Source of the DNA: Candidatus Mediterraneibacter excrementavium
GTDB taxonomy: Bacteria > Bacillota > Clostridia > Lachnospirales > Lachnospiraceae
Direction of reading: 5' to 3'
Assembly: GCA_019120275.1 (NCBI GenBank)
Contig: DWVL01000088.1
Location: 1 to 47,005 of the forward strand
Length of the DNA stretch: 47,005 nucleotides
Within the stretch, counting starts at the first letter, position 1; each line of letters opens with the position of its first letter. Made by a program: the position numbers and the translations under genes. Below the pieces are notes generated by a model. That model was not told the DNA's origin. It made no database searches and saw nothing but the letters and a program-made list of their open reading frames with translations. Below, piece after piece: positions 1 to 47,005 of the stretch.

Positions 1-537
1 AATTTCAACTAAATCTTGAAATTTGTTGTAATTAAATGTCGTCTGCGAAACGACAGTTATCTTCTTATTTTTACTAAAATCAATTTTTTGTATATCATCT
101 TCATTCCGGATCACAGCTGCATTTGCCCCCGCCCATCCGCGTATCCCAATGACTTCCGGATGGTCCGGGTTTCCAATGATCAGGACGTATCTGCCCTCGC
201 CGCTCTCCTTCTGCACGATATTGTGGATCTTTTTTACAAACGGGCATGTCGCGTCTACAATGCGGATATTTTTTTCTCTCAGCTTATCATAAATCCGTTT
301 TTCCACACCGTGGGACCGGATGATCACTGTTCCTTCGTCAATATGATCCAGATCCTCTTCCGTGCGGAGTACGGATACGCCCCTGTGCTCCAGATCACGG
401 ACGACCTCCTCATTGTGGATGATCGGACCGTACGTATAGATCGGACCGCTGCCTTCGGAAACCTGCTCATATACTGTATCCACGGCACGCCTGACTCCGA
501 AGCAGAATCCCGCCGTTTTTGCTTTGATCACTTTCAT
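1..537 (-). CDS. ispH: 4-hydroxy-3-methylbut-2-enyl diphosphate reductase, 3' end cut by window edge
   Basis: Last enzyme of the MEP isoprenoid pathway (HMBPP to IPP/DMAPP), an oxygen-sensitive cytosolic [4Fe-4S] enzyme. The first 179 residues are visible and stay open to base 1. They start with MKVIKAKTAGFCFGV; Cys12 and Cys98 (in VDATCPF) are two of the three cluster ligands, the third lies off the window. The family's conserved His residues are seen as H41, H76 (RSHG) and H127 (NPDHPE), and the SQTTF motif is near 166-169. An ATG at 535-537 is preceded by a GAGGAGAG Shine-Dalgarno and lies 12 bp after the cmk stop, so it is probably co-transcribed with cmk. In many Clostridia IspH is fused to S1 domains of RpsA; whether that holds here cannot be seen. 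Confidence 0.93.
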   Translation of the reverse strand, partial: MKVIKAKTAGFCFGVRRAVDTVYEQVSEGSGPIYTYGPIIHNEEVVRDLEHRGVSVLRTEEDLDHIDEGTVIIRSHGVEKRIYDKLREKNIRIVDATCPFVKKIHNIVQKESGEGRYVLIIGNPDHPEVIGIRGWAGANAAVIRNEDDIQKIDFSKNKKITVVSQTTFNYNKFQDLVEI

Positions 538-549
538 GTCTGTCTCTCC

Positions 550-1206
550 TCATTTACAATGGCTGCATATCTCGGATACAACTTCCGGGATCGTCATATC
601 GGAACTGTCGATCAGCACAGCATCCTCCGCCCGCTTCAGTGGTGCGGTTTCCCGGTTCATATCCCGCGCATCGCGCTCTGCGATATCCCGGGCGATCTGC
701 TCCAGATCACAGTCCTCTCCTTTTGACCGCAGTTCGTCATACCGGCGCTTTGCCCGCGTTTCCACACTGGCAGTAAGGAAAATCTTCACATCCGCCTCCG
801 GAAGGATATTGGTCCCGATATCTCTTCCGTCCATGATCACGTCGTTTTCTCTGGCCAGCATGCGCTGAAGTTCCAGAAGTTTTTCACGCACCCCCGGAAT
901 GGCGGATGTCCTGGAGGCCATGTTCCCGACCTCTTCCGTGCGCAGCATGCCGGTCACATTTTCGCCGTTCAGATATACCTGCTGTATGCCGTTTTCATAT
1001 CGGATGGAAACGTCTGCATCGCCGCATGCCTCTATAATGCCCTGCGTATCTTCCGGCGCTATTCCCTTTTTCAGGAAATGAACCGCAAGCGCACGGTACA
1101 TGGCGCCTGTATCCACATATATATATCCCTTCTCTTTTGCCACGAGCCGGGCAATCGTACTTTTCCCGGCTCCTGCCGGCCCGTCAACCGCTACATTATA
1201 TCCCAT
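550..1206 (-). CDS. cmk: cytidylate kinase
   Basis: Phosphorylates CMP/dCMP with ATP in pyrimidine nucleotide metabolism; cytosolic. The 218-aa product begins MGYNVAVDGPAGAGKST, with the P-loop GPAGAGKS at residues 9-16, followed by VDTGAMYRA and, in the middle, MDGRDIGTNI, all typical of Cmk. Length fits the family (about 220 aa). The frame is open further upstream to 1281, but the ATG at 1204-1206 is chosen because GGAGGAAT sits just upstream and the upstream codons overlap the conserved C-terminus of the neighbouring flavoprotein. It starts 2 bp after that gene's stop and is followed 12 bp later by ispH, an order (cmk-ispH) common in Clostridia. Confidence 0.96.
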   Translation of the reverse strand: MGYNVAVDGPAGAGKSTIARLVAKEKGYIYVDTGAMYRALAVHFLKKGIAPEDTQGIIEACGDADVSIRYENGIQQVYLNGENVTGMLRTEEVGNMASRTSAIPGVREKLLELQRMLARENDVIMDGRDIGTNILPEADVKIFLTASVETRAKRRYDELRSKGEDCDLEQIARDIAERDARDMNRETAPLKRAEDAVLIDSSDMTIPEVVSEICSHCK

Positions 1207-1208
1207 TT

Positions 1209-2477
1209 TTATTCCTCCTGATCTGAATGTTCCTGTGTGCTGTTTCCCGCACTGGATCCCGCAAGCCACCCGGTGCTCCATGCGATCTGCAGATTATATC
1301 CGCCGGTCAGAGCGTCAAGATCCAGTACTTCGCCCGCGAAATACAGTCCGCTTATCAGTTTTGACTCCATCGTTCCTGGATCGATCTGTCTGACAGATAC
1401 GCCTCCTCTTGTAATGATCGCTTCATTATATCCGCGCAGTCCGGTCAGCGTGACAGTAAAGTCCTTGACCAGCCGGACAAATCCGCTGCGTTCTTCTTTT
1501 GTGATCTCATGGACTTTCTTGTCTTGGGGTATGCCCGATCGTTCGATCATAACCGGTCTCAGTTTTGCCGGAAACAGACTGTCCACTGCATTCTTAAACT
1601 GCCGGTTGTGATTCTGTTCAAACTCGCGCAGCACGCGCTTATCCAGCTGTTCCGCAGTCAGCGCGGGTTTAAGGTCAATATGAAGGGTCAGTTCTCTGTC
1701 TTTCAGTATTTTCCCGACAATACTGCTTGCGCTCAGGATCACCGGTCCGGTCACCCCGTAATGGGTAAACAGCATCTCCCCGAATTCCTGATAAAGTTTC
1801 TTTTTGCCGTCCGTGATCCGGATCTCAATGTTCCTCAGCGACAGTCCCATCAGTTCTCCAGCATACCATTCTCTGACTTCCACAGGCACAAGCGATGGAG
1901 AAAGCTCCGTTACTTTGTGCCCGGTATTTCTGGCAAACCGATATCCGTCTCCGGTGGATCCGGTGGACGGGTATGAAATCCCGCCGGTGGCAACGATCAC
2001 TGCATCGCCGCACACCTTCTGTCCGGAGGAAAGAACGATCCCCTGTACGCGGCTGTGCGCTCTGTCCGTAAGGATTTCCTTCACTTCCGCGTGGAGATGC
2101 ATCTGTACACCCAGCCGTTCCATTTCTTTTTCCAGTGCACGGATCACATCTGAAGAGTGGTCTGACACCGGGAATACTCTCCCGCCCCGCTCTGTCTTTG
2201 TCTCTACTCCGTGACGGTTGAAGAAATCGATCGTCTGGTCATTCGTAAATGTATAGAATGCGCTGTACAGGAATTTTGGATTTGTCGTTACCGCATTGAA
2301 AAACTCGCTGATATCCGCGGCATTGGTAATATTGCAGCGGCCTTTTCCCGTTATAAAAAGTTTTTTCCCGAGTTTTTCATTTTTTTCGTACAGTTCTGTC
2401 TGATGTCCGCGTTCCGCTGCGGCAACAGCGGCCATCATTCCCGCGGCTCCGCCGCCGATGATCAGAATTTTACCCAT
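1209..2477 (-). CDS. HI0933/YhiN-family NAD(P)/FAD-dependent flavoprotein
   Basis: A 422-aa predicted FAD-binding oxidoreductase of the HI0933/YhiN family; physiological substrate unknown. The N-terminus has the dinucleotide-binding GxGxxG (GKILIIGGGAAGMMAA), followed by the family block KLGKKLFITGKGRCNITNA, and the C-terminus has GLYFAGEVLDLDALTGGYNL, the second FAD contact region. The start at 2475-2477 lies inside the last codons of the upstream murR-like gene (8-bp overlap) with AAGGAAATG just before it, so translation is probably coupled. An upstream-extended frame is open but lacks a better ribosome site. It is followed 2 bp later by cmk. The association HI0933-cmk-ispH recurs in Lachnospiraceae (general knowledge), without an explained functional link. 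Confidence 0.88.
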   Translation of the reverse strand: MGKILIIGGGAAGMMAAVAAAERGHQTELYEKNEKLGKKLFITGKGRCNITNAADISEFFNAVTTNPKFLYSAFYTFTNDQTIDFFNRHGVETKTERGGRVFPVSDHSSDVIRALEKEMERLGVQMHLHAEVKEILTDRAHSRVQGIVLSSGQKVCGDAVIVATGGISYPSTGSTGDGYRFARNTGHKVTELSPSLVPVEVREWYAGELMGLSLRNIEIRITDGKKKLYQEFGEMLFTHYGVTGPVILSASSIVGKILKDRELTLHIDLKPALTAEQLDKRVLREFEQNHNRQFKNAVDSLFPAKLRPVMIERSGIPQDKKVHEITKEERSGFVRLVKDFTVTLTGLRGYNEAIITRGGVSVRQIDPGTMESKLISGLYFAGEVLDLDALTGGYNLQIAWSTGWLAGSSAGNSTQEHSDQEE

Positions 2478-3414
2478 TTTCATTTCCTTCCGCATCATCT
2501 TCCGGGTCTTCAGGCAGCGAGGCTCCAACAGGATTCAGTTCATCACCGCTGTACACCTGATATTCTCCCCAGATCTTTTCCAGTGTCTCCAGTGTAGATA
2601 CGACTTCCTTCTGTTTTTTCATACAGAGGGCTACAACAAGGGCATTGACCACGCTGAGCGGAGCGACCAGCGAATCCACGATCGATGCCATATCACTGCG
2701 CGCGATCAGATTACAGGATGAATAAAGATTCATCGGCGAATGAATGCTGTCTGTCAGGGTGATCACTTTTGCTTTACGGTTGCTCGCAAATTCAAGCGCC
2801 TTCAGCGTACGCATCGAGTACCGCGGAAAGCTTATGCCGATGATCACATCTTCCCCGCCGATGCGGATCAGCTGTTCAAAAATCTCACTGGAGCTGTTCG
2901 TCGTAACCGGTGTGACATTATCGCACACCAGATTCAGATAAAAACTGAAAAACGAAGCCAGCGGTGCACAGCTCCGGATGCCGATCACATAGATCTTGCG
3001 CGCATTGAGTATGGTATCAATAGCCAGGTTAAAGGCTTTATGGTCGATAACAGCCAGGGTCTGCTTGATCTTGTCGATATCCGACTGCAGGACCGTTTCC
3101 AGTATCTCGCTCTGGCTGATCCTTCCGTATGTCACTTCCATGCGCTGGATCGAATTCAGACGATTCCTGACCAGTTCTTCCAGCGCTTTCTGGAATCCCG
3201 GATATCCTTTATAGCCAAGCTGTATCGCAAAACGGACAACCGTTGACTCACTGACTCCCACTGTTTCCCCCAGTTTTGCCGCAGTCAGAAAAACAGCTTT
3301 ATCATAATTCTGCCGGACATAGTCTGCAAGCCGGCGCTGCCCTTTGCTCATTTTACCGTACCGTTCCTCAATCCGGAGGACCAGTTCATTTGTTGTCGTT
3401 TCTGTCATTTCCAT
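2470..3414 (-). CDS. MurR/RpiR-family transcriptional regulator
   Basis: A 314-aa regulator with an N-terminal HTH_6 domain (about residues 1-80; LTAAKLGETVGVSESTVVRF is the recognition region) and a sugar-phosphate-binding SIS domain (about 125-260; begins near ARKIYVIGIRSCAPL). Members bind phosphosugars (N-acetylmuramate-6-P, ribose-6-P and others) and control adjacent catabolic genes. No sugar phosphate metabolism gene lies next to it here: it sits between an Xaa-Pro aminopeptidase and the HI0933 flavoprotein/cmk pair, so its ligand is not predictable. The acidic, low-complexity tail (PEDPEDDAEGNENG) is unusual for the family. An ATG at 3414 has AAAGGAAAG upstream; ATG 3408 is an alternative. 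Confidence 0.9.
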   Translation of the reverse strand: MEMTETTTNELVLRIEERYGKMSKGQRRLADYVRQNYDKAVFLTAAKLGETVGVSESTVVRFAIQLGYKGYPGFQKALEELVRNRLNSIQRMEVTYGRISQSEILETVLQSDIDKIKQTLAVIDHKAFNLAIDTILNARKIYVIGIRSCAPLASFFSFYLNLVCDNVTPVTTNSSSEIFEQLIRIGGEDVIIGISFPRYSMRTLKALEFASNRKAKVITLTDSIHSPMNLYSSCNLIARSDMASIVDSLVAPLSVVNALVVALCMKKQKEVVSTLETLEKIWGEYQVYSGDELNPVGASLPEDPEDDAEGNENG

Positions 3415-3457
3415 TTCTATACTTTCCTTTATTTTTCAAGACTTGTACGCAAATATT

Positions 3458-5290
3458 TTATACAGACCGGGTATACCGGCGCAGCCACTCCCTCTCGTCA
3501 TCTTCCAGAAGCGGCCCGATGGTTTCGTATACTTTCCGGTGATAGTCATTGAGCATTGTCCGCTCTTCCTGCGTCATCCTGTCCGGAAGCAGAGCATCGA
3601 GATCAACAGGCACGAGCGTCAGCGGTTCAAAATGCATGAACCGTCCATACTCATTTTCTTCATTTTCACACACAAGCAGCAGGTTTTCCAGACGGACGCC
3701 GTGGGAATCTTTGATATAAATCCCCGGCTCATCTGAAATAACCATATTTTTCTCTAATGCGGGCATCGGAGACCTGCCTTCTTTCCAGCGAAAGCCGACC
3801 GGCGCCTCATGGACGTTGAGGAGATATCCGACCCCGTGCCCCGTACCATGATTATAATTGAGATGCTCCTTCCAGAACACTTCCCTTGCCGCCAGATCCA
3901 GAGCCGTTCCGCTGCAGCCGTGAAGAAACACTGTATTCATCAGCCGCACCATCGCCCTCGCTGTAAGTGTAAAGTCCTTCTTTTCCTCCGGCGGGACATC
4001 CCCGAGCGCAATGGTCCGCGTAATATCCGTCGAGCCTTCCAGATAATGCCCGCCCGTATCCATCAGAAGCATTTTCCCTGTGCATAGGACGCTGTCTGTA
4101 TCCGGAGAAGTACTGTAATGAACGATTGCCCCGTGCTCTCCAAACGCGCTGATTGGCTCAAAGCTTGGTTCAATATATCCCTCCTGCTGCATCCGGAATT
4201 TTTCAAGCATGCCGGATGCCTTTGTCTCTGTCAGCGGTTCCGATGTTTCCGGATCCCGCAGGATCCCGCTGTCTGCGTCCGCGTTGCCAGCAGCGATCTT
4301 TTTCAGCCGGTACATGAATTTTGTATGCGCGACAGCATCTTTAATATGTGCATTCCGGATATTCCCTGCCTCAATTTCATTCTTGCAGCTTTTCATCAGG
4401 ATTTCCGGATTTTCTCTTTCAATGATCCGCACCTGCCCGGGAATGCTGCGATACAGCATATAATTGACGCGTTCCGGATCGAGGAGAACGGACATCCTGT
4501 CAGGAAGCGCACGGACCGCCTGATAAATATCCGTATAGGGTCTGAGCACAACACCGCATCGATCCAGCTCTGTACGCAAGTCTTCCGAAAATTTATCTTC
4601 ATCTGCAAACAACTCCGCATGGTCACGGAAAACAAGCATATAAGAAAGAACAAGCGGACAGTATGCAATATCGTTGCCCCTGATATTCAAAAGCCACGCG
4701 ATATCATCCAGGCTGGAAAGCAGATGGACATCTGCGCCTGCATCCGTCATTTCCCTGCGGACGCGCGAAAGCTTTGACTCTGCATTCTCTCCGGCACAGG
4801 ATAAAGGAAGCCTCCAGGCTCTCTCTGACGGGAGCGGCGGGCGTTCACTCCAGATCCGCCCGATAAGGTCATCTCCATATGAAAGACGCCCGTGTTTTCC
4901 GGAAGCGATTTCAGCATATTCTCTTCCGCTGCTGATCCCTGAAGTCCGCCCGTCGAAACCGATCGTACCGCCATCCGGAAGTTCTTTCTCCAGAAATCCG
5001 CGGATCGTGTCAACGCCGGGTTCTCCCATCCGGTAAAGGATGATCCCGGTTCCGGCAAGCTCCTGTTCCGCCTGGATAAAATATCTGCCGTCTGTCCACA
5101 GACCGGCTTTATCCGGCGTGATCACCGCTGTCCCTGCGGATCCTGTAAAACCGCTTATAAATTCACGTGCTTTGAAATATTCGCCTACATATTCGCTCTG
5201 ATGGTAATCTTCAGACGGAATAATATATATATCAATGTGTTCCCGTTCCATTTCATGCCGGAGCGCCGACAGGCGGCCGGATATATCCAT
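3458..5290 (-). CDS. Xaa-Pro aminopeptidase, long three-domain M24B form
   Basis: Metallopeptidase removing N-terminal residues before proline; cytosolic, no signal peptide. The 610-aa chain has two creatinase-type N-terminal domains (about 1-300), the pita-bread M24 catalytic domain (about 310-545) and a C-terminal M24_C extension, matching the long APP1-like form rather than the roughly 350-440-aa bacterial PepQ/PepP type. Metal ligands are visible: D411, D422, H485, E521 and E535 (MLLMDTGG, STDITRT, HGTGHGVGY, SDEPGIY, VRLENLL). The ATG at 5288-5290 is chosen over an upstream open extension because AGGAGGAG lies 6-10 bp before it. It has its own promoter behind the leuA terminator and is 43 bp ahead of the murR-like gene, so it probably heads that operon. 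Confidence 0.93.
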   Translation of the reverse strand: MDISGRLSALRHEMEREHIDIYIIPSEDYHQSEYVGEYFKAREFISGFTGSAGTAVITPDKAGLWTDGRYFIQAEQELAGTGIILYRMGEPGVDTIRGFLEKELPDGGTIGFDGRTSGISSGREYAEIASGKHGRLSYGDDLIGRIWSERPPLPSERAWRLPLSCAGENAESKLSRVRREMTDAGADVHLLSSLDDIAWLLNIRGNDIAYCPLVLSYMLVFRDHAELFADEDKFSEDLRTELDRCGVVLRPYTDIYQAVRALPDRMSVLLDPERVNYMLYRSIPGQVRIIERENPEILMKSCKNEIEAGNIRNAHIKDAVAHTKFMYRLKKIAAGNADADSGILRDPETSEPLTETKASGMLEKFRMQQEGYIEPSFEPISAFGEHGAIVHYSTSPDTDSVLCTGKMLLMDTGGHYLEGSTDITRTIALGDVPPEEKKDFTLTARAMVRLMNTVFLHGCSGTALDLAAREVFWKEHLNYNHGTGHGVGYLLNVHEAPVGFRWKEGRSPMPALEKNMVISDEPGIYIKDSHGVRLENLLLVCENEENEYGRFMHFEPLTLVPVDLDALLPDRMTQEERTMLNDYHRKVYETIGPLLEDDEREWLRRYTRSV

Positions 5291-5353
5291 ACTGATCTCC
5301 TCCTGTAAAATGCAGGAAAAGAAATTGAATCCTGCATTTTTCACTCGTTTTAT

Positions 5354-5381
5354 AATATACCACAAAATACGATTTGTACAA
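5354..5381 (-). promoter_or_regulatory. predicted sigma-A promoter for the aminopeptidase operon
   Basis: On the minus strand TTGTAC (-35, 5376-5381) is followed after 16 bp by TATATT (-10, 5354-5359). The -35 lies in a 10-bp palindrome TTTGTACAAA. It is placed between the leuA terminator and the aminopeptidase start, giving a leader of about 55 nt. Confidence 0.55.
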
Positions 5382-5397
5382 ACATAAAATAACAAAA

Positions 5398-5436
5398 ATA
5401 CCGGGGACCGATATTTTTTGTTTATCGGCCCCCGGC
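5398..5436 (-). terminator. rho-independent terminator of leuA-araC
   Basis: Minus-strand hairpin GCCGGGGGCCGATA / TATCGGTCCCCGGT (one G-T pair) with an A-rich loop of about nine bases, followed by ATTTTTGTTATTTT. It starts about 22 bp after the leuA stop and ends that transcript before the aminopeptidase promoter, making leuA-araC monocistronic or the last gene of its unit. Confidence 0.9.
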
Positions 5437-5457
5437 TTAATACATTTTCAGAGCATG

Positions 5458-7446
5458 TTATTTCCGGTTTCGGTATTGTACAGGAGTGATATTATACATT
5501 TTTTTGAACACCCTGTTAAAGTGCTCCACATTCTGATAACCAACGGATTCCGCAATGCTTTCTACTGTCGCGCTGCTTCCCTTAAGCATGGCGCGCGCCT
5601 TCTTCATACGGATCTTCTTCAATATATCTCCGAAAGTCATGCCTGATTTTTCTTTGATATATTTTGAAAGATACGGTTTTGAAAGAAAGAATTTTTCCGC
5701 CAGGTCATCCAGTGTCACATCTTTGTAATTGGCGTAGATATAATTTGTGATCTCCAGGAGGCGCTCATCTTTTCCCGCCTGGGACTCCGCAATTTCTTTG
5801 ATCTTATTGACAGCTACAACAAGCGCCTCGATGGAAGCCTTAATAATATCCGCGTCGATCCCTACGCCCCAGTAACGCTTTTTGTTGCAGACTACGCCGA
5901 CATAAGCGACCGCCCTTGATGAAGACCCTTTTGTAAGCGAGTGTTCTTCATAGAAAGAAAGTTCATAACTCACATCGAAATAGTGTTTGATCGCGTTGCT
6001 GACTGCGTCCAGACGGCCGTTTCCGACACCGGTGATCGTAAAACTGTTGCTGTTGTGATGGATGGTCGCTTCTGCGATAATGCCGTCTTCCTGTTTGAAG
6101 TGGCACTCGTCTACGGTAAATACCGGTTTTGCATTGATATAATGATCTTCGAAAATACGGTAAATATTGTCCGGTGTAAGCTCTCTGTGGGCTTTGTCGG
6201 ACACATCCTTGACAAGATACCCCACTTCTTCGCGCATTTTTTCCGGAAGGCTGATACCGAAGCTCTGTTTGAGTATATAGTTTACGCCGCCTTTTCCGGA
6301 CTGGCTGTTGATCCGGATAACATCGGAATCATACCTTCTTCCCACATCCTGCGGATCGATCGGGAGATACGGAACACTCCATGTTTGAAGATCATGCTCC
6401 TCTCTCCAGGCCATACCTTTGGCGATCGCATCCTGATGGGATCCGGAAAACGCCGTAAAGACCAGTTCGCCTGCATAAGGCTGTCTCGGAGACACTTTCA
6501 TGCGTGTCACACGCTCGTATACTTCACATATGTCGCTCATATTTGAGAAGTCAAGCTTCGGATCAACGCCCTGTGAGAACATATTCATTGCAAGCGTGAT
6601 GATGTCCACATTTCCGGTGCGCTCCCCGTTTCCGAAAAGCGTACCCTCGATCCGGTCAGCACCTGCAAGGATGCCAAGTTCCGCATCGCTGATCCCTGAT
6701 CCGCGGTCATTGTGGGGGTGCAGGGACAGGATCACATTTTCTCTGTGGAGAAGATGCTTGTTAAAATATTCCACCTGGCTGGCAAATACATGCGGCATCG
6801 CATTTTCCACTGTAGTCGGAAGATTAATGATCGCCTTGTTGTCCGCCGTCGGTTTCCAGATATCAAGAACTGCATTGCACACATCAAGCGCGTAATCCAC
6901 TTCCGTGCCCTGGAAACTCTCGGGACTGTACTCGAATGTAAAATTCCCTGCAGTCTCATCGGCAAGCTTCTTTAAAAGTTCCGCGCCATCCGTGGCGATC
7001 TTCATGACTTCTTCCTTATTCTTCCTGAAAACCTGCTCTCTCTGCGCGACTGACGTAGAATTATATACGTGGATGATCGCATGCGGGGCACCCTTTACAG
7101 CTTCAAACGTACGCTTGATGATATGTTCCCGCGCCTGGGTAAGCACCTGGATCGTCACATCGTCCGGGATCATTTTCTGTTCGATCAGAGCGCGCAGAAA
7201 CTGATATTCTGTTTCGGACGCAGCCGGAAATCCGACCTCGATCACCTTAAATCCGACATCAACCAGCATCTGGAAAAACTCCAGTTTTTCATCCAGGCTC
7301 ATTGGCTCGATAAGTGCCTGGTTGCCGTCCCGAAGATCGACGCTGCACCAGATGGGCGCCTGATCGATCGAATCCTTTTTTACCCAGTCATAGCATGGCT
7401 CCGGCGGCATGAAATAAGATTTTTCATATTTTTTCCAGTTTTCCAT
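5458..7446 (-). CDS. leuA: 2-isopropylmalate synthase (LeuA type 2) fused to a C-terminal AraC-type DNA-binding domain
   Basis: First committed step of leucine synthesis: acetyl-CoA plus 2-ketoisovalerate gives 2-isopropylmalate. In the 662 aa, residues about 25-320 form the HMGL-like TIM barrel (DLRDGNQ 37-43; metal ligands H243 and H245 with N246/D247 in [17 protein letters not shown]). Residues about 435-545 form the LeuA regulatory domain ([29 protein letters not shown]), where leucine binds in characterised enzymes. Ordinary type-2 LeuA ends near 550. Here the same frame continues into about 100 residues of a complete AraC/XylS double HTH: helix-turn-helix 1 at about 577-605 and 2 at about 627-661, ending in the signature [19 protein letters not shown]. 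No stop or frameshift separates the parts. RBS AAGGAG precedes the ATG at 7446. No leuB/C/D lie nearby. The enzyme call is firm; DNA binding is inferred from homology. Confidence 0.95.
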
Positions 7447-7477
7447 TCCAGTACATCTCCTTATATTTTATCAATTT

Positions 7478-7567
7478 GATTGCTTTATTTTATCCTCACT
7501 TATACTATCATACGATATCAGTCTACACCAGTGGCAAAATTAATCACTTGGATTGATTTATTTTAAT
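7478..7567 (-). promoter_or_regulatory. leuA-araC upstream region: 15-bp direct repeat flanking a possible promoter
   Basis: GATTGCTTTATTTTA (7478-7492) and GATTGATTTATTTTA (7551-7565) differ at one base and start 73 bp apart, close to seven helical turns. Between them on the minus strand is a possible promoter, TTGCCA (7532-7537) with TATGAT (7507-7512), though the 19-bp spacer is long. One copy lies upstream of the -35, the other in the leader about 31 bp before the ATG. A small perfect palindrome ATCAATTTGAT lies at 7470-7480. Direct repeats are the usual target form of AraC-family proteins, so autoregulation is plausible; the AT-richness lowers confidence. No T-box (no GGGTGGNACCGCG-like block) is seen. 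Confidence 0.4.
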
Positions 7568-7573
7568 ATCATT

Positions 7574-8797
7574 TTAAATCAGCGCCTGTGCAGCTGTATA
7601 GTTCAGACACTTCATAAACGTCCGGCGTTTCGCCATGCTGTCCGCTGTAAGTTTGAATTCAGCAACAGCCGTGCCATCTACCGTATACCGGAGAGTCCCC
7701 AGCACTTGCCCTTCTGCCACCGGCGCTTCTGTTTTTTCCGGAAGATCTGTCATTCGTTCCAGCCGCTCGTTGCGCCCTGTCAGGATCCGGACCTCTTCTC
7801 CTTCGGCACGCACAGGGATCCGGACGCCCTCCGCACCGGGGAATCCGGGATCAGCCCCGTTTTCTGCGTACACGGAAAGCTGAATATCTTCCGGGCGGAT
7901 AGTCTGATATGTGTAATTCTCCAATGCATAATTCATCAGTTTTTTCGTATCCGCCCATTTGTATCCCCTGTTATACGGCCATCCGCAGGCCAGAAGCGAT
8001 ACGATAAATGTTCTTCCGTCGTTTTCCAGCGCCCCCACATAGCAGTATCCTGCATCCGCGGTAAATCCGGTTTTGCCGGTCAGAGCCCCGTCCATCATTT
8101 TCAGAAATGCATTATGGTTGCTGCAGGAATACTTCTTTGTACCGCTGATATCCGTAAACTCCCATGAATTCGTGCGTGTGATCTGAAGGAACGCTTCCTT
8201 TTCCGGGGACTGCATGATGCAGTACCGCATGATCGCGGCCAGATCAGCCGCTGTCGTGTGATGGATGCCATGGACATCATCCGCGTCCAGACCGTTTGGA
8301 GTTATAAAATATGTAGATCCGCATCCGATCGATTCAGCCTTTTCATTCATCAGATCCGCAAAGTCATCCACGGTGACGCTCACATGTTCGGCAATGGCGA
8401 CGGCCGAATCATTGTGCGATTCCAGCATCAGGGAATACAGCAGGTCTTTCAGACAGAATTCATCGCCTTCTTTCATGCCAAGCCTGACTTCCGGCTGTTC
8501 CTCTGCGTTTCTGCTCACAGTTACTTTTTCTTCCGGACTGCAGTTTTCCAGGGCAAGTATGCAGGTCATGATCTTGGTCGTACTTGCCATAGGCGCCTCA
8601 TCATTCCCGTTTTTCTCAAATAAAATACGCCCTGTACCGGCATCCATCAGGACGGCACATCGGGCGTACAGCTGCGAAGGCAGCACTTCTACATTTTCCG
8701 CAGCACCGGCGCAGAGGCCTGCGGCGGTCATAACAAAAACACCAAAAACAGCGCTTAATACTGCGGCGGTATATTTTCGGAAAGACAGTAATTTCAT
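7574..8797 (-). CDS. D-alanyl-D-alanine carboxypeptidase (S11), first copy
   Basis: Penicillin-binding peptidoglycan D,D-carboxypeptidase, exported and probably membrane attached. The 407-aa product has a signal peptide (residues 1-about 33, hydrophobic core AAVLSAVFGVFVMTAAGL). The S11 triad is visible: S72-x-x-K75 (ASTTK), S127-H-N129 and K242-T-G244. Beyond the catalytic domain a beta-rich S11 C-terminal domain ends the chain. The frame begins with a GTG directly followed by ATG (MK); the ATG at 8795-8797 is preferred because AAAGGAA is six bases upstream. A TTTACA-N7-TGTAAA inverted repeat (8808-8826) overlaps the ribosome site. It follows scpB by 62 bp in the same direction, an arrangement common in Clostridia. 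Confidence 0.93.
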   Translation of the reverse strand: MKLLSFRKYTAAVLSAVFGVFVMTAAGLCAGAAENVEVLPSQLYARCAVLMDAGTGRILFEKNGNDEAPMASTTKIMTCILALENCSPEEKVTVSRNAEEQPEVRLGMKEGDEFCLKDLLYSLMLESHNDSAVAIAEHVSVTVDDFADLMNEKAESIGCGSTYFITPNGLDADDVHGIHHTTAADLAAIMRYCIMQSPEKEAFLQITRTNSWEFTDISGTKKYSCSNHNAFLKMMDGALTGKTGFTADAGYCYVGALENDGRTFIVSLLACGWPYNRGYKWADTKKLMNYALENYTYQTIRPEDIQLSVYAENGADPGFPGAEGVRIPVRAEGEEVRILTGRNERLERMTDLPEKTEAPVAEGQVLGTLRYTVDGTAVAEFKLTADSMAKRRTFMKCLNYTAAQALI

Positions 8798-8859
8798 CAC
8801 GGGTTCCTTTACAGATCATTTGTAAATTATATGTATCAGTCTTCCCGAATAGACTGCTG

Positions 8860-9429
8860 TCAGATATCCAGCGTCATCTGCGCCTCATCTTCCGCTTCTT
8901 CTTTGAAATGTTCAATCTGTTCGGAATTTACAGAAGGAAGTTCATCCAGGGACTGCAGGCTGAAACGCCGGAGGAACTCTTCGGTCGTCCCGAACAGAAG
9001 CGGTCGCCCGGGGGCATCAAGACGGCCGTTCTCCTCGATCAGTCCATATTCGACCAGCTTATTGACGGCATGATCAGATTTGACCCCGCGGATCTTCTCT
9101 ATCTCCAGTCTTGTCACAGGCTGTCTGTAGGCGATGATCGAAAGCGTTTCCAGCAGTACGTCGGTGAGTGCGTATTTCCTGGGCTGTTTTGCAATACGGA
9201 TCAGGTATTCATACATTTCTTTTTTCGTGCAGAACTGAAAAGAATGATCCAGTTCGATGATCCGGATCCCCCGGTCCTCTTCTTCGTACCGGTCCATCAT
9301 ATTATGGATCAGTTTTCTCGTCGTATCTTCATCATGTCCGATCGCCTCTGCAATCTTTGACAGTTCAACAGATTCGCCCATTGTAAAGAGGATTGCTTCA
9401 ATCGCCGCCTGTACTTTTTCAATTTCCAT
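8860..9429 (-). CDS. scpB: segregation and condensation protein B
   Basis: Winged-helix subunit (kite protein) of the SMC-ScpA-ScpB condensin that organises and helps segregate the chromosome. The 189-aa product begins MEIEKVQAAIEAILFTMGESV, with tandem winged-helix domains (about 1-85 and 90-165; LSIIAYRQPVTRLEIEKIRG is the family hallmark) and an acidic tail. Starts at 9435 and 9456 are also in frame; 9429 is preferred because GGAG lies six bases before it. It overlaps the 3' end of scpA by 11 bp, so translation is coupled, as expected for subunits of one complex. Confidence 0.95.
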   Translation of the reverse strand: MEIEKVQAAIEAILFTMGESVELSKIAEAIGHDEDTTRKLIHNMMDRYEEEDRGIRIIELDHSFQFCTKKEMYEYLIRIAKQPRKYALTDVLLETLSIIAYRQPVTRLEIEKIRGVKSDHAVNKLVEYGLIEENGRLDAPGRPLLFGTTEEFLRRFSLQSLDELPSVNSEQIEHFKEEAEDEAQMTLDI

Positions 9430-10183
9430 CTGCATCTCCGTCTCCAGTCCTTTCAATCAGTATATCTCCGCAGGTATGATCCTGCTCCACATGGATTTCT
9501 CCCAGTTTCATCAACTCCAGGATAGCCAGGAACGTAACCACTATGTGCATCCTGCTGTGCTGTTTTTTCAGCAGGCTGCGAAAGCTGAATCTCCGGTGTT
9601 CCTTCAGATACCCGTGGATATAAGTGAATTTTTCCGTCAGTGAGACTTCTTCTTTCTCAATCTTTCCGAACTTGCTTCTGACAGGATCGATCTTTTCCGT
9701 CTGGCGCTTCATTACATCGCGGAAGATATCCGTCAGCCGGCTGAGCGTCAGATCGCCAAGCAGCCTGTCCAGATCTACCGGTTCCACATATTGTTCAACC
9801 TCTTCCGGGATTGACGGTTTCTTATACATGACAAAATCCGCGTCTCCTTCGCGGTCTTTCAGTTCAGATGCGACATACTTGTACATTTTATACTGAAGCA
9901 GCTGTTCAACAAGTTCCTGGCGCGGATCTTCCTCCTCGCCTTCCTCATTGACTTCTTTCGGAAGCAGCATACGGCATTTGATATCGAGAAGAGTTGCCGC
10001 CATGACAAGAAATTCACTCATTACATTCAGGTCTTCCCGCTCCATATTGCGGATATATTCCATATACTGGCTGGTAATCTCCACAATCGGTATGTCATAT
10101 ATATCTATTTTGTTTTTATCGATAAGGTGAAGCAGAAGGTCAAGCGGACCTTCAAACACTTCCAGTTTTACAGGAATCCCCAT
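9419..10183 (-). CDS. scpA: segregation and condensation protein A (kleisin)
   Basis: Kleisin that bridges the SMC heads in bacterial condensin. The 254-aa protein opens with the ScpA hallmark VKLEVFEGPLDLLLHLIDKNKIDIYDIPI, has a central charged linker (EVNEEGEEEDPRQE) and a C-terminal winged-helix region ending in HMVVTFLAILELMKLGEI-like sequence (seen as HIVVTFLAILELMKLG). The ATG at 10183 follows AGGGGGAAAT. Gene pair scpA-scpB followed by a D,D-carboxypeptidase is a typical clostridial neighbourhood. Confidence 0.95.
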   Translation of the reverse strand: MGIPVKLEVFEGPLDLLLHLIDKNKIDIYDIPIVEITSQYMEYIRNMEREDLNVMSEFLVMAATLLDIKCRMLLPKEVNEEGEEEDPRQELVEQLLQYKMYKYVASELKDREGDADFVMYKKPSIPEEVEQYVEPVDLDRLLGDLTLSRLTDIFRDVMKRQTEKIDPVRSKFGKIEKEEVSLTEKFTYIHGYLKEHRRFSFRSLLKKQHSRMHIVVTFLAILELMKLGEIHVEQDHTCGDILIERTGDGDADGN

Positions 10184-10236
10184 ATTTCCCCCTGTATTTT
10201 ATTCCGTTCTCTTTTCGTCTGAAATACCAATATTAC

Positions 10237-10265
10237 ATTATAATCGAACAGCATTTTTTTTACAA
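10237..10265 (-). promoter_or_regulatory. predicted promoter of scpA-scpB
   Basis: Minus-strand TTGTAA (10260-10265) and TATAAT (10237-10242) with a 17-bp spacer. The -35 overlaps the stop codon of the metallophosphoesterase gene, and the predicted leader is about 45 nt. Confidence 0.6.
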
Positions 10266-11147
10266 TGGTTTTTTCAGACGGATCACGATGAGTTCAGGCA
10301 TATTAAACAGACGGATGTTCAGTGTATGAGTCCCAAGCCCCCGGCTGACGATCACCGTCTGTTCTCCCTCCCTTGTGATTTCCCCGGAATATCTGGGAAA
10401 AAAGAATCCCTGCGGTGTAACGATCCCGCCCAGTCCGGGCACCCGGACCAGACCTCCGTGAAGATGCCCCGAAAGGACCAGATCCGCTCCCCATCCCAGA
10501 TAGGCATCCATATAGACAGGATTATGGGCAAGCAGGATCGTATACGGATCCCCTGTGACCGCAGGCTCCTGTACCAGCGACTCTTCCACCGTGGCAGGAG
10601 TGACCGCCGCTTTGCGGAACTTTTTATAGGTATGATCGGGAAGTTCCAGTCCGGACACACGGATCGGAATGCCGCGGCACTCTGCAGTAACGGACTTATT
10701 TTCAAGAAATACGACTCCCGCGCGCATGGCTTCTGCCTTAAATCTCTCGTAAGCATACCCATAGATTTCAGGATTTTCTTTCATTCTCCCCTCGTGATTG
10801 CCAAGCGCATAACAGACCGGCGCAACAGGAGGAAGTTTTTTCACAAACTCGAGCGCGGCTGTGCAGTCTGCATGTTTTTTCCCGACGAGCATATCTCCCC
10901 CGATCAGGATCAGATCCGGTTTTGCCTCCGTTACCGCCCGGACAAGCTTTTCATTGTTTTTACCGTATGTGCGGCAGTGAAGGTCGCTCAGGAATACGAT
11001 AACCGCTTCGCCGCTGAGTCCGGAAAGCTTCGCCTGTCTTATGGTATAATCCGTTACGCAAAAATGATGCAGCTCGCGGTATATCTCAACCGCAACTGCG
11101 ATCACAACTGTAATAGCTAAAATAATCAATATCGTAAGTATCTTCAT
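10260..11147 (-). CDS. membrane-anchored metallophosphoesterase (YaeI-like)
   Basis: A 295-aa calcineurin-like phosphoesterase with one N-terminal membrane anchor (residues 3-22, ILTILIILAITVVIAVAV), so the catalytic domain probably faces the outside. The five metal-binding blocks are present in order: FLSDLHC, GGDM, GNHE, a His in LLAHNP and GHLHGG. Family members cleave phosphomono- or diesters, and related YaeI/LpxH-like proteins act on lipid-linked substrates; the substrate here is unknown. The ATG at 11147 has GGAGAAAG upstream and its own promoter. Confidence 0.88.
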   Translation of the reverse strand: MKILTILIILAITVVIAVAVEIYRELHHFCVTDYTIRQAKLSGLSGEAVIVFLSDLHCRTYGKNNEKLVRAVTEAKPDLILIGGDMLVGKKHADCTAALEFVKKLPPVAPVCYALGNHEGRMKENPEIYGYAYERFKAEAMRAGVVFLENKSVTAECRGIPIRVSGLELPDHTYKKFRKAAVTPATVEESLVQEPAVTGDPYTILLAHNPVYMDAYLGWGADLVLSGHLHGGLVRVPGLGGIVTPQGFFFPRYSGEITREGEQTVIVSRGLGTHTLNIRLFNMPELIVIRLKKPL

Positions 11148-11168
11148 CTTCTTTCTCCATCCGGTCTT

Positions 11169-11197
11169 ATTATAATCGATTCACAGATACGCGACAA
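11169..11197 (-). promoter_or_regulatory. predicted promoter of the metallophosphoesterase gene
   Basis: Minus-strand TTGTCG (11192-11197), 17-bp spacer, TATAAT (11169-11174); leader about 15 nt before the GGAG ribosome site region. Confidence 0.6.
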
Positions 11198-11228
11198 GAA
11201 TATTCTGCGCGGATCTGCAGCGGCGGAT

Positions 11229-12428
11229 TCACGGCAGTATACGCTGTGCCGCACTTTCCAGACAGTCCATGTAAGAAGCTTTGTCAACTCCGGCCGGGGC
11301 AATGAGATCCGTACGGCCGATTTCTTTTCCGTCCAGCGTATATATGATCTGTCCGAGTATGTCTCCTTTCTTTACCGGAGCCCTGACTGCATCCGGGATC
11401 TCAACCCTTCGTTCGATCAGGCTGAGACTGGCTCCTTCTGTATCCAGATATGCGAAATCTCCGCTCCGTTCCGCCATGACGGTTTCTTCCACACCCTGTT
11501 CGACCGGGACCGGCCCGACCCCATCCGTACTGCTGTCCGTATACAGCTGGCATTTGGCAAAGCCATAATTCAGCAGTCTGACAGCATCGGCAAAACGGTC
11601 TTTTGAATTTTCAGCAGCCATGATAACCGCGATCAGTTCGATCCCGTCCTTTTCCGCCGTTGCAGACACACAGAATCCCGCGTCGCCGGTAGACCCTGTC
11701 TTCAGTCCGGTTGTATATTCGTACTGGCGAACAAGTTTGTTCGTATTGGAAAGGCCGAATTCCGACTCTCCTTTTGAAGTCCGGTGGACAATGTTTTCCA
11801 TCCAGATCATGGAGTACTCATGGATCCGGGGATATTTAACGATCAGTTCTCTGGACATGCGTGCGATATCTTCAGCACTTGTCTCATGCCCATCCGCATC
11901 GAGACCGTTACAGTTGACAAAATGCGTGTTCGTCATGCCGAGATCTTTTGCCCGCCGGTTCATTTGTGAAACAAATTCCTCTTCATTTCCACAGATATGT
12001 TCCGCCATGGCTACACACGCGTCATTGGCGCTTGCTACAGCGATGCATTTCAGCATCGTATCAACCGTCTGCGTTTCCCCCGGCTCCAGATAGACCTGCG
12101 ATCCGCCCATGGAAGCCGCATATTCCGACACTGTCACCTCGTCTTCCGGATGGATCTTTCCTTCCTCCAGCGCGTCAAAGATCAGAAGCATGGTCATGAT
12201 TTTTGTCACACTGGCAGGCGGCCGCGGCGTATCCGGATCTTTCTCATAAATGATCTTTCCGGTAGAGGCCTCCATCAGGACCGCCGAAGGCGCGGAAATC
12301 TCCACCGGGGACTCTTCCGCGCCAGATCCCGTCTGCGTCCCCCCTTCTTCCGCGTATACAGGACCGGGCGGCAATATGGCAGCTGCCAGCAGGACCAACC
12401 CAAGTATCAATGCAGAAATACGTTTCAT
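11229..12428 (-). CDS. D-alanyl-D-alanine carboxypeptidase (S11), second copy
   Basis: A 399-aa S11 penicillin-binding protein acting on peptidoglycan stem peptides outside the membrane. Signal peptide residues 1-26 (ISALILGLVLLAAAILPPGPVYA). Catalytic motifs: S73-V-T-K76, S133-A-N135 and K243-T-G245. A Ser/Glu/Gly-rich spacer (28-43) separates the signal from the catalytic domain. It differs clearly from the copy at 7574-8797 (S-H-N there, S-A-N here), so this is an old paralogue pair, not a recent duplication. In sporulators one such enzyme (DacF/DacB-like) often tunes cortex cross-linking; which copy would do so cannot be told. The start at 12428 follows GGGAGGAAAA. Confidence 0.93.
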   Translation of the reverse strand: MKRISALILGLVLLAAAILPPGPVYAEEGGTQTGSGAEESPVEISAPSAVLMEASTGKIIYEKDPDTPRPPASVTKIMTMLLIFDALEEGKIHPEDEVTVSEYAASMGGSQVYLEPGETQTVDTMLKCIAVASANDACVAMAEHICGNEEEFVSQMNRRAKDLGMTNTHFVNCNGLDADGHETSAEDIARMSRELIVKYPRIHEYSMIWMENIVHRTSKGESEFGLSNTNKLVRQYEYTTGLKTGSTGDAGFCVSATAEKDGIELIAVIMAAENSKDRFADAVRLLNYGFAKCQLYTDSSTDGVGPVPVEQGVEETVMAERSGDFAYLDTEGASLSLIERRVEIPDAVRAPVKKGDILGQIIYTLDGKEIGRTDLIAPAGVDKASYMDCLESAAQRILP

Positions 12429-12535
12429 GTTTTTCCTCCCGCATAAACAGGTCTGTTACCAATATAAGCGGATCCGTACTGAAATATGCCGGTAAATCGT
12501 ACATAAAGCCATTATTTTTCAGCCTTTTCGCCGGA

Positions 12536-12564
12536 TTGACTTTTACTATCTGTTGGCGTATATT
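12536..12564 (+). promoter_or_regulatory. predicted promoter of the J-domain gene
   Basis: TTGACT (12536-12541), 17-bp spacer, TATATT (12559-12564). It supports the start at 12610 rather than the longer open frame from 12553, because the latter would start before the transcript. Confidence 0.65.
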
Positions 12565-12609
12565 AACCATGGGAGTATCAATCAGCAGTTAATAAGGAGA
12601 AATGTCAAG

Positions 12610-13329
12610 ATGAAATCTCACACATATTATGACGTGTTAGGTGTATCAAGAGACGCGACATTAGACGAGATCACAACGGCAAAAAATGCATTGGCCAAAA
12701 TCTATCATCCCGATGCAAATGTACATAAAGACATCGATACGACAGCACTTATGCAGGAAATCCTGGAAGCTTACCGGACGCTCTCCGATCCGCAGAAGCG
12801 CAAAGCCTACAATATTGAAATGTTTGGCTCCAGCGAGCAGCGTGTATTCCGCACATTTACAGTTGGACCGGAAAACGGCAGCAAGGAGGAAGCGACTTCA
12901 TTCGTCACTTACTGGAACACGGCAAACCGGTTGAACGAGGTCATGCGGCAGAGTATCCGTCTGATGAAACAGACGGAACAGAAAAAAAGCCTTCCGGACC
13001 GTCTCTTCCGCAAATCAGGAAGAAACAGAAGACAGACAGAAGATCTGAGGAAACGCAGGATCGCCGAACTGTCCCTTCAGGCCGTCCAGTATATTACCGT
13101 ACTGAAAATGGCAGGCATCCCGATGGAATACTGGTCTCCGGACGCAATGAACTGGATGCTCGTTCGCTGGGGACAAAAGCAGAACATGGATTACCACATG
13201 CTGTTCTCAAGATATGATTCTTATATTGAAGAAACAAAGAGCGGACCGGAAAAAATGCGTCTCAGGTCACAGACGCGCCGGTTCCACCACAATTTAAAAC
13301 GTCTGCTCTCCTACGCTTCAGAGGCGTAG
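12610..13329 (+). CDS. J-domain (DnaJ-like) protein of unknown role
   Basis: A 239-aa protein with an N-terminal J domain (residues about 3-70: YYDVLGVSRDATLDEI; H33-P-D35 in IYHPD; AYRTLSDPQKRKAYN), the module that stimulates Hsp70/DnaK ATPase. There is no G/F region, no CXXCXGXG zinc repeats and no DnaJ C-terminal domain, so it is a class-III type co-chaperone. The remaining 170 residues are basic and rich in Arg/Lys; no known domain recognised. AAGGAG lies at 12593-12598, a longish 11-bp spacing. It is divergent from the second carboxypeptidase gene and converges on the phosphatase gene, overlapping it by 12 bp. Confidence 0.85.
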   Translation: MKSHTYYDVLGVSRDATLDEITTAKNALAKIYHPDANVHKDIDTTALMQEILEAYRTLSDPQKRKAYNIEMFGSSEQRVFRTFTVGPENGSKEEATSFVTYWNTANRLNEVMRQSIRLMKQTEQKKSLPDRLFRKSGRNRRQTEDLRKRRIAELSLQAVQYITVLKMAGIPMEYWSPDAMNWMLVRWGQKQNMDYHMLFSRYDSYIEETKSGPEKMRLRSQTRRFHHNLKRLLSYASEA

Positions 13330-13331
13330 GA
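13309..13331. other. hairpin spanning the two convergent stop codons
   Basis: TCCTACGC (13309-13316) and GCGTAGGA (13324-13331) form an 8-bp stem with a 7-base loop that contains the overlap of the J-domain and phosphatase 3' ends. No T-run on either side, so probably not a terminator by itself. Confidence 0.5.
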
Positions 13332-13782
13332 AGCAGTCCTGAAGGAGGGCTTCACAGCCCTCTTTTACGTCATCATAAGTCACGTCAAAATTGCCCGTAT
13401 ACCACGGATCTGCAATATCCTGCCCTTTCCGGTCTGTAAAATCCAGAAGTTTGCACACTTTCCCGTCCGGATCCCCGTTCCCGATGATCCGGTTGATATT
13501 GCGGATATTCCAGGAATCCATTCCAATGATGTAATCAAACCGGTCATATTCTTCCGCCCGAAGCTGCCGCGCCCGGTGATCCCCGCAGGGAATGCCCAGC
13601 TGCCTGAGCTTGCGCCGGGTACCGTGATGCGGCGGATTGCCGATCTCCTCCCGGCTGGTGGCGGCGGAATCAATGTAAAACGAGTCGGTCAGGCCATTCT
13701 GATCGACCATATACTGGAAAACATACTGAGCCATAGTGCTGCGGCAGATATTGCCGTGGCAAACGAAAAGTATTTTAATCAT
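13318..13782 (-). CDS. low-molecular-weight protein-tyrosine-phosphatase
   Basis: A 154-aa LMW-PTP fold enzyme. The N-terminus holds the P-loop C8-H-G-N-I-C-R14-S (nucleophile C8, phosphate-binding R14) and the general acid is D125 in ADPWYTG. Such enzymes remove phosphate from protein tyrosines, often from BY-kinases of capsule synthesis; no kinase or capsule gene is nearby. Its ATG overlaps the stop of the upstream AAA ATPase (ATGA) with AGGAG just before it, so the two are translationally coupled. Its 3' end overlaps the convergent J-domain gene by 12 bp. Confidence 0.92.
   Translation of the reverse strand: MIKILFVCHGNICRSTMAQYVFQYMVDQNGLTDSFYIDSAATSREEIGNPPHHGTRRKLRQLGIPCGDHRARQLRAEEYDRFDYIIGMDSWNIRNINRIIGNGDPDGKVCKLLDFTDRKGQDIADPWYTGNFDVTYDDVKEGCEALLQDCFLRL
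13345..13366 (+). terminator. terminator of the J-domain gene, inside the phosphatase coding region
   Basis: GAGGGCT (13345-13351), loop TCAC, AGCCCTC (13356-13362), then TTTT. It lies 16 bp after the J-domain stop and is embedded in the opposite-strand phosphatase gene. Confidence 0.65.
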
Positions 13783-15032
13783 AAATCTAAACTCCTATCG
13801 TTCAGCATAAAATCATAAATTCCCATAACAAGCACTCCATCATCATTGTAATACGGTGCGGGTGCATCTTTCGTGATGATGATCTTTTTGAAGAAATCGC
13901 CGGTCAGCATCAGGGAGCGCTGCTCCTGTTTCATCTTTGTCTGATCCGGAATCGCATAGGCAGACTGGATATAATAACGCTTAGAGCCTTTGTTGCAAAC
14001 AAAATCAATTTCCAACTGCCTGCGGATTCCATGCCCCTTCTCATTAGTTGTATTCTGAGTAATTACTCCCACATCTACATTAAAACCCCGTATTTTCAGC
14101 TCATTAAAGATGATATTCTCCATAGTATGAGTTTCCTCCAGTTGGCGGAAATTGAGACGGGCATTACGCAATCCCAAATCGGTAAAATAATATTTTACCG
14201 GTGTATCAATATACTTCTTCCCCTTAATGTCATATCGCACAGCACCGTCAATAAGGAAGGAATCACAGAAGTAGTCGATATACCTTTTAATGGTGCTGTT
14301 GCTGATGGTTTTCTGCTTGACACTTTTGAAAGTAGCCGACAACTTTGTAGGGTTTGTAAGCGAGCCGATAGCAGATGAGAGAATATTCAGAAGTTCCTCT
14401 AATTCCGACCGATTGCGTATATTATGCCTTCCTACAATATCTGAAATGTAGGTCTCCTCAAAAAGCGACTTGAGGAAATCAATTTTTTCTTCCGGATTTG
14501 AGATATTCATTACAGGCGGGAGTCCCCCGTAAAGCATATATTCATTCCAGCCGTCCTGTTTCGTTCCCGAATAAACAGACATAAATTCAGCAAAACTGAG
14601 AGGGTGCATATGAACTTCATCTCCCCTTCCACGAAATTCAGTAATCACATCCTTGGACAAAAATCGGGCGTTGCTTCCTGTCACATATACATCCACATTT
14701 TTCATACGGATCAGGCTGTTTAATACGGATTCAAATTCTCCCAGAAGCTGCACCTCATCCAGCAGCACATAGTACATTCCGGCATCTTCAATCTGCCCCT
14801 TGAGATAGGGATATAAAACTTCCGGATCACGAAAATGCTTATTCTCAAAGGAGTCAAACGCAATTTCTATAATGTGCTGTTCATCCACTCCTTCCGACAG
14901 CAAATGATCCTTAAACAGATTAAACAACAAGTAAGACTTTCCACAGCGACGGATGCCAGTTACCACCTTGATAAGTCCATTATGTTTCTTGCTGATAAGT
15001 TTATTCAAATAGATGTCTCTCTTAATTTCCAT
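13779..15032 (-). CDS. AAA_14/DUF4143-type ATP-binding protein
   Basis: A 417-aa P-loop ATPase with C-terminal DUF4143. Walker A G26-I-R-R-C-G-K-S33, Walker B around 88-94 (YYVLLDEVQ), then the typical YVTGSNARFLSKDV sensor region and a nuclease-like C-terminal half (LEIDFVCNKGSKRYYIQ). Members are abundant and mobile in gut bacteria and archaea; function unknown, often suspected to serve defence or regulation. The ATG at 15030-15032 (MEIKRDIYLNK) is preferred over the upstream open frame because AAGGATCAGGAT precedes it. By eye the gene is AT-richer than its neighbours and uses more A/T-ending codons, suggesting transfer. It is coupled by ATGA to the LMW-PTP gene. Confidence 0.88.
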   Translation of the reverse strand: MEIKRDIYLNKLISKKHNGLIKVVTGIRRCGKSYLLFNLFKDHLLSEGVDEQHIIEIAFDSFENKHFRDPEVLYPYLKGQIEDAGMYYVLLDEVQLLGEFESVLNSLIRMKNVDVYVTGSNARFLSKDVITEFRGRGDEVHMHPLSFAEFMSVYSGTKQDGWNEYMLYGGLPPVMNISNPEEKIDFLKSLFEETYISDIVGRHNIRNRSELEELLNILSSAIGSLTNPTKLSATFKSVKQKTISNSTIKRYIDYFCDSFLIDGAVRYDIKGKKYIDTPVKYYFTDLGLRNARLNFRQLEETHTMENIIFNELKIRGFNVDVGVITQNTTNEKGHGIRRQLEIDFVCNKGSKRYYIQSAYAIPDQTKMKQEQRSLMLTGDFFKKIIITKDAPAPYYNDDGVLVMGIYDFMLNDRSLDL

Positions 15033-15053
15033 ATCCTGATCCTTCTTTCTATT

Positions 15054-15080
15054 ACTGAAAGTTTCTGCGAGTTGTCGCAA
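15054..15080. repeat. 27-bp palindromic repeat, promoter-proximal copy
   Basis: Contains the inverted repeat TGCGA-GTTG-TCGCA within a 27-bp unit that recurs at 15130-15156 with 25 of 27 matches. This copy lies in the 5' leader of the DUF4143 ATPase gene, between the -10 box and the ATG. Confidence 0.8.
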
Positions 15081-15095
15081 AAATTTATCATTAGT

Positions 15096-15124
15096 ATTAT
15101 ACCTCATCTGGACTTTTTTTACAA
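15096..15124 (-). promoter_or_regulatory. predicted promoter of the DUF4143 ATPase-phosphatase pair
   Basis: Minus-strand TTGTAA (15119-15124), 17-bp spacer, TATAAT (15096-15101). It sits exactly between the two 27-bp palindromic repeats. Confidence 0.65.
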
Positions 15125-15129
15125 TTCAT

Positions 15130-15156
15130 ACTAAAAATTTCTGCGAGTTGTCGCAA
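15130..15156. repeat. 27-bp palindromic repeat, upstream copy
   Basis: Second copy of the TGCGA-GTTG-TCGCA unit, 76 bp from the first and immediately upstream of the -35 of the ATPase promoter. The arrangement resembles a two-site operator. Confidence 0.8.
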
Positions 15157-15251
15157 TTTTATGCAGTAGAACCTGCCAACGGGCTGTCCGCCAAAGGCTT
15201 CTTCCTCATATTGCTTTACCTATGACGGATCATAATCTACAACTGTATTTA

Positions 15252-15280
15252 TTGACAAACCCGCCTCAAATTGCTAAGAT
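15252..15280 (+). promoter_or_regulatory. predicted promoter of the alcohol/aldehyde dehydrogenase pair
   Basis: TTGACA (15252-15257), 17-bp spacer, TAAGAT (15275-15280). It lies inside the 5' extension of the dehydrogenase reading frame, showing that the real start is the ATG at 15336. The rest of 15157-15251 shows no feature I recognise. Confidence 0.7.
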
Positions 15281-15335
15281 TTTTCAGATGTATTCTGATT
15301 ACATGCAATATTTACGAAAGAAAGGATCTGTTCCC

Positions 15336-16565
15336 ATGAATCCTCTTAAAAAAGCTTACTGCAGGATCTTTCAGACAGGACTGAAAATAGCTCTGCCCTT
15401 CCTGCCCTACCGTAAACCGAAGATCACCGGAAGTGTGAAATCTCTGCCGGAAGTCATCCGGAAGAAAAAATGCACCAAAGCGCTGATCATCACGGACGCC
15501 GGGATCCGGAAACTTGGACTTACCCGCCGTCTGGAAAAGGCTCTTGCAGACAATGACATTCCCTACTGCATCTACGATAAAACAGTAGCGAACCCGACGA
15601 CAGTCAATGTATCTGAAGCGATCGAACTCTATCAGGAAAACGACTGTGACTGCATCATCGGCTTCGGCGGCGGGTCCAGCATGGACTGCGCCAAAGCGGT
15701 CGGTGCACGCCTGGCCCGCCCGAAGAAATCCCTTGCCAAAATGAAAGGGATCCTGAAGGTGCGCCGGAGGCTGCCGCTCCTGATGGCGATTCCGACGACT
15801 GCGGGGACCGGAAGCGAGACGACCCTTGCGGCGGTGATCACGGACGCTGAGACCCGTTACAAATACGCGATCAATGATTTCCCGCTGATCCCGCGATATG
15901 CAGTGCTGGACCCGAAGGTGACGCTCAGTCTTCCGCCCTTTATCACCGCGACCACCGGTATGGACGCGCTGACCCACGCGGTGGAGGCTTATATCGGGAA
16001 TTCCACAACATACGGAACGCGAAAGGACGCGCTGCTTGCCGTGAAGCTGATCTTTGAAAACATTGATACAGCCTATACGGACGGCTCCAATGTGGAGGCC
16101 CGCCGCAATATGCTCCACGCCTCTTTCTATGCGGGCTGTGCCTTCACCAAGTCCTATGTGGGATATGTGCACGCCATCGCCCATTCTCTTGGCGGCGAAT
16201 ATAACGTTCCCCACGGCCTTGCGAACGCGGTGATCCTCCCCATGATCCTGGAGGCGTACGGCAGAACCATCCATAAGAAGCTGGCGCGCCTGGCTCGTGA
16301 AGCCGGCGTTGCAGACGCGGATACGCCCGTGGACGAGGCTGCGGCACAGTTTATCCAGGCCATTAAAGATATGAAGAAACGGTTCGGCATCGGGGATACG
16401 ATTCCGGAGATCCGGGAGACCGACATCCCAAAGCTTGCCCACTATGCGGATAAAGAGGCCAATCCCCTCTATCCGGTGCCGGTACTGATGAACGCATCGG
16501 AACTTGAACCGTTCTATTACATGCTGATGAAAGGAGAAGATGAAAATGACGGAACAGGAAATTAA
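15336..16565 (+). CDS. iron-containing (group III) alcohol dehydrogenase
   Basis: NAD(P)-dependent alcohol dehydrogenase, cytosolic, 409 aa. Nucleotide-binding GGGSSMDCAKAVG lies in the N-terminal Rossmann-like half; the iron site is formed by the Asp/His set in GMDALTHAVEAY, HAIAHSLGGEYNVPHGLAN. An AAAGGA ribosome site is 9 bp before ATG 15336. The stop overlaps the start of the aldehyde dehydrogenase gene, so the two form an operon that could interconvert an acyl-derived aldehyde, its alcohol and its acid. The real substrate (short-chain or medium-chain alcohol) cannot be read from the sequence. The first 40 residues are basic (KKAYCRIFQTGLKIALPFLPYRKPK) and longer than usual. Confidence 0.92.
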   Translation: MNPLKKAYCRIFQTGLKIALPFLPYRKPKITGSVKSLPEVIRKKKCTKALIITDAGIRKLGLTRRLEKALADNDIPYCIYDKTVANPTTVNVSEAIELYQENDCDCIIGFGGGSSMDCAKAVGARLARPKKSLAKMKGILKVRRRLPLLMAIPTTAGTGSETTLAAVITDAETRYKYAINDFPLIPRYAVLDPKVTLSLPPFITATTGMDALTHAVEAYIGNSTTYGTRKDALLAVKLIFENIDTAYTDGSNVEARRNMLHASFYAGCAFTKSYVGYVHAIAHSLGGEYNVPHGLANAVILPMILEAYGRTIHKKLARLAREAGVADADTPVDEAAAQFIQAIKDMKKRFGIGDTIPEIRETDIPKLAHYADKEANPLYPVPVLMNASELEPFYYMLMKGEDENDGTGN

Positions 16566-17925
16566 TGCCATCGTTGCGGCGCAGCGGAAATATTTTCAGA
16601 CCGGAGCGACCCTTCCGGTCAGCTTCAGAGTTGACGCCCTGCGTAAACTCTATGACGCGGTTTCCGGCAGTGAGAAAGAGATCCATGATGCACTGCGAAA
16701 AGATCTGGGGAAAGGCGGATTTGAAAGTTATATGTGCGAGACCGGACTGGTGCTGGAAGAGATCAGCTACATGCTGAAACATGTCCGCCGTTTCGCCGGA
16801 GAGAAACGGGTCCGCACACCCCTCGCCCAGTTCCATTCAAGAAGTTATAAGAAGCCTTCGCCATACGGTGTGACACTGATCATGAGCCCGTGGAACTATC
16901 CGTTCATGCTCACCCTGTCCCCGCTCGTGGATGCGCTGGCGGCCGGGAATACGGCCGTAGTCAAACCAAGCGCCTATTCTCCAAACACAAGCGAGGTGAT
17001 CCGGCAGATCCTTGCGAAATGCTTTGAGCCTCAGTATGTGTCGGTCGTGACCGGCGGACGGGCAGAAAACACCTGTCTTCTTCATGAACATTTTGACTAT
17101 ATTTTCTTTACAGGCAGTCAGTTCGTGGGAAAGGAAGTCATGCGAAGCGCTGCTGATCATCTGACACCGGTGACCCTTGAACTGGGCGGAAAAAGTCCCT
17201 GCATCGTTGATCAGACTGCAAATATTAAACTTGCAGCGAGACGGATCGTATTCGGGAAATATCTGAACTGCGGCCAGACCTGTGTGGCACCGGATTATAT
17301 TTACTGCCACCGCTCCGTCCGGGACAGATTGATCAAAGAAATGCAAAAACAGATCCGAAAGCAATTCGGCAAAAAACCGTTGGATAATAAAGATTATGGG
17401 AAGATCATCAATGAGAAACATTTTGACCGGATCCTGGGACTGATCGATAAAGAAAAAGTGGTCTTTGGAGGGAATTGTGACCGTGATGCACTTCGGATCG
17501 AACCGACGGTCATGGATAATGTGACATTTTCAGACGCTGTCATGCAGGAGGAGATCTTCGGACCGGTTATGCCAATCCTCACCTTTGACAGTCTGGATGA
17601 GGTGATCCGCAATGTCAACGCCATGCCCCACCCGCTGGCCCTTTACCTGTTTACGTCCAGTAAAGCGGCGGCGAAAAAAGTTACTGCACGGTGCGGATTC
17701 GGCGGCGGATGCATCAACGATACGATCATCCATCTTGCGACAACGGAAATGGGATTCGGCGGATTCGGCGAGAGCGGCATGGGCTCTTACCATGGAAAGA
17801 CCGGCTTTGATACATTTACCCACTATAAGAGCATCGTGGATAAAAAGACCTGGCCCGATCTTCCCATGCGCTATCAGCCCTACCGGAAAATACATGAAAA
17901 AATGGTGCGGTTTTTCCTGAAATAG
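16546..17925 (+). CDS. aldehyde dehydrogenase, class 3-like
   Basis: NAD(P)-dependent oxidation of aldehydes to acids; 459 aa, resembling the short ALDH3/YwdH-like group (no N-terminal extension). Catalytic Cys about 246 (NCGQTC) and general-base Glu about 212 (TLELGGKSP), with cofactor-binding SPWNYPF and TGS motifs. ATG 16546 lies nine bases after GGAG; ATG 16540 is an alternative, three bases after it. It overlaps the alcohol dehydrogenase stop by 20 bp or more. The 3' end is only 12 bp from the convergent P1 peptidase stop and I see no terminator there. The two dehydrogenases look GC-richer than the ATPase gene on their left. Confidence 0.93.
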   Translation: MTEQEINAIVAAQRKYFQTGATLPVSFRVDALRKLYDAVSGSEKEIHDALRKDLGKGGFESYMCETGLVLEEISYMLKHVRRFAGEKRVRTPLAQFHSRSYKKPSPYGVTLIMSPWNYPFMLTLSPLVDALAAGNTAVVKPSAYSPNTSEVIRQILAKCFEPQYVSVVTGGRAENTCLLHEHFDYIFFTGSQFVGKEVMRSAADHLTPVTLELGGKSPCIVDQTANIKLAARRIVFGKYLNCGQTCVAPDYIYCHRSVRDRLIKEMQKQIRKQFGKKPLDNKDYGKIINEKHFDRILGLIDKEKVVFGGNCDRDALRIEPTVMDNVTFSDAVMQEEIFGPVMPILTFDSLDEVIRNVNAMPHPLALYLFTSSKAAAKKVTARCGFGGGCINDTIIHLATTEMGFGGFGESGMGSYHGKTGFDTFTHYKSIVDKKTWPDLPMRYQPYRKIHEKMVRFFLK

Positions 17926-17937
17926 GAATCCACTGTT

Positions 17938-18930
17938 TTAACTTTCGGATGAAGCCGCAAGATCCTGCGCGGCCGGGTATCCGTATGCACGCTCCGCATT
18001 TTTCACAGCACGGATGACAGCTTCGCTCATCACTTCAGCAGCCAGTGTCCCGACCAGATCCTGGTCTGCGGAAATGCTGCCGGCAGATACGGCATAGATG
18101 CTGTCTCCGTCCGCTGTAGTATGGACCGGCCGGATGGAGCGTGCATAACCGTCATGAGCCATGCCTGCAATCTTACACAGCGAAGATTTATCAAATCCGG
18201 CATTTGTTATAATGATCCCAAGGGTCGTATTTCCGGTAAATTTATTCTCGATCACCTCTGTATTTGCATACATGAGATCTTCTGTCCGACGGAATGCTTT
18301 TTTATCTTCGGCCAGAAGTCCCGCGATTTTCTCCCCTGTCTTCCAATCATAAATATCGCCCAGCGCGTTGACTGCCACGATCGCCGCCACTTTAAGATCT
18401 CCCGCCTGTACAGCAAAGCTTCCGATGCCGGATTTCATGCAGAAATCCATTCCTGCAAATTTCCCGACAGTCGCGCCGCAGCCGGCGCCGTAGTTACCGT
18501 CACGGTAATTGCCGTTTATCCCGCATTCAGAATTGATACATGCCTGATACCCCATCGCCGCATCCGGATATACATCCGGCGCGGCTACAGTAAGATCAAA
18601 GAGATCGGACTGACAGACAAGCGGCACTTTTAAATCCGGACCCACATCGAACCCGATCCCCTTCTCTTTCAGATATCGCATTACGCCGTCCGCCGCACCC
18701 AGGCCGAATGCGCTGCCGCCTGCGAGCACCACCGCATGGACCGCCTTTGCAGACGCCAGCGGATCCAGAAGTCCGGATTCCCTGGAAGCAGGACCGCCGC
18801 CGCGGATGTCCAGGCCTGCGGCCATACCGTTTTCAGCGATCAGCACGGTACATCCGGTACCGCCCTCTCTGTCCTCTGCCTGTCCGATGCGGATGCCACT
18901 GATCTCATCCAGTCTGCTCTCATGTACCAT
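17938..18930 (-). CDS. P1 family (S58, DmpA-like) peptidase
   Basis: A 330-aa N-terminal-nucleophile peptidase of the DmpA/P1 family, a self-processing aminopeptidase/amidase fold. The N-terminal half shows ITGIRIGQ-type start (SGIRIGQAEDREGGTGCTVL), RGGGPASRESGLLDP and VVLAGGSAFGLGAADGV; the autocleavage region lies near GNTTLGIIITNAG. Cytosolic, no signal peptide. The start ATG at 18930 lies 31 bp after the NifX/FKBP fusion gene in the same direction, so they may be co-transcribed. Physiological substrate unknown. Confidence 0.9.
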   Translation of the reverse strand: MVHESRLDEISGIRIGQAEDREGGTGCTVLIAENGMAAGLDIRGGGPASRESGLLDPLASAKAVHAVVLAGGSAFGLGAADGVMRYLKEKGIGFDVGPDLKVPLVCQSDLFDLTVAAPDVYPDAAMGYQACINSECGINGNYRDGNYGAGCGATVGKFAGMDFCMKSGIGSFAVQAGDLKVAAIVAVNALGDIYDWKTGEKIAGLLAEDKKAFRRTEDLMYANTEVIENKFTGNTTLGIIITNAGFDKSSLCKIAGMAHDGYARSIRPVHTTADGDSIYAVSAGSISADQDLVGTLAAEVMSEAVIRAVKNAERAYGYPAAQDLAASSES

Positions 18931-18961
18931 GATCGTTCACCTCTTACCCGTTATTCTCTGT

Positions 18962-19828
18962 TTATTTTACTTCTACAAGCTCGATCCGGAAGTTCAGTTC
19001 TTTCCCCGCCATCTCGTGATTCGCATCGAATGTGATGGTCGTCTCGTCTTTTGCTGTTACTTTTACCGGGAAAGGCTGTCCGTACTGATTGGACAGGTAT
19101 GCCTGCTGTCCGGCCTCCAGTTCCTCAGAACCCGGAAGCTGTGCGATCTCAATCGTAAAGACCGCATTTGGATCCGGCATGCCGTAAGCTTCCTCCGGCA
19201 TCAGATGTATATCCACGACCTGTCCGACTTCCATATCCGCCACGGCTTTATCAAAGCCCAGGATCATCTGTCCGGCGCCGCAGACAAACTCAAGCGGCTC
19301 TCCCCGGTCATAGGAGGAATCAAACTGTGTCCCGTCATTGAATGTTCCTCTGTAGTGAGCGCGGCAGGTCTTTCCTACATTTTTTCCTTCAAATGCCGGT
19401 CCGGAAGAACCACATCCCCCGCCGCAGCTGCTTCCGCATCCCCCGCCGCAGGAATGTCCTTCTTCGTGGCCGCCGCAGCTGTGTCCGTCTTCATGATGAT
19501 GATGGTCGCAGTTTGCGCCTGTAGACACCAGTTCGCCTCTCAAATAAGCTTCTACCGCTTCATCCGTATTTCCTTCTGCTCCGGCGCACAGCTCCACACC
19601 CGCTTCCGCAAGCGCCGCCTGCGCTCCGCCTCCGATGCCTCCGCAGATCAGCACATCCACGTCCTGACCCGCAAGAAGACCGGCGAGAGCACCGTGTCCG
19701 GTTCCGCCCGAACTGATCACTTCGCTCGATACGACTTTATTGTCGGCTACTTCATAGACCTTAAACTGTTCTGTACGTCCGAAATGCTGAAAGACATTTC
19801 CATTGTCATAAGTTACTGCTATTTTCAT
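18962..19828 (-). CDS. fusion: NifX/NafY-like domain, His/Cys-rich metal linker, SlyD-like FKBP prolyl isomerase
   Basis: A 288-aa three-part protein. Residues 1-105 match the dinitrogenase iron-molybdenum cofactor domain (MKIAVTYDNGNVFQHFGRTEQFKVYEV; ICGGIGGGAQAALAEAGVE), a fold that binds Fe-S or FeMo-type clusters. Residues 107-142 are a linker with 7 His and 6 Cys (HHHHEDGHSCGG, CGSSCGGGCG), a likely Ni/Zn/Co or Fe-S site. Residues about 150-288 are an FKBP domain of the SlyD type with the insert-in-flap segment (VGQVVDIHLMPEEAYG; VTFDANHEMAGKEL-like end), a prolyl isomerase and metallochaperone in Escherichia coli. No nif genes are nearby. RBS GAGG precedes the ATG. A role in metal or cluster delivery is inferred; an [FeFe] hydrogenase gene lies 11 kb away. 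Confidence 0.88.
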   Translation of the reverse strand: MKIAVTYDNGNVFQHFGRTEQFKVYEVADNKVVSSEVISSGGTGHGALAGLLAGQDVDVLICGGIGGGAQAALAEAGVELCAGAEGNTDEAVEAYLRGELVSTGANCDHHHHEDGHSCGGHEEGHSCGGGCGSSCGGGCGSSGPAFEGKNVGKTCRAHYRGTFNDGTQFDSSYDRGEPLEFVCGAGQMILGFDKAVADMEVGQVVDIHLMPEEAYGMPDPNAVFTIEIAQLPGSEELEAGQQAYLSNQYGQPFPVKVTAKDETTITFDANHEMAGKELNFRIELVEVK

Positions 19829-19931
19829 TTTTCATCCTCATCTTTCTTTTACTTTTGCAATGCTATTTTATCATAACGGTCCTGCATGTTCCAGTCTTTC
19901 CTGGTCCGATGCGGAAATACAGGTTTACATC

Positions 19932-19960
19932 TTCAAAAAAGTAAATATTCTCTTTATAAT
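19932..19960 (+). promoter_or_regulatory. predicted promoter of the fliB-like gene
   Basis: TTCAAA (19932-19937), 17-bp spacer, TATAAT (19955-19960); leader about 26 nt to the ATG at 19993. Confidence 0.55.
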
Positions 19961-19992
19961 AGGACACAGGAATATAGAAAGGAACTCAGAAT

Positions 19993-21156
19993 ATGCACTT
20001 TACAGTACCAGATTATTATAAAGAATTTACCTGCACCGCTGGTCAGTGCCCGGCCACCTGCTGTGCGGGCTGGCAGATCCAGATTGATCCGGCGTCCCTG
20101 AAAAAATACCGGAAGGCAAAAGGAACGTTAAAAAACAGACTGAAAAACGAGATTGACTGGGACGAAAAATGTTTCCGCCGGTACGACGGGCGATGCGCAT
20201 TCCTTAATGAGGACAACCTGTGCGACCTGTATCTGGAAGGAGGCGGTGCGAAGGCATTCTGCCGTACATGCCGGACTTATCCCCGCCACATCGAAGAGTT
20301 TGAAGGACTGCGGGAGATATCCCTATCCCTCTCCTGCCCCGCCGCTGCGCAGATCATCCTGGGAAGGTCTGAGCCGGTACGCTTCCTTCATGCGGAAGAT
20401 CCGGACAGATCAGAACCGCAGCCGGATGCGTATGAAGATTTTGATTATTTCCTGTTTACCAAGCTTGAAGATGCCCGGGAAGTCCTGTTTCAGATCCTGC
20501 AGGACCGCACCCGTCCCGTGAACATCCGCGCCGCGGCCGCGCTCGCATTCGCCCATGATCTTCAGGAGCGGATCGATCACGGGGCGCTATATGATGCAGA
20601 CCGTCTGCTGGAGCGTTATAAGAAAGAAAATATGTGGATCTGGTTTGAAAAACGCCTGAAACTTCTGGCATCTGCAGAAGATCACGTACGGAAACGACAG
20701 GAGACACTTCTGAAACTTTTTGAGATCCAGAATCGGCTTGAAACCCTTCAGGATGACTGGAAGCCGCAGCTTGAAGAGACCGTTAAACATATTACAGAAT
20801 GCAGCAGCCGGAATAAAAATAAGGAACCCGTTCCCGGATTTACCGCTCTGTTTACCGACAATACAGCCGAACAGCTGCTGGTTTATTTTGTATTCACTTA
20901 TTTCTGCGGCGCAGTCTATAATTATAACGCATACGGCAAGATGAAGTTTGCGTTTGCCGGTATGATACTGATCCGGGAAGTTCTGCGCGCACAGTGGCGC
21001 GCGGATCCCAAAGGGACCGGAAGAACGGATCTGATCCGGACCGCATACCGCTACTCCCGCGAGATCGAACACTCGGATTTCAATAAAGTCCGGATGGAGG
21101 ATCTGCTCAGTGATGAGATTGAATTCCCGCTTGAAGATCTGCTCCGTCTTCTGTAA
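19993..21156 (+). CDS. FliB-family protein (flagellin lysine-N-methylase family)
   Basis: A 387-aa protein whose Cys-rich N-terminus matches the FliB family: C14, C19, C23-C24, C60, C68, C77, C90 and C93 (FTCTAGQCPATCC; GRCAF; NLCDLY; CRTCRTYPR). Salmonella FliB methylates lysines of flagellin and needs an iron-sulfur cluster. No flagellin or motility gene is in this window, and such proteins occur in non-flagellated Lachnospiraceae, so the substrate may be something else. The C-terminal half is helical and rich in aromatic and charged residues without a motif I can name. AAAGGAAC lies before ATG 19993. It has its own promoter and a shared bidirectional terminator. Confidence 0.85.
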   Translation: MHFTVPDYYKEFTCTAGQCPATCCAGWQIQIDPASLKKYRKAKGTLKNRLKNEIDWDEKCFRRYDGRCAFLNEDNLCDLYLEGGGAKAFCRTCRTYPRHIEEFEGLREISLSLSCPAAAQIILGRSEPVRFLHAEDPDRSEPQPDAYEDFDYFLFTKLEDAREVLFQILQDRTRPVNIRAAAALAFAHDLQERIDHGALYDADRLLERYKKENMWIWFEKRLKLLASAEDHVRKRQETLLKLFEIQNRLETLQDDWKPQLEETVKHITECSSRNKNKEPVPGFTALFTDNTAEQLLVYFVFTYFCGAVYNYNAYGKMKFAFAGMILIREVLRAQWRADPKGTGRTDLIRTAYRYSREIEHSDFNKVRMEDLLSDEIEFPLEDLLRLL

Positions 21157-21162
21157 AAAATT

Positions 21163-21203
21163 AGCCATGTACCGCTTGACCGCCGTACATGGCTGTGTTT
21201 TTT
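21163..21203. terminator. bidirectional terminator between the fliB-like gene and the CtpE-like ATPase
   Basis: AGCCATGTAC (21163-21172) and GTACATGGCT (21185-21194) form a perfect 10-bp stem. The plus side ends in TTTTTT (about 21198-21203); the minus side ends in AATTTTTT (from AAAAAATT at 21155-21162), so both convergent transcripts can stop here. Confidence 0.9.
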
Positions 21204-21221
21204 CATTATAGATTGCCGGAG

Positions 21222-23651
21222 TTATTCTTCTTCCGGAGTCCTTCCCCGGAGTCTCTGATAATAGAATCGAAGTTTTCCGACCAGCAGCGTCAGATACCGC
21301 AGAACCGGTTCTGTGGCGATGGCGAATACAACAAACAGCATGATGCACTCCATCGTCATTCCCGTGATGGCGAACAGGTCGTTCAGATAAATGCTGCAGA
21401 ATAAAAGTCCCAGGATGCATCCACCCAGGATGCCCGCACGTATCTTATTCATTGGCGCGCTGATCTTATACAGGATCATGAATCCGACGATCGCCAGCAG
21501 CATCGTTGCAGCGGTCGATATATCCGTTGCGTTCACATTGAAAGTCCGCCCGAAAATCACCAGCGCACCGACCGCCAGCGCATCTGTGATCGCCGCCGGA
21601 AGCGCCTTCAGGAACACATTCGTAAGAAAATGTCCGCGGATCCTGTTCCTGTTCGGCTCAAGAGCCAGGAAGAACGCCGGGATACCGATCGTGAACATAC
21701 TGATCAGCGAAATCTGGGACGGCTCCAGCGGGTAGGTAAACATAAATACGACCGAAATCAGACTGAGCAGGAAAGAAAATATATTTTTTACCAGGAACAG
21801 TGTCGCTGAACGCTGGATATTGTTGACCACTCTTCTTCCTTCCAGTACAACCTCAGGCATGCATGAGAAATCCGATTCCAAAAGGACCAGCTGGGATGCC
21901 TGCGCTGCGGCTTCGCTTCCTGACGCCATTGCAATACTGCAGTCCGCATCTTTCAATGCCAGAACGTCATTGACGCCGTCGCCTGTCATGGCCACGGTGT
22001 GTCCCGCATTTTTCAGGATCCGCACGAATTTCCGCTTCTGGTTCGGCGTCACACGGCCGAATACAGTATTATTGAGCACTGCTCTGGCAAGCGCTTTCTC
22101 GTCGTCCAGTTCTGAGGCGTCTACATATTTATCCGCATTTTTAATCCCGGCCTGCTTCGCAACATTTGAAACAGTTACCGGATTATCCCCGGATATAACT
22201 TTCACTTCTACGCCCTGCTCTGCAAAATATTCAAATGTTTCTTTTGCAGCCTCCCGGATCGGATTCGCCAGCAGGACAAATCCGAGCGGTGTGATCCCGT
22301 GTTCCAGCGGTTTGCCGTCGATCTCACCGTCATAACTGCCGAACACAAGCACGCGCGCACCGGTAGAAGCATGTTCCGTGATCTCTTCCGCATAGTCGCC
22401 ATACTTATCTTTCAGCACAAATTCCGGTGCGCCAAGGACATATGCTTCATCCTCAAAAGTAACGCTGCTGTATTTTGTGGCGGAAGAAAATCCGGTCATA
22501 GACACCGGCTTCTTTCCGGATGCAGTTGTAAAATATTCTTTTACCGCAGCCATCGTAATGTTATCTTTTGTCATGGCTGCTGCAAAGTCGCCGATCAGGG
22601 TGCGCAGCGGCTCCATTGTCTCCGGATCATACTCTTCCGTCTCGATCACATCCTGTACTTTCATCGTATTTTCTGTGATCGTACCGGTCTTATCCACACA
22701 GAGGACATCCACACGGGCCAGCGTCTCGATGCATTTCATGTCGTGGAGCAGGACTTTCTTCTGCGCCAGACGGACCGCACTCACCGCAAGAGCCACGCTT
22801 GCAAGCAGATACAGTCCTTCCGGGATCATTCCGATCACAGCGGCGATCATAGACGTCACGCTCTCGCGGAAATCATCATGCTGAAAAAAGAATGCCTGAC
22901 AGAAAAGCACCAGACCGATCGGGATGATCGCGATTCCCACCCATTTAACCAGTTTATCCAGAGAACGGATCATTTCCGACTGTTCTCCCGACTGCATCTC
23001 TTTTGCCTGGATCGTCAGTTTGGAAATGTAGGAATCCGCTCCCACACGGTCCAGTCTGGCATGGCACTGTCCGGATACGATAAAACTGCCGGACATCAGC
23101 TTGTCTCCTCTTCTCTTGGTGATCTCATCGGATTCACCGGTCAGGAGCGATTCATTGACCTGGACTTCGCCGGCGCTTACCACCGCATCCGCACACACCT
23201 GGTTTCCCGCTTTAAAGATCACGATGTCATCGATCACCAGTTCTTCCGCATCGATGACCGATTTCTTTCCGTCGCGCACAACGGTTGCGTGGGGCGCGTT
23301 AAGCATGGTCATCTTATCCAGCACCTGTTTGGCCCGTACCTCCTGGACGATTCCGATCAGTGTATTGGCGACAATAACAAGCACAAAAGCAAGGTCTCTC
23401 CAGGATCCCACCAGAATGAGCAGGATGGCCAGAATCGTAAATATCAGGTTGAAATAGGTAAATACATTGTCATGGATGATCTCTTTCGTTGTCTTGGACG
23501 GCGGTTCCACAGACCGGTTGACCCAGCCGTGCAGACGGTGTTCCTGCACCTGCTGGGAGGTCAGCCCTTTCCGGTAATCCGGTTCATATCTCGTAGTCGC
23601 TATCCTTCTGTCTCTTCGTTCCTGTGTCTGTACTGCTTTTCTTCCTGACAT
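21222..23651 (-). CDS. P-type ATPase with PEGL motif, CtpE-like cation pump
   Basis: An 809-aa integral membrane ion pump. Actuator motif TGES at 171-174, membrane-4 motif P277-E-G-L280, phosphorylation site D320 in CVDKTGT, and [16 protein letters not shown] in the hinge. Membrane helices appear at about 66-103, 237-285 and six in the last 200 residues. PEGL is the signature of the CtpE-like group, whose Mycobacterium member was linked to Ca2+ uptake. The N-terminal 30 residues are very basic (RRDRRIATTRYEPDYRK). It begins 29 bp after the PMCA-type pump, with no terminator or promoter between, so it is the second gene of the riboswitch operon. Direction and ion (Ca2+ or Mn2+) are not decided by sequence. 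Confidence 0.9.
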   Translation of the reverse strand: MSGRKAVQTQERRDRRIATTRYEPDYRKGLTSQQVQEHRLHGWVNRSVEPPSKTTKEIIHDNVFTYFNLIFTILAILLILVGSWRDLAFVLVIVANTLIGIVQEVRAKQVLDKMTMLNAPHATVVRDGKKSVIDAEELVIDDIVIFKAGNQVCADAVVSAGEVQVNESLLTGESDEITKRRGDKLMSGSFIVSGQCHARLDRVGADSYISKLTIQAKEMQSGEQSEMIRSLDKLVKWVGIAIIPIGLVLFCQAFFFQHDDFRESVTSMIAAVIGMIPEGLYLLASVALAVSAVRLAQKKVLLHDMKCIETLARVDVLCVDKTGTITENTMKVQDVIETEEYDPETMEPLRTLIGDFAAAMTKDNITMAAVKEYFTTASGKKPVSMTGFSSATKYSSVTFEDEAYVLGAPEFVLKDKYGDYAEEITEHASTGARVLVFGSYDGEIDGKPLEHGITPLGFVLLANPIREAAKETFEYFAEQGVEVKVISGDNPVTVSNVAKQAGIKNADKYVDASELDDEKALARAVLNNTVFGRVTPNQKRKFVRILKNAGHTVAMTGDGVNDVLALKDADCSIAMASGSEAAAQASQLVLLESDFSCMPEVVLEGRRVVNNIQRSATLFLVKNIFSFLLSLISVVFMFTYPLEPSQISLISMFTIGIPAFFLALEPNRNRIRGHFLTNVFLKALPAAITDALAVGALVIFGRTFNVNATDISTAATMLLAIVGFMILYKISAPMNKIRAGILGGCILGLLFCSIYLNDLFAITGMTMECIMLFVVFAIATEPVLRYLTLLVGKLRFYYQRLRGRTPEEE

Positions 23652-23680
23652 AGTATCCCTTCGATTTCTTTTGTAATCTC

Positions 23681-26299
23681 TTATTTATTCTTCTTCAGTA
23701 ACAGGCGGATCCCTTTCATGATCTGGATGATCGGGATATTCGCCGCCGCCAGACCGTATACGGTGAACAGCTGTGTCAGCGTCAGCGTCTGGACTTTGAA
23801 TACATTGTGAAGTCCCGGTACCATTACAACGGCGGTGATCAGTACGATGCCGATCACGAACGCGCCGATCAGGAACTTGTTGTTCACGACTTTACGCGTG
23901 AATACAACCGGTCTGTCTGACTTGCAGTTGAAGCCATGGAACAGACGGGCGGAACAAAGCGTCGCAAATGCCATTGTGCTTCCGAGCAGCGCGTTGTTCC
24001 CATGATAGCCGATCATAAATGCAATCATCGTCGTAACAGCGATGGACAGGCCTTCCGTACCGATCTTGAAAAGGAACTCTCTTGTCAGGATCGATTCGTT
24101 CATCGGACGGGGTTTCTCGTTCATCACATCTTTGGAACCCGGCTCAAGTCCCAGGGCGATCGCCGGGAGACTGTCGGTCAGCAGGTTGATGAACAGCAGG
24201 TGCACCGGTGCGAACGGCACAGGAAGCGCCATGATCGATGCATAGAGCACCGCCAGGATCGCACCGAAGTTGCCGGACAGCAGGAACTGGATGGATGCCT
24301 TGATATTGCGGTAAATGTTTCTTCCGTTTTCCACGGCCTTTACGATGGTGGCAAAGTTGTCGTCCGTCAGGACCATTGCCGCGGCGTCCTTGGACACCTC
24401 GCTTCCGGTGATGCCCATGGCCACGCCGATGTCCGCCTGCTTCAGGGCCGGTGCATCGTTGACGCCGTCGCCGGTCATGGATACGATATTTCCCTTATCC
24501 TGCCATGCGCGCACGATGCGGATCTTATGTTCCGGTGACACACGCGCATAGACGGAAATGCCCTCCACGAAGTTTTTCAGTTCTTCATCGGACATCTTGT
24601 CGATCTCTGCGCCTTCACAGGCTTCGGATTCATTTTCCAGGATGCCGATCCGCTTTGCAATGGCGGCGGCTGTGACTTTGTGGTCGCCGGTGATCATGAT
24701 CGGACGGATGCCCGCGCGCTTACACTCCGCGACTGCAGCTTTGGACTCTTCACGCGGCGGATCCATCATAGCGATCAAACCGATAAAGGTCAGATCGTAT
24801 TCATCATCCAGCGTAAGCTCTTCTTCATCGGACACAACTTTATATCCGAACGCCAGCACACGGAGGCCTTCTCTTGAGAACTGCTGATTCTGATCCTCGA
24901 TATTTTTCCGGTCTTCCGGTGTCAACGGACGGATGGTGTCTCCGATCTGGATCTGCGTCATCCGGTCAAGCAGAACATCAACCGCGCCTTTGATCACCAT
25001 CGTCGGAACATCTTCCATCGTATGCTTCGTGGACATCAGCTTACGGTCGCTGTCGAACGGGTTTTCACTCTCACGCGGATATTTCCGGCGCACCTCTTCG
25101 GGATCAAGCCCCAGACGGCTTCCGAGATTGATCAGCGCGGTCTCGGTCGGATCGCCGATCTCCACGCCGTCCGTATTCTTCGAGTCATTGCAGAGCATAC
25201 TGCTGATCAGCAGGCGGCTCTGGGACGGATCGTTGATATCCACATCTGCCGCTTTGATACATGTTTCGTCTACATAATAATCTTCTACGGTCATCTTGTT
25301 CTGAGTCAGGGTACCGGTCTTATCCGAACAGATGACAGAAACGCTTCCCAGTCCTTCCACAGCCTGGAGTTTACGCATGATTGCATGTTCTCTGGCCATC
25401 TTCTGCGTACCGAAGGAAAGGACGATGGTTACAATGGAGCTTAATGCTTCCGGGATCGCCGCTACCGCAAGGGCTACCGCGAAGAGGAAAGCGTCGCCGA
25501 TATTGTCGCCCCTGAAAATACTGATGCCGAACAGGATCGCACAGAATACGAGGATAAGGATGGACAGCTTCTGTCCGAACTGATCCAGGTTGATCTGAAG
25601 CGGCGTCCGTTTCTCAGACGTGGTTTTCAGCAGGCTTGCGATCTTACCGACCTCGGTCTCCATGCCGATGCCGGTCACGACAAAAGCGCCGCGCCCGTAT
25701 GTTACAAAGCTGCCGGAGTAAACCATATTCAGCCGGTCGCCAAGGGGTACGTCATCTTCTTTAATAACTTCAGTCGTCTTCTCAACGCCGAGACTTTCGC
25801 CCGTCAGCGCACTCTCGTCCACTTTCAGGCTGGCGCATTCGGTCAGACGTCCGTCCGCCGGGATATAATCGCCTGCATCCAGCATAACGATGTCTCCGAC
25901 CGTTACTTCTGACGACGGGATCTGTACCACATTTCCGCACCGGAGCACCTTGGCTTCCGGGCCGGACAGTTTCTTCAGACTGGCCAGCGACTGCTCTGCT
26001 TTCACCGTCTGTACGGTACCCAGGATCGCATTCATCGTAATAACAATCAGGATGACGAGGGCGCTTTCCACATCGCCCATGAATCCGGATGCGATCGCTG
26101 CAATGATAAGGATAATGACCAGGAAGTCTTTGTACTGCTCAAGGAAGATCTGAAGAATGGTCTTCTTCTTCCCTTCCACCAGTTCGTTGGGGCCGTACTT
26201 TTCCTGATGTTCCATTACCTGTTCTTCGGTGAGCGGTTCCAGGGAACCGTTGATCTTCATGATCGTCTCTTCACCGGATAATTGATAATACTGTTTCAT
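23681..26299 (-). CDS. PMCA/SERCA-type calcium-translocating P-type ATPase
   Basis: An 872-aa P2-type ATPase, membrane pump exporting Ca2+ or Mn2+. Cation_ATPase_N domain 1-75, TGES 166-169, P283-E-A-L286 in the fourth membrane helix (the Ca/Mn-binding PE(G/A)L), phosphorylated D326 in CSDKTGT, KGA and [13 protein letters not shown] in the catalytic domain, then the C-terminal helices. N and D residues typical of site II ([13 protein letters not shown]) are present. ATG 26297-26299 is chosen because AGGAGGAG lies just upstream and the longer frame runs back into the riboswitch terminator. It is preceded by a yybP-ykoY riboswitch, which argues that manganese controls it and that it may export Mn2+. 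Confidence 0.94.
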
Positions 26300-26330
26300 C
26301 TCTTCTCCTCCTGCAAAGTGTCTGGTGCAA

Positions 26331-26381
26331 TAAAAAATGAGACTTCTATTGCACAACATTTTTATGTACAATAAAAGTCTC
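26331..26381 (-). terminator. intrinsic terminator of the yybP-ykoY riboswitch
   Basis: Minus-strand GAGACTTTTATTGTACA (26381-26365) pairs with TGTGCAATAGAAGTCTC (26355-26339) and is followed by a T-rich run ATTTTTTA (26338-26331). The 5' arm also contains the 3' P1 strand of the aptamer, so metal binding and termination exclude each other: an ON switch. Confidence 0.85.
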
Positions 26382-26470
26382 ACTGTTTAATCACGATACG
26401 GACGGATAAACCGTCGTACTGACGACATCGCAAACGCTTACGCCATAAGCGCCAGTTACTCCCTTTTACC
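26368..26470 (-). promoter_or_regulatory. yybP-ykoY manganese riboswitch aptamer
   Basis: On the minus strand the leader starts GGTAAAAGGGAGTAACTGGC, with the conserved GGGAGTA box, then a GATGTCGTCAGTACGACGG segment and ends in GTGAGACTTTTATTG, whose CTTTT pairs with the initial AAAAG to form P1. These are the hallmarks of the yybP-ykoY class (Rfam RF00080), which binds Mn2+ and commonly precedes P-type ATPases or TerC-type exporters. It ends about 70 nt before the pump's ATG. Edges are approximate. Confidence 0.85.
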
Positions 26471-26477
26471 AAAGATA

Positions 26478-26506
26478 AATATAATCGAATCTCCGGTTTG
26501 TGTCAA
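26478..26506 (-). promoter_or_regulatory. consensus promoter driving the riboswitch and the two P-type ATPases
   Basis: Minus-strand TTGACA (26501-26506), 17-bp spacer, TATATT (26478-26483); predicted start about 26471, exactly where the aptamer begins. Confidence 0.85.
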
Positions 26507-26530
26507 CGGGTTTTACTGTAATTTCACAAT

Positions 26531-27871
<1,341 letters not shown>

Positions 27872-27891
27872 TTACCTCCTGAAAATAATAA

Positions 27892-27915
27892 TTGCGGGAA
27901 GAAAAGCCTGCCCGC
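27892..27915 (-). other. hairpin in the gdhA leader
   Basis: TGCGGG and CCCGCA arms around a 12-base loop, followed on the transcript by ATTATTATTTT just ahead of the GGAGG ribosome site. Six base pairs only; may act as a weak attenuator or simply stabilise the mRNA. The rest of 27866-28117 holds the gdhA promoter and otherwise nothing I recognise. Confidence 0.35.
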
Positions 27916-27942
27916 ATATCAGACATCTTTGTCTACTCGTCT

Positions 27943-27971
27943 ATTTTAAAAGCAAAATGAATTATTGTCAA
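27943..27971 (-). promoter_or_regulatory. promoter of gdhA
   Basis: Minus-strand TTGACA (27966-27971), 17-bp spacer, TAAAAT (27943-27948). A strong match, fitting a highly expressed central nitrogen enzyme. Confidence 0.8.
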
Positions 27972-28104
27972 TCAGAAATTTCAATATTTTGCAGTTTTAT
28001 CACTTTATTGTAATAAATTTGCAGGAAACAGGTTGTTCGAATTTCATTATTGTTATTTTCTTGACATTTTCTTTTATAAATATGCAGGTTAATCTGTCAG
28101 AGAC

Positions 28105-28143
28105 GAAAAATATAAAACAGGATGCCATCAAAATGACATCCTG
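28105..28143 (-). terminator. rho-independent terminator of rpsU
   Basis: Minus-strand CAGGATG (28143-28137) and CATCCTG (28124-28118) arms around TCATTTTGATGG, followed by TTTTATATTTTT. It begins 16 bp after the rpsU stop. Confidence 0.9.
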
Positions 28144-28158
28144 CCTAAAGTGCACATA

Positions 28159-28335
28159 TTAGTTATATTTACGTTTTCTAGCAGCTTCAGATTTTTTCTT
28201 ACGTCTTACGCTTGGCTTTTCATAGTGTTCTCTTTTGCGAATCTCCTGCTGAATGCCAGCTTTAGCGCAGCTTCTTTTAAATCTGCGTAAAGCGCTGTCT
28301 AACGTCTCGTTTTCTTTAACGATTACATTTGACAT
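28159..28335 (-). CDS. rpsU: 30S ribosomal protein S21
   Basis: A 58-aa basic protein, [20 protein letters not shown] followed by [20 protein letters not shown] and a Lys/Arg-rich tail ending RKRKYN, which is the full S21. S21 sits at the 30S platform near the anti-Shine-Dalgarno end of 16S rRNA and helps initiation. The ATG at 28333-28335 has AAGGTG nine bases upstream and a second GGAGG before it. It lies between alaS and gdhA with its own promoter and terminator. It is easily missed because of its length. Confidence 0.97.
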
Positions 28336-28414
28336 AGTCTCACACCTTACCTCCCCTCCAGCCTGGTATTGTGCATAATACGACTGTTCGGGTATTTTTA
28401 TTGCACTAACAAAG

Positions 28415-28442
28415 ATTATATCATATTTTTTTCATGCGTCAA
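28415..28442 (-). promoter_or_regulatory. promoter of rpsU
   Basis: Minus-strand TTGACG (28437-28442), 16-bp A-rich spacer, TATAAT (28415-28420); leader of about 73 nt. It is 31 bp past the alaS stop. Confidence 0.8.
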
Positions 28443-28473
28443 CTGTTTTTCGGCTAAAAACCTGTATTTACCT

Positions 28474-31113
28474 CTATTTGATCTGAGATTCCAGCACTTC
28501 CGCCGCTTTTTCGAGCGCATCCGGGATGCCTGCCGGGTTCTTTCCGCCGGCCTGCGCCATGTTCGGGCGTCCGCCGCCGCCTCCGCCGACACATCCTGCG
28601 ATGCCTTTGATCAGGTTGCCTGCATGCGCGCCCTGCTTCATGGCTCCGTCTGTAGCCGTCACCATGAGGCTTACTTTACCGTCGTTTGCAGATGCAAGCA
28701 CAACTACGCCTTCGCCCAGTTTCGCCTTAAACTGATCGCCCAGATCGCGGAGGCCGTTCATGTCGATCCCGTCAAGCTGAGCCGACAGGAGCTTCACGCC
28801 TTTAATTTCTTTTACGTGATCCATTACATTTCCGGCTGCTTTCTGAGCCATTTTGCTCTTCAGGCTCTCCACTTCGCCGTGGAGGGATTTGTTCTCCGCC
28901 ATCATGTGTGTGATCTTGTCCGCCAGATTGTCCGGTGTTGTTTTCAGCAGATGAGACGCATTTTTCAGCGTTTCTTCGATCTGTGCATAATACTTCATCA
29001 GTCCGTCCGAAGTCAGGGCTTCGATACGGCGCACGCCTGCCGCCACGCCGCTCTCGGAGATGATCTTGAAGGCCATGATCTCAGAAGTATTCTTCACGTG
29101 TGTACCGCCGCAGAATTCGATGGAGAAATCGCTCATATTGACCACGCGTACGATATCGCCGTATTTCTCGCCGAACAGCGCCTGGGCGCCGGTCTTCTTC
29201 GCCTCTTCGATCGGCATGTTTTTCACAATGACATCGAGTCCTTTTGAAATCTGCTCGTTTACAATATCTTCAACCTTCTGAAGCTCTTCCGGCGTCATCG
29301 CCGAGAAATGGGTAAAGTCGAATCTCAGCCTGTCTTCATTCACACTGGATCCCGCCTGCTCTACATGAGTTCCCAGCACGGTGCGCAGCGCCTTCTGAAG
29401 AAGGTGGGTCGCACTGTGGTTTCTTGCAGACAGCGCACGCTTCTTCGCATCGACCTCAAGGGTCACTTTATCTCCGTCTTTGATCATGCCTTTTGTCATC
29501 ACGCCGATGTGGCCGATCTTGCCGCCGAGGAGTTTTACGGTATCTTCTACTTTGAATTCACCTTCCGCCGTGCGGATATATCCGGTGTCGGCTTCCTGGC
29601 CGCCGCTTGTGGCATAGAACGGCGTCTCATGAACGAAGATTGTTCCCTTCTGTCCTTCAGACAGCGCGTCCACGATCTCATCTTCCGTGGTGAGCACGGT
29701 TACGTCCGACTCATAGGTCAGGTTGTCATAACCGACGAAGGTGCTTGTGACGGACGGATCGATGGATTCATATACAGTAACGTCCGCGCCCATGTAGTTT
29801 GTCACTTCGCGGGCGTCGCGGGCTTTCTTTCTCTGTACTTCCATGCATGCCTGGAAGCCTTCTTCATCCACACCCAGTTCCTTCTCTTCCAGGATCTCTT
29901 TTGTCAGATCCAGCGGGAATCCATAGGTGTCATACAGGCGGAACGCGTCCTCTCCGTTCAGCGTCTTTTCACCCTTTTCCTCCATATCCGCGATCATATC
30001 CGCCAGGATGCCAAGTCCCTGGTCGATGGTTTTATTGAACTGCTCTTCCTCTTTGGCGATGACCTTGAGGATGAACTCACGCTTCTCTTCCAGTTCCGGA
30101 TATCCGTCTTTGGAGCCTTCGATCACATTTTCAGCCAGCTCCGGCAGGAATCCTTTGTGGATGCCCAGTAGTCTTCCGTGGCGGCATGCTCTTCTTAAAA
30201 GACGGCGGAGCACATAGCCGCGTCCCTCGTTGGAAGGCATGATGCCGTCGGAGATCATAAAGGTCACGGAGCGGATATGGTCCGTGATCACGCGGATCGA
30301 TACATCGTCCTTATACTCTTTTCCGTATTCTTTGCCGGCGAGACGGCACACATGGTCGCGGAGCGCCTTGATCGTGTCCACATCGAAGATGGAGTCCACA
30401 TCCTGGACCACACTTGCCAGACGCTCAAGACCCATTCCGGTATCGATGTTCTTCTGCTCCAGCTCGGAGTAACGTCCTTCCCCGTCATTGTCAAACTGGG
30501 TGAATACATCGTTCCAGATCTCCATGTAGCGGTCGCAGTCGCAGCCGACCGTACAGTCCGGTTTGCCGCAGCCGTACTTCTCGCCGCGGTCATAGTATAC
30601 TTCGGAGCAGGGGCCGCAGGGACCGGAACCGTGCTCCCAGAAGTTGTCTTCCTTGCCGAATTTGAAAATGCGCTCCGCCGGGATGCCGATCTCTTTGTTC
30701 CAGATCTCGAACGCCTCGTCGTCGTCCACATAGACGGACGGATACAGACGGTCCGGATCAAGGCCTACCACCTCGGTCAGGAACTCCCATGTCCAGTGGA
30801 TCGCCTCGGTCTTAAAATAATCGCCGAAGGAGAAGTTTCCGAGCATCTCGAAGAATGTGCCGTGACGCGCGGTCTTTCCGACATTCTCGATATCTCCCGT
30901 ACGGATACATTTCTGACAGGTCGTGACACGCTTCCTCGGCGGGATCTCCTGTCCTGTAAAATATGGTTTTAAAGGCGCCATTCCCGAATTGATGAGCAGC
31001 AGGCTCTTATCGTTGTGCGGCACCAGTGAAAAGCTCTTCAGTGCAAGATGGTCTTTGCTCTCAAAGAACTCCAGAAACATTTTTCTCAGCTGGTTTACTC
31101 CATATGGCTGCAT
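28474..31113 (-). CDS. alaS: alanyl-tRNA synthetase
   Basis: Charges tRNA-Ala; 879 aa, the normal full length. Class II catalytic core (1-about 240: LFLEFFESKDHLALKSFSLVP, GTFFEMLGNFSFGDYFK), tRNA-recognition domain, editing domain with the zinc set NHSATHLLQKALR and CGGTHVKNTSEI, then a coiled linker and the DHHA1/C-Ala domain with the glycine-rich GGGGGGRPNMAQAGGK end. ATG 31113 follows GAGGAGGATTATTAAC. There is a promoter about 40 bp upstream and no T-box leader, unlike many clostridial aminoacyl-tRNA synthetase genes. Confidence 0.98.
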   Translation of the reverse strand: MQPYGVNQLRKMFLEFFESKDHLALKSFSLVPHNDKSLLLINSGMAPLKPYFTGQEIPPRKRVTTCQKCIRTGDIENVGKTARHGTFFEMLGNFSFGDYFKTEAIHWTWEFLTEVVGLDPDRLYPSVYVDDDEAFEIWNKEIGIPAERIFKFGKEDNFWEHGSGPCGPCSEVYYDRGEKYGCGKPDCTVGCDCDRYMEIWNDVFTQFDNDGEGRYSELEQKNIDTGMGLERLASVVQDVDSIFDVDTIKALRDHVCRLAGKEYGKEYKDDVSIRVITDHIRSVTFMISDGIMPSNEGRGYVLRRLLRRACRHGRLLGIHKGFLPELAENVIEGSKDGYPELEEKREFILKVIAKEEEQFNKTIDQGLGILADMIADMEEKGEKTLNGEDAFRLYDTYGFPLDLTKEILEEKELGVDEEGFQACMEVQRKKARDAREVTNYMGADVTVYESIDPSVTSTFVGYDNLTYESDVTVLTTEDEIVDALSEGQKGTIFVHETPFYATSGGQEADTGYIRTAEGEFKVEDTVKLLGGKIGHIGVMTKGMIKDGDKVTLEVDAKKRALSARNHSATHLLQKALRTVLGTHVEQAGSSVNEDRLRFDFTHFSAMTPEELQKVEDIVNEQISKGLDVIVKNMPIEEAKKTGAQALFGEKYGDIVRVVNMSDFSIEFCGGTHVKNTSEIMAFKIISESGVAAGVRRIEALTSDGLMKYYAQIEETLKNASHLLKTTPDNLADKITHMMAENKSLHGEVESLKSKMAQKAAGNVMDHVKEIKGVKLLSAQLDGIDMNGLRDLGDQFKAKLGEGVVVLASANDGKVSLMVTATDGAMKQGAHAGNLIKGIAGCVGGGGGGRPNMAQAGGKNPAGIPDALEKAAEVLESQIK

Positions 31114-31153
31114 GTTAATAATCCTCCTCTTTCGCTCAAAAAGCCTGTTTTAT

Positions 31154-31182
31154 AATATATCACAGCCCCGTACATTTGTAAA
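31154..31182 (-). promoter_or_regulatory. predicted promoter of alaS
   Basis: Minus-strand TTTACA (31177-31182), 17-bp spacer, TATATT (31154-31159). The short distance to the ATG leaves no room for a T-box. Confidence 0.65.
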
Positions 31183-31207
31183 GCGGACGCCCGGAAAGCG
31201 CCCGCTT
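31181..31207 (-). terminator. GC-rich hairpin after the hydrogenase gene, possible terminator
   Basis: AAGCGGGCGC and GCGTCCGCTT arms (with mismatched middle) around TTTCCGG, about 30 bp after the hydrogenase stop. The downstream run is TACAAATG rather than a T-tract, so it may be weak; it overlaps the alaS -35. Confidence 0.45.
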
Positions 31208-31237
31208 CAATGTATGTTTCTTATTCAGATGCGGATT

Positions 31238-32689
31238 TTATTCTCTGTGCATGGAGAATGAATCCTCGTCGTAGTTGCTCAGGTTCTTGTAGATGCCTCT
31301 GTCATCCGCCTCTTTGATCAATGCGTCTCTTGATTTCTTCGCCAGGTTCTGATCCTTAAAGGAGCTCGGTCCGCCGACACATCCGCCATCGCACGCCATA
31401 CCCTCGATGAAATCTTCCGGAAGCCGTCCGACTTTCATGAGCAGAAGCGCTTTCTTGCACTCTGCCGCACCGTTTGCCTTATATACCTTCACATCCACAT
31501 CATTTCCGGATTCTTTCAGGCTCTGCTGAACAGCCGCCGCGACACCTCCGGAATTGCCGAACCGCTTGCCAAATACAGATGCTTCCTGATAGGTGTTCTC
31601 CACCGGCTCAAGCACAACACCCTTGGCGCGCATCATGGCGCGGATCTCGCTGTAAGTCATGGCGTAATCTGCGTTGCCTTCGATCTTCTGGTCCACGACC
31701 TCGGATTTCTTTGCAAGGCAGGGTCCGATGAATACGGTAACTGCTTCCGGATCTTTCGCCTTGATCATACGGGAAACCCCGCACATCGGGGAAACGGTCG
31801 TGGAAATGCGATCACTCAGTTCCGGATAGTGCTTGCGCACCATATTTACGAATCCCGGACAGCAGGATGTAACTTTCTTCTCTCCCTTTTCATATGCTTC
31901 GCGCCACTCTTCCGCCTCGTATTTGGCTGTCAGGTCGCCGCCAAGTCCGACTTCTACAAATTCTGTAAAGCCCAGTTCTTTCATGGCTTTTCTCCAGCTG
32001 GCCATGGTGATGTCCGGTCCGAACTGTCCCTCTGTAGCCGGAGCCAGCATCGCATATACGTGTTTCCCTGCGTTGATCGCATTGATCACATCCACGATCC
32101 AGGTTTTGGAGCCGATTGCTCCGAACGGGCAGCTGTGGATACATTTGCCGCAGCGGATACATTTCTCTTCATCTATTACGGAAATGCCGTACTCATCATA
32201 TGAGATAGCGTCTACCGGGCAGCTGAACTTACATGGTCTCTGAAGATGCGCGATGGCATTGTACGGGCAGGCCTCCGCACACTTGCCGCACTCCTTACAT
32301 TTTGACGGATCGATGTGTGAACGGTGGCGTCCGGCCTCAATCGCCCCAAAATGACAGGCGTTAATGCAGGCCTTGCCCAGACAGTTCTGGCAGTTTTCTG
32401 TCACGGTGTAGCTGGAGATCGGGCAGTCCTCACACGCCGAACTGATGACCTGGATAATATTGCCGTCGTCCGTTGTTCCCGGTGCCTTGCCTTCCGCCAG
32501 GCGGACACGCTGCCGGATGATCTCTCTCTCTTTGTAGATACAGCAGCGGAACTGCGGAGTCGGTCCGGGGATCAGCTTGAATGCGATCTCATCCTTGCGC
32601 TCTTCCAGTTCGCCTGCAAAAGCCAGTCTTGCCACTTCTTCCAGGACTGCATGTTTGATCTTGATTACATTTGCGTCTGCGTACCTCAA
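31238..32689 (-). CDS. monomeric [FeFe] hydrogenase, group B-like
   Basis: Cytosolic H2-evolving or H2-sensing/uptake enzyme using ferredoxin. The 483 aa carry several 4Fe-4S binding runs (C86-x2-C89, C100/C103/C108/C112, then two ferredoxin repeats at 131-141 and 177-187) and the H-cluster domain with L1 TSCCPGF 274-280, L2 IGPCLAKK 321-328 and L3 MACDGGC 431-437. The L1 Phe in place of Trp and IGPC in place of MPC place it with the group B (Clostridium pasteurianum CpIII-like) enzymes rather than the classic group A. The start codon is TTG at 32687-32689, nine bases after GGAGG; an ATG nearby is out of frame. It follows metH by 112 bp, without a clear promoter. Confidence 0.92.
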   Translation of the reverse strand: MRYADANVIKIKHAVLEEVARLAFAGELEERKDEIAFKLIPGPTPQFRCCIYKEREIIRQRVRLAEGKAPGTTDDGNIIQVISSACEDCPISSYTVTENCQNCLGKACINACHFGAIEAGRHRSHIDPSKCKECGKCAEACPYNAIAHLQRPCKFSCPVDAISYDEYGISVIDEEKCIRCGKCIHSCPFGAIGSKTWIVDVINAINAGKHVYAMLAPATEGQFGPDITMASWRKAMKELGFTEFVEVGLGGDLTAKYEAEEWREAYEKGEKKVTSCCPGFVNMVRKHYPELSDRISTTVSPMCGVSRMIKAKDPEAVTVFIGPCLAKKSEVVDQKIEGNADYAMTYSEIRAMMRAKGVVLEPVENTYQEASVFGKRFGNSGGVAAAVQQSLKESGNDVDVKVYKANGAAECKKALLLMKVGRLPEDFIEGMACDGGCVGGPSSFKDQNLAKKSRDALIKEADDRGIYKNLSNYDEDSFSMHRE

Positions 32690-32801
32690 ATCTCATTTCC
32701 TCCATAAACCTTAATTCTCATTACTGATGTATAACTTATGTCATGAATAATATAACATGAACCTGCTGATTTTCCCAGAGAGGAATCGGATGATTCCTGT
32801 A

Positions 32802-35195
32802 TTAATTTCCGAACAATTTCTGTGCAAAACGAACGGACTGCATCGCGTCTTTCCCATAGAAGTCCGCGCCGATCATATCCGCGTAATCCTGATTGAGAAC
32901 GGCTCCTCCGACCATCACCCTGCATTCGGGCGCCTTCTCGCGCAGCTGACGGATCGTTTCTTCCATACTCACCACTGTCGTTGTCATCAGTGCACTTAAA
33001 CCTACCAGCCGGATATCCTCTTCAACGACTTTTTTTACAATCTCTTCCGGCGGCACGTCTTTTCCCATGTCTACCACATTAAAGCTGTAATTTTCAAGCA
33101 GGACTTTAACGATATTTTTCCCGATATCGTGGATATCGCCTTTCACCGTGGCAAGGAGGACTGTTCCGGCCTTTTCACGTACTTCCCCACTCTTCTCCAT
33201 CTGCTCTTTCAGTACGGCAAAAGCTGCCTTGGCCGCTTCTGCGCTCATAAGGAGCTGAGGCAGGAACAGTGTTCCCTTTTCAAACCCGGCGCCCACATTA
33301 TTCAGGGCAGGAATAAGCATCTCATTGATGATATCCAGCGGATCCATTTCACACAACGCCGCCTTTGTGCATACCGTGGCGTCCTCTTTCAGTCCTTTCT
33401 CGATACACTCCTGTAGCGCCGGTGCACCGGTGAGTGCTGCCGGTGAAGGTGCAGTGCTTCCCTTCTGCTCCGCACCGTATCTGGCAATATATCTGCCGCA
33501 GTTCTCATCCAGACCGGCAAGCGCATGATACGCGTACCATGCACGCATCATATCTTCTGAGCACGGATTAATGATCCCGGCACTCAGACCGTTCATCATC
33601 GCCATCGTATAGAAGGCCGCGTTAATGACCGGGCGTGAAGGAAGACCGAAAGAAATATTGGACACTCCAAGCACAGTGCAGACTCCGACCTCATCCCGAA
33701 GACGGCGGAGCGCTTCCAGCGTTGTAGTCGCCCCGTCCGGTTCTGAACTGATCGTCATTGCCAGCGCATCGATCACGATATCCTTTTTCCTGATCCCGTA
33801 CTTTTCCGCTTCGCAGATAATCTTTTCAGCGATCCGTATCCTGCCGTCCGCATCTGCCGGGATCCCGTTTTCATCCAGAGTCAGGCCGATCACCGTTCCG
33901 CCGTATTTCCGGATCAGCGGAAATACCTGATCCATAGACTCCTGTTTTCCGCTTACAGAATTCACCATCGGTTTTCCGTTGTAAATGCGAAGAGCTGCTT
34001 CCATAGCATCAGGGTCTACCGTATCGATCTGCAGGGGCAGGTTAACCACGCTCTGCAGCGCCTGCACCGCATCGCGCATCATCGCAGCTTCATCAATATC
34101 CGGAAGTCCGGTATTCACGTCCAGGATCTGCGCCCCACAGTCCTGCTGAGTGATGCCCTCACGCATGATATAGTCCAGGTCATGTTCTTTCAGAGCCTGT
34201 TTGAAACGTTTTTTTCCGGTCGGATTGATGCGTTCACCAATGATCTTTGACCCTTTGCCCAGAAAGACCGCACTGCCGTATGAGGATACCACGGTAAAAT
34301 GTTTTTCTGTGACCGGACGCACGGACATTTCCCCGCACCTGCCGCGCATCGCGCGGATGTGATCCGGGGTCGTACCGCAGCAGCCTCCGATCATACTAGC
34401 TCCGGTTTCGACTGTCTTCGCCATATATCCCGCGAATTCTTCCGGGGATACATCGTAGCAGGTTTTCCCGTCACGCTGGACCGGAAGCCCGGCATTCGGT
34501 TTAATGATCACCGGAAGCGAGCTGTATTTCATGTATTCTTCCAGGACCGGCATCATCTGTTCCGGTCCCATACCGCAGTTGATCCCCAGCGCATCGACCC
34601 TCAGTCCTTCAAGCAGGGCAATCACAGACGGAATATCCGCCCCAGTGAGAAGTTTGTGCCGTTCGTCATAGATCACGGTTGCAAAAACAGGCAGGGATGT
34701 GTTTTCCTTTGCGGCCAGCACTGCGGCTTTCAGCTCATATGTATCGCTCATCGTTTCAATATGTATCAGGTCCGCACCGGCCTTTTCGCCGCATACCATC
34801 ACTTCTTTAAACGCTTCGTAGGCATCCTCAAACTCCAGGTCGCCCATTGGCTTCAGGAGTTTTCCGGTCGGTCCGACATCCAGCGCCGCATACACCGGAC
34901 GCGGCACGGCAGCAGTCTGTGCAGCTTCCTTCACATGACTCACAGCTGCCCTGACAATATCCGGAAGATCATAATCACTGTTATGAAATTTCAGCGCATT
35001 GGCGCCAAACGTATTCGTCAGGACAATATCGCTTCCCGCTTCAATATACGCCCGGTGGATCTCTGTAATGATCTCCGGATGCGTGATATTCCAGGTTTCC
35101 GGCAGTTCCCCCGGAGCCAGTCCTTTTTCCTGAAGGAGTGTCCCCATTCCCCCGTCGAAAAAAAGAAGTTCTTTTCCCAGTCGTTTTCTAATCAT
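32802..35195 (-). CDS. metH: cobalamin-dependent methionine synthase without reactivation domain
   Basis: Transfers the methyl group of 5-methyl-THF to homocysteine through methylcobalamin. The 797 aa contain the homocysteine-binding barrel (zinc ligands C207, C272, C273: INCG, GGCCG), the pterin-binding barrel (IIGERINPTGKKRFKQAL at its start), the B12 cap and the B12-binding domain with D687-I-H689-D-I-G692, H689 being the cobalt ligand. The chain ends with the B12 domain, about 100 residues after that motif, so the SAM-dependent reactivation domain of E. coli MetH is absent and is encoded by the next gene upstream. AAAGGATG precedes ATG 35195. The order metF-activator-metH makes a one-carbon/methionine operon. 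Confidence 0.95.
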   Translation of the reverse strand: MIRKRLGKELLFFDGGMGTLLQEKGLAPGELPETWNITHPEIITEIHRAYIEAGSDIVLTNTFGANALKFHNSDYDLPDIVRAAVSHVKEAAQTAAVPRPVYAALDVGPTGKLLKPMGDLEFEDAYEAFKEVMVCGEKAGADLIHIETMSDTYELKAAVLAAKENTSLPVFATVIYDERHKLLTGADIPSVIALLEGLRVDALGINCGMGPEQMMPVLEEYMKYSSLPVIIKPNAGLPVQRDGKTCYDVSPEEFAGYMAKTVETGASMIGGCCGTTPDHIRAMRGRCGEMSVRPVTEKHFTVVSSYGSAVFLGKGSKIIGERINPTGKKRFKQALKEHDLDYIMREGITQQDCGAQILDVNTGLPDIDEAAMMRDAVQALQSVVNLPLQIDTVDPDAMEAALRIYNGKPMVNSVSGKQESMDQVFPLIRKYGGTVIGLTLDENGIPADADGRIRIAEKIICEAEKYGIRKKDIVIDALAMTISSEPDGATTTLEALRRLRDEVGVCTVLGVSNISFGLPSRPVINAAFYTMAMMNGLSAGIINPCSEDMMRAWYAYHALAGLDENCGRYIARYGAEQKGSTAPSPAALTGAPALQECIEKGLKEDATVCTKAALCEMDPLDIINEMLIPALNNVGAGFEKGTLFLPQLLMSAEAAKAAFAVLKEQMEKSGEVREKAGTVLLATVKGDIHDIGKNIVKVLLENYSFNVVDMGKDVPPEEIVKKVVEEDIRLVGLSALMTTTVVSMEETIRQLREKAPECRVMVGGAVLNQDYADMIGADFYGKDAMQSVRFAQKLFGN

Positions 35196-35206
35196 AAGTC
35201 ATCCTT

Positions 35207-35848
35207 TCAGCCCCGGTACGGGCAGTCTGTATTTTCGCACCCCGCGCAACCCGCAGGCGTGCATTTCGTCCGGTCCGGTCCCGCCCCGATCACTGCGGTC
35301 ACCGATTTGGACGGCGTCATCATATATCCGTCTGTCATAGCCAGTCCGATCTGTTTTGCACAGTCCAGCATCCGCATGATCGGTTCCTGATAATGTATAT
35401 CAAAATCGCCATACCCCGGACTGAACCTCGGACGAAGGAATCTTCCCTCCCGTTCCATCTCCTCAGCGATTACACGCTGCCGCGCATCACAATATTCCTC
35501 CAGATATGCCGCCGCACATGCCTGAAGGACAACCGCACGGCTCATATCTGTCAGCGATGCTCTGCGGATCAGATGATCCGTCTCCGCCCCCAGCGTTGCG
35601 CCGAAAAGGACAGCCTTGTCGCATCCCTGCAGATTTCTAGCAAGACTGTGGCTGATAATTGTTAAATTTCCGATCTCAATGCCTTCTTCCGAATTCTGTC
35701 CAATATCAAAAATGCGGCAGATGGATTTCGGATCCGCTGTTTCCTCCAGCTGGAGAAAAGCTTCGCTTATCATTCCGCGGGTCCTCTCATCTGCCGTTTC
35801 TTTTCCATATCCCAGATATCGGACGGCTTCTTTTATCCGTCTCTCCAT
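35207..35848 (-). CDS. methionine synthase reactivation-domain protein, separate chain, with Cys cluster
   Basis: A 213-aa protein like the free-standing MetH activation proteins (for example Thermotoga TM0269), which restore inactive cob(II)alamin. Family blocks: YLGYGKETADERT, ATLGAETDHLIRR, QACAAAYLEEYCD and RFSPGYGDFDIHYQEPI, followed by MTPSKSVTAVIG. The extreme C-terminus holds C196-x4-C201-x2-C204-x4-C209, not part of the E. coli domain and suggestive of an Fe-S or zinc site. It ends 11 bp before metH and begins 9 bp after metF. The ATG at 35848 has only a modest SD (AGGATATCAGT). Confidence 0.88.
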   Translation of the reverse strand: MERRIKEAVRYLGYGKETADERTRGMISEAFLQLEETADPKSICRIFDIGQNSEEGIEIGNLTIISHSLARNLQGCDKAVLFGATLGAETDHLIRRASLTDMSRAVVLQACAAAYLEEYCDARQRVIAEEMEREGRFLRPRFSPGYGDFDIHYQEPIMRMLDCAKQIGLAMTDGYMMTPSKSVTAVIGAGPDRTKCTPAGCAGCENTDCPYRG

Positions 35849-35857
35849 ACTGATATC

Positions 35858-36727
35858 CTATGCCTTTATCACATCTGACAGGTTGTCCATGATCGCCGCC
35901 GCTACATCAGGTTTGTTCATGGAATAAATATGTATATTTTTCACTCCGTTTGCCAGCAGATCGATGATCTGGTCTGTGGCGTAGGCAATCCCCGCCTGCT
36001 TCATGGCTGCCGGTGAATGGCCGAACCGGTCCAGGATGGCCAGAAATCTCCTCGGAAATACTGTTCCGGACAGTTCCTGGCTGCGCTTCATCTGAGAAGC
36101 GCTTGTGATCGGCATGATGCCCGGAAGGACAGGTACAGTAATACCGGCCTCGCGGATCCTGTACAGAAAATTATAATGGATATCGTTATCAAAAAACATC
36201 TGTGTTGTCAGGAAATCCACTCCGCAGTCCACTTTCTGCTTCAGATACCGGATATCATCTTCCTTGTGCTCATTTTCCACATGGCCTTCCGGATAACATG
36301 CGGCGCCGATGCAGAAATCGCCGGAACGACGGATCTCCTCAACAAGTTCATATGCATACCGGAACCGTTCCTCTGTCGGGAAAGTCATGCCGGCAGGAAT
36401 GTCGCCCCTGAGGGCGAGGATGTTCTCGATACCCAGTTCCTTCAGGTTGCGGATCACCCCGCGCACCTCTTCTTTCGTCGAGGATGCGCAGGTAAGATGC
36501 GCAAGGCTTAACACGTTCAGATCATCTTTGATGTGGGAGGCAATGCGCGCCGTATTCTTGCTGGTGCCGCCGCCCGCACCGTATGTCACACTGATAAAGG
36601 CCGGATCCAGCTTCGCGATCTCGTCCGTTGCCGCCGCAACCTTTTCGTAATCTTCATCTTTCTTCGGCGGGAATACCTCGAAAGAAATATGGATCCTGCC
36701 GTCATTCAGTCTGTCAATAATCTTCAT
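35858..36727 (-). CDS. metF: methylenetetrahydrofolate reductase
   Basis: Reduces 5,10-methylene-THF to 5-methyl-THF, feeding MetH. The 289-aa TIM barrel has the MetF signature HISFEVFPPKKDEDYEKV at the N-terminus, FISVTYGAGGGTSKNT, ALRGDIPAGM and DFLTTQMFFDND. Flavin-dependent; the electron donor in Clostridia may be NADH or ferredoxin, and no MetV-type partner gene is seen. It is 34 bp from glgA, with AGGAG before ATG 36727. Confidence 0.96.
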   Translation of the reverse strand: MKIIDRLNDGRIHISFEVFPPKKDEDYEKVAAATDEIAKLDPAFISVTYGAGGGTSKNTARIASHIKDDLNVLSLAHLTCASSTKEEVRGVIRNLKELGIENILALRGDIPAGMTFPTEERFRYAYELVEEIRRSGDFCIGAACYPEGHVENEHKEDDIRYLKQKVDCGVDFLTTQMFFDNDIHYNFLYRIREAGITVPVLPGIMPITSASQMKRSQELSGTVFPRRFLAILDRFGHSPAAMKQAGIAYATDQIIDLLANGVKNIHIYSMNKPDVAAAIMDNLSDVIKA

Positions 36728-36761
36728 CTGGTCTTAATCTCCTGTATTTTATATCCGGAAC

Positions 36762-38210
36762 TTATTCTCCGATCAGGCCCTTATAAAGTTCCTCGTACTG
36801 TCTTGCTGAATTCTTCCACGAGAAATCCTGAGCCATCGCATGCTCTACGATCTTATTCCAGTCCCGTTTCTTATCATAGTAGATCCGCTCTGCATAACGG
36901 ATCGTATTGAGCATCTCGTGCGCGTTGTAGTTGCAGAAGCTGAAACCTGTGCCGGTCTTCTCGAATTCATTGTATGCTTCTACCGTATCTTTCAGTCCGC
37001 CCGTCTCACGAACGATCGGGAGCGTGCCGTAACGCAGGCTCATCAGCTGGCTGAGTCCGCAGGGTTCAAAGAGCGACGGCATCAGGAACGCATCGCACGA
37101 AGCATAGATTTTATGTGAAAGTTCATCGGAAAAATAAATATTCGCGGATACGCGTCCGGAATATTTCCACGCAAAGTGGCGGAACATATTCTCGTATTTC
37201 ACATCGCCCGTGCCGAGGACTACAATCTGGACCGCATCCTGGCAGAGTTCATCCATTATATAGTCCACAAGGTCGAAACCTTTCTGGTCTGTCAGACGGG
37301 AAACCATACCGATCATCATCACTTTCGGGTCTTTTTCCAGTCCCAGTTCTTCCTGAAGGCAGGTCTTGTTGACCGGCTTGTTCTTGCGGAAGTTGCTGAT
37401 ATTGAAATTCTTTGCGATCCGGTTGTCCGTCTCCGGATTCCAGTCATCGTAATCCAGTCCGTTCACGATGCCGCACAGATCATTGGAGCGTGCGGACATC
37501 AGGCCGTCAAGTCCCTCGCCGTAGAACGGAGTCTTGATCTCTTCTGCGTAGCTGTTGCTTACGGTCGTAACTTTATCCGCATACACGATGCCGCCCTTCA
37601 GAAGGTTGGCGTCCTTGTAAGCTTCCATCTTATCCGGAACAAAATAGTACTCCGGAAGTCCGGTAATGCCCCTGACGGTCTTCGTGTCCCATACGCCCTG
37701 GAACTTCAGGTTATGTATCGTCATAACGGTCTTAATCCCGCGGTAATATTCTCCGAGATAGCGGAAATTATCAAGATATACCGGGATCAGTCCGGTCTGC
37801 CAGTCGTGGCAGTGGATCAGATCCGGCCGGAATCCGATCACGGGAAGGATGCTGAGGACTGCTTTTGAGAAGAATGCGAACTTCTCGATATTCCACTTCG
37901 GATCTCCGTCATAGAGTGCAAATCCGCTGAAATAATGTTCGTTGTCGATAAAATAGAATGTAATGTCATTGAGAACGGTCTTAAGTACTCCCACATACTG
38001 GTCCTGTCCCGCAATATCCATGTAGAAATGCGTTACATACTCAAGTCTGTCTTTCCACTCCTGCTTCATACAGGTGTACTTCGGAAGCACAACCCTTGTA
38101 TCATACTTTTCCTTGTCAAAATCTTTCGGAAGGGAACCGGCAACATCCGCAAGTCCGCCGGTTTTTATAAAGGGTACACATTCAGACGCAGCAAACAAAA
38201 TGTTTTTCAT
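36762..38210 (-). CDS. glgA: glycogen synthase (ADP-glucose, GT5)
   Basis: Extends alpha-1,4-glucan from ADP-glucose; cytosolic. The 482-aa product starts MKNILFAASECVPFIKTGGLADV, whose KTGGL binds ADP-glucose, and in the C-terminal half has MIGMVSRLTDQKGFDL and LMPSLFEPCGLSQLMSLRYG, the GT5 donor site. GGAGGAATG is placed right before ATG 38208-38210; the few codons upstream are not needed. It is expressed from its own promoter behind spo0A, and metF follows after 34 bp without a terminator. Glycogen genes are often spread in Lachnospiraceae; no glgC/glgD/glgB lie here. Confidence 0.96.
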   Translation of the reverse strand: MKNILFAASECVPFIKTGGLADVAGSLPKDFDKEKYDTRVVLPKYTCMKQEWKDRLEYVTHFYMDIAGQDQYVGVLKTVLNDITFYFIDNEHYFSGFALYDGDPKWNIEKFAFFSKAVLSILPVIGFRPDLIHCHDWQTGLIPVYLDNFRYLGEYYRGIKTVMTIHNLKFQGVWDTKTVRGITGLPEYYFVPDKMEAYKDANLLKGGIVYADKVTTVSNSYAEEIKTPFYGEGLDGLMSARSNDLCGIVNGLDYDDWNPETDNRIAKNFNISNFRKNKPVNKTCLQEELGLEKDPKVMMIGMVSRLTDQKGFDLVDYIMDELCQDAVQIVVLGTGDVKYENMFRHFAWKYSGRVSANIYFSDELSHKIYASCDAFLMPSLFEPCGLSQLMSLRYGTLPIVRETGGLKDTVEAYNEFEKTGTGFSFCNYNAHEMLNTIRYAERIYYDKKRDWNKIVEHAMAQDFSWKNSARQYEELYKGLIGE

Positions 38211-38266
38211 ATTACATTCCTCCAATTTCCGCCTTTTTCATTCCCTCAAGGCATCTGTTAAAAGGT

Positions 38267-38295
38267 ATTATACCCCATTATCCCGTGGTTGAAAA
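38267..38295 (-). promoter_or_regulatory. predicted promoter of glgA
   Basis: Minus-strand TTTTCA (38290-38295), 17-bp spacer, TATAAT (38267-38272), 8 bp past the spo0A stop; leader about 50 nt. No terminator is visible between spo0A and this promoter. Confidence 0.55.
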
Positions 38296-38303
38296 GGATT
38301 TTA

Positions 38304-39095
38304 TCACTTTTTATGCCTGTACTCCAGCTGGATCGTGTCAGCGATCAGGGCTATAAACTCCGAATTTGTAGGCTTGCCCTTCCCCGTACTCACTGTATAG
38401 CCGAACAGTTCATCCAGCGTGTCCAGCTTTCCGCGGCTCCAGGCAACCTCGATGGCATGCCGTATGGCACGCTCCACACGGCTTGAAGTCGTCTGATATT
38501 TCTTTGCCACCGTCGGATAAAGTATCTTTGTGATCGCATTGAGCACATCCATATCACTGACCGCCATGATGATCGCGTCCCTGAGATAATGATATCCTTT
38601 GATATGGGCAGGAATACCAATCTCATGGAGCATGTTTGTGACCCTGCTTTCCAGATTCTCTCCCGTTTTCTGATTTTCCGTCAGTATGTCCCCGTCTTTT
38701 CTGTCAGCGGAATGCGACAGATTTTTTACGGACTTGATCCGCTCCAGAAGCATCTGATTATTAAACGGTTTCATGATATAGTAATTTGCGCCTTTATTAA
38801 AGGCATCTTCTGTAATTCGTTCCTGTCCGACTGCCGTGATCACGATAAAATAAGGCCTCTTGTGGACCGTACGGTCCTGCCCGACCATTTCCATTACTGT
38901 CAGGCCGTCCATTTTCGGCATGATCAGATCCAGAAGGACAACATCCGGCTGCCTTTCTCTGATGATCTGACACATCTCTTCTCCGTTTTTAGCCTTTCCT
39001 ACCAGATCCAGTTCTTTATCCGTGCTGACAATCTCTCCCAGGACATCGAGGATCTTCTGGTTATCATCAGCAATGGCCACACTCAAATGCTCCAT
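38304..39095 (-). CDS. spo0A: Spo0A, sporulation master regulator
   Basis: Response regulator that starts sporulation. The 263 aa hold a receiver domain (acid pair D10-D11, phosphoacceptor D56 in LLDLIMP, T87, K109) and the Spo0A C-terminal DNA-binding domain ([33 protein letters not shown]; the recognition helix region with [14 protein letters not shown]). ATG 39095 follows GGAGAGAAGAGG. Located downstream of spoIVB, the standard Firmicutes order. A sigma-A-like promoter and two 0A boxes lie in the 129-bp intergenic region, pointing to autoregulation. Confidence 0.98.
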
Positions 39096-39147
39096 CCTCT
39101 TCTCTCCTTACAGTTGGGAAATCCTGTCCATGAAACGCCACCAGCTT

Positions 39148-39176
39148 ATTATATCCACGCCAAAATGCGGAATCAA
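39148..39176 (-). promoter_or_regulatory. predicted vegetative promoter of spo0A
   Basis: Minus-strand TTGATT (39171-39176), 17-bp spacer, TATAAT (39148-39153); leader about 45 nt. Confidence 0.75.
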
Positions 39177-39195
39177 GGAGATTTTGTAGTACTAA

Positions 39196-39214
39196 TTCGA
39201 CACGGTATTCGACA
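39196..39214 (-). promoter_or_regulatory. two Spo0A boxes upstream of spo0A
   Basis: TTCGACA occurs at 39196-39202 and 39208-39214, i.e. TGTCGAA twice on the minus strand, 12 bp apart. This is the core 0A box. They lie about 55-75 bp upstream of the predicted spo0A transcription start, a position suited to activation. Confidence 0.8.
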
Positions 39215-39224
39215 GTTCAGATAT

Positions 39225-40316
39225 TCAGACTTCATTCAGCATATTTTCAATGAATATCCCATATCCTTTCGTCGAATCCTGAACAAACACGTGCGTCACC
39301 GCTCCGATCAGTTTGCCGTCCTGCATGATCGGACTGCCGCTCATCCCCTGTATGATCCCTCCCGTCATTTCAAGCAGGTCAGGGTCTGTCACTTCTATGA
39401 CAAAGCCTTTGTTCACTTCATTTCCGGACATGTCGATATCTGTCACACGGATTTCATACTCTTCCATCCTGTTATCCACATAACAGCGGACCGTCGCCGG
39501 ACCGGTATGGATTTCTTCTTTTTTTGCCGTGCGGACAGACACCGGATCCGCAAACAACGCATCGGATCCTTTGATCGTCCCGTAAATTCCGGCTCCTGTA
39601 TTTTTTTCAATATCTCCCAGTATATTATAATTATTGTAAACGATGATCCCTTCCATCGTCCCGGGAGATCCGCTGTGCCCCTTTGTAATATCCCGTATCG
39701 TTGTCCGATAGATCTTTCCGCTGTCGATCGACATAAGCATTTCGGTATCTATATCATGGATCCCGTGTCCCAGCGCCCCGAATCTGCCGCTTTCCGTAAC
39801 AAATGTGATTGTTCCGAGTCCCTGCACATTATCCCTCACCCAGATCCCGAGTCTGTATTTATCCGGGGCATATTCCGCCGGCACGATCTGAACATCCAGT
39901 ATGCTGCTGTTTCTCCGCAGAGTCAGCGTTACATTTCCGTCGCCCAGTCTGTCCACTTCCTCAAGCAGATCCGACTTATCCTTGATTTCCCGGTGATTGA
40001 CCGCAGTTATATAATCGCCGGATCTGACAAGTCCTGATGCAGGCGTCTGACAGTTTCCTTCCGTATCTCTGATCTGTTCTGTACTGAGCACCATCACTCC
40101 ATCCGTTTCCATATATATCCCGACCGGCATTCCTCCCAGGAAGACCTTCTCCTTCTCTGCCGCAGACGTGCTGGCACTGGCCTCTGCGGACACGCCGCCG
40201 GTATCATGATCCGGCACGTCCGCAGTCGTATTCAGACACAGGATCCCCGCACATAAAAGTCCCGGCAAAAGACATGCAAAAAACGAGGCGCACCGCCTGG
40301 TGCGGTTTTCCGCCAT
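39225..40316 (-). CDS. spoIVB: SpoIVB signalling serine peptidase
   Basis: PDZ-S55 peptidase made in the forespore and secreted to the intermembrane space, where it activates pro-sigma-K processing. The 363 aa contain a signal anchor (residues about 11-30, FFACLLPGLLCAGILCL), a PDZ domain (about 80-150, SGLVRSGDYITAVNHREIKDKSDLLEEV) and the S55 domain: catalytic His in ALGHGIHD, nucleophile in GMSGSPIMQDGKLIGAVTH. ATG 40314-40316 (MAENRTRR) follows GGAGG; the longer frame is not needed. It comes after the recN terminator, so it needs its own promoter, presumably forespore-specific; I cannot find a clean sigma-F/G match in the 40 bp available. Confidence 0.96.
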   Translation of the reverse strand: MAENRTRRCASFFACLLPGLLCAGILCLNTTADVPDHDTGGVSAEASASTSAAEKEKVFLGGMPVGIYMETDGVMVLSTEQIRDTEGNCQTPASGLVRSGDYITAVNHREIKDKSDLLEEVDRLGDGNVTLTLRRNSSILDVQIVPAEYAPDKYRLGIWVRDNVQGLGTITFVTESGRFGALGHGIHDIDTEMLMSIDSGKIYRTTIRDITKGHSGSPGTMEGIIVYNNYNILGDIEKNTGAGIYGTIKGSDALFADPVSVRTAKKEEIHTGPATVRCYVDNRMEEYEIRVTDIDMSGNEVNKGFVIEVTDPDLLEMTGGIIQGMSGSPIMQDGKLIGAVTHVFVQDSTKGYGIFIENMLNEV

Positions 40317-40357
40317 ACGATCTCTTCCTCCTTTCCCTGTACTCTGTAACATAAAGA

Positions 40358-40385
40358 AAAACGGATACTCTGAACGTATCCGTTT
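40358..40385 (-). terminator. rho-independent terminator of recN
   Basis: Minus-strand AAACGGATAC and GTATCCGTTT arms around GTTCAGA, then TTCTTT. It starts 36 bp after the recN stop and separates the housekeeping operon from spoIVB. Confidence 0.85.
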
Positions 40386-40420
40386 CTAGTATGTGTGGTT
40401 TTCTGTTTTTCAGTCTGGTA

Positions 40421-42097
40421 TTATCTGCTCTTCAATGCCAGTTCTTTCATCTCGGCAGCGCTTTGCATAACAGCTTCCGTGATCTTTGATCCGCCCAGGA
40501 GCCTTGCAAGTTCCATCACGGATTCTTCTTTATCAAGCTTTCTGATATCCGTATATGCCATTCCGTTATCCGCATTTTTTCTGATCACGAAATGAACATC
40601 GGCAGCAGCGGCGATCTGCGGGAGATGCGTAATGCAGATCACCTGTCGGTTTCGTGAGATCAGCCGCAGTTTTTCCGCGACTTTATCGGCAGTAATCCCC
40701 GAAATTCCGGCATCGATCTCGTCAAAGATCAGGGTCGGCGTATCTTCCCTGTCAGCAAGCACCGTCTTTACCGCCAGCATGATACGGGATAATTCCCCGC
40801 CGGATGCTATGGAGGCCAGCGGCTTTAACGGCTCTCCCGGATTGACTGCAAGGAAAAATTCCGCATCATCCCTTCCATTCGCACTGTACTGGCCGGTATC
40901 ACCGAGATGTATTTCGAGCCTGTTATCAAGAAAATTAAGATCTTTCATCTGTGTCCGGATCTCTTCGGCAAACAGCAGCGCGTTTTCTTTCCGGATCCTG
41001 CTCAGAAGCGCCGCTGTCTCCCCGGCTTTTTTTTCAGCCTTTGCTCTTTTTTCTTCCAGTCCGGCTAAAAATGCATCGTAATCATTCAGCGTCTCTATTC
41101 TCTGCTTCTTTTCCTCGCAATATGCGGAAATTTCAGAAATTGTTTTTCCATATTTTGACTTTAAATGATTGATCAGATTCAGGCGCTCCCCGGTCTCTCT
41201 GAATTCTTCTTCGGAAAATTCAAAACTTTTGGCGTATTCGGAAAGTTCGCGATTGAAATCATTCAACAGGCTGTCCGCATCAAGAAGCTGGCTGTAAAGC
41301 TGGGCGGCCTGGCTGTCAAAATCAGCCGCGTCCTGGAATGCACGGATCGCTCTGCTCAGACATTCACTGGCATTGGCCCCGTCTTTTTCTGCAGTAAACT
41401 GATATGTCTCCGCTACGGCTTCCGTGATCTTCCTGCTCTGCGTCATCCGCCGGTACCGCTCTTCAAGATCGTCGTCCTCGCCCTCTAAAAGCGCTGCCTC
41501 CTCGATCTCATGGACCTCATATTCAGCCAGGGACAGCTCCCTTCTTCTGCTTTCTTCATCGAGAGAAGTCTCTTCCAGCTGTCTGCGTATTTTCTGAAGT
41601 TCATCGTACTCCTGAGCCATTTCTTTCTTTACCGGAATGATCTTTTCGCCGGCATACAGATCCAGCAGTGCCAGATGGTTTTTCCGGTTCAGCAGTGTCT
41701 GGCTGTCATGCTGCCCGTGAATGTCGATCAGCTGTCCGGCAGTCTCTTTTAACGCGCCCATGCCGACAGTCTCCCCGTTTATCCTGCTGATGCTCTTTCC
41801 GTCCATCAGTCTCCGGCTGAGAGTGACCAGGCCGTCTTCCGCCTGTATCCCGCTCTCTTCCAGCCGGCGGATGATCCTCTCATCCTCGAGGGAAAATGTG
41901 ATCTCTACCACTCCGTTTTCCGCGCCGCTTCGCAGCATGTCAGCCGTGTATCTTCCGCCCATCGCAAGATTGACCGATCCCATAAGGATCGATTTCCCGG
42001 CGCCGGTCTCGCCGGTCAGTATGTTGAGTCCCCGGCCGAAATCAACCTCGGATTCATTGATCAAAGCAAGATTCTTTACATGAAGATTCAGTAACAT
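40421..42097 (-). CDS. recN: DNA repair protein RecN
   Basis: SMC-like ATPase acting early in double-strand break repair. The 558 aa begin MLLNLHVKNLALINESEVDF with Walker A GETGAGKS at about 30-37; long coiled-coil arms lie in the middle (Glu/Lys/Arg-rich, about 150-370). The C-terminal ABC half has IASGGELSRIMLAVK and LIFDEIDAGISG (Walker B). The length matches the family. It follows argR by 8 bp and ends at the terminator at 40358-40385. Confidence 0.97.
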   Translation of the reverse strand: MLLNLHVKNLALINESEVDFGRGLNILTGETGAGKSILMGSVNLAMGGRYTADMLRSGAENGVVEITFSLEDERIIRRLEESGIQAEDGLVTLSRRLMDGKSISRINGETVGMGALKETAGQLIDIHGQHDSQTLLNRKNHLALLDLYAGEKIIPVKKEMAQEYDELQKIRRQLEETSLDEESRRRELSLAEYEVHEIEEAALLEGEDDDLEERYRRMTQSRKITEAVAETYQFTAEKDGANASECLSRAIRAFQDAADFDSQAAQLYSQLLDADSLLNDFNRELSEYAKSFEFSEEEFRETGERLNLINHLKSKYGKTISEISAYCEEKKQRIETLNDYDAFLAGLEEKRAKAEKKAGETAALLSRIRKENALLFAEEIRTQMKDLNFLDNRLEIHLGDTGQYSANGRDDAEFFLAVNPGEPLKPLASIASGGELSRIMLAVKTVLADREDTPTLIFDEIDAGISGITADKVAEKLRLISRNRQVICITHLPQIAAAADVHFVIRKNADNGMAYTDIRKLDKEESVMELARLLGGSKITEAVMQSAAEMKELALKSR

Positions 42098-42105
42098 ATT
42101 ATTGT

Positions 42106-42564
42106 CTATACTCCTTTAGAGACGATCTTTCTGATCTTTTCCATCACCGAAGAAGTATCTTCCACTGTGCGGATCGCACACATGATCGTATCGTCTCCGG
42201 CAATGCATCCTACAACTTCATTCCAGTTCATTGCATCCACAGCGGCGGCCACTGCCATGGCCATACCGGATACAGTCTTGATCACCAGGATGTTCTGCGC
42301 CATATCCATGGAAATGAATCCGTCTCTGAGCACACGAAGATATTTTTCATTTAATTCCGGTTCCGCCTGACGGTGTACTACGTATTTCTGTCTGCCGCCG
42401 GCGACCGCGACCTTCGTCAGATTCAGATCCCGTATGTCTCTGGAAACAGTGGCCTGCGTCACTTTAAAACCGGCATTGTTCAGATATTCCGCCAGTTCTT
42501 CCTGCGTTTCGATATCATACTGACTGATCAGTTCGATGATTTTTGCATGTCTGCTGACTTTCAT
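42106..42564 (-). CDS. argR: arginine repressor
   Basis: Hexameric arginine-dependent regulator of arginine synthesis and catabolism. The 152 aa have an N-terminal winged helix (1-about 70: ELISQYDIETQEELAEYLNNAGFKVTQATVSRDIRDL) and the C-terminal arginine-binding/oligomerisation domain (about 80-150, with VVGCIAGDDTIMCAIR, whose GDD binds arginine). It lies between nadK and recN as in most Firmicutes, apparently without its own terminator. No arginine biosynthesis genes are in the window. Confidence 0.97.
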   Translation of the reverse strand: MKVSRHAKIIELISQYDIETQEELAEYLNNAGFKVTQATVSRDIRDLNLTKVAVAGGRQKYVVHRQAEPELNEKYLRVLRDGFISMDMAQNILVIKTVSGMAMAVAAAVDAMNWNEVVGCIAGDDTIMCAIRTVEDTSSVMEKIRKIVSKGV

Positions 42565-42568
42565 ATCT

Positions 42569-43399
42569 CTAATTTCCTTTCATTTTCTTGCGAAGCGTTT
42601 TCATAAAGCTTTCGCTTTCAAGCTTTACCAGACGCGCAGTTCTTCCGGAACGCCTGATCACAACCCTGTCCCCCGTCACAAGCGTGATCTGTTCCGCCCC
42701 GTCGAAACACAGGGAAACCTTTTCCTGTCTTCCATAACGGCCTTCGCCTATCTCGACCTCAATGGTGTCATCTGCCGAAAGTACAATGCTGCTTGTATTA
42801 AGCGCATGGGAACAGATCGGGGTTATAACGATCATCTGAGCGGTCGGTTCGACGATCGGTCCTCCGGCCGAAAGGTTATACCCCGTACTTCCGGTCGGCG
42901 TGGAGATGATCACACCGTCAGCGTGGTAGCTGTTCAGAAGACTGCCGTCCACATAGACATTAAAATTGATGATCCGGATCTTTCCTTCCCTGGCAAGGAC
43001 GATATCATTCATGGCAAGATCCTCGCCATCTTTAAAAATGCCGCTCAGCATCATACGCTCTTCAATGTCCGGAGTCCTGCAGAACAAATGATCAAGCGCT
43101 TCCCGGTAATTATCCAGATCAACTTCCGCAAGATAACCGAGCGTTCCCAGATTGATTCCCAGAAGAGGAAGCGTCCGTTCTCCCAGATCGCGTACCGAGC
43201 GGATCAGCGTACCGTCTCCGCCAAGAACAAGTCCGCATTCCACATCATCCGGGACCGTTCCCGGGATAATATGGCCCTCCGGATCTTTTTCTGCCACATA
43301 ACACCGGCGTCCGTTGTTTTCTATATAACTTTTTATTTCACTTGTAATCGCAAAATTCCTGTCTTTAAGCTGATTGGGAATTATATAAAAGCTGTCCAT
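42569..43399 (-). CDS. nadK: NAD kinase
   Basis: Makes NADP from NAD with ATP or polyphosphate; cytosolic. The 276 aa hold the GGDGT motif (LVLGGDGTLIRSV), NxxD-type segment (MNDIVLAREGKI) and the glycine-rich STPTGSTGYNLSAGGPIV region, all diagnostic for the family. ATG 43399 has AGAGGTATAAA upstream. Four bp separate its stop from argR and 14 bp separate it from tlyA, so it belongs to the same operon. Confidence 0.96.
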   Translation of the reverse strand: MDSFYIIPNQLKDRNFAITSEIKSYIENNGRRCYVAEKDPEGHIIPGTVPDDVECGLVLGGDGTLIRSVRDLGERTLPLLGINLGTLGYLAEVDLDNYREALDHLFCRTPDIEERMMLSGIFKDGEDLAMNDIVLAREGKIRIINFNVYVDGSLLNSYHADGVIISTPTGSTGYNLSAGGPIVEPTAQMIVITPICSHALNTSSIVLSADDTIEVEIGEGRYGRQEKVSLCFDGAEQITLVTGDRVVIRRSGRTARLVKLESESFMKTLRKKMKGN

Positions 43400-43413
43400 T
43401 TTATACCTCTTTT

Positions 43414-44220
43414 TTATTTTGCAAGCGTTGCAAAAGCCTGATCCACGATCAGTCCGGGGGCAAGGCCATGATCCGTCCCCTGTTCGTTCCCGCTCTTTTT
43501 CAGATGGATCAGATACTCGATATTGCCCTCCGGCCCGCGGATCGGCGAAAAATCGAGTGCAAGAAGATCAAAGCCGATCGATATAGCATAATCCATTACT
43601 TTTCGGATCACTTCCAGGTGCGTGCTCTTTTCCCGGACAACCCCTTTTTTCCCGACTTTTTCGCGTCCGGCTTCAAACTGCGGTTTGATGAGCGCTACGA
43701 TCTCACCGTCCGGTTTCAGATAATCCCGTATGGGAACAAGCACCTTGGTCAGAGATATAAAAGACACATCTATTGAAGAGAAATCCACCGGTTCGCCAAT
43801 ATCCTCCGGACGGACATAACGGATATTTGTCTTCTCCATACAGACGACACGCTCATCATTGCGCAGTTTCCAGTCCAGCTGACCTCTGCCGACATCGATG
43901 GCGTAAACTTTTCTGGCGCCGTTCTGGAGCATGCAGTCCGTAAAACCGCCCGTAGATGATCCGACATCCGTGCACACCCTGCCGCTGACGTCCACATCGA
44001 AATTCTGCAGGGCTTTCTCCAGCTTAAGGCCGCCTCTGCTCACATACGGCAGGACATGCCCCCTGATCTCGATCGATGCGTCTTCCGGGAAGGTGCTCCC
44101 CGCCTTGTCCTCCCGCTGACCGTCTACAAACACATTGCCGGCCATGATAACGGCCTTGGCCTTTTCTCTGGAATCTGCAAGCTTTTTCTTAACAAGCAAT
44201 ACGTCTAATCGTTCTTTCAT
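43414..44220 (-). CDS. tlyA: TlyA-family rRNA methyltransferase
   Basis: Putative 2'-O-methyltransferase of ribosomal RNA, often labelled hemolysin A. The 268 aa have an N-terminal S4 RNA-binding domain (residues 1-about 62, RLDVLLVKKKLADSREKAKAVIMAGNV) and an FtsJ/RrmJ Rossmann methyltransferase fold with the SAM site DVGSSTGGFTDCML and AIDVGRGQLDWKL. ATG 44220 sits 4 bp after the dxs stop, and the SD AAAGGATGAT overlaps that stop codon, so translation is coupled. The dxs-tlyA-nadK order is conserved in Firmicutes. Confidence 0.95.
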   Translation of the reverse strand: MKERLDVLLVKKKLADSREKAKAVIMAGNVFVDGQREDKAGSTFPEDASIEIRGHVLPYVSRGGLKLEKALQNFDVDVSGRVCTDVGSSTGGFTDCMLQNGARKVYAIDVGRGQLDWKLRNDERVVCMEKTNIRYVRPEDIGEPVDFSSIDVSFISLTKVLVPIRDYLKPDGEIVALIKPQFEAGREKVGKKGVVREKSTHLEVIRKVMDYAISIGFDLLALDFSPIRGPEGNIEYLIHLKKSGNEQGTDHGLAPGLIVDQAFATLAK

Positions 44221-44224
44221 CCCA

Positions 44225-46096
44225 TCATCCTTTTATCATCAAGTAGTCTTTTACCGCCTGCTCTGCAATACGGCTGCTGTCCAGTCCGACCTCGCGCCGC
44301 AGGATATCTGTATTCCCGTGTTCGACATATTCATCCGGGATTCCGATATTGCGGACGTATACCGGAAGTCTGGCGCTGGATGCATATTCTGTCACCTGCT
44401 CTCCGTAACCTCCTATGAGCACGTTTTCTTCGATCGTAACAAACAGTCTGTGATTTTCTGCAAGGCGGTCCAGAAGCTCCGTATCGACCGGTTTCACGAA
44501 CCGTGCGTTGACCAGGCTGCAGCTGTATCCCGCATTTTTAATTTCTTTTCTGACCTGATCTGCCAGTTCAGCCATATGGCCAACAAAGATCACAGCAATC
44601 TCTTTCTCATTATAAAGCACTTCACTTTTGCCATACACAACAGGGGCGCGGAACTCCTTCATCCCCTCATACGCGGCGCCCCGCGGATAACGCAGCGCGA
44701 CCGGATGCGGGAAATCCACCGCAAACCGCAGCATATCCGCCATTTCCCATCTGTTCTTCGGCGAAATGACAGTCATATTCGGTATGCTGGAAAGAAAAGA
44801 GAGATCAAAGATCCCCTGATGCGTCTCCCCGTCGCTTCCCACAAGTCCAGCCCGGTCAACTGCGATCACAACCGGAAGATCCTGCAGGCAGAGATCGTGA
44901 AGCGTCTGGTCATACGCACGCTGAAGGAACGAAGAATAAACGGCAAATACCGGCTTCATCCCTCCTGCGGCAAGTCCAGCGGCAAATGTCATGGCATGTT
45001 CTTCTGCGATCCCTACATCAAAAAAGCGTCTTGGGAAATACTTTTTAAAGGCGGAAAGTCCGGTCCCGTCAGCCATAGCCGCCGTGATTGCGACAACCTT
45101 GTCATCTTTCCTCGCGATATCCGTCAGGACTTTTGAAAACACCTGCGTATAACTGTCGGTCCGGGCGGATTCAGTCGGTTCCCCGGTCTCGATATCAAAA
45201 GGACCTGTGCCGTGAAAACGTGAAGGATTTTCCTCAGCCGGAGGGAATCCCTTTCCTTTTTTCGTGATCACATGCACCAGAACGGCATGATCGACCCTTC
45301 TGGCCTCATTCAGGACTTTTACGAGACTTTTCACATCATGGCCATCCACCGGGCCCAGATAAGTGATCCCCATCTCTTCAAAAAACATCCCGGGAACAAA
45401 AAGCTGTTTGATGCCGCTTTTTGTTCTGCGGATCTGGCTGACGATCCGGTCACCCCTGCCCGGGATCCTTTTCAGCGTATCCTCAACGCCCTTTTTTATT
45501 TCCGTATATGCCTGCGCGGTCCGAAGTCCGTTCAGATATCTGGATATTCCGCCGACATTTTCCGATATAGACATATTATTATCGTTCAGCACGATAATAA
45601 AATTACTCTTCAGACGCGATGCATTATTCAAAGCCTCATAAGCCATCCCGCCGGTAAGAGAACCGTCTCCGATCACCGATACGACCGTATAGTCCTGCCC
45701 CAGCAGTTCCCTTGCCTCTACATATCCAAGTCCGGCAGAGATCGAAGTAGAGCTGTGTCCGGTATCAAAAGAATCACAGGCACTCTCTTTTCTCTTGGGA
45801 AAGCCGCTCATCCCCCCGTATTTACGAAGTCCGTCAAATCCATCCTTACGGCCGGTGAGAAGCTTGTGCGTGTAGGACTGATGTCCCACATCCCATATCA
45901 GCTTATCCTCCGGAAAATCCAGCGTCAGATGAAGAGCCATTGTCAGTTCCACCACACCGAGATTCGAAGCAAGATGCCCACCCGTCCGGCTGATCTTTTC
46001 GATCAGAAAAGACCGGATCTCCCCGGCAAGTCTGCCGAGCTGTTCATCACTTAATTCTTTTATATCATTCTCTTTCCGGATCAGTTCAAGAGCCAC
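44225..46096 (-). CDS. dxs: 1-deoxy-D-xylulose-5-phosphate synthase
   Basis: Thiamine-diphosphate enzyme joining pyruvate and glyceraldehyde-3-phosphate, first step of the MEP pathway. The 623 aa contain the TPP/Mg motif VIGDGSLTGGMAYEALNNA with LNDNNMSIS, DVGHQSYTHKLLTGR near the N-terminus, GIAEEHAMTFAAGLA, and the transketolase C-terminal domain. The start codon is GTG at 46094-46096, nine bases after GGAGGG; no in-frame ATG is nearby. With ispA upstream and ispH at the other end of the window, three isoprenoid genes are present. It lies 39 bp downstream of ispA. Confidence 0.97.
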   Translation of the reverse strand: MALELIRKENDIKELSDEQLGRLAGEIRSFLIEKISRTGGHLASNLGVVELTMALHLTLDFPEDKLIWDVGHQSYTHKLLTGRKDGFDGLRKYGGMSGFPKRKESACDSFDTGHSSTSISAGLGYVEARELLGQDYTVVSVIGDGSLTGGMAYEALNNASRLKSNFIIVLNDNNMSISENVGGISRYLNGLRTAQAYTEIKKGVEDTLKRIPGRGDRIVSQIRRTKSGIKQLFVPGMFFEEMGITYLGPVDGHDVKSLVKVLNEARRVDHAVLVHVITKKGKGFPPAEENPSRFHGTGPFDIETGEPTESARTDSYTQVFSKVLTDIARKDDKVVAITAAMADGTGLSAFKKYFPRRFFDVGIAEEHAMTFAAGLAAGGMKPVFAVYSSFLQRAYDQTLHDLCLQDLPVVIAVDRAGLVGSDGETHQGIFDLSFLSSIPNMTVISPKNRWEMADMLRFAVDFPHPVALRYPRGAAYEGMKEFRAPVVYGKSEVLYNEKEIAVIFVGHMAELADQVRKEIKNAGYSCSLVNARFVKPVDTELLDRLAENHRLFVTIEENVLIGGYGEQVTEYASSARLPVYVRNIGIPDEYVEHGNTDILRREVGLDSSRIAEQAVKDYLMIKG

Positions 46097-46135
46097 AGAC
46101 CATCCCTCCGTCCTTTTATCTTATCTGTTCCTGTC

Positions 46136-47005
46136 CTATTTATCACGGTATACCAGCCATCTGAATAAGGCTTCCAGATACCGGCTGTCTCTTCCCAGGC
46201 TGTGAAGTTCTGTGATCGCCTCATCTGTCAGACGGGCTGCATCTTCACGGGACTGTTCCAGGCCTTTGACGGACACATAGGTTGTCTTCCCGTTCTTTTC
46301 ATCGCTGTGCAGCGGTTTTCCAAGAATTTCCTCCGTGCCGGTCACATCGAGTATATCATCCTGGATCTGGAAGGCAAGTCCGATCTTTCCGGCAATGCCC
46401 TCCATCTGTCTGACTTCGCTGTCCGCTGCCCCTGCCAGGACAGCGCCTGCCATAACAGCCGCCTCGATCAGCGCTCCTGTTTTCAGCCGGTAGATAAAAT
46501 CAAGCATTTCGCCGGATATCCTGTGCCCGGATTCCATCACATCCACAACCTGTCCGCCCAGCATGCCGTATATACCGGACTTTTCGGAAAGGATGGCAAG
46601 CGCCTTCCCGATGCAGAGACTGTTGCCCGGATCCAGTTGAAAGGCACGGCACGCTGTCTCAAACGCATAGTTTAACAGGGCGTCTCCTGCAAGGATCCCG
46701 ATATTTTCCCCGTAAACCTTATGCGTTGTCTTACGGCCGCGTCTGTAATCATCATTATCCATTGCCGGAAGGTCATCGTGCACGAGCGAATAGGTGTGGA
46801 TCATCTCCATTGCAGCCATAAAAGGTTCGATACATGCTCCGCTGCCTCCGAAAAGGCGGTATGATTCCACCATCAGCATCGGACGCAGCCTCTTCCCTCC
46901 GGCCATAAGGCTGTATTCCATGGCCTCCATGATCACTTTCTGATACCCGTTCTTTTCCGGGAGATGCCGGACCAGTATTTCATCGATTTCTTTTACTTTG
47001 TTTTT
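46136..47005 (-). CDS. ispA: polyprenyl (farnesyl/geranyl) diphosphate synthase, 5' end cut by window edge
   Basis: Chain-elongating trans-prenyltransferase making geranyl/farnesyl diphosphate from IPP and DMAPP. The 289 visible residues run open to base 47005, so the true start lies outside. The first aspartate-rich motif HDDLPAMDND and the second QIQDDILD are both seen, as is GGKRLRP for IPP binding. About 10 N-terminal residues are probably missing if the gene has the usual length near 300. It heads the ispA-dxs-tlyA-nadK-argR-recN set; xseB normally lies directly upstream. Confidence 0.95.
   Translation of the reverse strand, partial: KNKVKEIDEILVRHLPEKNGYQKVIMEAMEYSLMAGGKRLRPMLMVESYRLFGGSGACIEPFMAAMEMIHTYSLVHDDLPAMDNDDYRRGRKTTHKVYGENIGILAGDALLNYAFETACRAFQLDPGNSLCIGKALAILSEKSGIYGMLGGQVVDVMESGHRISGEMLDFIYRLKTGALIEAAVMAGAVLAGAADSEVRQMEGIAGKIGLAFQIQDDILDVTGTEEILGKPLHSDEKNGKTTYVSVKGLEQSREDAARLTDEAITELHSLGRDSRYLEALFRWLVYRDK

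Follow-up and report, generated by a model that had tools for sequence, protein, structure and literature searches.

The 47,005-nucleotide stretch of DNA analyzed here (the window; contig DWVL01000088.1 of Candidatus Mediterraneibacter excrementavium, family Lachnospiraceae) carries on its minus strand a single reading frame, at 5458 to 7446, in which leuA, encoding 2-isopropylmalate synthase, runs on into an AraC-type helix-turn-helix (HTH) domain; we term this gene leuA-HTH. The plus-strand reading of the same interval is broken by internal stops. The gene and the parts of its product are as follows.

5458-7446, minus strand: leuA-HTH gene, 662 amino acids, with ATG at 7446 and the stop codon at 5460-5458
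6526-7356, minus strand: catalytic barrel, HMGL-like, residues 31 to 307 (Pfam E value, 7e-71)
6268-6468, minus strand: IPMS_D2, residues 327 to 393 (Pfam E value, 9.8e-34)
5800-6183, minus strand: LeuA_dimer regulatory domain, residues 422 to 549 (Pfam E value, 9.3e-26)
5767-5799, minus strand: variable linker, residues 550 to 560 (median dN/dS, 0.156, versus 0.012 to 0.025 in the domains)
5461-5766, minus strand: AraC-type double HTH, residues 561 to 662 (HTH_18 match, helices in the model, median dN/dS of 0.012)

The same-strand neighbors of leuA-HTH are an M24 peptidase gene downstream and a D-Ala-D-Ala carboxypeptidase gene upstream; two D-Ala-D-Ala carboxypeptidase genes (7574-8800 and 11229-12428, minus strand) flank scpB, scpA, and a phosphoesterase gene.

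The succession of barrel, IPMS_D2, and LeuA_dimer, all above curated cutoffs, is that of a type-2 2-isopropylmalate synthase, and the corresponding NCBIfam model, PRK03739, matches with 805 bits (cutoff, 455). The tail holds two HTH motifs within about 100 residues, as expected of an AraC/XylS DNA-binding domain, and exceeds the Pfam cutoffs both for HTH_18 (residues 582 to 661; E value, 1.4e-21; 77 bits against 33.6) and for HTH_AraC (residues 624 to 660; 47.6 bits against 26.6). By sequence, the closest solved protein is the LeuA of Mycobacterium tuberculosis, aligned with residues 26 to 517 and 521 to 548, and the tail (residues 566 to 660, approximately) matches the AraC-type domains of response regulators 6swi and 3lsg. 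A single-chain AlphaFold2 model, built on an alignment of 55 rows, one of which (L108) ends before the HTH, has a pLDDT of 82.3 and places seven helices in residues 561 to 660, which matches the helix count of AraC double HTH domains; because its pTM is 0.58, the model does not fix the placement of the HTH. Foldseek searches with the whole model ranked M. tuberculosis LeuA at the top and returned no AraC-type chain among the best 50 rows, as expected for a query dominated by its large enzyme part. As the preliminary description of this DNA had proposed, the frame together with the Pfam and NCBIfam matches makes it certain that a complete type-2 2-isopropylmalate synthase and a complete AraC double HTH are joined in one frame.

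That description had also considered that the fusion might occur in this assembly only, but 35 of 37 genomes from the genus, a count that includes the genome of the window, encode it at full length, the other two holding fragments (residues 1 to 159 in G011 and residues 615 to 662, on the first bases of a contig, in G024), and across many Lachnospiraceae genera. Among the named strains that carry the fused frame are [Ruminococcus] torques ATCC 27756, Coprococcus comes MSK.16.63, Hespellia stercorisuis DSM 15480, and Muricomes intestini DSM 29489. At 1e-60, LeuA was matched in at least 363 of 397 Lachnospiraceae genomes, and among the matches listed, 32 of the 34 with at least 77% identity are open frames of 666 to 721 amino acids, the remaining two being a contig end (G223) and a frame break (G121). 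The recurrence of the same frame throughout the genus, in many other genera, and in cultured strains refutes an assembly or sequencing error that fused two separate genes, to which we assign a negligible probability and in favor of which the window offers nothing, although frame breaks near the leuA/HTH junction in a few single loci (L062, L184, and L186) show that errors in the opposite direction, or genuine splits, happen as well. In L184 and L186, for neither of which a second genome was found in the genus, the leuA stop is directly followed by the conserved HTH in another reading frame; the breaks in all three loci may be real splits or sequencing errors. An apparent second type of LeuA fusion, with frames of about 1,000 amino acids in family f17 (L349 and L350), was rejected upon inspection: leuC lies close behind an unfused leuA in the same frame, and reading through the stops that separate them mimics a fusion.

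Outside the Lachnospiraceae, full-length fusions were detected in three genomes of a class-level sample (n = 391) and in one of a phylum-level sample (n = 398), and the full-length copies among the matches listed for an order-level sample (n = 295) all belong to Lachnospiraceae. In these samples the fusion occurs in many Lachnospiraceae genera and in four genomes of other families (G907, G773, G909, and G1343), whose copies may derive from gene transfer or from contaminating contigs. When the LeuA parts of 104 proteins are placed in a tree, unfused members nest several times among fused ones (7 changes), and a tree of 160 rows needs 8 changes, at least 6 of them on supported branches. Our reading is that of a single early fusion followed by several losses of the tail, the counts of changes alone leaving their direction unfixed.

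The HTH is among the best-kept parts of the protein. Of its positions 566 to 662 (n = 97), 29 are conserved at 95% or more among 91 fused proteins, and 11 (S594, G602, F605, G636, Y637, E641, H642, F643, R645, F647, and P655) are identical in all 91; the degeneration of contact residues among homologs that had been contemplated at the outset is therefore not what we find. Over 741 pairs from 39 loci of the genus, median dN/dS amounts to 0.020 in the barrel, 0.025 in both D2 and the dimer domain, 0.156 in the linker, and 0.012 in the HTH, ratios that are rough, with silent sites near saturation; median pN is likewise lowest in the HTH (0.027, versus 0.041 in the barrel). These comparisons indicate that purifying selection is stronger on the HTH than on the catalytic barrel.

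The enzyme part is kept as well. Eight catalytic or metal positions (R39, D40, E176, H243, H245, N279, H337, and Y360) are invariant in 160 of 160 rows and presumably correspond to R80, D81, E218, H285, H287, N321, H379, and Y410 of M. tuberculosis LeuA. Among the presumed leucine-lining positions of the M. tuberculosis enzyme, those at G475, N476, and G477 are kept in 100 of 100 HTH-bearing rows, but D stands at the equivalent of A536 in 99 of 100, and F, V, T, or I at that of Y554; by these positions, fused proteins have kept the leucine pocket only in part. In the window's own genome, leuA-HTH is the sole LeuA found, and leuC is present.

Alignments of upstream regions show that a conserved operator-like element, AAAATAnATCAAnnnAAnTGATTAAATTT, precedes fused leuA. 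The features of this region in the window are as follows.

7536-7564, minus strand: IR1, operator-like inverted repeat, the best-scoring site of the window (36.2 bits), at about -69 to -41 from the predicted start and surrounded by a conserved block at about 7530-7569
7502-7510, minus strand: extended -10, TGATAGTAT, with its hexamer at 7507-7502, 28 bp after IR1
7463-7491, minus strand: IR2, second operator-like inverted repeat (23.0 bits), at about +5 to +33 and 73 bp from IR1

With a 29-bp matrix built from fused loci, the element scores at least 12 bits within 300 bp upstream in 70 of a first set of 91 fused loci, which includes near-duplicates of single organisms from two sources. Dinucleotide shuffles (20 per locus) reach 12 bits in 0.1% of cases and 15 bits never, and in 607,643 further bases of the same loci there are 14 matches in 12 loci, all 390 to 822 bp upstream of fused leuA, with a T-box core between element and gene in every one of the 12. 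Within the window, only IR1, IR2, and IR1 read in reverse exceed 8 bits.

A set of 160 loci, which excludes off-contig frames, loci with fewer than 200 upstream bases, and rows with an identical LeuA part, separates the two classes of genes: a copy of the element that reaches 12 bits lies within 1 kb in 90 of 100 HTH-bearing and 0 of 60 HTH-less leuA loci, so that, as in regulators of the PutA/BirA kind, a site at the gene's own promoter is linked to the DNA-binding part. Counted as HTH-bearing are L183, whose contig ends within the HTH, as well as L184 and L186, with the HTH in another frame; when the latter two are counted strictly as unfused, the figures become 88 of 98 and 2 of 62. The ten HTH-bearing loci without a 12-bit element are L138, L142, L156, L163, L166, L170, L173, L176, L180, and L181, of which L156 (9.8 bits) and L170 (9.2 bits) have weaker sites, and one unfused locus, L193, has a weak site of 8.4 bits at -720. 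A small relatedness-aware test gave a mean of 4.6 concordant among 6 independent pairs and no discordant ones (median P = 0.0625). Across leuA loci, by these sequence comparisons, the presence of the element goes with the presence of the HTH.

Since the first matrix had been trained on fused loci, held-out tests were run. All 8 newly fetched fused loci carry the element (17.3 to 38.9 bits), against none of 52 newly fetched unfused loci (maximum, 5.0 bits), and a second matrix, whose training loci all had 82% identity or more, recovers, at 5 bits, 74 of 83 other HTH-bearing loci and 0 of 60 HTH-less ones. Several genomes provide natural controls. Unfused paralogs in G907, G773, G082, and G168 score 0.5 or less, whereas the fused copies of these genomes have the element; in the four genomes from other families, the fused genes carry it at 17.4, 22.1, 37.8, and 33.6 bits; G1387, a relative with an unfused gene and 73% identity, scores -17.9; and L184 (30.5 bits) and L186 (21.7 bits), where the leuA frame is unfused and an HTH frame lies right behind it, have retained it.

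The position of IR1 relative to the promoter is nearly constant. The hexamer of a TGnTAnnnT element lies exactly 28 bp after IR1 in 74 of the 90 element-bearing loci and at 27 to 29 bp in 80 of them, and the place of the -35 holds little information across the 90. Such fixed spacing with a weak or missing -35 is that of a class II-like AraC-type promoter, the positions here being counted from a transcription start predicted near 7495; with this start, IR1 comes close to the I1-I2 site of AraC, which spans about -69 to -35. A second site of at least 5 bits within 150 bp is present in 51 of the 90 loci, at a spacing of 72 to 76 bp in 37 of the 51 and at others including 63, 64, and 40 to 42 bp. 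The phase between IR1 and IR2 at 10.5 bp per turn has a mean of 0.00 and an R of 0.70 (R of 0.72 at 11 bp), statistics that are descriptive, many of the loci being related.

In the window's own genome, a 14-base pattern that tolerated two mismatches gave 23 matches, versus 2 for the reversed control, with fewer than 2 mismatches only at leuA IR1; around these matches the matrix scored leuA at 36.2 bits and L200 at 16.5, and no other locus above 1.3. L200 was set aside as a target: it sits in a terminator-like inverted repeat ending in a T run between two genes. Over 30 genomes, a pattern of 17 fixed bases, with the same tolerance, gave 155 matches; the control gave 71, so that the excess is real. 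Among the matches listed, exact ones lay at leuA in 13 of 13 cases, and those with one mismatch lay at leuA in 9 of 17, at leuC in 1, and elsewhere in 7; two of these seven, L219 and L225, score 6.5 and 7.3 bits. Further weak targets beyond leuA and leuC may thus exist, judging by these matches.

A scan of leuC (30 genomes with the locus, of 54 searched) found the element in 1 of 25 genomes with a fused leuA and in 0 of 5 others. In genus g232 of the Lachnospiraceae, 5 of 9 genomes (loci L224, L282, L286, L287, and L289) have the element ahead of leuC, at a distance of about 110 bp; it was not seen there in the remaining 24 fused-leuA genomes of the scan. The preliminary description had envisaged ilv, leu, and transport genes as targets, and a regulon of that width finds no backing so far, the strong sites being those at leuA and at leuC of g232.

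Many unfused leuA genes have an RNA leader. A T-box core precedes leuA in 46 of 60 HTH-less versus 13 of 100 HTH-bearing loci; of nine core-bearing loci tried, eight were confirmed with the Rfam T-box model RF00230 (L347 was missed), and the model found none in L001. The core lies behind the element in L145, L148, L169, and nine other fused loci, as well as in L362, and such fused leuA genes may be controlled serially by protein and by RNA. L292, where leuA is unfused, has an Rfam match to the Clostridiales-1 RNA close to its T-box (2458-2616, minus strand; 91.2 bits).

Taken together, we hold it to be probable that an active 2-isopropylmalate synthase is also a transcription factor of its own gene, with leuA and, in one genus, leuC as its targets. 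The original idea that the enzyme has a second action, on DNA, has in this way received comparative support, from a conserved HTH under selection and from the element linked to it; the wide regulon once attached to that idea has so far gained none. The HTH likely controls the promoter of its own gene, the fused protein is probably an activator switched by leucine, and, from domain content, the signal could plausibly be leucine, acetyl-CoA, or ketoisovalerate. Counting against this reading are the ten HTH-bearing loci that lack a 12-bit site, the small size of the relatedness-aware test, the altered positions of the leucine pocket, and the surplus of matches over the reversed control in both pattern searches.

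In the mechanism that we propose, the dimer formed by the LeuA parts would place the HTH domains on IR1, at about -69 to -41, and the bound protein would compensate for the missing -35 and activate the extended -10 promoter in the style of AraC-type activators. Leucine, bound at the LeuA_dimer domain directly before the HTH, would weaken activation while inhibiting the enzyme, such that one binding event could set both the activity and the amount of the enzyme. In the window's genus and close genera, IR2, downstream of the start and about seven helical turns from IR1, could serve in a repressing loop or block. The full version of this proposal, in which the enzyme's allosteric domain would act as sensor for an AraC-type activator of the gene that encodes it (enzyme and transcription both on at low leucine and both off at high leucine, possibly through an IR1-IR2 loop) and the fusion is a protein-based alternative to the T-box that is mobile between families together with its operator, is tentative, and we would put it at somewhat short of even.

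Among other readings, the strongest is an autorepressor at its own promoter with leucine as corepressor, as in PutA and BirA, which we regard as unlikely. IR2, at about +5 to +33 from the predicted start, occupies the position of a repressor site, and the known enzyme-regulators PutA and BirA are repressors (PMC6978683). The site shared across genera, however, is IR1, which precedes the promoter by a constant distance, with little conservation at the -35, and the second site reaches 5 bits in just 51 of the 90 loci with the element. Less probable again is that another regulator binds the element and the HTH tail serves some other purpose or other sites: the genome encodes many further AraC-type proteins, and the element was identified by conservation alone, but it is kept or lost with the HTH even between paralogs of the same genome, and a separate regulator would need to follow the same pattern. 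That the HTH is past DNA binding and now a structural or dimerization tail we consider very improbable; several lineages have lost the tail and kept the enzyme, as this reading would have it, yet both halves of the HTH are conserved, its dN/dS is the lowest of the protein, and a DNA element is linked to it.

The proposed activator combines traits of several known systems. M. tuberculosis LeuA (PDB 1sr9 and 3fig; PRK03739), the best solved relative by both sequence and fold, shares the whole enzyme, including LeuA_dimer, and, unlike the fusion, is without a DNA-binding tail. AraC/XylS proteins (by HTH sequence, the YesN-like response regulators 3lsg and 6swi) share the C-terminal double HTH, and AraC shares the promoter layout, with a site that precedes an extended -10 by a fixed distance; the sensor part here, in contrast, is a metabolic enzyme, and instead of the direct repeats of AraC sites, the leuA-HTH site consists mainly of an inverted repeat. 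Ada-type proteins also unite an AraC-type HTH and an enzyme-like part in one protein, with a role in DNA repair. The T-box leader of leuA (RF00230), found before leuA in many relatives too, is RNA and involves no protein sensor. PutA and BirA are described as combining a pathway enzyme and a regulator of its own genes in one protein, in both cases a repressor (PMC6978683); they resemble the fusion in that one protein is both enzyme and, here by prediction, regulator of its own gene, and they differ from it in their enzymes and pathways and in being repressors rather than the activator proposed here. By analogy, the fusion would resemble PutA and BirA in principle and AraC at the promoter.

In the titles and abstract openings of the open-license literature, we found no description of an enzyme-HTH protein of this kind; as far as searched, the joining of this enzyme to this domain is undescribed, and what is new here is the conserved operator-like element linked to the HTH. 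Proteins that enzyme models name merely 2-isopropylmalate synthase may, this case warns, hold a second role. The known DNA element and the cultured strains make the fusion directly testable, and a leucine-responsive switch is a possible use. If the proposal is true, feedback inhibition and gene control would rest on one protein, perhaps on one binding site, and it would be the enzyme itself, as opposed to a separate regulator or an RNA leader alone, that governs how a major group of gut bacteria makes leucine.
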